33,915 nucleotides of DNA, from the NCBI GenBank assembly GCA_009695265.1, contig SIBE01000012.1, positions 1-33,915 of the forward strand, given 5' to 3'. Source of the stretch: Pedosphaera sp. (GTDB lineage: Bacteria; Verrucomicrobiota; Verrucomicrobiia; Limisphaerales; SIBE01). Position numbers and translations under genes: made by a program. The notes beneath the pieces were generated by a model. That model made no database searches and was not told the DNA's origin. It worked only from the letters and a program-made list of their open reading frames with translations. This document shows, in pieces, positions 1 through 33,915 of this stretch (position 1 is its first letter; every line of letters starts with the position of its first letter).

Positions 1-267
1 ACCGCCGGGCGCTCGTTCTTCGCGTGGCCGAGCTTCATTCACGGTCAAGGCACGCCCTTGAAAATCCTTTTGATGGAACATCTCGACAGCTTTGTCAGCT
101 TCGGCTTGCGAGCTCATTTCTATAAAAGCAAAACCACGGGATCGGCCGGTCTCCCGGTCTTGCATGATGTTAACTGTAACGACAGTTCCAGCTTGCGAAA
201 AGTAATCTTGAAGATCGTTTTCAGTGGAGTCGAACGTGAGGTTTCCAACAAATAACTTTGTTGCCAT
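1..267 (-). CDS. RRM-domain RNA-binding protein (3' end outside window)
   Basis: Single RNA recognition motif protein of the bacterial glycine-rich RNA-binding type, expected to bind single-stranded RNA in the cytoplasm. The 89 visible residues begin MATKLFVGNLTF. RNP2 is LFVGNL at residues 5-10 and RNP1 is around residues 44-51 (RGFAFIEM), both with the aromatic residues used for RNA stacking. After the RRM the chain turns to R/E/P/G (PREERAPGG), the usual beginning of a low-complexity tail, and is cut by the window edge. The ATG at 267 is the only sensible start; no good Shine-Dalgarno is seen. The 285 bp upstream (268-552) hold no gene and should carry its promoter. The target RNAs cannot be inferred. 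Confidence 0.9.
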   Translation of the reverse strand, partial: MATKLFVGNLTFDSTENDLQDYFSQAGTVVTVNIMQDRETGRSRGFAFIEMSSQAEADKAVEMFHQKDFQGRALTVNEARPREERAPGG

Positions 268-552
268 AGTGGGTTGTTTGGTTATCCGCTCAGCTCTGCT
301 TTGGGTGAACGTTCCCGTCGTTAGGTTTCAATTATCACCGCTTAAAAAGCATCAATTGACAATTTCCGAATCACTCATTCGTCGCAAACGGATATGCGGA
401 CAATAGGCTTAAGCCCAGGGAAAGCAAGACGAAATTGGCCACCCAAGATTGTGCCAGAAGGCTTTAAGGCTCAATGGCAAGAACTGCGGATAATGTAAAT
501 CCCAGCACGACGAGACGATGTCGTCGATTTCCAATTAGGAAGCTGTTCAACC

Positions 553-1275
553 TCAGGTGGTTTTCGCCGGCTTTTCCCCTGAAATCATCACAACGAACTC
601 ACCTTTTAAGACCCTGTTCTTTTGCAAAGCCAGGAGCTCCGTGGGTGAGCCGCGCAAGAATTCCTCGAACCGCTTCGTCAACTCCCTGGCCAAGACGACT
701 CGAGATTGAGGGAAAATGTCGGACAGCTCAATGAGCAGTTTCTCGATGCGAAAAGGTGATTCATATAATACGAGCGTTCCTGAAAAAGCCTTCAACTTGT
801 CCAACGCTTTTCGGCGAGCTGCGGATTTATGGGGAAGAAAGCCGGCGAAATGAAACTCATCCGTTGGCGAGCCGCTGGCTGTCAGGGCTGCGACGAGCGC
901 GCACGGCCCAGGGACAGACTCGACCCGAAAGCCTGCCTGGATGGCGGTGCGCACAACGCGCTCACCCGGGTCGCTAATCCCAGGACTGCCAGCATCCGTC
1001 ACCAAAGCGACCTTTTCTCCGCGCTTCAAACGCCCGACAATTTCTGCGCTCCTTCTGGCTTCGTTAAACCGAAAATAGCTGATCAGAGGTTTCGTGATGC
1101 CGTAATGCTTCAACAGTTGGCCGGTGTGGCGCGTGTCTTCCGCCGCCACCACATCGCACTCTTTCAACGTTCGAAGCGCCCGCAGCGTGATGTCTTCGAG
1201 ATTGCCGATCGGTGTTGCGACAAGATAGAGCGTGCTCGGTGTCAGCGGCGGCAGCGATAGTGGCGTCTCGGGCAT
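553..1275 (-). CDS. rsmI: 16S rRNA (cytidine-1402-2'-O)-methyltransferase RsmI
   Basis: A SAM-dependent tetrapyrrole-methylase-fold enzyme that 2'-O-methylates C1402 in the decoding centre of 16S rRNA. The 240-residue length is slightly short of E. coli RsmI (286), mainly at the C-terminus. Family motifs are clear: LVATPIGNLEDITLRAL near the N-terminus, VAAEDTRHTGQLLKHYGI, the SAM-site glycine motif LVTDAGSPGISDPG, VPGPCALVAAL, and LYESPFRI. It starts 25 bp after the stop of the aldose epimerase on the same strand, so it probably ends a leftward operon running nuoA-pgm-galM-rsmI. Nothing about the gene looks broken. Confidence 0.95.
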   Translation of the reverse strand: MPETPLSLPPLTPSTLYLVATPIGNLEDITLRALRTLKECDVVAAEDTRHTGQLLKHYGITKPLISYFRFNEARRSAEIVGRLKRGEKVALVTDAGSPGISDPGERVVRTAIQAGFRVESVPGPCALVAALTASGSPTDEFHFAGFLPHKSAARRKALDKLKAFSGTLVLYESPFRIEKLLIELSDIFPQSRVVLARELTKRFEEFLRGSPTELLALQKNRVLKGEFVVMISGEKPAKTT

Positions 1276-1300
1276 TCGTCGGAGTCGAGAGCAAACCTCA

Positions 1301-2350
1301 TTATGACCTGGTGGAAAACTCGTGAACCGTCGTTTGAGTGTAAGTTCCGCCAGGATTTAGGATCACAGATGGAAAACCGGGCTGGTTGACGGAGTCGGGA
1401 AAGTGCTGGCATTCCAGACAGAATGCGGAGTTCGCGTGATAGACCTTGCCACCTTTGCCCGAGAGGCTTCCATCGAGGTAATTCGCCGTGTAAAGTTGAA
1501 TTCCTGGCTCGGTCGTCAAGACCCTCAAAACGCGTCCGCTGGCCGGCTCGTAGCATCCGGCTGCGAAGGTCAAATCACTCGCTCGCGATTTGTTCAAAAC
1601 ATAATTGTGATCGTAACCGGTCGGATGATTCGTCAGTTGGTTGAATCGTGCGCCAATGCGCGCAGGCTTGGTGAAGTCCATCACTGTCCCCGCAACTGCG
1701 CTGATTTCACCGGTAGGAATGCTGGTGGCATCGACGGGAGTGTAATGGCTGGCATTGATTTCCAGCTCATGATTGAGGATGTCGCCCTGGCCAGCGCCAG
1801 AGAGGTTAAAGTATGAGTGATTGGTTAAATTGACGGGCGTTGGCTTGTCAGTCTTTGCCTCGTAATCAATTTGCAATTGGTCCCGATCGGTCAGAACATA
1901 AGTCACATCGATGTGGAGGTTGCCTGGATAGCCTTCTTCGCCATCGGAACTGACATAGCTGAATCTCACCGCCTGGCCTTTCGCGTGTTCGACTTGGGCA
2001 GCTTTCCAAACGCGTTTGTCAATCCCCTTGATGCCGCCATGCAGGTGATTGGGACCGTTGTTCACCGCGAGGGTAAAGTTCTTGCCGTTCAAGGTGAACT
2101 TGCCGTTGGCAATGCGATTTGCGAATCGACCTGTAGTGCAACCGAAATGAGGATGGCCTTTGAGATAGCTTTCCAGATTGTCGAAACCCAGGACTACATC
2201 GGCCAATGTGCCGTTCCGATCAGGGACGTGCAGTTCCGTGAGCAGCGCGCCGTAGGTCATCACTTTGGCTTTAACCCCGCTCCGGTTGATCAAAGTATAA
2301 ATTTCGACGCTTTCTCCGTCGCTGCTCTTTCCGAAAATCGCTTTTTCCAT
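1301..2350 (-). CDS. galM: Aldose 1-epimerase (galactose mutarotase)
   Basis: Interconverts alpha and beta anomers of free hexoses such as galactose and glucose in the cytoplasm. The start chosen (MEKAIFGKSSDG, ATG at 2350) gives 349 aa, the normal GalM length; an upstream in-frame ATG at 2545 would add 65 residues lying inside pgm and is rejected. Catalytic residues are visible: His104 in NHLHGG, His178 in TNHSYFNLSG, and the base Glu313 in CLECQHFPD. GRFANRIANGKF near residues 74-85 is the usual substrate-loop motif. The gene begins 10 bp after the phosphohexomutase stop, so the two are probably co-transcribed and act on adjacent steps of hexose handling. Confidence 0.95.
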   Translation of the reverse strand: MEKAIFGKSSDGESVEIYTLINRSGVKAKVMTYGALLTELHVPDRNGTLADVVLGFDNLESYLKGHPHFGCTTGRFANRIANGKFTLNGKNFTLAVNNGPNHLHGGIKGIDKRVWKAAQVEHAKGQAVRFSYVSSDGEEGYPGNLHIDVTYVLTDRDQLQIDYEAKTDKPTPVNLTNHSYFNLSGAGQGDILNHELEINASHYTPVDATSIPTGEISAVAGTVMDFTKPARIGARFNQLTNHPTGYDHNYVLNKSRASDLTFAAGCYEPASGRVLRVLTTEPGIQLYTANYLDGSLSGKGGKVYHANSAFCLECQHFPDSVNQPGFPSVILNPGGTYTQTTVHEFSTRS

Positions 2351-2360
2351 GGGGCTGGTT

Positions 2361-3788
2361 CTAGCCTTGCAAAAGCTTGCGGCAAGCCGTTCGGAGCTGA
2401 CCGAGTTGAGCGATGGATTTGGCTTCGATGTAGCAACGGATGAGCGGTTCAGTTCCGCTTGCGCGAAAGGCCACCCATTCCTGGGCTGGTAATAGGAACT
2501 TATATCCGTCCGTCGTGATGAATTTCTCGACTTTGAACCGCCCAATCTTGTCCAGACCCGCAGCTAGCTTTTGCAACAGAGCTTCTTTTTTCTCTGGCGC
2601 GATGGCTACGTTGATTCGTTCGGTGTGAAATTCGCCGGTCTGTTTCTCCAGTTGCTTTAATATTTGTCCAAGGGACTTGCGCTCTGTCGCCACTAGCTCA
2701 GCCATCAACAGGCAAGCCAGAATGCCATCTTTTTCTGGAACGTGTCCTTTCACGCTTAATCCGCCTGACTCTTCGCCACCAACGATGATGGGTTCGCTTT
2801 CCATTAAGGCCCCTATGTATTTGAAGCCTACTGGGGTTTCGTGGATTTTCACGCCCAGGAGCGCCGCCACCGCGTCCACTTGATGGCTGGTCGGGACGGT
2901 TCGAACGGCTGCGCCAGTCCATCCACGATTCTTTTTCAGATGATAGAGAGTCAGTGCCAAGATCTGGTTCGGAGTCAGCCATGTGCCATCCTTGTCCACG
3001 ATCCCGAAGCGATCAGCATCGCCATCTAAGCCAAGCCCGAGCTTCGCTCTGCCACTCAAAATACAGGCGCGCACTTCGGCCATGCCATCGGAATTAGGTT
3101 CCGGATGATGCCCTCCGAAGAGCGGATTGGGCTGGTCATGAAACACTGTTAGCTTGGCTCCCGCTTCCGCCAATAGGGTGTCGAGGTAACCGCGGCCGGT
3201 GCCGTACATCAGCTCGATAGCGATCTTGAGTTTGGCTTGCTTGATGATGTTGAAATCAACGAGTTTCCGCAGTTGCCTGAAATAGGCGACTTGCGGGTCG
3301 ATCGTTTTGCAAGAGAATGGGTATGTCGCCGAGCTTTCAAAATTCCAGTTTGCGGCGCCGAGCCGGACGATATTCGCTTCGATTTGCTGAGTGACTTCGG
3401 GAGGAGCCGCGGCACCGTTGCTGGTGGAAAACTTTAAACCTTGATACTCCGCCGGGTTATGGCTGGCCGTCATGTTGATGCCCCCTACAGCCTTGTGGAG
3501 TCGGATCGTATGAGCGATCACCGGGGTCGGAGCGTCGCGCTGACAGAGCAGGGGAATGAAGCCATGGCTTGCTAGCACCTCGGCGGCGGCCATGGTAAAT
3601 TCGCGGCCCAGAAACCGAGTGTCGTGACCCAAAATCACGACTGGCTTTAGCTTAAATATTTTGGACTCAGGATCCTTGAGTTCTGATTGGAGATAAAGGG
3701 CGATGCCTTCAGCCGCCAAGCGGACGTTGCCGAATGTGAAATCCCTGGCAATAAGGCCGCGCCATCCCGAAGTGCCAAATTTGATCAT
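2361..3788 (-). CDS. Phosphoglucomutase/phosphomannomutase (alpha-D-phosphohexomutase)
   Basis: Cytoplasmic enzyme that moves phosphate between C1 and C6 of a hexose phosphate through a phosphoserine intermediate. The 475-residue chain has all four domain signatures: FGTSGWRG at residues 4-11, the active-site loop TASHNPAEYQG with Ser109, the metal-binding loop DGDADRF (255-261), the sugar-binding loop GGEESGG (337-343), and the phosphate-binding loop RASGTEP (442-448). GGEESGG is the form shared by many bifunctional PGM/PMM enzymes, so glucose versus mannose preference cannot be settled. Product glucose-1-phosphate would feed UDP-glucose, the substrate of the dehydrogenase encoded nearby at 5392. 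It follows nuoA by 74 bp on the same strand. Confidence 0.93.
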   Translation of the reverse strand: MIKFGTSGWRGLIARDFTFGNVRLAAEGIALYLQSELKDPESKIFKLKPVVILGHDTRFLGREFTMAAAEVLASHGFIPLLCQRDAPTPVIAHTIRLHKAVGGINMTASHNPAEYQGLKFSTSNGAAAPPEVTQQIEANIVRLGAANWNFESSATYPFSCKTIDPQVAYFRQLRKLVDFNIIKQAKLKIAIELMYGTGRGYLDTLLAEAGAKLTVFHDQPNPLFGGHHPEPNSDGMAEVRACILSGRAKLGLGLDGDADRFGIVDKDGTWLTPNQILALTLYHLKKNRGWTGAAVRTVPTSHQVDAVAALLGVKIHETPVGFKYIGALMESEPIIVGGEESGGLSVKGHVPEKDGILACLLMAELVATERKSLGQILKQLEKQTGEFHTERINVAIAPEKKEALLQKLAAGLDKIGRFKVEKFITTDGYKFLLPAQEWVAFRASGTEPLIRCYIEAKSIAQLGQLRTACRKLLQG

Positions 3789-3862
3789 TGTGGTTCCTGA
3801 TCGCGTAATCCGTGATGCTGAGCCTTACGATTCTTTCACACATGAAGGCTCACGAATCACAC

Positions 3863-4243
3863 TCAAGTCTTCCAATCGAAAGCCCGCTTCTTCACCGCGT
3901 AGATGTACCCGACAAACAGAATGCCGAGGAAAGTAATCATCGAGCCAAAGATGAGATTGGCGTTATCACGAAGCATTTCCTTGTAAATGACGGCCCAAGG
4001 GTAAAGAAAAACAACTTCGATATCGAAAAGTATGAAGAGCATCGCCACCAGGTAAAACTTAACTGATAAACGAGTGCTTCCTTCTCCGATCGGAAGCATT
4101 CCGCATTCATACGGCGTGTCTTTAATCCGGTTACGTTTGGCCCGTTTGCCGAGGAAAACCGATGCAATCAGAGTGCCGGCGGCAAAGGCGATCGCGACCA
4201 AACCAAGTATCAACACTGGAATGTACTGCGACAATTGGTCCAT
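3863..4243 (-). CDS. nuoA: NADH-quinone oxidoreductase subunit A
   Basis: Small membrane subunit (ND3 family) of respiratory complex I, located at the junction of the peripheral and membrane arms. The ATG at 4243 (MDQLSQYIPVL) gives 126 aa, typical for NuoA; the open frame continues upstream to 4516 but that extension is hydrophilic and unlike the family. Three membrane helices are evident (about residues 8-30, 60-85 and 95-115). The invariant loop YECGM and the VKFYLVAMLFILFDIEVVFLYPWA stretch are the family hallmarks. Unusually, no other nuo gene follows; pgm comes next. The rest of complex I must be elsewhere, or this is an extra copy. Confidence 0.93.
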   Translation of the reverse strand: MDQLSQYIPVLILGLVAIAFAAGTLIASVFLGKRAKRNRIKDTPYECGMLPIGEGSTRLSVKFYLVAMLFILFDIEVVFLYPWAVIYKEMLRDNANLIFGSMITFLGILFVGYIYAVKKRAFDWKT

Positions 4244-4356
4244 CCCGTCACGGTAGAAATGAGGCCATATTTTGGCAAGCGGAAAGCTGATTTCATTTCG
4301 GAGTTTGATTTCAGGCTTGCCTTTTTGGTGTGCAAAACGATGATTTTTGCGAATAT

Positions 4357-5163
4357 ATGAGTTCCGAAACAACTGGCTCCTCTGGGTTTTATGAGTTTTT
4401 AGCCTGGCTGGAAGAAAATAAGAAACGATTACTGATCGCGTTCCTGGTGGCAATAGTTGCTGGCTTTGGAATTTCGATTTACCGGTGGAAAGCCCACGAA
4501 ACCGAGCTGGCTGCAAGCGATGCTTTGCTGAAGCTGCATTCCTCCGCGAATCCCGCTGAGAAGGCAGCTCCGTCGTCGGCCTCGGATTACTTGAAAGTTG
4601 CCGATGAGTATCCCCACACCGACGCGGCTGAGCGCGCTTTGCTGCTGGGGGCTGGAACTCTTTTCACGGAGAGCAAGTATCCAGAAGCTCAGGCTAAATT
4701 CGAAAAATTCCTAAAAGAAAACTCGGGCAGCCCATTGGCCGCGACCTCTGCTTACGGGCGAGCTGCCGCGCTGGAGGCTCAAGGTAAATTGGATGATGCA
4801 CTGAGCGCTTATCAGAATGTGGTCACGCAGTACCCCCGAGCTTCGTTAGTAAACGATGCCAGATTCGCTGCTGCTCGCATTTATGAAGCCAAGAAGCAGC
4901 CTGAATTGGCGCTCAAAACTTACGAGGATATGGCCCGTACCAACTCGGCGAGCACCAAAGCAACTGAAGCCATGATGCGAAAGGAGCATCTTTTCACAAA
5001 ATATCCTGAGCTCGCTAAGACGAGCGCTGCGGCCTCCTCTGTCACTAACAAGTCAGCAATGCTGGAGTCTGACGTTTCTCCAAAACCGACAGCCAATACT
5101 TTGGTAGTTCCCGGAACGAATGCTCCCGTGTCGGCGGCCAACCCACCCGCGGCTAAGCCTTAA
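4357..5163 (+). CDS. Membrane-anchored tetratricopeptide protein (YfgM/BamD-like)
   Basis: 268-residue protein with a short cytoplasmic N-terminus, one membrane helix at about residues 25-42 (LLIAFLVAIVAGFGISIY), and an exported TPR domain. The helical repeats contain the usual A/G/Y pattern, for example SKYPEAQAKFEKFLKEN, GKLDDALSAYQNVVTQYP and KKQPELALKTYEDMA. The tail after about residue 220 is rich in S/T/A/P and probably disordered. The architecture matches the YfgM-type (TPR_21) proteins that assist folding at the SecYEG exit, but repeat proteins diverge fast and a general scaffold role is equally possible. ATG at 4357 is preferred over the GTG at 4330. It is divergent from nuoA, with 113 bp between the two starts. 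Confidence 0.82.
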   Translation: MSSETTGSSGFYEFLAWLEENKKRLLIAFLVAIVAGFGISIYRWKAHETELAASDALLKLHSSANPAEKAAPSSASDYLKVADEYPHTDAAERALLLGAGTLFTESKYPEAQAKFEKFLKENSGSPLAATSAYGRAAALEAQGKLDDALSAYQNVVTQYPRASLVNDARFAAARIYEAKKQPELALKTYEDMARTNSASTKATEAMMRKEHLFTKYPELAKTSAAASSVTNKSAMLESDVSPKPTANTLVVPGTNAPVSAANPPAAKP

Positions 5164-5391
5164 CTCGCTTCTTCGCGAGTCGGACATTCAGATTTGCCTT
5201 GGCCGCAGTCGATAGAACTCACCACGTAGCCTGTTGGGTTGCTTTGTTGTTTTTGGTTGGGCTCTCGCTGGACTGGTGGATGGCCGGTTTCTGACTCGCG
5301 AACCGAAGTCACCACGGCCGATAGATATAGGTCATTTAGAAGTTAGTTCCTATATGGGAAATTTGAGGCGACCTCAACCAACGTGCGATTT

Positions 5392-6681
5392 ATGAAAGTC
5401 TCTATCATTGGAACAGGCTACGTCGGCCTCGTCACCGGAACCTGCTTTGCCGAGGTTGGGCACAAAGTAATCTGCGTTGATTGCGACGCAGAGAAAGTAA
5501 AATTGTTGCAGCAAGGCGGAGTTCCAATTTACGAGCCCGGATTGGAGGAGTTGATTCAAAAGAACGTCGCATCGGGAGAGCTCACTTTCACCACATCGAC
5601 ACGAGAAGGCGTGGAGAAAAGCGACATCGTTTTTATTGCAGTCCCGACGCCACCACTCCCCGACGGTTCGGTTGATCTGAGTTTTATGGAAGGAGTCGCT
5701 CGAGATATCGCGAGCGTGATGACGAGTTACAAAATAGTGGTCGATAAAAGCACTGTGCCCGTGAAGACCGGCGATAAAGTGGCGGAGACTATTCGGCGAT
5801 ATTGCAAGTCTCAGGTGGAATTCGATGTCGTGAGCAACCCGGAATTCCTTCGTGAAGGGTTTGCGGTCGGAGACTTTCTGAAGCCAGATCGAGTGGTGGT
5901 GGGGGTGCGATCGCAGCGTCCGGTGACCGCAATGCGCGAGATGTACGCGCCATTTAATTGTCCGATAATTGTCACGGACATCAACTCCGCAGAATTGATC
6001 AAGCACGCGGCGAATTCCTTCCTGGCCTTGAAAATTTCATACATCAACGCGATCTCTGTGCTCTGTGAGGCTTCAGGAGCCAACGTCCAGGAAGTCGCTA
6101 ATGGCATCGGCATGGATCATCGGATCGGTCGAGCGTTTCTGGACTCCTCGCTCGGATTTGGGGGGAGTTGCTTCCCAAAGGATTTGAGCGCATTTATCAA
6201 AATTTCGGAAAAACTCGGCTACGACTTCACTTTGCTAAAGGAGGTGCAATGCATCAATGCCCGGCAAATGGACCGTTTTTTTAAAAAAATTGTGGACACA
6301 CTCTGGGTGCTCAAGGACAAAAAAATTGGCGTTCTAGGCTTGGCCTTCAAGCAAAATACAGACGACGTTCGAATGTCTCCCGCGATTGAACTGTGCCAGC
6401 GTTTGCAGAAAGAAGGCGCGATTCTCCGTGTCTATGATCCAAAAGCGATGGAGAAGGCCAAGTCCCTGCTTCAAAATGTCACTTACCTAGCCGACATGAA
6501 TAGCGTCGCTGAAGGTTGCGATGCGCTCGTGGTGGCGACCGAGTGGCCGGAGTTCAAAAAGCTGGATCTGGAACGTGTTCGGAAAGCAATGACGCACCCG
6601 ATCATGTTTGATGGGAGAAACCTCTTCGACCTCGATGAAATGGAGAGATTAGGTTTCATCTACAAGAGCATCGGCCGATGA
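5392..6681 (+). CDS. ugd: UDP-glucose 6-dehydrogenase
   Basis: Oxidises UDP-glucose to UDP-glucuronate with two NAD+, supplying glucuronate for exopolysaccharide or cell-surface glycans. Start at ATG 5392 (MKVSIIGTGYVGLVT) puts the NAD-binding GxGxxG at residues 7-12; a GTG nine bases upstream is less likely. Catalytic Cys260 sits in FGGSCFPKDLSAF, and the ADP-binding and central domains (VDKSTVPVKTGDK, NPEFLREG, KISYINAISVLCE, GLAFKQNTDDVRMSPA) are all intact. Length (429 aa) is normal. About 228 bp of non-coding sequence precede it, so it probably has its own promoter. Its TGA stop overlaps the ATG of a small ORF that leads into the Nudix gene. Confidence 0.96.
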   Translation: MKVSIIGTGYVGLVTGTCFAEVGHKVICVDCDAEKVKLLQQGGVPIYEPGLEELIQKNVASGELTFTTSTREGVEKSDIVFIAVPTPPLPDGSVDLSFMEGVARDIASVMTSYKIVVDKSTVPVKTGDKVAETIRRYCKSQVEFDVVSNPEFLREGFAVGDFLKPDRVVVGVRSQRPVTAMREMYAPFNCPIIVTDINSAELIKHAANSFLALKISYINAISVLCEASGANVQEVANGIGMDHRIGRAFLDSSLGFGGSCFPKDLSAFIKISEKLGYDFTLLKEVQCINARQMDRFFKKIVDTLWVLKDKKIGVLGLAFKQNTDDVRMSPAIELCQRLQKEGAILRVYDPKAMEKAKSLLQNVTYLADMNSVAEGCDALVVATEWPEFKKLDLERVRKAMTHPIMFDGRNLFDLDEMERLGFIYKSIGR

Positions 6682-6758
6682 CGCGGTTCGACACGACGTA
6701 TTTGGATGGTAACGAAAATTTCTCCAAACCACCGATCGATCTATCGCGTCTAGATTGA
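6678..6758 (+). other. Possible coupled 26-codon ORF between ugd and the Nudix gene
   Basis: An ATG at 6678-6680 overlaps the ugd stop as ATGA. It opens a 26-codon frame (beginning MTRFDTTYLDGNENFSK) whose own TGA (6756-6758) overlaps the TTG that best starts the Nudix gene. The double overlap would let ribosomes pass from ugd to the Nudix gene by termination-reinitiation. The peptide is not recognised and could be a leader, a translational bridge, or chance. Confidence 0.3.
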
Positions 6759-7198
6759 AAGCCAAAGATCCCCACATCATCGAGGTCGCCGCTGGGTTGG
6801 TGTTTCGTGAGGGGAAGCTCCTGATCACACAACGTCGGCCCAACGATCACCTTGGGGGGTTGTGGGAGTTTCCTGGAGGAAAGAGGGAGCCGGGTGAGTC
6901 CTTCAAGATGTGTATCGAGCGCGAGTTAAAGGAAGAACTCGGGATTGATGTTGATGCTGGAGAAGTCTTCGATGCGATGACGCATGCCTATCCTGAAAAA
7001 ACCGTGCATCTCAAGTTCTTAAAATGCGATTGGCGGCAGCATGAACCTCGAGCATTGGGCTGTAGCGCGTTCGCTTGGGTGGAAGAAGAGGAGTTGGGTC
7101 AATACGATTTCCCCGCTGCGGACTCGAAGCTTCTCCAAAAATTGAAGGCTACTCCGAGTCTGTGGCGAGTGAACGAGCCCAACGCCACCAAACCATAG
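6755..7198 (+). CDS. Nudix hydrolase (MutT-like)
   Basis: 147-residue pyrophosphohydrolase of the MutT/8-oxo-dGTPase type, acting on nucleoside diphosphates linked to another group. The Nudix box is perfect at residues 42-64 (GKREPGESFKMCIERELKEEL then G-I), with the metal-binding RELKEE at 56-61. It is preceded by the MutT-style LLITQRRPNDHLGGLWEFPGG, which resembles true nucleotide-pool sanitising MutT more than general Nudix enzymes. The start is probably the TTG at 6755; no ATG or GTG fits before the conserved beta strand (EVAAGLVF at about 10-17). It follows ugd by 73 bp with a small overlapping ORF between. Substrate is inferred, not shown. Confidence 0.9.
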   Translation: MKAKDPHIIEVAAGLVFREGKLLITQRRPNDHLGGLWEFPGGKREPGESFKMCIERELKEELGIDVDAGEVFDAMTHAYPEKTVHLKFLKCDWRQHEPRALGCSAFAWVEEEELGQYDFPAADSKLLQKLKATPSLWRVNEPNATKP

Positions 7199-7264
7199 CT
7201 CGAACGACCGTTGAAGATCGAGTTGAGCGATTGGTGCACACTCACGGGGTTGCTGGCGGTCGTG

Positions 7265-8437
7265 CTAAACTTTCCCGCAAAAGTCTTCTACCACTTTGCG
7301 GAAAGTATTTTGTGCAACATTGACGATTCGAATTTCGCGCTCGGCATTCTCCGCCGAGTCACTGGCGTGGGCGGCATTGACCATGATGGTTTGTCCGAAT
7401 TCCCGTCGGATTGAACCAGGGGGCGCTTTGGAAGGATCCGTGGGCCCGAGCACGTCGCGAATTTTTCGCACTGCGTCAGGCCCCTCATAGACCAAGGCAA
7501 TGCACTTCTCGGTGCCAGGCTCGTTTTTTAACGGCCCCTCAGCTTCGCCCGGCGTGCGGCCCGCCATGAATTTAACGATGTTATCGAATTGATTGTCGCC
7601 GAAGAGCGGACCTAAAATTTGGCCCAATTGTTTTTCCTCTGCCGGTGGCACGAGAAAACCCAACTCCTTTTCGATCAAAGCCCTGGCTCGCGAAGCAACG
7701 ACGTCGCTCAATTTAGTGCGCAAGACCTCGCGAACTGGTCCGTAGAATTCCGTTGCCTCGGCGACGCTCATGCGATGGACTTTGATTCCGATAATGTAAA
7801 GACCAGTCCGAGAGAAGAAATCGATGACATTGCCGGGGCGCCCGGTGGCAAAGCGGAAGTTGTCCGGTTTGATCAGGACCAAAGTTCGCTCCGGATGTTC
7901 TCCCGGCGGATAGATAATTGTGTTTTCAACTATCCCTCCATCCGTGTCGGAATAGCTTGTCCACAGCTTGAGCTTCGTCGCGGCTTCTTCAGTGTTCGGT
8001 GCAGCCAGGACGGCTGGCTCGAAATACCGGACTTGGTCGTGTTCATCGAGAATTAGATCACCGTAGGTATCACGGATCGTCTCGCCTCCGCGGCGGTGGG
8101 CACTGATGTTTCCGACGACAGCCCGTATTTTACGCACAGCATCGTCGCCTCGGAAGAGAAGCATCATTACGCGCCGGTGCCTCCCCGTCTTAGGATCGGG
8201 CGAGAACTGCTGAATGATGTAATTGTGAATCAAATCTTGAATGCGGCCCTCTTGCGGATCATTGGCGGAAACGATGGCGTCCGAGTATTCTTTCACTAGC
8301 TGCGCGCTCGGCGCGAACATACGCGCGGCCGCCAAATCGAGGCCCGTGCGAGTGATTAAACGAGCCAGAATTCCACCGGTGCGGGACTTATAGAGGGAAT
8401 ATGGCGTGATAATGACATAAGCAAGTTCTTGCGACAT
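7265..8437 (-). CDS. Tandem nucleoside diphosphate kinase-like protein, N-terminal copy degenerate
   Basis: 390 residues with two NDK-like units. The C-terminal unit (about 183-375) has the ATP-site lysine in TLVLIKPDNF (Lys190), RTGLYIIGIKVHRMSVAEA, the AVRKIR and PPGSIRREFG motifs, and the catalytic histidine in NAAHASDS (His357). It could transfer phosphate between nucleoside di- and triphosphates. It carries an extra segment of about 60 residues between FYGPV (231-235) and KFMAG (289-293), where normal NDKs have about 15. The N-terminal unit (about 5-160) keeps the fold motifs (TGGILARLITRTGLDL, DDAVRKIRAVVG, ETIRDTYG) but has ITPYS in place of IKPD, and no histidine at the catalytic position (PAVLAAPN). 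A regulatory or dimer-forming pseudo-NDK is likely. It begins 15 bp after the DUF5679 gene. Confidence 0.88.
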   Translation of the reverse strand: MSQELAYVIITPYSLYKSRTGGILARLITRTGLDLAAARMFAPSAQLVKEYSDAIVSANDPQEGRIQDLIHNYIIQQFSPDPKTGRHRRVMMLLFRGDDAVRKIRAVVGNISAHRRGGETIRDTYGDLILDEHDQVRYFEPAVLAAPNTEEAATKLKLWTSYSDTDGGIVENTIIYPPGEHPERTLVLIKPDNFRFATGRPGNVIDFFSRTGLYIIGIKVHRMSVAEATEFYGPVREVLRTKLSDVVASRARALIEKELGFLVPPAEEKQLGQILGPLFGDNQFDNIVKFMAGRTPGEAEGPLKNEPGTEKCIALVYEGPDAVRKIRDVLGPTDPSKAPPGSIRREFGQTIMVNAAHASDSAENAEREIRIVNVAQNTFRKVVEDFCGKV

Positions 8438-8452
8438 AATGCTAAAGCTAAA

Positions 8453-8647
8453 TCAAGCGGGAGAAGAGGGCGGTGTCTGAGGGGCGACTGGAGCAGGGGA
8501 TGCCTTGCCACCAAGGATTTTGAACATAACCACGCCACAGGTCGGGCACTTGCCTTTAATGGCCTTGCGACCGTTTTTCATCAATTCTTCGACGGCATCG
8601 GCAATTTCTTTCTTTGCTTTGCACTTAACGCAATATCCATCTGGCAT
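8453..8647 (-). CDS. DUF5679 zinc-ribbon small protein
   Basis: 64-residue protein with two CxxC knuckles (Cys6/Cys9 in YCVKCKAK and Cys34/Cys37 in CPTCG). The core, running from YCVKCK to KCPTCGVVMFKIL, matches the short treble-clef domain called DUF5679, which also occurs at the end of some DNA topoisomerase I proteins. It probably binds one zinc ion. The tail is Ala/Pro/Ser rich. It is the first gene of a two-gene leftward unit with the tandem NDK protein, 15 bp downstream. Function is unknown; nucleic-acid binding is the usual guess for such knuckles, but nothing here proves it. Confidence 0.85.
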   Translation of the reverse strand: MPDGYCVKCKAKKEIADAVEELMKNGRKAIKGKCPTCGVVMFKILGGKASPAPVAPQTPPSSPA

Positions 8648-9284
8648 AAATTGTCCTGGTGATGCGGTTCACGCCCTTGCGTGGTTCGCGTCCATAGCTT
8701 ACGAGTGGTTCGTCCAAACCGTCAACTCGGAAAACCACTTCCAAAATTGGTTCATCTCGACGAGTTCTCACGAGTATTCCCTGGGTGGCCAGTCCGTTCT
8801 GGGCCGCTAAAGTGTTTTTGATGCCGCCATCTGTTCTGGCTTCTTTCGACCTTCTCTCTAATTGATGTTGGAAATTTCGTAAATCAAAGCAGTGCAAATG
8901 CCTACACTTTGATCGGCTGCCCTAAATCTTGAGATAAACGGTGGTGGGCAACGCTTCGTGCTCCAGAATTCTGTTCTCCGCTGTTTTGGATAGAGCAAGC
9001 GACTGCGGGGATGGAATCCCCGGAAGAGGCGGAGGAAAGTAGCCGAGGGCAAACGAGTCTGCGAGCGCCGCCCCGGTCCCCGCGACAATGAGCACTCGCA
9101 CCGGATGGAGCGATGGATTGTGGCTTTGACAACTCGGCTGCTCCGGCAGACCGCAGGGGAGGTTCGGCTGAGAAGGGTGGTGTTTTTTATCCGAATCAGT
9201 GACGGCAGGAGCAATATCTAAGGGGTGCGCATTTCAGCCGTCCAAACTTCCACCTTTGCGTCCTTTCGCATAAGACTTATCGCC
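8648..9284 (+). other. Gene-poor stretch with a possible repeat relic
   Basis: About 640 bp without a convincing gene. A 38-codon frame on the + strand at 9105-9221 (MERWIVALTTRLLRQTAG at its start) has the look of a dispersed relic seen in Verrucomicrobiota genomes, but that is an impression from memory. Around 9007-9021 there is a short perfect inverted repeat (GGGGAT-gga-ATCCCC). Promoters for DUF5679 (left) and the PQQ gene (right) should lie in this stretch. Confidence 0.35.
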
Positions 9285-10619
9285 ATGATGAATTCCGACG
9301 AGCATCCCCGATGTGATGCAGCCAGGAGACTGGCGAGGGTTTGTTTGGCTCGGGTTCCGTGGTGTTCACAAAAAAGGAAACCTCGACTCACGGCCCTCGT
9401 GTTGATGGTCGTCAATTGCCTCGTCTCGAGCTGCGCGGTCTGTTTCGCTGAGAACTGGGCGATGTGGCGCGGCTCCGGATCTAGCGGTGTTTCTAGAGAA
9501 TCGCATCTTCCGTTGCGTTGGAGCAACACCAACAATGTTCGATGGAGCACAACGATACCTGGAGTTGGGTTTTCGTCGCCAATCGTATGGAAAGATCGTG
9601 TCTTCCTAACATCTTCCTTCGACAACGGAACACGACGAACCGTGCAGGCATTGGAACGACGTAATGGAAAAGTCCTGTGGACTCGAGAAATCGAAGACGA
9701 ATCTCCAGAGCGAGCCTCGGCGATGACGGGATACGCTGCTTCGACGCCTGCCACCGACGGTCGGCGGATAGTGGCCTTTTTCGGAAACGCCGGTTTGGTC
9801 TGCTACGACATGGCGGGGAAACAACTTTGGCGACGGCGGCTTGGAACCTTCGACTCTGAGCTCGGGTTAGCCAGTTCACCGATTCTGCACAACGACCGAG
9901 TGATTTTGCTCTGCGATCACGATGGCAAAGGTTCATCCACTTTTGACTCCTTTCTGACTGCGCTTGATCTGAAGGATGGCAGCACCATCTGGAAAACCGA
10001 CCGACCGGGCATCTTCCGATCCTGGAGCACGCCGATTCTCGTTTCGTATCGAAAACAAAAGTTGAGCATCGTTGTCAATGGACCCAATCAAATGCGCGCC
10101 TACGATTTTGGCAGCGGCAAGCAACTGTGGTTCGTAAACGGAGTCAACGATTGGGTCGCGCCCTCGCCAGTCTTCAGTCAGGGCACGATATTCGCAGGAT
10201 CAGGGAAAAACGGGCCACTGCTTGCCGTTTACCCCGGCGGAGAAGGCGATTCCAGTGCCACTCATGTTGTCTGGCTCCACTCCGAGGGTGGCCCTTATGT
10301 CTGCTCGCCTCTCGTCTATGGCAATTACCTCTATGTTCAACATGAGGACGGAATTCTGGCGTGCTACGATGCGCAAAACGGCAACCTCCAGTATCGACAC
10401 GAACTGGAGGGAAAGTTTACTGCTTCTCCTGTTTCGGGGGACGGCAAGGTTTACACTACGAATGACGCCGGTATTACCTCTGTCATTCAGGCAGGCCCCA
10501 GGTTTCTGCTCCTCGCTCAAAACTCTCTGAACGAATACACGCTCGCATCCCCTGCTATCTCGGGGGGGAATTTGTTCCTTCGCACCGAGTTTCGCCTCTA
10601 TTGCATCGGTGCTCCCTAA
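9285..10619 (+). CDS. Secreted PQQ-like beta-propeller protein
   Basis: Extracytoplasmic propeller built of PQQ-like (WD-type) repeats. The hydrophobic stretch LTALVLMVVNCLVSSCAVCF followed by AENW reads as a signal peptide, although the n-region is long from this ATG pair (9285/9288). The mature part opens with WAMWRGSGSSGVSRESHLPLRWS and carries repeated blades: GKVLWTREIEDE, GKQLWRRRLG, GSTIWKTDRPG, GKQLWFVNGV and LAPAISGGNLFLRTE-like closing strands. Such proteins are very abundant in Verrucomicrobiota and Planctomycetota and mostly have no known activity; no methanol-dehydrogenase type active-site motif is visible. A paralogue, broken, lies at 21403. An earlier GTG at 9225 directly follows the stop of a relic frame and is less likely. 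Confidence 0.85.
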   Translation: MMNSDEHPRCDAARRLARVCLARVPWCSQKRKPRLTALVLMVVNCLVSSCAVCFAENWAMWRGSGSSGVSRESHLPLRWSNTNNVRWSTTIPGVGFSSPIVWKDRVFLTSSFDNGTRRTVQALERRNGKVLWTREIEDESPERASAMTGYAASTPATDGRRIVAFFGNAGLVCYDMAGKQLWRRRLGTFDSELGLASSPILHNDRVILLCDHDGKGSSTFDSFLTALDLKDGSTIWKTDRPGIFRSWSTPILVSYRKQKLSIVVNGPNQMRAYDFGSGKQLWFVNGVNDWVAPSPVFSQGTIFAGSGKNGPLLAVYPGGEGDSSATHVVWLHSEGGPYVCSPLVYGNYLYVQHEDGILACYDAQNGNLQYRHELEGKFTASPVSGDGKVYTTNDAGITSVIQAGPRFLLLAQNSLNEYTLASPAISGGNLFLRTEFRLYCIGAP

Positions 10620-10679
10620 GAATCGACCAATAGGTTGCGGACAAGTCCAAATTCCAATCTGCAGCAGGTCCAACAGGTT

Positions 10680-10960
10680 CAGACCTCAAAAAAAGACCCC
10701 TCTTTTGGTCTTTGAGTTGAGCAAGTCCAAATCCCTCGAGCTGCTCGATCGGAGTTCAACCGCCAACCTCATTGGTTGCTGGATTCGGTCTGGATCCGCA
10801 CGGAGATTTCCTCTTTGCGCGCCAGGCGGAAGTGCAATTTGCGTCCGCTCCCATCGGGCATCACCAGTTGTTTTTGGTTGAGCGCTTCCATCAACCTCAA
10901 ATCGGCGGATCTGTAATTGCTCCTCCTGCCTCTTGAAAGAGGGGTCTTTTTTGAGGTCTG
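10680..10960. repeat. 281-bp element bounded by ~25-bp inverted repeats
   Basis: The left arm at 10680-10705 (starts CAGACCTCAAAAAAAGACCC) and right arm at 10936-10960 are reverse complements, apart from one extra A in the left A-run (7 versus 6). Each end also folds locally: GACC...GGTC flanked by CTCAAA...TTTGAG at left, and CCTCTT-ga-AAGAGG followed by a T-run at right. The interior contains one short leftward frame (10769-10891). The size and terminal repeats resemble a non-autonomous mobile element, but no target-site duplication was recognised. Confidence 0.55.
10769..10891 (-). other. Short ORF inside the inverted-repeat element (40 codons)
   Basis: A leftward frame beginning MEALNQKQLVMPDGSGRKLH and ending in TESSNQ. 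Its composition (FRLARKEEISVRIQ) looks like real protein sequence, so it may be the surviving tail of a larger, formerly functional gene. The frame is also open upstream of the ATG into the right arm. No family is recognised. Confidence 0.3.
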
Positions 10961-11016
10961 CAGTTCACCGGCCCTGCCACGCGCGCTTCGCGCTTGGTTT
11001 GCTCATTTTGACAAGT

Positions 11017-11074
11017 ATGTGGTCCCGGCTTCAGCCGGTCGCCACGTGAAAACCGGCTGAAGCCGGGACTACAT
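11017..11074. repeat. REP-like palindrome
   Basis: Two 23-nt arms (11017-11039 and 11052-11074) with core GGCTTCAGCC and its complement pair, with a single G/T exception, around a 12-nt loop. There is no T-run after it, so it is unlikely to be an intrinsic terminator. The GC-rich, near-perfect hairpin in an intergenic space is typical of REP/RAYT-type repeats. Copy number cannot be judged from one window. Confidence 0.7.
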
Positions 11075-11232
11075 GCGTGGAACGGACAGTGTCCTGAGTC
11101 AGAATGAGAACTGCTGGGTTGAAAGCGGAGGTCGGCTATCGGACGGACGGTTGATCGACGAGGGTGGTACGTTCCGCCATGGTCATGAGGGGATCGAGAC
11201 ATTGGGCACGTCGGTCACGCGCCGTTGTGGAC

Positions 11233-11949
11233 TTATTTCCCTTCGAATTCTTTCAACTTTTTCGCCGCCTGAGTGGATCCGCCGGCAGACGCTTTCTGAA
11301 GCCAGGACCGGGCTATGGATTCGTTCTGTTCCACTCCATCGCCCGTCAGGTAGCGCATCGCTAGGTCAAGTTGGGCGGACGGAGACCCTTCGGCCGCGCG
11401 CTTTTGCTGAAACTCCAAGACCTTCAGTTTGGTGGTGGCCGCGAGTGGGTTGGGCTGCGGATTTGAAGCAGCACTGGCGTTGCGCGTGCCAGCGCTGCTA
11501 CCGGTCCTGCCCTTGCCCGCAGCAAGAGGCCGCTGCCTTGTGACGGAGCTACCGACATCAGGCGCGCCGTCCAGCTCGCGGAAAAACGTAATGTCGTCGG
11601 AGCTGTGCCATTTTTTGTCGGGCCCGGCGCATTGGATTTCGAACCCGTTACGAACCCGGGTCAGATGGTAAGGAGTGCCCCACATATCAGCGGCTCTGTC
11701 GCGTTTGCCGCCACCTTTGGCTTCCTCCATGTTGCCGCGGAGGAACTGGCTAAAGCCATCCAACGGCAAGGTGTCCGAGTCCAGCCATTCCATGTAAACT
11801 GCTTGGGCGATGCTTTTAATCTCGATGCCGGCAGTGGTCGCCACTTGGACCTTATCAATGATGTTGAAATTCTTCTGCAAGGCTCCTTTGTTGGCCATGA
11901 GGACGAGGGCAATGGCGGCAGGCGGAAGGATTTTCAGGATCAGGCTCAT
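11233..11949 (-). CDS. Membrane-anchored GspG-like / Sel1-repeat protein
   Basis: 238 residues from the ATG at 11949, which overlaps the TGA of the cNMP-binding gene as ATGA, arguing for translational coupling and joint function. Residues 4-19 form a membrane helix (ILKILPPAAIALVLMA). Residues 88-122 resemble the C-terminal domain of type II secretion pseudopilin GspG: DMWGTPYHLTR, GFEIQCAGPDKKWHSSDDI, with the acidic end that binds calcium in GspG. A low-complexity linker follows. A Sel1-like repeat covers about 182-236 (AEGSPSAQLDLAMRYLTGDGV, ARSWLQKASAGGSTQAAKKL), a typical protein-protein interaction motif. No prepilin peptidase cleavage site is obvious, so it is not a classical pseudopilin. 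Function unknown. Confidence 0.75.
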   Translation of the reverse strand: MSLILKILPPAAIALVLMANKGALQKNFNIIDKVQVATTAGIEIKSIAQAVYMEWLDSDTLPLDGFSQFLRGNMEEAKGGGKRDRAADMWGTPYHLTRVRNGFEIQCAGPDKKWHSSDDITFFRELDGAPDVGSSVTRQRPLAAGKGRTGSSAGTRNASAASNPQPNPLAATTKLKVLEFQQKRAAEGSPSAQLDLAMRYLTGDGVEQNESIARSWLQKASAGGSTQAAKKLKEFEGK

Positions 11950-13892
11950 GCGGCGTGGCGTTCTCTCATTCGTGTCTCGGCCGTAGTCTCGATGACGAGG
12001 CCGGTGAGAAAGTCCTGACTCACCAACCGCATAAAGCTGGCTTTTGACAATTTGAGGCATCGGCCGGTCCGCGCCGCTATTACATCGGCGGTGGCAGGCG
12101 TGTCGCGGAGGAGACTTATTTCGCCGCAAAAATCGCCAGCCCGGAGGATGGCGCGTGATTCGCCACTTTTGCGTACATGGAACTCGCCTTCATAAACCAG
12201 GAAGAACGAATCGTTGGGCTGGTTCTCGCGGATGACGACCTCGCCGGATTTGTACTCCGCGAAAGAAAACTCATTCGATAATTTGATAAGAGGCTGTGGA
12301 TGCCAGTCGGCGAAGAGAGGATTGCGTTTGAGGAATGCGCTGACCTGAACTGCGGACTTGATGGGTGCAGCTCCCAAAGCAGAGACCAGGACCCGTTCGA
12401 AATCCGCCTTGCTCAGCGTCAGGAGGTCGGTGGTTTCCACTGCTCGCGAGCTGGCAGTCCGTGGCACGTGGTCCAACAGGGCGATCTCACCAAACACATC
12501 GCCTCGACCCAGGGTAGCCACGCAACGTGGCTCGCCCGCCTCGTTCTCCTTCAAGACCTCGACCTTTCCTCCAAGAATAACGAACAACGATTCGCCAAGC
12601 TCGTTTTCCCGAATGATCCACCCTCCCGGATGCACGCGCACGTAATTCATTGCGTTTGCGACCTGGCTCAAGTCCGCCGCCAGCAATTGAGAAAACAAGG
12701 GTGTGTTCTGGAGGAATTTCAGGATATCGCCACCAGATGGCCGCGTTCCACCGGCCTGCTTGCGATCCAGGCTGTTTTCCGCGGTAAACCAGCGTGCCGC
12801 AGCAACCCGGTGCAGACCTCGGATCAATACCAATCCGAGGTAAACCACCGGCGCGCCCACCAGCAAAACGAAGGCGAGGAACTCGGCCAGCGGCCCCCAG
12901 AATGCGCCTGGTTTGTCGAGTCGCAGCCAATCCTGGATCATGTGCATTTGCTGCAAATCGAACAGTTGGGAGGCGAAGCGGAAGGCCGCGCCCAGCCACA
13001 GAATTGCGTAGGTGCTATAAACGAGGAAATAGGTTTCCTCGCGGAGTGAGTCGTTCCATTTGAACAATTGGCTCACCATGCGGCTGCGCATGAATTTTTC
13101 CGCGCAACGGGGTAGCTGATAATCCTTGCGGCACCAGGCATGGAGGACGCGGTGGGCGGGAGTGTTACCGAACGGGGAACCGACCATTAGCACGGTGATC
13201 CATCCTGCCAGCAAGCCCGACGGCGAGTCCCAGACCATCGCGCCCAGCGCCACGACGAAAGGCGTGGCCAGCGCTTGCAGCGCGACACAAATCTCGCAGA
13301 GGCGGCCACCCATGAAGGCGTCGCTTGTGTTCACTGCGAAAAATGGAATTCCCCAGCCGACTCTGACTCGGACACCCGACACCAGCCGACCGAAACCACT
13401 CAGCACACATCCGGCCAGCGCGTTGGATAAGCTCAAAGCGAGCATCATGAACAAGAGGACCGTAAGCCAATCCGCCCAGGAATGAACCAGCGTGATCGGC
13501 ATAGACCACAGCGCGGAGGCGCCGGCAAGAATCATCGCAACCGAGAGTCCTATCGCCGAGGTGGCACCCCAGCGGACCCTCCAACGATAGCTGGTCGCAG
13601 GCGTGGTCGCCGGCTCGGCGTCTCCTTCCACCAGAAAGCCTTTGTCCAGTGCGTTGATGACTAGGTCATAAAAGGCGCGGATCTTAAGGTGGCCCTTTTG
13701 CAGGAGCTGAACTTGAAGGATTTCCTGGACCGTGGGACCTCCGGAAAAAGTATCGAGGAGAACCTGCTGATCCGGTCGTAGCGCCAGGTATTCGCCGCGG
13801 ACCGTCTGTTTCATCAGCAAGGTCCCATCGGGCAGGAGTTTCCTTTCGATGTTGCGGGACAGTCTGAATCTGCGTTCGTTAATCGAGGACAT
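11946..13892 (-). CDS. PqqD-like / degenerate M50-like membrane protein with two cNMP-binding domains
   Basis: 648 residues from ATG 13892; a GTG 21 bases upstream is the alternative. N-terminus about 1-90 resembles the winged-helix PqqD-like domain found in front of YydH-type peptide zinc metalloproteases. Residues 110-365 are polytopic and align with that M50 family (VNTSDAFMGGR, compare VDTSDAW in the family). At the HExxH position the chain reads SNALAG (156-161), and at the LDG metal motif it reads VLHAW (249-253), so the zinc ligands are lost. Two cyclic-nucleotide-binding domains follow (about 397-505 and 520-630). The first keeps the phosphate-cassette arginine (GEIALLDHVPRTAS); the second has PATAD in its place. 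No HTH. Overlaps the next gene by ATGA. Probably a nucleotide-gated adaptor in export or processing; not proven. Confidence 0.8.
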   Translation of the reverse strand: MSSINERRFRLSRNIERKLLPDGTLLMKQTVRGEYLALRPDQQVLLDTFSGGPTVQEILQVQLLQKGHLKIRAFYDLVINALDKGFLVEGDAEPATTPATSYRWRVRWGATSAIGLSVAMILAGASALWSMPITLVHSWADWLTVLLFMMLALSLSNALAGCVLSGFGRLVSGVRVRVGWGIPFFAVNTSDAFMGGRLCEICVALQALATPFVVALGAMVWDSPSGLLAGWITVLMVGSPFGNTPAHRVLHAWCRKDYQLPRCAEKFMRSRMVSQLFKWNDSLREETYFLVYSTYAILWLGAAFRFASQLFDLQQMHMIQDWLRLDKPGAFWGPLAEFLAFVLLVGAPVVYLGLVLIRGLHRVAAARWFTAENSLDRKQAGGTRPSGGDILKFLQNTPLFSQLLAADLSQVANAMNYVRVHPGGWIIRENELGESLFVILGGKVEVLKENEAGEPRCVATLGRGDVFGEIALLDHVPRTASSRAVETTDLLTLSKADFERVLVSALGAAPIKSAVQVSAFLKRNPLFADWHPQPLIKLSNEFSFAEYKSGEVVIRENQPNDSFFLVYEGEFHVRKSGESRAILRAGDFCGEISLLRDTPATADVIAARTGRCLKLSKASFMRLVSQDFLTGLVIETTAETRMRERHAA

Positions 13893-14274
13893 GTGTCGAT
13901 CGAGAGAGCTCACTGAGCGTAGGACATGGCGGCTATTTGATTCAAGCCGAAGTTCGGCCTCAGCTTCGGGGTTTGGTTTTTAGATTCGTCAACTTGGATC
14001 CGCTTCGTTTCTCGCCCGCATCTCCGCCCATGCAGTGCGGGTATTGCTCGGTTCGAAGGGGATATCGACGCCGTCAGTCAGGTCCGAGTCTCAGTCCAGG
14101 TTGGAGGTGGTCATTGGGAGGAGTGAATTCTGAAACGTCCGACGGGGCAGGGGATGGATGCCCTTGTATTCGGGACGTCGCAGGTCTCAGCGTCGTGGGT
14201 AGAAGGCGGCGAGGTCTTCGACCAGGAAGGCTTCGCGCGCCATCAAACCTTTCGCAAGACCCATATCGGTTCGT
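13893..14274 (-). other. Intergenic stretch with a possible gene remnant
   Basis: 382 bp between two leftward genes. A 25-residue leftward frame at 14187-14264 (MGLAKGLMAREAFLVEDLAA at its start) reads like the C-terminal end of a real protein but is not recognised. Near 13947-13959 lies the palindrome GCCGAA-G-TTCGGC, close to where the promoter of the cNMP-binding gene should be. Confidence 0.3.
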
Positions 14275-14883
14275 TCACTGCTTCGGCGTGCTCAAGGCGG
14301 CGGTGTTCACGTCCACCCTGGACTTCACATTCACCGTTTTGGACCCAGTGAGGCCGGCAGCTTTCTCGGACAGGCGCTCTGCCGTGAGGCCGGTTGGGTC
14401 GCAACCAATGGACATCGCGGCGATCCTGCCGCCCTTTTCGATGAGGAAGTTGCTCGGCATCGTCTTGGTGTGCCACACATCCCAGCTCGCACCGTGGCTG
14501 TCCACTGCGTAGAGCATATTAAGCTTCTTCTCCTTCACGTAAGCCTCGACCTTGTCGTCGGCTTCCTTGAACACGGCGAGGCTGACGAGTCCTTGTGCCT
14601 TGTAAGCCTCGTGCAGGGCCTGGAAGTAGGGCAACTCCTTATCGCAGCCCAGGCAGCCGCACGTGAGGCGGACGAGCACCGGCCCTTTGGCGCTGAGTTC
14701 GGCGAGGTTGATTTCTTTGCCTGTCCTGTCCTTGATACGGAATTCTGGCGCAATCTGACCGACCTTGAGCGGCTCGATGGCGGCGGATTTGGAAGCCGCA
14801 TTCTTCGCGGCCTCACCGGCGAACGGCGAAGCGGGCACGAGGACCAGTGACATTACGGCCACGGAAGCGAGGAGGATTTTCAT
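14275..14883 (-). CDS. Secreted thioredoxin-like (TlpA/AhpC-TSA fold) protein
   Basis: 202 residues with a signal peptide (about 1-22, MKILLASVAVMSLVLVPASPFA). The thioredoxin fold starts at LKVGQIAPEFRIKDRTGKEINL. The redox site is LTCGCLGCDKELPYF, offering Cys75, Cys77 and Cys80; Cys77-Leu-Gly-Cys80 is in the position of a CxxC. TMPSNFLIEKGGRI carries the cis-proline loop. It should act outside the cytoplasm as a thiol-disulfide oxidoreductase or a peroxiredoxin-like protein; the triple cysteine makes the exact chemistry uncertain. It is on the same strand as the cNMP-binding gene but 382 bp upstream of it, so common transcription is uncertain. Confidence 0.85.
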   Translation of the reverse strand: MKILLASVAVMSLVLVPASPFAGEAAKNAASKSAAIEPLKVGQIAPEFRIKDRTGKEINLAELSAKGPVLVRLTCGCLGCDKELPYFQALHEAYKAQGLVSLAVFKEADDKVEAYVKEKKLNMLYAVDSHGASWDVWHTKTMPSNFLIEKGGRIAAMSIGCDPTGLTAERLSEKAAGLTGSKTVNVKSRVDVNTAALSTPKQ

Positions 14884-15141
14884 AATCGAACAGAGCTGAC
14901 TGACACTCGGATTGATGGAGGTTATTTATTGGCGCTCCGCCAGCAGCGGAGAATTGGCATTCGTCAAACGATGTGGGTGAAGCTATTCCGTGCTTGGCGA
15001 GTGTCAAGATGCGATTTCTGAACGTGTTCCACTCATCGTCCTTTCGTAAATTTGTCAGAGGTGACTTATGGCGCATCGGCGTTCTGCTATCCCCCTGACG
15101 GTGTGGAGTAGATGTTTGGGTTTCTTCCAAGCGTCATCGTT

Positions 15142-15534
15142 TCAACTGTTCAGCACCTTGAGCGCTTTCTTTGGATCCGAAGCGCGCAGGATGAGGAGCC
15201 CTTTTTGAGCGCCTGGACTCGTCGCGCAATAGGCGTATTCGATATTGATTTTTGCTTCGGCGAGCTTATTGGCAATCTTCGCTAGCGAACCGGGCTTGTT
15301 CGTGCCGTCAATCATCAACACGTCGGTCTCCACCACCAATGATCCATGTTCTTCAAAAATGCGGAGCGCCTTCTTTGCGTCGCTCACCACCATTCGAATG
15401 ACGATGTGATCGACGGTATCGCTGGTCGAAAAAGCGTAGATATTAATCTTCGCAGCGCTCAAGGCATCGCAGACGCGAGCGAGCATTCCGGGGCGGTTGG
15501 AAACGAAGAGGGCGAGTTGTTGAACGATATGCAT
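15142..15534 (-). CDS. Tandem ACT-domain protein
   Basis: 130 residues consisting of two ACT domains back to back. The first (about 2-66) is HIVQQLALFVSNRPGMLARV, KINIYAFSTSD, VIRMVVSD. The second (about 68-130) is ETDVLMIDGTNKPGSLAKIAN, AKINIEYAYCAT, GLLILRASDPKKAL. The RPGML and KPGSL turns are where such domains bind amino acids at their dimer interface. No catalytic domain is attached, so it is likely a free-standing sensor of an amino acid or a subunit regulator. ATG at 15534 is chosen because the first strand begins immediately; a frame open to 15630 adds 32 unrelated residues. No obvious biosynthetic partner adjoins it. Confidence 0.9.
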   Translation of the reverse strand: MHIVQQLALFVSNRPGMLARVCDALSAAKINIYAFSTSDTVDHIVIRMVVSDAKKALRIFEEHGSLVVETDVLMIDGTNKPGSLAKIANKLAEAKINIEYAYCATSPGAQKGLLILRASDPKKALKVLNS

Positions 15535-15704
15535 AGTCGAATCGCGGTGATGTGGTAGCGGGCTGCGCCGCCCGGATCGTTCACCCCCGCAAGCACTGGC
15601 AAGAGTCTCTGTCGCATTCGCAATCGTCAACTCGCAATTCCGAGGGAATCGAAGTCGAAATCAACTTGTTCTCCGGTGAGTTCAACAGTAGTTTCCCCGC
15701 GTTT

Positions 15705-17843
15705 ATGCGTCGCACAGGATTCTTCATTATCATGGCCGTATCGCTGATTACATCGGATTATGCCGCCGAACCGAAGCCGGAGGCAGGATTGAAATCCCTA
15801 GCCACTTACCAAAAGGCAGCGGAGAAGTTTGGATCTACTCTGGCGCTGCCTGCGTTCGAGACCACCGCGCAAGGGATTACACAATCGTTTTCCAACACCA
15901 TTGCCAAAGCGAATGCCGCCTTGGATCGGATCGGCCAATCAGATCCGAAGAAGGCCAACTTCAAGGAGACGGTCCAGGCCTTGGATGATATTGCCTTTCA
16001 AGCCGGGCTGACTGCCAATCGTCTTGGCCTGATCAAGGAGACGAGCGAAGATGCTGCTCTCCGCGACGCCAGCACTGAGATGGTTAAAGCTTTTCAAGAG
16101 TGGGTGGTCAGTCTGGATTATCGCGAGGATGTCTATGCCGCGGTTCAGGCCTTCGCCAACACAATGCCGCGGCTCGCAGGCGAGGATCTCAAGCTCTTCG
16201 AGGAAACGCTGCGGGACTATCGGCGCGCCGGCTTGCAGCTCCCCAAGGAGCAGCGCAATGAAATCGAGCGGATGCGCAAGGAGCTCTCCCGATTGGAGAC
16301 CGACTTTGATGTCAACATTACCAAAGCCCAAAAGGCGCTGCTTTTTACGAAGGAGGAGCTCGATGGAGTTCCGGAAAGCTTTCTTGACCAGCCAGGAATC
16401 AAGACGGGCGAGAATCAGTTCACAGTGATGGCGAACATTACCTTTCACTTTGTCCTTGTGCTGGAGAACGCGAAAAAGGAATCGACTCGCAAGCGGGTCA
16501 AGGAAGCCCGCTATTCCTTGGCCAAAGAGGCGAACTGTCCCTTGCTTCAGCAAATTGTCGAGCTTCGCGACAAGGTCGCTAAGAAGCTCGGCTACGCGAC
16601 GTGGGCCGATTACCAGATAGAGCCCAAGATGGCGAAGAACGCCGCGACTGCGCGGGAGTTTCTCGTGAAGTTGGATCGAGGTTTGCAACCCAAGTTCGAT
16701 CGGGAGCTGGCCGAGTACCAGTCATTGAAGGCGAAGGAAACAGGGGACCCGAACGCGAAGGTTCAACTCTGGGACTGGCGCTATTACAGCAATCAGTTGA
16801 AGAAGGAAAAGTATGCAGTGGATGCGGAGCAACTGAGGGTTTATTTCCCCTACCAACAGGTGCTGCAGGGAATGTTCCGCGTTTATCAAAGCATCTTCGG
16901 CTTGAAAATTGAACCCGTGGATGCGCCCTACAAATGGACCAAGGACTTGCTCCTCTACATCGTTTCGGATTCAAATACAGGCGAGCCCCTTGGCTTGTTT
17001 TACCTCGATATGTTTCCGCGCGAAGGAAAATACAATCACTTCGCTCAGTTCGGCATCATCGAAGGCAAATTGCTTTCAAACGGGAAATACCAACGTCCTA
17101 CTGTCGCGTTGGTCTGCAATTTCCCCCCTCCGCAAAAGGACAAACCGTCGCTGCTCTCGCATCGGGAGGTGGAAACGCTGTTCCATGAATTTGGCCACGC
17201 ATTGCATTCGATCCTGACGCGAGCCAAGTATGTTCGCTTCTCCGGAACGAGTGTGCCGCGAGATTTCGTGGAGGCTCCCTCGCAAATGCTCGAGAACTGG
17301 GTTTGGGACAAAAAGGTGCTCGACAGTTTTGCCGCTGACTACCGAAATCCGAACGAAAAGATTCCCCAGCAAATTCTTGCGAAGCTCAAGGAAGCCAAGC
17401 TGGCGACGGTCGGAACGCTCTATAAACGGCAGATCTCCATGGCGCTGCTGGATCTGTCGCTGCATTCTGAAATCAACGCAGAGAGGCACACGGATGCGGT
17501 CAAGCTATCGAATAAAATTTCGAGCGAAGTGTTCCTGCCAGTTCCAGAAGGCACAGCTTTCGCGGCCTACTTCGGGCATTTGACAGGGTACGATGCAGGC
17601 TACTACGGGTATGCCTGGGCAGATGCGATCGCAGCGGATATGGCGACCATTTTTGAGAGCTCTCCCAACGGCTATTTCGATGTTCAGACCGCACGGCGTT
17701 TGCGCGATGAGATTTATGCTCCGGGCGCGTCGCGGGACGTGAACATCTCGATTCAAAAGTTTCTGGGACGCCCGCAATCGATCGAACCGTTTTTGAAGAT
17801 GCTCGGCATCGGTCCAGCTGCGAGTGCTCCGAGGGGCCGTTAG
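15705..17843 (+). CDS. M3 family zinc metallopeptidase (thimet oligopeptidase/OpdA type), exported
   Basis: 712 residues from ATG 15705. An N-terminal signal peptide is evident (MRRTGFFIIMAVSLITSDYAA), so unlike E. coli OpdA it should work outside the cytoplasm. The zinc site is HEFGH at residues 494-498 and the third ligand Glu523 lies in DFVEAPSQMLENW, exactly 25 residues on, as in thimet oligopeptidase. The substrate loop GHLTGYDAGYYGYAWADAIAADM near the C-terminus is also standard. It would cut short oligopeptides. The gene ends 9 bp before the stop of a convergent OPT-family oligopeptide transporter. A longer reading from 15552 adds 51 residues before the signal peptide and is rejected. 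Confidence 0.94.
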   Translation: MRRTGFFIIMAVSLITSDYAAEPKPEAGLKSLATYQKAAEKFGSTLALPAFETTAQGITQSFSNTIAKANAALDRIGQSDPKKANFKETVQALDDIAFQAGLTANRLGLIKETSEDAALRDASTEMVKAFQEWVVSLDYREDVYAAVQAFANTMPRLAGEDLKLFEETLRDYRRAGLQLPKEQRNEIERMRKELSRLETDFDVNITKAQKALLFTKEELDGVPESFLDQPGIKTGENQFTVMANITFHFVLVLENAKKESTRKRVKEARYSLAKEANCPLLQQIVELRDKVAKKLGYATWADYQIEPKMAKNAATAREFLVKLDRGLQPKFDRELAEYQSLKAKETGDPNAKVQLWDWRYYSNQLKKEKYAVDAEQLRVYFPYQQVLQGMFRVYQSIFGLKIEPVDAPYKWTKDLLLYIVSDSNTGEPLGLFYLDMFPREGKYNHFAQFGIIEGKLLSNGKYQRPTVALVCNFPPPQKDKPSLLSHREVETLFHEFGHALHSILTRAKYVRFSGTSVPRDFVEAPSQMLENWVWDKKVLDSFAADYRNPNEKIPQQILAKLKEAKLATVGTLYKRQISMALLDLSLHSEINAERHTDAVKLSNKISSEVFLPVPEGTAFAAYFGHLTGYDAGYYGYAWADAIAADMATIFESSPNGYFDVQTARRLRDEIYAPGASRDVNISIQKFLGRPQSIEPFLKMLGIGPAASAPRGR

Positions 17844-17852
17844 GCATTCGCT

Positions 17853-19661
17853 CTAGAGCATCGCCCGCAGCAGGCCGTAGATGCCGACGGCCAGGGCGGC
17901 TAACGAGTCGCCCGCGATGAGTCCGCCTCCCACCAGCGACGCCGTGCTCATGTCGGCGGGCACTTCTCCTTCAGCAGGCTGGGCCTGACCCGCGGCACTC
18001 CGTTTTGAAAGGCTTTCTATGACAGAGGTGATGACTCCCCCCAAAGTGAACCAGAAACTGGTCAACAAATTGACGAACCCTCCGAAAGAAGAAGCATAAG
18101 GGCTCGGCAAGACGATGGCGTCCAGGAGAAAGTCTGCCGTTGAGCCAAATTTGGCGGATCGCACGAACTCTCGATAGGCCGCCCGCCCTTTAATCCATTT
18201 GCGAAGCACTTCGGTCAAGAACCCGATTCCAATACCGATAGCGAGCGCTTTCATGATGTAGGGTTTGGGATCGGTTAAGCCCTTCAACGCGCCGACAAAT
18301 TTGTATGTCATCGCTGATTGCCATTGTTGAGCGCCTGGGACGTTCGGATTGCTGAAGCTATCCACTTTCAAGACTGGGTAGGCGTTCATAAAAACCTTGG
18401 CTAACACGACCGCCAAGATCGATCCCATCACGACGCCAATCACCTGGTAGCGGAACTGAATCACTCGATTCGTCCCCAGCCTCCAGCCTGTGGAACGGTC
18501 TTGTTGCATATCGACTCCGATGCCACAGGAGATGAGCAGAATCGATGCGCACATCAATCCAACGCCAGGGTCTTTCAAGCCGATGAAGGTCATCAAAAAT
18601 ACCGCCACGACAAATGCGCTTGAGATGGGGTTGCTGTCCGAAATGCCGGTGGCAATTCCATTTACGATGAGGAAGATAAAAACCAGGGCAATAGCCGTCA
18701 TGACAAAAAGCAGGGGTTGTTGCAGAATGCTGCTCGCGACGAAAGCCAACGCCACCCCCCAAGTAACAACCCACAAGACGAGGCGAAAGGTGTTCACTCT
18801 TTTCCAATCTTCCGATGGCGGGACAATCTCGTGCTTCTTCTCACGAAAGCGTCGCACGGCTTCGTAACCGATCAACGAAAGATCCACGATTGCCGCGCCG
18901 AGAATCGTCCCGAGCGCGAGTATGAAGCCGATTTTGCGGAACGGATCATTCGGCCCCAGCCAGCCGATAGTCCGGAGCCATGGCGTCAGAGAATAACCGA
19001 TCAACCCCACCAGCAGGGCGGGAACTGCGATGCGGGCGCTGACGACCATGCCGGCGCCGATGGTTGATGTGGAAATTCCAAGGGCCTCAACTGCTGCAAT
19101 TTGCATCGCGGCTACCCCGCCGACAAATCCTCCCAAAGTCCCGCCGCCCAATTTGCCAATCGATTGTTTCAGCAGCTCCTTGTCCGTCAGAGCGCGCAGG
19201 ATGTTCGCGACGGCAAAGCCCGAAGGATAGACCAGTTGCATCCGGTCCACCAAGATCGGTGTGTAGAGCATGCCCACGCCCACTCCGAACATCCCGATGC
19301 AAGTAAAGTAGAGAACCAGTTGCCAAGCTGGAGGCTCGGGCAACCCTAGCCATTCCATCGCTTGGATGAGCACGGCCATGCCTGACATCATGGCGACTGA
19401 TGCAGCCATGCTTTGCATGTAATTGGCACCGTGCTTTCCTTCCGGGCCATAGCCGTAGGTGACCGCGCTCCCAAGGATGCCAGCGAGGACTTGCCCACCG
19501 ACAAAGAAACCGAGGGAGAAATTCATATAAGCTGCCGAGATGCCGCCGAGCGGTCCCAGAATGAAAATCGCCACCGCAGCCAGCAAGATGTAATACCCCG
19601 GGGAGTCAATTGGCGGGAGGAAGCGTTTCAGACCTGATGGAGTATTTGTGATTGTCGGCAT
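17853..19661 (-). CDS. OPT-family oligopeptide transporter
   Basis: 602-residue polytopic inner-membrane protein with about 14 hydrophobic helices. It belongs to the OPT/YSL superfamily of proton-coupled carriers for oligopeptides or metal chelates. Supporting features are GGISAAYMNFSLGFFVGG at the first helix, YPSGFAVANILRALTD after the fourth or fifth, GGTLGGFVGGVAAMQ, and the C-terminal GGGLIAGDSLAALAVGIYGLL. A cytoplasmic loop follows (EAVRRFREKKHEIVPPSEDWKR). Bacterial members of this type are usually annotated as peptide transporters, although substrates are rarely proven. It faces the exported M3 peptidase tail to tail, so peptide cleavage followed by uptake is a fair inference. Its start, 19661, is divergent from the cNMP-binding coiled-coil gene. 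Confidence 0.9.
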   Translation of the reverse strand: MPTITNTPSGLKRFLPPIDSPGYYILLAAVAIFILGPLGGISAAYMNFSLGFFVGGQVLAGILGSAVTYGYGPEGKHGANYMQSMAASVAMMSGMAVLIQAMEWLGLPEPPAWQLVLYFTCIGMFGVGVGMLYTPILVDRMQLVYPSGFAVANILRALTDKELLKQSIGKLGGGTLGGFVGGVAAMQIAAVEALGISTSTIGAGMVVSARIAVPALLVGLIGYSLTPWLRTIGWLGPNDPFRKIGFILALGTILGAAIVDLSLIGYEAVRRFREKKHEIVPPSEDWKRVNTFRLVLWVVTWGVALAFVASSILQQPLLFVMTAIALVFIFLIVNGIATGISDSNPISSAFVVAVFLMTFIGLKDPGVGLMCASILLISCGIGVDMQQDRSTGWRLGTNRVIQFRYQVIGVVMGSILAVVLAKVFMNAYPVLKVDSFSNPNVPGAQQWQSAMTYKFVGALKGLTDPKPYIMKALAIGIGIGFLTEVLRKWIKGRAAYREFVRSAKFGSTADFLLDAIVLPSPYASSFGGFVNLLTSFWFTLGGVITSVIESLSKRSAAGQAQPAEGEVPADMSTASLVGGGLIAGDSLAALAVGIYGLLRAML

Positions 19662-19748
19662 GATCAGATTCGCGGGTTAAACCTGTCTGGGATCGTAACC
19701 GCTGTCCGCGCCAGCGTTGCGACAAGATAGTAATGTCAGATGAGGCCT

Positions 19749-19791
19749 GCAAGCTTGGAGAACTTATTCCAACTTGCAAGCAAGTCGGAAT
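19749..19791. repeat. Three-arm inverted repeat (alternative hairpins)
   Basis: Arms A (19749-19759), B (19768-19777) and C (19780-19789). B can pair with C (ATTCCAACTTGC with GCAAGTCGGAAT, one mismatch, 2-nt spacer) or with A (GCAAGCTTGGA, one bulged base). It lies in the 199-bp divergent space between the OPT transporter and the cNMP-binding gene. It could be an operator-like dyad, a leader RNA switch for the transporter, or a degenerate repeat. Confidence 0.5.
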
Positions 19792-19807
19792 TACGTCCGC
19801 AGAATCG

Positions 19808-19836
19808 TTGACTGAGAGACCGAAATAGGTCATATC
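19808..19836 (+). promoter_or_regulatory. Possible sigma70-type promoter of the cNMP-binding gene
   Basis: TTGACT, a 17-bp spacer, then CATATC, ending 24 bp before the ATG at 19861. The -35 is good and the -10 poor. A small dyad GACC-gaaata-GGTC sits in the spacer. Confidence 0.35.
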
Positions 19837-19860
19837 AAGCCAAACAAATAGCCCCCGATT

Positions 19861-20367
19861 ATGATACTAAACGATCTCGTCCCTGCCTCGGAAGTTCGCC
19901 TCCCGTTTAAGTCGGGTCAGACCATCTTCAAAGAAGGGCAACCTGGCGATTTCATGTACATTTTGTTCGAAGGGACGGTTGAAGTGACAATTCAACAAAA
20001 GGTGATCGGAACCTTTGAATCGGTGGAAATTTTTGGCGAGATGGCCGTGATTGACTCCCGGCCACGAAGCGCCACCGTCGTCGCCAAGGCGGATTGCCAG
20101 CTCGCTCGAATCAATAAAGGACGGTTCCTCGCTCTGCTTCAGAACAAACCTGAATTTGCGCCGCTGATCATGCACACGCTCGTCGAGCGCATTCGATGGA
20201 TGGACTCGTTGCATGCGGCCAGCACTCCGGATCAATCGGTCGAATTCGAGAAGCTTCGAGCCGCGAACACAGAGTTGAAGACCATGGTTGCAACCCTCCA
20301 AGAGGAAGTCTCAGAGTTAAAGCTGCAGCTCCAAGAAAGAAGCCAGAGAGCATCGACATCTTCCTGA
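19861..20367 (+). CDS. Stand-alone cyclic-nucleotide-binding protein with C-terminal coiled coil
   Basis: 168 residues. A single CRP-type cNMP-binding fold (about 5-120) carries the glycine turn KEGQPGDFMYILFEGTVEV and a phosphate-binding cassette FGEMAVIDSRPRSATVVA with its arginine, so ligand binding is plausible. There is no helix-turn-helix after it. Instead the last 45 residues (FEKLRAANTELKTMVATLQ and on) form a heptad-rich coiled coil. It cannot be a classical CRP regulator and more likely dimerises with or recruits a partner. It is divergent from the OPT transporter and 98 bp before the NIPSNAP gene. The second messenger is not predictable. Confidence 0.87.
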   Translation: MILNDLVPASEVRLPFKSGQTIFKEGQPGDFMYILFEGTVEVTIQQKVIGTFESVEIFGEMAVIDSRPRSATVVAKADCQLARINKGRFLALLQNKPEFAPLIMHTLVERIRWMDSLHAASTPDQSVEFEKLRAANTELKTMVATLQEEVSELKLQLQERSQRASTSS

Positions 20368-20465
20368 ACCACCGACTCAGGACGGCACAATAGGGTGGTT
20401 GTTCATTCGCCGTAAATGAGTGCATCTATGGAATCGGGAGCAAGCTTGAATGGTTACGGAATCTC

Positions 20466-21218
20466 ATGAAGACGCTTTTGATCGGCATCGCATTGCTCGC
20501 GGGAATCGCGAGCCTTCCCGCCGCTGAGTCGCCAGCGCCCAACTATTACGAACTTCGTATCTACGACGTGACTTCGAACAAGCTTGACGGTGTGGTCGAG
20601 CGGTTCAGAGACACGGTCCATCCCGTGCGCCAAAAGCACGGCATCGAATGCTTCGGCTACTGGACGTCGGGGTCCACGAACGGCGACAAATTCATCTATC
20701 TGATGGCAGCAGCCAGCAAAGAAGAGCTGCAGAAGCGCGAGGAAAAGTTCGGTGCGGACCCTGATTTTAAAGCGGGCTACGCGAACTCGAACAAGAAACA
20801 CGGCAAGACGGTGGACAAAATAGTGACGGTACCTTTGAGCGTTGCGTCTGAGACGAAGCTCGATTTTACCACGAGCAAAACTCCACGCGAGTTCGATTTA
20901 CGCATCTACTCCGTGTCGCCCGGCAAGCTCGATGCCTTCCGCGATCGCTGGCGCGATCATGCGGTCCGGATTTACGAGCGGCACGGTTTGCACAGCATCG
21001 GCTGGTGGGTGGCGGAGAAGAAGGATGCGCAGGGGAACGACCGATTCATCGTGCTCCTCGCAGGCGGGAGCTTCGACACGATTCAGAAATCGATCAGTGA
21101 GTTTCACAAGGACGTTGAATGGCAGGGCATCGAGAAGGAGACCGAGAAGGACGGCAAGCTGCGGAGCGGTGTCGAGGCCTTCAAGATGAAAGCGGCGGAT
21201 TTCTCCCCCATCAAGTGA
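20466..21218 (+). CDS. Secreted double-NIPSNAP-domain protein
   Basis: 250 residues with a clear signal peptide (MKTLLIGIALLAGIASLPAA). Two NIPSNAP-type ferredoxin-like domains follow: YYELRIYDVTSNKLDGVVERF with GIECFGYWTSG, and EFDLRIYSVSPGKLDAFRDRW with GLHSIGWWVAEKKDAQGNDRF. The repeated ELRIY...KL...F pattern followed by G..S/C.G.W is the family signature. Secreted NIPSNAP proteins are frequent in Planctomycetota and Verrucomicrobiota and have no firmly assigned role. Its TGA overlaps the GTG of the next frame, which in turn overlaps a PQQ-propeller gene, suggesting a compact operon. Confidence 0.9.
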   Translation: MKTLLIGIALLAGIASLPAAESPAPNYYELRIYDVTSNKLDGVVERFRDTVHPVRQKHGIECFGYWTSGSTNGDKFIYLMAAASKEELQKREEKFGADPDFKAGYANSNKKHGKTVDKIVTVPLSVASETKLDFTTSKTPREFDLRIYSVSPGKLDAFRDRWRDHAVRIYERHGLHSIGWWVAEKKDAQGNDRFIVLLAGGSFDTIQKSISEFHKDVEWQGIEKETEKDGKLRSGVEAFKMKAADFSPIK

Positions 21219-21406
21219 CCACGCAAACCTTCAACCCAATGGATCGCGCCACGGTCGTCCGCCTCGACACCGGTGTGAAAGTCACCCACCTTCACCAATT
21301 CGATCGCAAGGAGGTGGATGGCAAAGTCCTCATCCTCCGCGATGGTGACAACGAACGCTTCAGCAGAATCGAAGTCAAACTCAACACGGATCTACCACGA
21401 ACATGA
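21215..21406 (+). CDS. Small overlapping ORF between NIPSNAP and PQQ genes
   Basis: 63 codons from a GTG at 21215 that overlaps the NIPSNAP stop (GTGA); it ends with a TGA overlapping the ATG of the PQQ gene (ATGA). A shorter version would start at ATG 21239 (MDRATVVRLDTGVKV). The peptide is hydrophilic, with a strand-rich look (VVRLDTGVKVTHL, GKVLILRDGDNERF, RIEVKL), and may be the C-terminal remnant of a larger beta-rich domain. No family is recognised. The two exact overlaps are the main evidence that it is translated. Confidence 0.45.
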   Translation: MTTQTFNPMDRATVVRLDTGVKVTHLHQFDRKEVDGKVLILRDGDNERFSRIEVKLNTDLPRT

Positions 21407-22590
21407 CTCGAATTCCAAAGCTTTTTCCAATGCTGCTCATCTCCGCAGCAGTCCTTCACGCGGAAAACTGGCCGGAGTTCCGCAGGCCCACTCATCAGGG
21501 GGTGTCTTCGGAGCAGAAAGTTCCGCTCCGCTGGAGCAGCGAGTCGAATGTTCTCTGGCAGGCTGCGATTCCCGGGGAGAGTTGATCATCCCCGATCGTG
21601 TGGGGCGATCGGGTTTTCATCACCACGGCGACGGACAGTGGAGCGACGTGCCGCGTGCTTTCATTCGATCGCAAATCCGGCCGGGTGGTTTGGAACCGTG
21701 AGGTGTTTCAACAAGTGCCGCGGCACAAGCAAGGCCGCAACACTTACGCAACGCCCACGCCCGCCACCGACGGCGAACGGGTTTACGCCTGCTTCGGCGA
21801 TGGCAGTTTTGTGGCGTTGAGCTTCGGCGGTGACGTTGACTGGACGAATCGCGATTACACATTTTATGGCGAGCACGGGCTTGGGACTTCGCCAATTCTC
21901 CATCGCGATTTGCTCATCATGGCGCGCGATGGCAGCAGCGAAGGCGAGGACAAGAAGCTCGGCTGGCAGAAGCCATGGGATCAGTCCTACGTAGTCGTGC
22001 TCAACCCCAAGAGCGGGAAGGAGCGTTGGAAGGGCAAGCGCGGTCTCTCACGCATCTCGCACGGCGGCCCGAACATTTGGGAGCACGATGGCAGGGTTGA
22101 AGTCGTCAGCGAGGCGGGCGATGTGGTTCAAGGCTTTGATTACCTTACTGGCGACCGTCTGTGGTCGAATGAAGTTATTGGTGAAGGAAAAGTTCCCTCT
22201 GTCGGAATAGGTGATGGAGTCGCTTTCACCTCTGGCGGCTGGGGCGGCAAAGAGACGGTCAAAGCATTCCGGCTCGGCGGTCGTGGCGACATGAAGGAAG
22301 CCAACCTTGTTTGGGAGCAGCGCAAGGGCATGCCGAAAGTGCCGTCGATGCTCTACCTGAAGCCGCATCTGTTCGCGATGGCGGACAGCGGTATCGCGAC
22401 GTGCATGAAGGCCGACACCGGCGAACTGTTGTGGCAGGAACGGGTCGGCGGAAATTTCTCAGCTTCGCCAGTGAGCGCCGGTGGGCGTATCTATCTGCTC
22501 TCCGACGAAGGAGACTACTTGCAAAACGTTCTCGGTCTTTGCGATCTAGGCGCTCGTTTGCGGCTAAAATGCTTGCAGGTTAGATTTTAA
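21403..22590 (+). pseudogene. Disrupted secreted PQQ-like beta-propeller gene
   Basis: Begins with a signal peptide (MTRIPKLFPMLLISAAVLHA) and ENWPEFRRPTHQGVSSEQKV, parallel to the intact paralogue at 9285. At 21583-21585 a TGA interrupts IPGES-stop-SSPIVWGDRVF, where related proteins usually carry Trp, so one G-to-A change (TGG to TGA) explains it. The frame continues without shift through propeller blades (GRVVWNREVFQQ, YATPTPATDGERVYACFGDG, GKERWKGKRG, GELLWQERVGG). After YLLSDEGD (about 22512) the sequence stops resembling the family and about 50 residues of the last blade are missing. The tail runs into the prfA stop. The double lesion favours a dead gene over recoding or a sequencing error. 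Confidence 0.85.
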
Positions 22591-23659
22591 TCGCCGCCAG
22601 CTTTTCTTCCAAATCGTGCGTCATAAGCGGTTCGATCATGGAGTCGATCTCTCCCTCGACGAAGTTTGGCAGGTCGTAAAATGTCAGTTCGATGCGGTGA
22701 TCAGTGACGCGATTCTGGGGAAAGTTATAGGTGCGAATGCGCTCGTTGCGCTCACCTGTCCCGACTTGGGCTTTGCGTTGCGCGGCGTACTTGGCGTTCT
22801 CGTCGGCTGTTTTCTTTTCCAAGAGACGGGAACGGAGCACCGTGAGAGCCCGGGCCTTGTTCTTTTGTTGGGATCGCTGGTCGGCGCACCTTACGATCAA
22901 CCCCGATGGCTTATGGATAATTTGCACCGCGGAATCAGTCGTGTTAACCCCTTGGCCGCCGGGACCGGAAGCGCGGCAGCAGGTGATCTCCAAGTCATCG
23001 GGCCGGATTTCGATATCGACTTCCTGGGCTTCCGGAAGGACGGCCACAGTCACCGTGCTGGTATGGATTCGGCCTTGGGCCTCGGTGGCGGGCACGCGCT
23101 GGACCCGGTGGACACCGCTTTCGTATTTTAAACGCTTATAAACATCGGTCCCTGTAACGCTGAAAATAATTTCCTTGAATCCGCCCAAGTCCGAAGGGCT
23201 CGAATCCAACGTCTCGATCTTCCAACCGCGCGCTTCCGCGTAACGGGTGTACATGCGGTAAAGGTCAGCGCCGAACAGCGCCGATTCCGAACCGCCCGCC
23301 CCAGCTCGGATTTCGATGATCGTATTGCGAGAGTCCGCTGGGTCTGGCGGAAGCACCCCACGTTGAACCTCCAGCGAGAGCCGTTTTTCATCCAGTTCCA
23401 AGCGAGCTATCTCCTCCTGGGCGAGGTTAGCCATCTCGGAACCAGCAGGCTCGCTTTGGAGCAGCGCGCGATTCTCCGCGAGGTCTGCGGTGGCCTTGGA
23501 GCATGCATTGCCATGCGCGACGAGTTCCTTTAACCGTGCATATTCGCGCGACAGGTCCTGAGCGCGTTGAGGGCTATCGAAAACTTTGGGATCGCTCAGC
23601 GCGGCTTCAACCTCGGCAAACCGTCGCGAGAATCTCTCGATGTGCGGGCGCAAATCCAT
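22580..23659 (-). CDS. prfA: Peptide chain release factor 1
   Basis: 359-residue release factor reading UAA and UAG. It has the catalytic GGQ loop at 234-236 (CRASGPGGQGVNTTDSAVQ), methylated on Gln in other bacteria. The tripeptide PAT at 190-192 (RVQRVPATEAQGRIHTS) marks RF1 rather than RF2, which has SPF. Length and domain order are standard: N-terminal coiled helical domain, then IEIRAGAGGSESALF and the GGQ domain. Its stop overlaps the tail of the broken PQQ gene. It lies about 180 bp after rpmE on the same strand, with a terminator between, so it should have its own promoter. Confidence 0.97.
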   Translation of the reverse strand: MDLRPHIERFSRRFAEVEAALSDPKVFDSPQRAQDLSREYARLKELVAHGNACSKATADLAENRALLQSEPAGSEMANLAQEEIARLELDEKRLSLEVQRGVLPPDPADSRNTIIEIRAGAGGSESALFGADLYRMYTRYAEARGWKIETLDSSPSDLGGFKEIIFSVTGTDVYKRLKYESGVHRVQRVPATEAQGRIHTSTVTVAVLPEAQEVDIEIRPDDLEITCCRASGPGGQGVNTTDSAVQIIHKPSGLIVRCADQRSQQKNKARALTVLRSRLLEKKTADENAKYAAQRKAQVGTGERNERIRTYNFPQNRVTDHRIELTFYDLPNFVEGEIDSMIEPLMTHDLEEKLAAIKI

Positions 23660-23784
23660 AGCTAGTGCCTTGACGCATTAGGATCGTAACATTTGCTGTC
23701 ACGGATTGTTCGCAGACAAGGCGCGAACAACGGCGGCAGCGCAAATAAAGTCACGATCATAAGGAGTCATCGTACTCACCCTTG

Positions 23785-23826
23785 AAAAAAGAGACCGCCC
23801 GCAGGGTTGTAAAACGCTACGGGCGG
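23785..23826 (-). terminator. Intrinsic terminator after rpmE
   Basis: On the leftward strand a 10-bp stem (23817-23826 with 23795-23804; CCGCCCG core, one G-T pair) around a 12-nt loop is followed by TCTCTTTTTT. It lies 15 bp after the rpmE stop. Confidence 0.85.
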
Positions 23827-23841
23827 AAACGGGGAAAAGCG

Positions 23842-24087
23842 CTACTTCTTTTTCTTCTTGCTCGTGGCCGCCGCTGCTTGGGCCGCTTGAGTCTTGATCA
23901 TGCGTTGCTGGAACTTGTCCACGCGTCCCGCAGTATCAATGAATTTTTGAGTGCCGGTGTAAAATGGATGACACGCGTTGCAAATGCCAATGATAATGAC
24001 TGGCTTGACGGAACGCGTCTTGATCACGTTGCCACACGCGCAACGGACTTCTGATTCCTGATATTTCGGATGAATTTCTGCTTTCAT
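23842..24087 (-). CDS. rpmE: 50S ribosomal protein L31 (zinc-binding type)
   Basis: 81-residue ribosomal protein of the large subunit surface and intersubunit bridge. It begins [20 protein letters not shown] and has the zinc ligands of the C+ form: Cys16, Cys18, Cys36 and Cys39 ([14 protein letters not shown]). The C-terminus has an added alanine/lysine tail ([14 protein letters not shown]), common in some phyla. ATG at 24087 is used; an upstream in-frame start at 24129 adds 14 non-family residues. An intrinsic terminator follows, so it is probably transcribed alone. As the C+ paralogue it would be expected to depend on zinc supply. Confidence 0.97.
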
Positions 24088-24251
24088 AACAAAGGCCGCA
24101 CAGACTATCAATCGCGACACGCTTGACAAGCGCGAAATTGAATTTTCTTAGTGCTTGAGCGCGGAACATAACACGGAGATCCGATTTTTCAATCGTTCAT
24201 CTCGAAAAATAGCGAGCGCGGGCTCGGGATGCGCAGCTCTCGAACTCGCCA

Positions 24252-25883
24252 TCAACTCAGCTCCACTCTTCCGCAGAGATGCACTTCCAGGCCTAATTCC
24301 CTCAGCATCGCCGCTTTGATGCGTGCGGCGCGGTGGGCTTGTTTTTCGTTTGGTGCATAAACCACCTGAATATGGTTGGACTTGTGCCGCGCCATCATTT
24401 GGTCGCGTGTGATTCCATCAAGAACGGCATGCATGATCGGCCATTGCGGCGTCGTCTCACGCCATCGGCGTTGAGTCTCGGCTTGCGGCAATTCAACAAC
24501 TTTGGCCACGCCCAGGTCACAATGGAGACGGCTGTTCATGATGAAGACGCGGCTCCAGACGATATGGCCCGGCTTGGATATGCCTTTGACAGTCCCCCCG
24601 CCGAGCCGGAAATACATCGGCGGCTGCCGTTCACTTGTGGTGCCCTTGTAGCCGCCAATGAAATGGGCGGGCGGTGCAGCGCCCGAAATCAGGAAGACCC
24701 AGACGTAATCGTCCGTCCCCTCGCCTTTGTAATGCTGGCCCCATCGCAGATCGTGGAGCGTGTTCTCGGGAGGGAAGCCAAGTTCGCGCCAGAGCCGGTA
24801 AGTCACCAACCCGTCCAATCCTGCGCACTCATCCACCTCATTGAAATGCGGAACAGCCTCGCCTTCGAAGAGGACTCGCCCGTTTGCCAGCGACTTAACG
24901 GGCGGCCGATCGACATTGTTCAACAGGCCTTCCACGAGATCGCTGGCGGGAGCGAGGTCTTTCAAGCCTTGCTGGTATTGAATGCCTATAGTCGCGCAAC
25001 CGAATTCATCAGCGAGGCGGACCGCGGCGATGTACATTTTGCACTGTTGCAGAATCTGATTCTCAGTCAGCTCTGTCGCTTCATCAGCGCCCAAAGCGAA
25101 TGTCATCCCCTTTTTCTTGAGCCAGTCAAAGATCGCGCGTGCCTCGGCTTCGGAAACCTGCAACATGCGGGCGTAGAGCGTGGATTGGCTGAGGCGCTCC
25201 TTGAACAAGCCGGTCGAGTTCAACAACTCGTCGGGGATGATTGCATTGTGCATGCCCATGCATCCTTCATCGAAAACTCCCATGATGGCCTTTTGTTGTT
25301 TCAGCTCACGCGCCGCGCGCTTCCCGAATTGCTCGTCGGCCAGCGGCAGTTTTAGCAATGCCAAATCACGAACGTGGCTTTGGTCGTGTGTGACGATCCC
25401 TTCGCTCAGCCATTGATGAAGTGCATTCTTGAAAAAGGGATCACTGAACTTCTCGCTCCAAACCGTGCTGTAAGGAACGTTCATTTTAGTCAGTGAGCCA
25501 TTCAGATTCAGCATCCCGACCAATCCTGGCCAAGTGCCGCTCCAGTTAGCGGCCGTCAAGATAGGTCCTCGGTGGGTGGACAGACCTGGAAGAATATGCT
25601 GGCTATATTGCCAGACGCATTCGGCTACGATGAGAGGGGCTTGGGGATCGAGCTTTCGGCAAACATCCATTCCCATCTTTTGCGAATCAATGAAACCGTG
25701 CTGCTTGGTCTTGTCGTAAGGATGAGCGCGCACGACAGTCCAGCCTTCTGCTTTTAAAGCACGGGCAAGGGTGGCTTCCATCGCCGATTGCTCAGGCCAA
25801 CATTTCTGATTGGCCGAGAGCCGCAGATCTCCGTTCGCTATGAGGTAAACTTGACGTGGTTTCAAGGGAGTCGGTATTTTCAT
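24252..25883 (-). CDS. L-fucose/L-arabinose isomerase-like protein
   Basis: 543 residues (ATG 25883; another ATG at 25910 adds nine). It opens with PRQVYLIANGDLR, continues through an N-terminal Rossmann-like region, and has GVFDEGCMGMHNAIIPDELL and HFNEVDECAGLDGLVTYRLW, which resemble the acidic metal-binding segments of fucose isomerase-fold enzymes. This family interconverts aldoses and ketoses with a divalent metal, and many members annotated this way have unknown substrates. No fucose or arabinose operon partner is beside it, so the substrate is open. Between it and rpmE lie about 160 bp with no feature. A long + strand frame across its middle (24333-25355) is a shadow of this gene. Confidence 0.7.
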   Translation of the reverse strand: MKIPTPLKPRQVYLIANGDLRLSANQKCWPEQSAMEATLARALKAEGWTVVRAHPYDKTKQHGFIDSQKMGMDVCRKLDPQAPLIVAECVWQYSQHILPGLSTHRGPILTAANWSGTWPGLVGMLNLNGSLTKMNVPYSTVWSEKFSDPFFKNALHQWLSEGIVTHDQSHVRDLALLKLPLADEQFGKRAARELKQQKAIMGVFDEGCMGMHNAIIPDELLNSTGLFKERLSQSTLYARMLQVSEAEARAIFDWLKKKGMTFALGADEATELTENQILQQCKMYIAAVRLADEFGCATIGIQYQQGLKDLAPASDLVEGLLNNVDRPPVKSLANGRVLFEGEAVPHFNEVDECAGLDGLVTYRLWRELGFPPENTLHDLRWGQHYKGEGTDDYVWVFLISGAAPPAHFIGGYKGTTSERQPPMYFRLGGGTVKGISKPGHIVWSRVFIMNSRLHCDLGVAKVVELPQAETQRRWRETTPQWPIMHAVLDGITRDQMMARHKSNHIQVVYAPNEKQAHRAARIKAAMLRELGLEVHLCGRVELS

Positions 25884-26168
25884 CGTAATATAGGGAGGGA
25901 AACTAATCATTGAGCGGAAGAGTTCAAAGCCAAAATCGCAGCGCGCCCGACAGCACTCGCATCCTCCTGGCCTCTGGAGTAGCGGATTAACTGATTGCTT
26001 GAATTACGTGAGCTTCAGCAAAGGAATGTCCCGCGCCGGAGAGAGGCTCCGCCATTCCGTCGCTGCCGTCGCGAGACACAGCATGAGCGGACCCGGTATC
26101 CATTCACCCTCGCAACGCGTCTCCCAGCAGATCGCCAAGTCGATGCCGCAGGCGAGCGACGTTGCCTG

Positions 26169-27197
26169 ATGAAATTGTTCTGTTACAACCCTCGTGTGAA
26201 CTCTATCTCCCCGTGGGCCTCCGCATCGGCTGCTCTGATATTGCTGGCGCTGACAGGCTGCGGTGGCAATCCGAGACCCGGCTTTCCAATCGCACAGAAG
26301 AGAGGGACGGGAGCAGATCGTGACAATGCCGCGCCATCCACTGGTGGCATTCGCTATACTTTGCGCGCTGAGAAAACATGGCAGTTGAATCTTCCGAATG
26401 GGGAACGGTTCGACGCTTCAGGATTACTGCTCACGCCAGAGGGCGATTTGCTCACGGTGAGCGATCGAGGATCCTCTCTTTACCAAATCCAATTTCAGGA
26501 AAATACAAATGCAGCGAACCTCCTTCTCCTCCCCAAACTCTTCACACGTGAACAAATGGCCGGGCCCGCGGGCGAAAACTTGAGCCGATTTGATGTCGAA
26601 GGGATTGGACGCGACGAACAGGGTCGGCTTTATATCTGCGAAGAAAGCCATCGTTGGATTTTCCGCGCTGATCCGCGACCAGACCAGGTGGAACTGTTGA
26701 AGATCGATTGGTCTCCGGTGCAAAAGTATTTTGATGCGGTCGATCTGAATGCTTCCTTCGAAGGAGTCGCTGCCGGAAAAGGGCGGCTTTATGTCGCGAA
26801 CGAGCGGCAGAGATGCCGCATCATCGTGGTGGATCTGAAGACACTCGGTATCATCGATGATTTCTCCGTTCGTCCTAGCGCCAGCCACGCCCGGGATCTT
26901 CATTACTCGGATCTTTGTTGGTTCGATGACGCCCTCTTTGTGTTGCTTCGAGAAAGCCGCTGCGTGCTCAAGATTGATCCGGAAAGCCATCGGGTGCTCG
27001 TCGAATACAATTTCAGCGAAATGGAAAGCGGCCCTGAAGTGCTCTACCGCACGCGTTACCCGACTGGCACCATGGAAGGGCTGGCCGTCGATCCCGAGTT
27101 CATTTGGGTCGTTACGGATAACAATGGACTTGGGCGGGTTCGATACCCACGAGATCTTCGTCCGACGCTTTTCAAATGCCGACGACCGGATCGATAG
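26169..27197 (+). CDS. SdiA-regulated / phytase-like beta-propeller lipoprotein
   Basis: 342 residues from ATG 26169. The signal ends in a lipobox (LILLALTGC, lipid-modified Cys31), so the protein should be anchored in a membrane and face the periplasm. The rest is a propeller with blades such as FDASGLLLTPEGDLLTVSDRG, FDVEGIGRDEQGRLYICEES, FEGVAAGKGRLYVANERQ, DLCWFDDALFVLLRESRCV and MEGLAVDPEFIWVVTDNNG. The pattern matches the SdiA-regulated and esterase-like phytase propeller families, which are hard to separate by eye. The frame is open to 25995, but that segment is arginine-rich and unlike a protein. It lies 136 bp before fabD and probably does not belong to the fatty-acid cluster. Confidence 0.75.
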   Translation: MKLFCYNPRVNSISPWASASAALILLALTGCGGNPRPGFPIAQKRGTGADRDNAAPSTGGIRYTLRAEKTWQLNLPNGERFDASGLLLTPEGDLLTVSDRGSSLYQIQFQENTNAANLLLLPKLFTREQMAGPAGENLSRFDVEGIGRDEQGRLYICEESHRWIFRADPRPDQVELLKIDWSPVQKYFDAVDLNASFEGVAAGKGRLYVANERQRCRIIVVDLKTLGIIDDFSVRPSASHARDLHYSDLCWFDDALFVLLRESRCVLKIDPESHRVLVEYNFSEMESGPEVLYRTRYPTGTMEGLAVDPEFIWVVTDNNGLGRVRYPRDLRPTLFKCRRPDR

Positions 27198-27333
27198 CCC
27201 GAGATCAGGCATCAAACGTCAAACGTCAGGGGGCGGGCATCGGACGCCAGAAGCCGGGCCGTCGGATCTTTGAATCTCCAGCTCTGAAATCTCCTTTGCC
27301 ATTTACCTCTGTTCATGTTTATTCAGGCTTCAG

Positions 27334-28263
27334 ATGCACAAAACAGTATTGCTTTTTGCTGGGCAAGGCGCCCAGCAGGTCGGCATGGGCAAGGACCTGG
27401 CCGAACAGTTTCCCACTGCGAGAGCGCTTTTCGATAAAGCCGGCGACGTGCTGGGCTACGACTTGGCTTCTCTCTGTTTCAATGGCCCTGAAGCGGAGTT
27501 AACGAAAACAAACAACGCTCAACCGGGAATATTTTTGGTTAGTTGGGTCGCGTTCAAGTTGCTGAGAGAGCGAGTGCCATCCTTCACATTTCAAGCCACA
27601 GCCGGATTGTCCCTCGGAGAATTTACTGCCCTCGCCGCCGCGGGAGTGATGTCGTTCGAAGACGGCCTGAGCGTGGTGCGCCAGCGTGGACAATTCATGC
27701 AAGAGGCTTGCGAAGCGACTCGCGGCGCGATGGCGGCGATCATCGGGCTCGACGAAGCGGCCACACGCGATGTCTGCCGCGAGGCCGGAGTCGAATTGGC
27801 TAATTTGAACTGTCCTGGACAAATCGTCATTTCCGGCGACAGCGAAAAAATCGGCCACGCATGTGATCTGGCCAAGTCCCGGGGAGCTAAGCGCGCTTTG
27901 GCGTTGACCGTTGCCGGGGCATACCACTCTCGATTAATGATGGGGGCTCAACCCAAATTACAGGCTGCATTGGCGGCCATCCCACTTCATTTGCCCGCGG
28001 TTCAGGTGATCAGCAATGTCACGGCCAAGCCGCATGGGCCCGCCTCGGAAATCCATGCGCGCCTCGTGGACCAGGTCACGTCGCCCGTGCGCTGGGAGGA
28101 ATCAATCCGTCATCTCCTGTCCGAAGGGTTCGTCCGCTTCATTGAGTTGGGGCCGGGCACCGCATTGAGCGGCTTTATGAGGCGGATTGATAAGAATGCC
28201 CAGGTGCTCAATGTGGCAGATGTGGCGAGTTTCGAGATGACCGTCAAGGCGTTGACGCAATGA
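27334..28263 (+). CDS. fabD: Malonyl-CoA:ACP transacylase
   Basis: 309 residues; loads malonyl groups from CoA onto acyl carrier protein for FAS II. Motifs are the N-terminal LLFAGQGAQQVGMG, catalytic Ser93 in AGLSLGEFTALAAAG (usually GHSLGE), the malonyl-carboxylate arginine in RQRGQFMQEA (Arg118), and catalytic His198 in AGAYHSRLM. The start at 27334 is well placed before the first strand. It opens the cluster fabD-fabG-acpP-fabF, all on the + strand. The usual plsX and fabH are not in front, so initiation genes lie elsewhere. Confidence 0.95.
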   Translation: MHKTVLLFAGQGAQQVGMGKDLAEQFPTARALFDKAGDVLGYDLASLCFNGPEAELTKTNNAQPGIFLVSWVAFKLLRERVPSFTFQATAGLSLGEFTALAAAGVMSFEDGLSVVRQRGQFMQEACEATRGAMAAIIGLDEAATRDVCREAGVELANLNCPGQIVISGDSEKIGHACDLAKSRGAKRALALTVAGAYHSRLMMGAQPKLQAALAAIPLHLPAVQVISNVTAKPHGPASEIHARLVDQVTSPVRWEESIRHLLSEGFVRFIELGPGTALSGFMRRIDKNAQVLNVADVASFEMTVKALTQ

Positions 28264-28393
28264 GCGAGGCTTGAGGCTTAATACATGATTTCGGTTTGTA
28301 TCGGCTCTTTTTCGTTCAATGATCGGTCGCGGATTTCGAGTGGCGCTTCCCAGATTGACATCTGAGGAGCAACCGCTGACAACTGACGAACGA

Positions 28394-29137
28394 ATGAATC
28401 AACTTGCCAATCAGCTTGCAGTTGTGACTGGCGCTGGCCGCGGGATCGGCCGCGCGATTGCCCTGAAATTTGCTTCCGAGGGTGCCGATGTCGTTTGCGT
28501 CTCTCGCACGGCAGAAAACTCCGAGCACGTGGCCGATGAGATCCGCGCCTTGGGTCGGAAAGCCTGGGCCTTTGCGGTGGATGTGTCGGACCCTACGGCT
28601 GTCGCGGTTGCTGCGGAGCGCATATTGGCTGAGGCTGGGTCGGTGCATATTCTGGTGAACAATGCCGGGGTGACTCGCGATGGCTTTTTGATGCGGATGA
28701 GCGAGCAGGATTGGGACACCGTGATCGACACGAATTTGAAGGGCGCCTTTCTGTTCACCAAGGCATTCACCCGGAGCTTCATGAAACAGCGCTCTGGCAA
28801 GATCGTGAACGTGTCGTCAGTAATCGGTTTGATTGGCAACGCAGGACAATGCAACTACGCGGCGAGCAAAGCCGCGTTGATTGGATTTACGAAGTCGGTC
28901 GCTCGAGAACTGGCGTCACGCGGAATCACGGCCAACGCGCTGGCACCGGGATTCATTGAAACCGACATGACCTCCGGTCTCAACGAGGAATTGCGCAAAG
29001 AATTGTTGAAAAAGATTCCCTTGAACTGCTTGGGGCAACCGGATGATATAGCGAGTGCTGCTTTGTTTCTGGTCAGTCCGGCGGCTCGCTATATCACAGG
29101 GCAGGTGCTCACCGTGGATGGTGGAATGGTAATGTGA
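28394..29137 (+). CDS. fabG: 3-oxoacyl-[ACP] reductase
   Basis: 247-residue short-chain dehydrogenase that reduces 3-oxoacyl-ACP with NADPH. The cofactor motif TGAGRGIG is at 12-19, the NNAG motif at 89-92, and the catalytic triad is Ser142, Tyr155 and Lys159 (NYAASKAALIGF), with the 13- and 4-residue spacing of E. coli FabG. The C-terminal PGFIETDMT and ITGQVLTVDGGMVM are typical of FabG itself rather than generic SDRs. ATG at 28394 is chosen over a start 75 bases earlier, which adds non-family residues. It lies 130 bp after fabD and 170 bp before acpP. Confidence 0.95.
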   Translation: MNQLANQLAVVTGAGRGIGRAIALKFASEGADVVCVSRTAENSEHVADEIRALGRKAWAFAVDVSDPTAVAVAAERILAEAGSVHILVNNAGVTRDGFLMRMSEQDWDTVIDTNLKGAFLFTKAFTRSFMKQRSGKIVNVSSVIGLIGNAGQCNYAASKAALIGFTKSVARELASRGITANALAPGFIETDMTSGLNEELRKELLKKIPLNCLGQPDDIASAALFLVSPAARYITGQVLTVDGGMVM

Positions 29138-29250
29138 TTTCAGGCTGGACGGAACCTAAGCTCCTCGGTAGAGAACACGGCTAACCGAAACAATTAAATG
29201 ATGCTGGAAGGACAAAAACAGCCAGCGCAAAGAATTTAAAGAATCAGGGC

Positions 29251-29279
29251 TTGACGCCCTCCTGCACGTCGCATAGACA
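29251..29279 (+). promoter_or_regulatory. Candidate acpP promoter
   Basis: TTGACG, a 17-bp spacer, then TAGACA; transcription would begin just before the acpP leader, and a good ribosome site (GGAG at 29298-29301) lies 6 nt before the ATG at 29308. A strong separate promoter would suit the high demand for acyl carrier protein. Confidence 0.5.
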
Positions 29280-29307
29280 CACAACAAAACCTAAAACGGA
29301 GATATTC

Positions 29308-29556
29308 ATGGGTGCTGATAAATCGATTGAACAGAAGATCAAAGAGATCATCGTGGAGCAACTGGGCGTAAATGCGGACCAGGTCACTCCCGATGCCAAA
29401 TTCATCGAGGACCTGGGCGCTGACTCGCTCGACACGGTGGAACTGGTGATGGCCCTCGAGGAAGAGTTTGGCCAGGAGATTCCGGACACGGAAGCCGAGA
29501 AGCTTCAGAGCGTGGGCGATGTGATTAAATATATCGAGGACACCCAACAGAAATAG
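29308..29556 (+). CDS. acpP: Acyl carrier protein
   Basis: 82-residue acidic four-helix carrier. The phosphopantetheine serine is Ser40 in [20 protein letters not shown], the invariant DSL site. [20 protein letters not shown] forms helix I, and [19 protein letters not shown] forms helices III and IV. The start at 29308 has a good Shine-Dalgarno; the frame upstream to 29251 is the promoter region. It carries the growing acyl chain for fabG and fabF encoded on either side. A hairpin terminator follows 16 bp after its stop. Confidence 0.98.
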
Positions 29557-29572
29557 CTTCCGCGAGATTTAG

Positions 29573-29617
29573 ACGGGGCAGCGACGCTGTGTTGGCGCAA
29601 GCTGCCCCGTTGGTTTT
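29573..29617 (+). terminator. Hairpin with T-run between acpP and fabF
   Basis: A perfect 10-bp stem, ACGGGGCAGC (29573-29582) with GCTGCCCCGT (29601-29610), around an 18-nt loop, followed by TGGTTTTT. It begins 16 bp after the acpP stop and ends directly before the fabF ATG (29619). It may stop part of the acpP transcript so that fabF is made at a lower level. Confidence 0.8.
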
Positions 29618-29618
29618 T

Positions 29619-30878
29619 ATGGCAAATAATGTCGCTGATCGCAGGGTCGTCGTGACGGGCCTTGGCGTGATTTCTCCGCTGGGGCATGGTATCGACGTCT
29701 CCTGGAAAAGCATCCTGGCCGGCCAATGTGGCATCGACAAAATTACTCTGTTCGATGCCTCGGCTTACGACTGCCAAATTGCCGCTGAGGTAAAAGATTT
29801 CGATCCAACACCGTCCTTTCCATCTGCCAAAGAAATCCGGCGAACCGATCGTTTCACTCAGTTTGGAGTCACCGCCGGACACAAGGCATTGCTTGATTCC
29901 GGGCTGGAACTTGAGAAATGCGACCGCGATGAGATCGGCGTGTTTCTCGGCTCAGGCATCGGCGGACTGCGCACAGTGGAAGAGCAGCATAAAGTCCTTT
30001 TGGCGAGAGGTCCGGGCCGTGTCTCTCCGTTCATGATTCCGATGCTCATCTTGAACATGGCTTCGGGATTGTTTTCCATGTTCTACAAATTGCGTGGCCC
30101 AAACGTGGCGACCTGCTCCGCTTGCGCCACTTCCACCCATGCTATCGGAGAAGCTTGGCGGACCATCAAGATGGGAGATGCAAAAGTGATGTTTGCCGGT
30201 GGCACGGAAGCCACCATCGTTCCACTTGGCATCGGTGGCTTTTGCGCGATGAGGGCAATGAGCACCCGTAATCAGGAGCCAAAGCGCTCGTCACGTCCAT
30301 TCGATAGAGAACGGGACGGCTTCATCATGGGCGAAGGCGCGGGCGTCGTCGTTCTCGAAGAACTTAACCACGCCAAGGCTCGGGGTGCTCGCATTTACTG
30401 TGAAATCGTCGGTTATGGAAATACGGCGGACGCCAATCACATGACCGCGCCGTCTCCCGATGGCGAGGGCGCAGCGCGCTGCATGAAAATGGCATTGCGT
30501 TCGGCGAACATGGTCCCGGAGGAGATTTCCTACATCAACGCGCACGGCACTTCCACGCCGCAAGGCGACATCTGCGAGACGCTGGCGATCAAAACCGTTT
30601 TTCGCGAGCACGCCCGCAAACTCGCGGTCAGCTCCACGAAAGGCTCGACGGGCCACATGCTGGGCGCAGCCGGCGGCGTCGAAATGGCTATTTGCGCCAA
30701 GGCGATTTACGAGGACATCGTCCCTCCGACCATCAACTACGAGAACCCCGACCCGCAATGCGATTTGGATTATGTGCCGAACACCGCGCGCGAAATGAAG
30801 GTCAATGCCGTCCTGAATAATTCGTTCGGTTTCGGCGGCCACAACGCTACCATCGCGGCGAGGAAATTTGGCGGTTAG
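29619..30878 (+). CDS. fabF: 3-oxoacyl-[ACP] synthase II
   Basis: 419-residue condensing enzyme that elongates acyl-ACP with malonyl-ACP. Catalytic Cys169 is in [15 protein letters not shown], the two histidines are His309 ([11 protein letters not shown]) and His346 ([13 protein letters not shown]), and Lys341 precedes the latter. The N-terminal [15 protein letters not shown] and the C-terminal [17 protein letters not shown] are those of FabF/KAS II. ATG at 29619 is just after a hairpin and T-run with no clear Shine-Dalgarno, so translation or transcription into fabF may be limited. An earlier start at 29589 would lie inside the hairpin. It ends 8 bp from the stop of a convergent Calx-beta gene. 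Confidence 0.97.
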
Positions 30879-30886
30879 ACGCGAGG

Positions 30887-33800
30887 TTAAGGGGAGATAA
30901 TTCGGAAGAATTGCTCCTTGAACTTTGCCGCGGTGGAGGGGTCCAAGCTGAAGCTCGAGCTGCTCGCATTGAAGTTTGTCACGTTCACCCAGCTCAGAAG
31001 GTTTGTTGAGGCCTGGAGACTGTACGTCCTTTGCGGTGTGACGCTCAGGAAAAATCGCAACATCTGATTTTCGAGCCGCGCAACCATCAACTTGGGAACT
31101 TCGGAAGGATCACCGACCACGACCGTCTCCACGCTGTCGCTGTTGTTGAACGGTCCGGGGTCGGCTTCGTTGCCAGTCACGCTCGCACGGATCGTGATTT
31201 TTCCGGGCTCGGTCGGAGTCACGACGAATGTAAAGGTGGCTTGCTGCGCGCTCTCCATATTGCCGAGATTGTAAATGAGGGCGCCGCCGACTTCGCTGAC
31301 GCTCCCTTGGATGAAACTGGCGCTCACAAATTTTGCGTTCGACGGCAAAGGAATCGTCACGGTAACACCTGACCCCGCAATTTCACCCTGGTGACCAATG
31401 GTGCCCGTATAGGTGAGCTGCTGGCCCACTGTCGCGCGGTCAGGCGGGCCCGTGAGCGCGATCGACAAGTCAGTCAGAGATTGGAATCCCTTCCGGAGCA
31501 GCCAGGATGCACCGTTCTTGAACAGCCTTTTCCTTTCCGCGAGGCCAAGGGTATCCGACCCGTTCACGGCCGCAAAACTTTGCGTCAGAGTTCTCGTTGG
31601 AGAACCTAGGATTTCGTCCTCAAAAGCGAGTAGAACATCGGCCGTCCCAGACCTTCCCAATAGCGTTACTCCAGGCGCTGGCTGGGCGATTCCGCTCAAG
31701 TTTGTCGAGCAGACGAAGCTCGGGATAATGCCGAAATGTCCGTTGATGATTGGATGGCCGGTTTTTTGATCGAGCGTCACGGTTCCGTTGCCGCGCTGGT
31801 TCTCATCCGGGGTGAGGTGAATCAAATTGATCCACTGATTTCGCTGGAGCGCGCTCAAGTTCTTCGCGGAAGCGGACAAAGCTTCACCGATGAAGAAGAT
31901 CGCGATTTCGTGGTCAAAGGCTTCCCGAAATATCCCCACATCTTTGTCGGTTAGACCTTGGGCGGCGGACCCTAGATCGTCCCAAATGATCAGCTTGTAA
32001 TCCTTGATCGCTTCAAAAGTGAGGCCTTCCTGGTCAAAAACTTGAGAACTGATCCCCAATTCCAAGAGATAGTCTTGCATCTGGATAATCTCGGGATCAG
32101 GAAAGTTTCGCACGATGGCGACGTCAGAAGCAACGACGCTTCGGCTGACCAGAATAGTCACGGGGCTCGCCGTGGTCGCAGCGCCTTGATCATCCACCGC
32201 AGTCGCGCTCAATGAATAAGCGCCGGCTGCTTCGTTAGTCCAGATAAGGCTGAAAGGCGGAGTGGTGATGCGGCCGAGCAGAATTGATCCGACGAAGATA
32301 TCCACGCGTTGAATCTTGCCGTCGGGATCGCGGGCATCGACCGTAATCGGAATTTCCACCGGCGTGGTAAAAGCAGACCCGTTTGCCGGCGAGGTCAACC
32401 GCACGACTGGAGGTTGATTCGTGGCCTGATCATCATTCAGAATCGTCCCCAACCCTTGATCATCCGCAAGGCCCGCATTAACAGGGCTCGTCAACGTGAC
32501 AAGGAATGTTTCATTGGCCTCAAACACGGTGTCCCCGATTACATCCACCAGCACGGTTTGAGTCAGTGTTCCAGGCGGGAAAATCAGCCTACTGGATGCG
32601 GCCAAATAATCTGCGCCCACCGAAGCCGTGCCGTCGCTTGTTTTGAAATCCACCGATACCGGCTCGCTGCTGGCAATTGACAACCGGACCACGAACGCGG
32701 CATTCGTCCTTCCGGAATTTCCCTCTGCAATCACCACGTCGCTGATTGTCAGAGTCGGCTGGACATCGTCGTCGATAATCGTGCCAAGGCCCAAGCCGTC
32801 AGTCAGTCGCGCGTTCTTGACTTCGCTGAGCCTCACCTCAAACGTTTCGTTCGTTTCGTGGAAAGCATCGGCGATGATGGGCACTTGGATGACGTTGGTG
32901 AGGGTGCCGGGCAAAACCGTCAGCGAGCCCGCCGTCTGCACATAGTCGAGGCCTGCAACGGCACTTCCATCCACCGTCGTAAAGGTCGCTGTCACGGTCT
33001 GGCTGCTGACAGCCGAGAGCCGCACGGTGAAGATCATTTGATTCGTCCCCGAGCTGCCTTCCAGTGCCGCTGCATCCGTGATGGAAAGGGTCGGTTCAAC
33101 ATCGTCGTCGAGAATGGTTCCTGTGCCGCGCTTAACGCCGAGGACAGCGTTGAGAGGCGTGCTCAGATCAACGTAAAAGATCTCGCGCGGTTCATCGATT
33201 CTATCGCCGTTGACGGCAATCGTAATGCTCTGACTGGTTGTTCCGAGCGGGAATACTAACGTTCCGACCTTCGCGGCAAAGTCTTCCGGAGACGTGGCTG
33301 TGCCCGAGGTCGTTGTGAAATTCACCGAGACTTGTTGAGCGCTCGGAGCGCTCAGGCTCACGGTGAAAACAGCATTCACGGTTCCCGTATCGCCCTCTGT
33401 GACGTCCACGTCGTTGATTGAAATTGTGGGAGCAATGTCGTTGCTAACGATGGTTCCCACGCCTTCACCGCGAGCAATAGCCGCATTCGCAGGGCTTGTG
33501 AGACGCACTGAGAAGGTCTCGTCAGGTTCGTCGAATGGATCATCAACCGTCGCGACCTCGATCGTGCGCGTCGTCTCACCGACATCAAACGTTAGCGTTC
33601 CCGTAGTTGTCGTGTAGTCGGAGGGGGCATCGGCAGCGCCGTTGAATGTGGCGAATTGAACGGTCACTTTGCGTCCGCTCGGCGTCGAAAGACGAACTGC
33701 AAATGACGCCGTTCGGCCTTCGATCACGTTGGTATCGGTGATTGATATTTCGGGCAAACGATCGTTATCCGCGATGGTGCCGATGCCCTGCCCATCGAGA

Positions 33801-33915
33801 ATGACGGCATGGGTCGGACTGCTCAGGTTGACGAAGAACCGTTCGACATCTTCATTCGACAAATCGCCCTTCACCGCCACTGTGATCGGCTGCGTCACGG
33901 ATCGGATCGGAAACG
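30887..33915 (-). CDS. Large Calx-beta repeat surface protein (N-terminus outside window)
   Basis: 1008 visible residues; the frame is open to the window edge, so the start and signal peptide are missing. Four complete Calx-beta domains of about 110 residues and the end of a fifth are seen, each closing with G-x-G-T-I-x-x-(D/N)-D and opening with strands like PTISINDVDVTEGDTG. Acidic DEPDE/ETNETF loops are likely calcium sites. An Ig-like domain follows (about 500-590: NQPPVVRLTSPANGSAF). Next comes a region of about 220 residues resembling a class I amidotransferase/ThuA-like fold (VAIVRNFPDPEIIQMQDYL, YKLIIWDDLGSA), a DUF11/CARDB-like domain (about 815-930), and a terminal module with YSLQASTNLLSWVNV. 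Probably secreted or surface-displayed in adhesion or carbohydrate contact; inferred. Confidence 0.85.
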   Translation of the reverse strand, partial: FPIRSVTQPITVAVKGDLSNEDVERFFVNLSSPTHAVILDGQGIGTIADNDRLPEISITDTNVIEGRTASFAVRLSTPSGRKVTVQFATFNGAADAPSDYTTTTGTLTFDVGETTRTIEVATVDDPFDEPDETFSVRLTSPANAAIARGEGVGTIVSNDIAPTISINDVDVTEGDTGTVNAVFTVSLSAPSAQQVSVNFTTTSGTATSPEDFAAKVGTLVFPLGTTSQSITIAVNGDRIDEPREIFYVDLSTPLNAVLGVKRGTGTILDDDVEPTLSITDAAALEGSSGTNQMIFTVRLSAVSSQTVTATFTTVDGSAVAGLDYVQTAGSLTVLPGTLTNVIQVPIIADAFHETNETFEVRLSEVKNARLTDGLGLGTIIDDDVQPTLTISDVVIAEGNSGRTNAAFVVRLSIASSEPVSVDFKTSDGTASVGADYLAASSRLIFPPGTLTQTVLVDVIGDTVFEANETFLVTLTSPVNAGLADDQGLGTILNDDQATNQPPVVRLTSPANGSAFTTPVEIPITVDARDPDGKIQRVDIFVGSILLGRITTPPFSLIWTNEAAGAYSLSATAVDDQGAATTASPVTILVSRSVVASDVAIVRNFPDPEIIQMQDYLLELGISSQVFDQEGLTFEAIKDYKLIIWDDLGSAAQGLTDKDVGIFREAFDHEIAIFFIGEALSASAKNLSALQRNQWINLIHLTPDENQRGNGTVTLDQKTGHPIINGHFGIIPSFVCSTNLSGIAQPAPGVTLLGRSGTADVLLAFEDEILGSPTRTLTQSFAAVNGSDTLGLAERKRLFKNGASWLLRKGFQSLTDLSIALTGPPDRATVGQQLTYTGTIGHQGEIAGSGVTVTIPLPSNAKFVSASFIQGSVSEVGGALIYNLGNMESAQQATFTFVVTPTEPGKITIRASVTGNEADPGPFNNSDSVETVVVGDPSEVPKLMVARLENQMLRFFLSVTPQRTYSLQASTNLLSWVNVTNFNASSSSFSLDPSTAAKFKEQFFRIISP

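Follow-up and report, generated by a model that had tools for sequence, protein, structure and literature searches.

A putative site-2-protease-type pseudoprotease with tandem cyclic-nucleotide-binding domains and a pseudopilin-like partner gene in Verrucomicrobiota

Gene content of the locus

The window analysed here, a stretch of 33,915 nucleotides from Pedosphaera sp., carries two minus-strand genes, A and B, whose 4-nt ATGA overlap was reported in a first-pass annotation of the sequence and is confirmed by our reading frames (Table 1). A GTG start for A at 13913 is possible, but homologues favour the ATG at 13892, which was adopted for that reason. Both genes are present at 95-96% identity in a genome of the same genus (L020), and comparison with it gave dN/dS values of 0.15 for A and 0.19 for B, indicative of purifying selection and hence of a pair that is more than a chance arrangement, with both products maintained as proteins. 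A Pfam scan of A recovered only cyclic-nucleotide-binding (CNB) domains (PF00027, E=6e-39, two stretches). The predicted structure of A (mean pLDDT 77, with residues 250-380 largely below 70) comprises strands and helices in the PqqD-like domain, six long helices in the core (110-130, 139-166, 197-220, 224-237, 286-322 and 332-368) and two CNBs, and the topology assigned to the protein is a prediction drawn from hydropathy and this model. Elsewhere in the window, the product of 7265-8437 (minus strand) matches nucleoside diphosphate kinase (PF00334) in three stretches; at 390 aa it is unusually long for this enzyme.

Table 1. Features of the A-B locus (window coordinates)
Feature	Residues	Positions	Strand	Remarks
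Gene A: PqqD-like, zinc-less M50/S2P-type membrane core, tandem CNB	648 aa	11946..13892	-	ATG at 13892, stop at 11946
A, PqqD-like (RRE-type) domain	1-96	13605..13892	-	Profile homology to PqqD part of intact PqqD-M50 proteins; no Pfam match
A, membrane core, M50/S2P layout	110-378	12759..13565	-	
A, HExxH position (LSLSNALAG)	153-161	13410..13436	-	HExxH absent in 47/47 homologues
A, VDxxDA signature after hairpin	187-199	13296..13334	-	VNTSDAFMGGRLC; conserved, Asp191 in 47/47
A, NPx(n)DG metal-ligand loop position	240-252	13137..13175	-	PFGNTPAHRVLHA; Asp lost
A, CNB1	381-505	12378..12752	-	Cassette FGEIALLDHVPRTAS with Arg478
A, CNB2	506-648	11949..12377	-	Cassette FCGEISLLRDTPATADV, Ala600 at Arg position
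Gene B	238 aa	11233..11949	-	ATG at 11949, stop at 11233; start overlaps A stop by 4 nt (ATGA)
B, N-terminal membrane helix	3-19	11893..11943	-	No prepilin peptidase site
B, GspG-like ectodomain	20-125	11575..11892	-	Calcium-loop-like AGPDKKWHSSDDI
B, Sel1 repeat	190-225	11275..11382	-	

Ancestry of the membrane core

The first-pass annotation read the front of A as PqqD-like and its core as that of a YydH-type M50 peptidase. Single-sequence scans found no PqqD or M50 Pfam match (PF02163 included) in the window's A or in 15 family members, and we therefore gathered 35 intact PqqD-M50 proteins from related genomes, all with HExxH and NPx(n)DG, for profile comparison. Profile-profile alignment (hhalign) of 47 A homologues with this set supported both readings (E=2.6e-9, probability 96, 331 columns), extending from the PqqD part to the end of the membrane core; reversed-profile controls gave E values of 0.15-0.16 and a probability of 0.4, and an earlier, shallower comparison had given E=1e-4. 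In structure searches, CNB matches fill the PDB lists for A and leave no row that pairs the core with a solved S2P, an absence that carries no weight against the fold; BFVD gave one weak match, to a phage M50 protein (E=0.06). Weak N-terminal matches to designed beta-trefoil proteins were taken as chance.

In the alignment, LSLSNALAG falls on the HExxH helix, as the first-pass annotation had proposed for SNALAG, and the motif is present at this site in 0/47 A homologues as against 35/35 intact relatives; HExxH strings in L023, L066 and the second L077 copy lie in another place. The third-ligand Asp of NPx(n)DG, retained by 35/35 intact relatives, is likewise lost among the 47 homologues. Here the first-pass annotation was right about the loss but not about its exact place: it is PFGxxPAH (PFGNTPAH in the window) that aligns with the NPx(n)DG loop, and the VLHAW it had named lies a few residues past the DG position. 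Pro240 at the head of this loop is invariant (47/47). These alignments show A to be a putative pseudoprotease descended from the PqqD-M50 (site-2 protease-type) family, both zinc motifs being lost in all homologues found. None of the 35 intact PqqD-M50 proteins contains a CNB domain.

Tandem cyclic-nucleotide-binding domains

The two CNBs of the first-pass annotation, of which one alone was said to keep the phosphate-cassette arginine, are both recovered by PF00027 and differ as described. In CNB1 the arginine (R478 in the window) is kept in 38/47 family members and missing from nine; in CNB2 it is found in 0/47, the position being occupied by Ala (39), Ser (5), Pro (2) or Thr (1). CNB2 is nonetheless strictly maintained elsewhere, with Gly590-Glu591 in 47/47 and a dN/dS below that of the other three parts of A (0.06 between two close relatives, a rough value because substitutions are few). 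The deep-branch member L082 has, as read from its sequence, apparently a single CNB, with a cassette of the CNB2 type. Judged from these sequences, the constant member of the pair is the apparently 'degenerate', Arg-less CNB2, which is universal, and CNB1 is the one that can seemingly be lost.

The CNB pair structurally resembles the regulatory CNBs of PKA and PKG (Z up to 20). An Arg-less nucleoside sensor is known from trypanosomatid PKA, where it requires Glu at the position of PKA-RI Ala202 (PMC10959531). As CNB2 has Ser (41/47) or Gly (6/47) there, we rejected a nucleoside binder of the trypanosomatid type. Class III cyclase domains were detected in all 20 A-bearing genomes tested, a count that spans A-bearing genomes only and so gives no ground for linking A with a cyclic nucleotide. 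A stand-alone 168-aa protein with one CNB (PF00027, E=6e-22) is encoded at 19861-20364 (plus strand), ~6 kb from the A-B pair.

The pseudopilin-like partner

B had been described as a GspG-like domain and a Sel1 repeat behind a membrane helix. The window's own B has no match to the GspG Pfam domain, PF08334 (T2SSG), which is detected in 12 of 14 B family members (best E=1.4e-4), and the B profile aligns with solved GspG/PulG at E=1e-3, including the GPD...DD calcium loop. Because the structural matches are middling (Z 7.3 to 3g20 and 6.8 to Ca-bound PulG) and the model has a mean pLDDT of 61, the GspG assignment leans on the sequence match. Asp111, Asp118 and Asp119 of the calcium-loop-like motif are invariant; in GspG the aspartates coordinating the calcium site are needed for type II secretion system (T2SS) function (reviewed in PMC10574481). 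No prepilin cleavage motif of the G-FTLIE type occurs in any of the 29 B proteins, which sets B apart from ordinary pseudopilins.

The Sel1 repeat was found in the window's B (PF08238, E=1.7e-8) and in 12/14 members scanned, but eight deep-branch B proteins gave no match to it. The domains of the earlier description therefore stand, whereas Sel1 as a regular component does not: the constant part of B is its pseudopilin-like core, with Sel1 in only part of the family. Among the profiles proposed for checking the pair, PF00027 and Sel1 match the window proteins, T2SSG matches other members of the B family, and PqqD and M50 are reached by profile-profile comparison alone. A 1711-aa ORF in L194 (G077:C136) also matches the B pseudopilin-like profile (E=3e-10).

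Distribution and gene neighbourhood

A was found in 15/146 relatives, 31/384 genomes of the class and 21/387 genomes of the phylum, with named loci including Limisphaerales, Pedosphaera, Kiritimatiellota and Lentisphaerae; it is an old family, patchy across Verrucomicrobiota. Spread by plasmids was rejected, the N-terminal 390 residues having no match in the plasmid collection. Several public bins among L056-L079 whose titles name Akkermansia, Klebsiella or Proteobacteria hold contigs of this Verrucomicrobiota lineage, and the titles are probably wrong; by contig, for example, L056 equals G001 and L068 equals G083.

Of the 15 relatives with A, 14 give a strong B match (E<1e-50), and the contig of the fifteenth stops just past A; the 131 relatives lacking A yield no such match. 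The A tree splits with full support into a B-paired and a B-less side, and mapping of labels requires one change for B pairing and one for receiver pairing. The supported B clade comprises Limisphaerales, Kiritimatiellota and Lentisphaerae; B adjoins A in every member with a long enough contig, and the 4-nt start/stop overlap is found in 27/29 pairs, the exceptions (L080 and L081) being deep branches. The pairing with B therefore has a single origin and is almost always overlapping. In one Lentisphaerae contig (L077, 5388-10408) the whole pair is duplicated in tandem as A-B-A'-B'. Adjacency of the two genes, which the first-pass annotation suggested surveying across Verrucomicrobiota, thus holds throughout the B clade but not in the other A clade, where no adjacent B was found. 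We read the B-less side as Opitutales from its place in the class rather than from a tool result. Seven of its members, forming one group, have a small receiver-domain (CheY-like) gene directly upstream of A, adjoining or overlapping it (L092-L096, L098 and L099), and L084 instead encodes a histidine kinase-receiver protein just downstream of A.

Neighbours were surveyed on codon-scored gene calls, clustering of all ORFs being swamped by antisense and shadow ORFs. The HlyD or ABC exporter context suggested by the first-pass annotation was not borne out: across more than 40 loci neither is a conserved neighbour, and genes for ABC or HlyD proteins, peptidases or precursor peptides do not recur beside A. 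The same survey found no pilus or T2SS genes recurring beside the pair, and other neighbours vary by genome.

Proposed function and alternatives

We propose, with about even confidence, that A is a dead S2P which works as an adaptor in the membrane, responds to nucleotides and has B as its dedicated partner. The RRE-like N-terminal domain and the dead S2P core may still grip a peptide or membrane helix without cutting it, the docked partner being most likely the single membrane helix of B. The GspG-like, possibly calcium-binding domain of B across the membrane, joined in one lineage by Sel1, would in this way be linked with the two CNBs in the cytoplasm. A cyclic nucleotide bound by CNB1 could alter the packing of CNB1 against CNB2 and so change how A holds B or a client protein; CNB2 would serve chiefly in coupling or structure, or would bind a ligand other than a cyclic nucleotide. 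Nucleotide binding at CNB1 and outside conditions, perhaps calcium, might thereby be integrated at A-B; in the clade lacking B, seven members probably receive their input from the receiver-domain protein encoded just upstream. Dead intramembrane proteases serving in regulation or stabilisation have precedents in the iRhoms (PMC3149277) and in the Arabidopsis S2P pseudoprotease EGY3, a protein devoid of HExxH that has a stabilising effect on other proteins of the chloroplast (PMC10978774). Co-translation and co-occurrence of A and B are no proof of a complex.

If B were an unusual minor pseudopilin of a T2SS or type IV pilus-like pseudopilus, A could gate its insertion via cyclic nucleotide. 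Its GspG-like fold and calcium-loop motif would fit, as would the weak B-profile matches that short pseudopilin-like ORFs commonly give in these genomes, but a protein family devoid of the prepilin cleavage motif, with a membrane helix starting at residue 3 and no recurrent pilus or T2SS genes at its side, makes this role unlikely. We assign a similarly low probability to A being a peptide-export or peptide-binding membrane protein derived from YydH-type exporters, in which the CNBs only tune activity and B, across the membrane, stands in as an accessory for the HlyD-like part of the ancestor. Intact PqqD-M50 relatives do bear HlyD-like C-terminal parts, as read in their sequences, and A has kept the PqqD-like domain; against this, B has no HlyD features, and neither exporter, peptidase nor precursor-peptide genes are recurrent neighbours.

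A chaperone-like pseudoprotease in the style of EGY3, stabilising B and other envelope proteins with nucleotide binding secondary, would accord with the strict A-B pairing and with the behaviour of EGY3 itself (PMC10978774), yet one clade retains A without an adjacent B and constraint within A is strongest on the two CNBs, and we consider this reading, too, improbable. Least credible by far is a role in defence, with A as a membrane effector set off by cyclic nucleotides in the manner of Pycsar: PADLOC does report CNB matches to PycTIR and effector profiles, but the matching is limited to the generic CNB part, and the neighbourhood survey revealed no recurrent cyclase or TIR gene nearby and no defence context. 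Returning to the nucleotide-responsive adaptor, its fullest form can be put forward only tentatively, and we regard it as possible rather than probable: a signalling unit across the membrane, not described before, whose dead S2P is controlled by the two CNBs, the universal one working without the usual cyclic-nucleotide chemistry, and holds an unprocessed pseudopilin as a calcium-responsive arm, with a receiver-domain protein replacing that partner in the sister lineage.

Were this correct, A would be a bacterial counterpart of iRhom- and EGY3-type pseudoproteases that carries its own nucleotide switch, and a pseudopilin fold would be employed outside pili and secretion. The role of a dead S2P toward a partner it cannot cut, and the ligand sensed by a CNB conserved without its phosphate arginine, would both become testable.

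Comparison with known systems

The first-pass annotation could put no name to the system, and we found no paper on this combination of domains and genes in the open-licence literature; the pairing of A with B suggests a signalling unit, one undescribed in the literature searched. A shares with YydH-type 'peptide zinc metalloproteases' (PqqD-M50-HlyD) the order of PqqD-like domain and membrane core, the VDxxD signature and the 331 homologous columns, but lacks HExxH and NPx(n)DG, has two CNBs in place of the HlyD-like end and is accompanied by gene B. Its CNB part also matches TIGR03896 (bacteriocin-type transport-associated protein; two stretches, E=6e-15), but the score of 55 bits is far below the cut-off of 161 and no transport genes lie beside A. 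A is predicted to share with EGY3 (PMC10978774) and the iRhoms (PMC3149277) an intramembrane protease fold that selection maintains in the absence of catalytic residues, although these belong to other subfamilies, and CNBs, a PqqD-like domain or a pseudopilin-like partner were not found reported for them. The two consecutive CNBs recall the PKA/PKG regulatory subunits (Z up to 20), from which A differs in being membrane-bound and in lacking the phosphate Arg of CNB2; it also differs from the nucleoside-binding trypanosomatid PKA-R (PMC10959531), whose Glu at the Ala202 position is missing from CNB2. B resembles the major pseudopilin GspG/PulG (T2SSG, PF08334) in the fold of its ectodomain and in its GPD-x(n)-DD calcium loop, but has no prepilin N-terminus, carries Sel1 in some members and is encoded with A instead of T2SS genes. 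Each module is thus already known, and what is new is their combination together with the conserved Arg-less CNB2.
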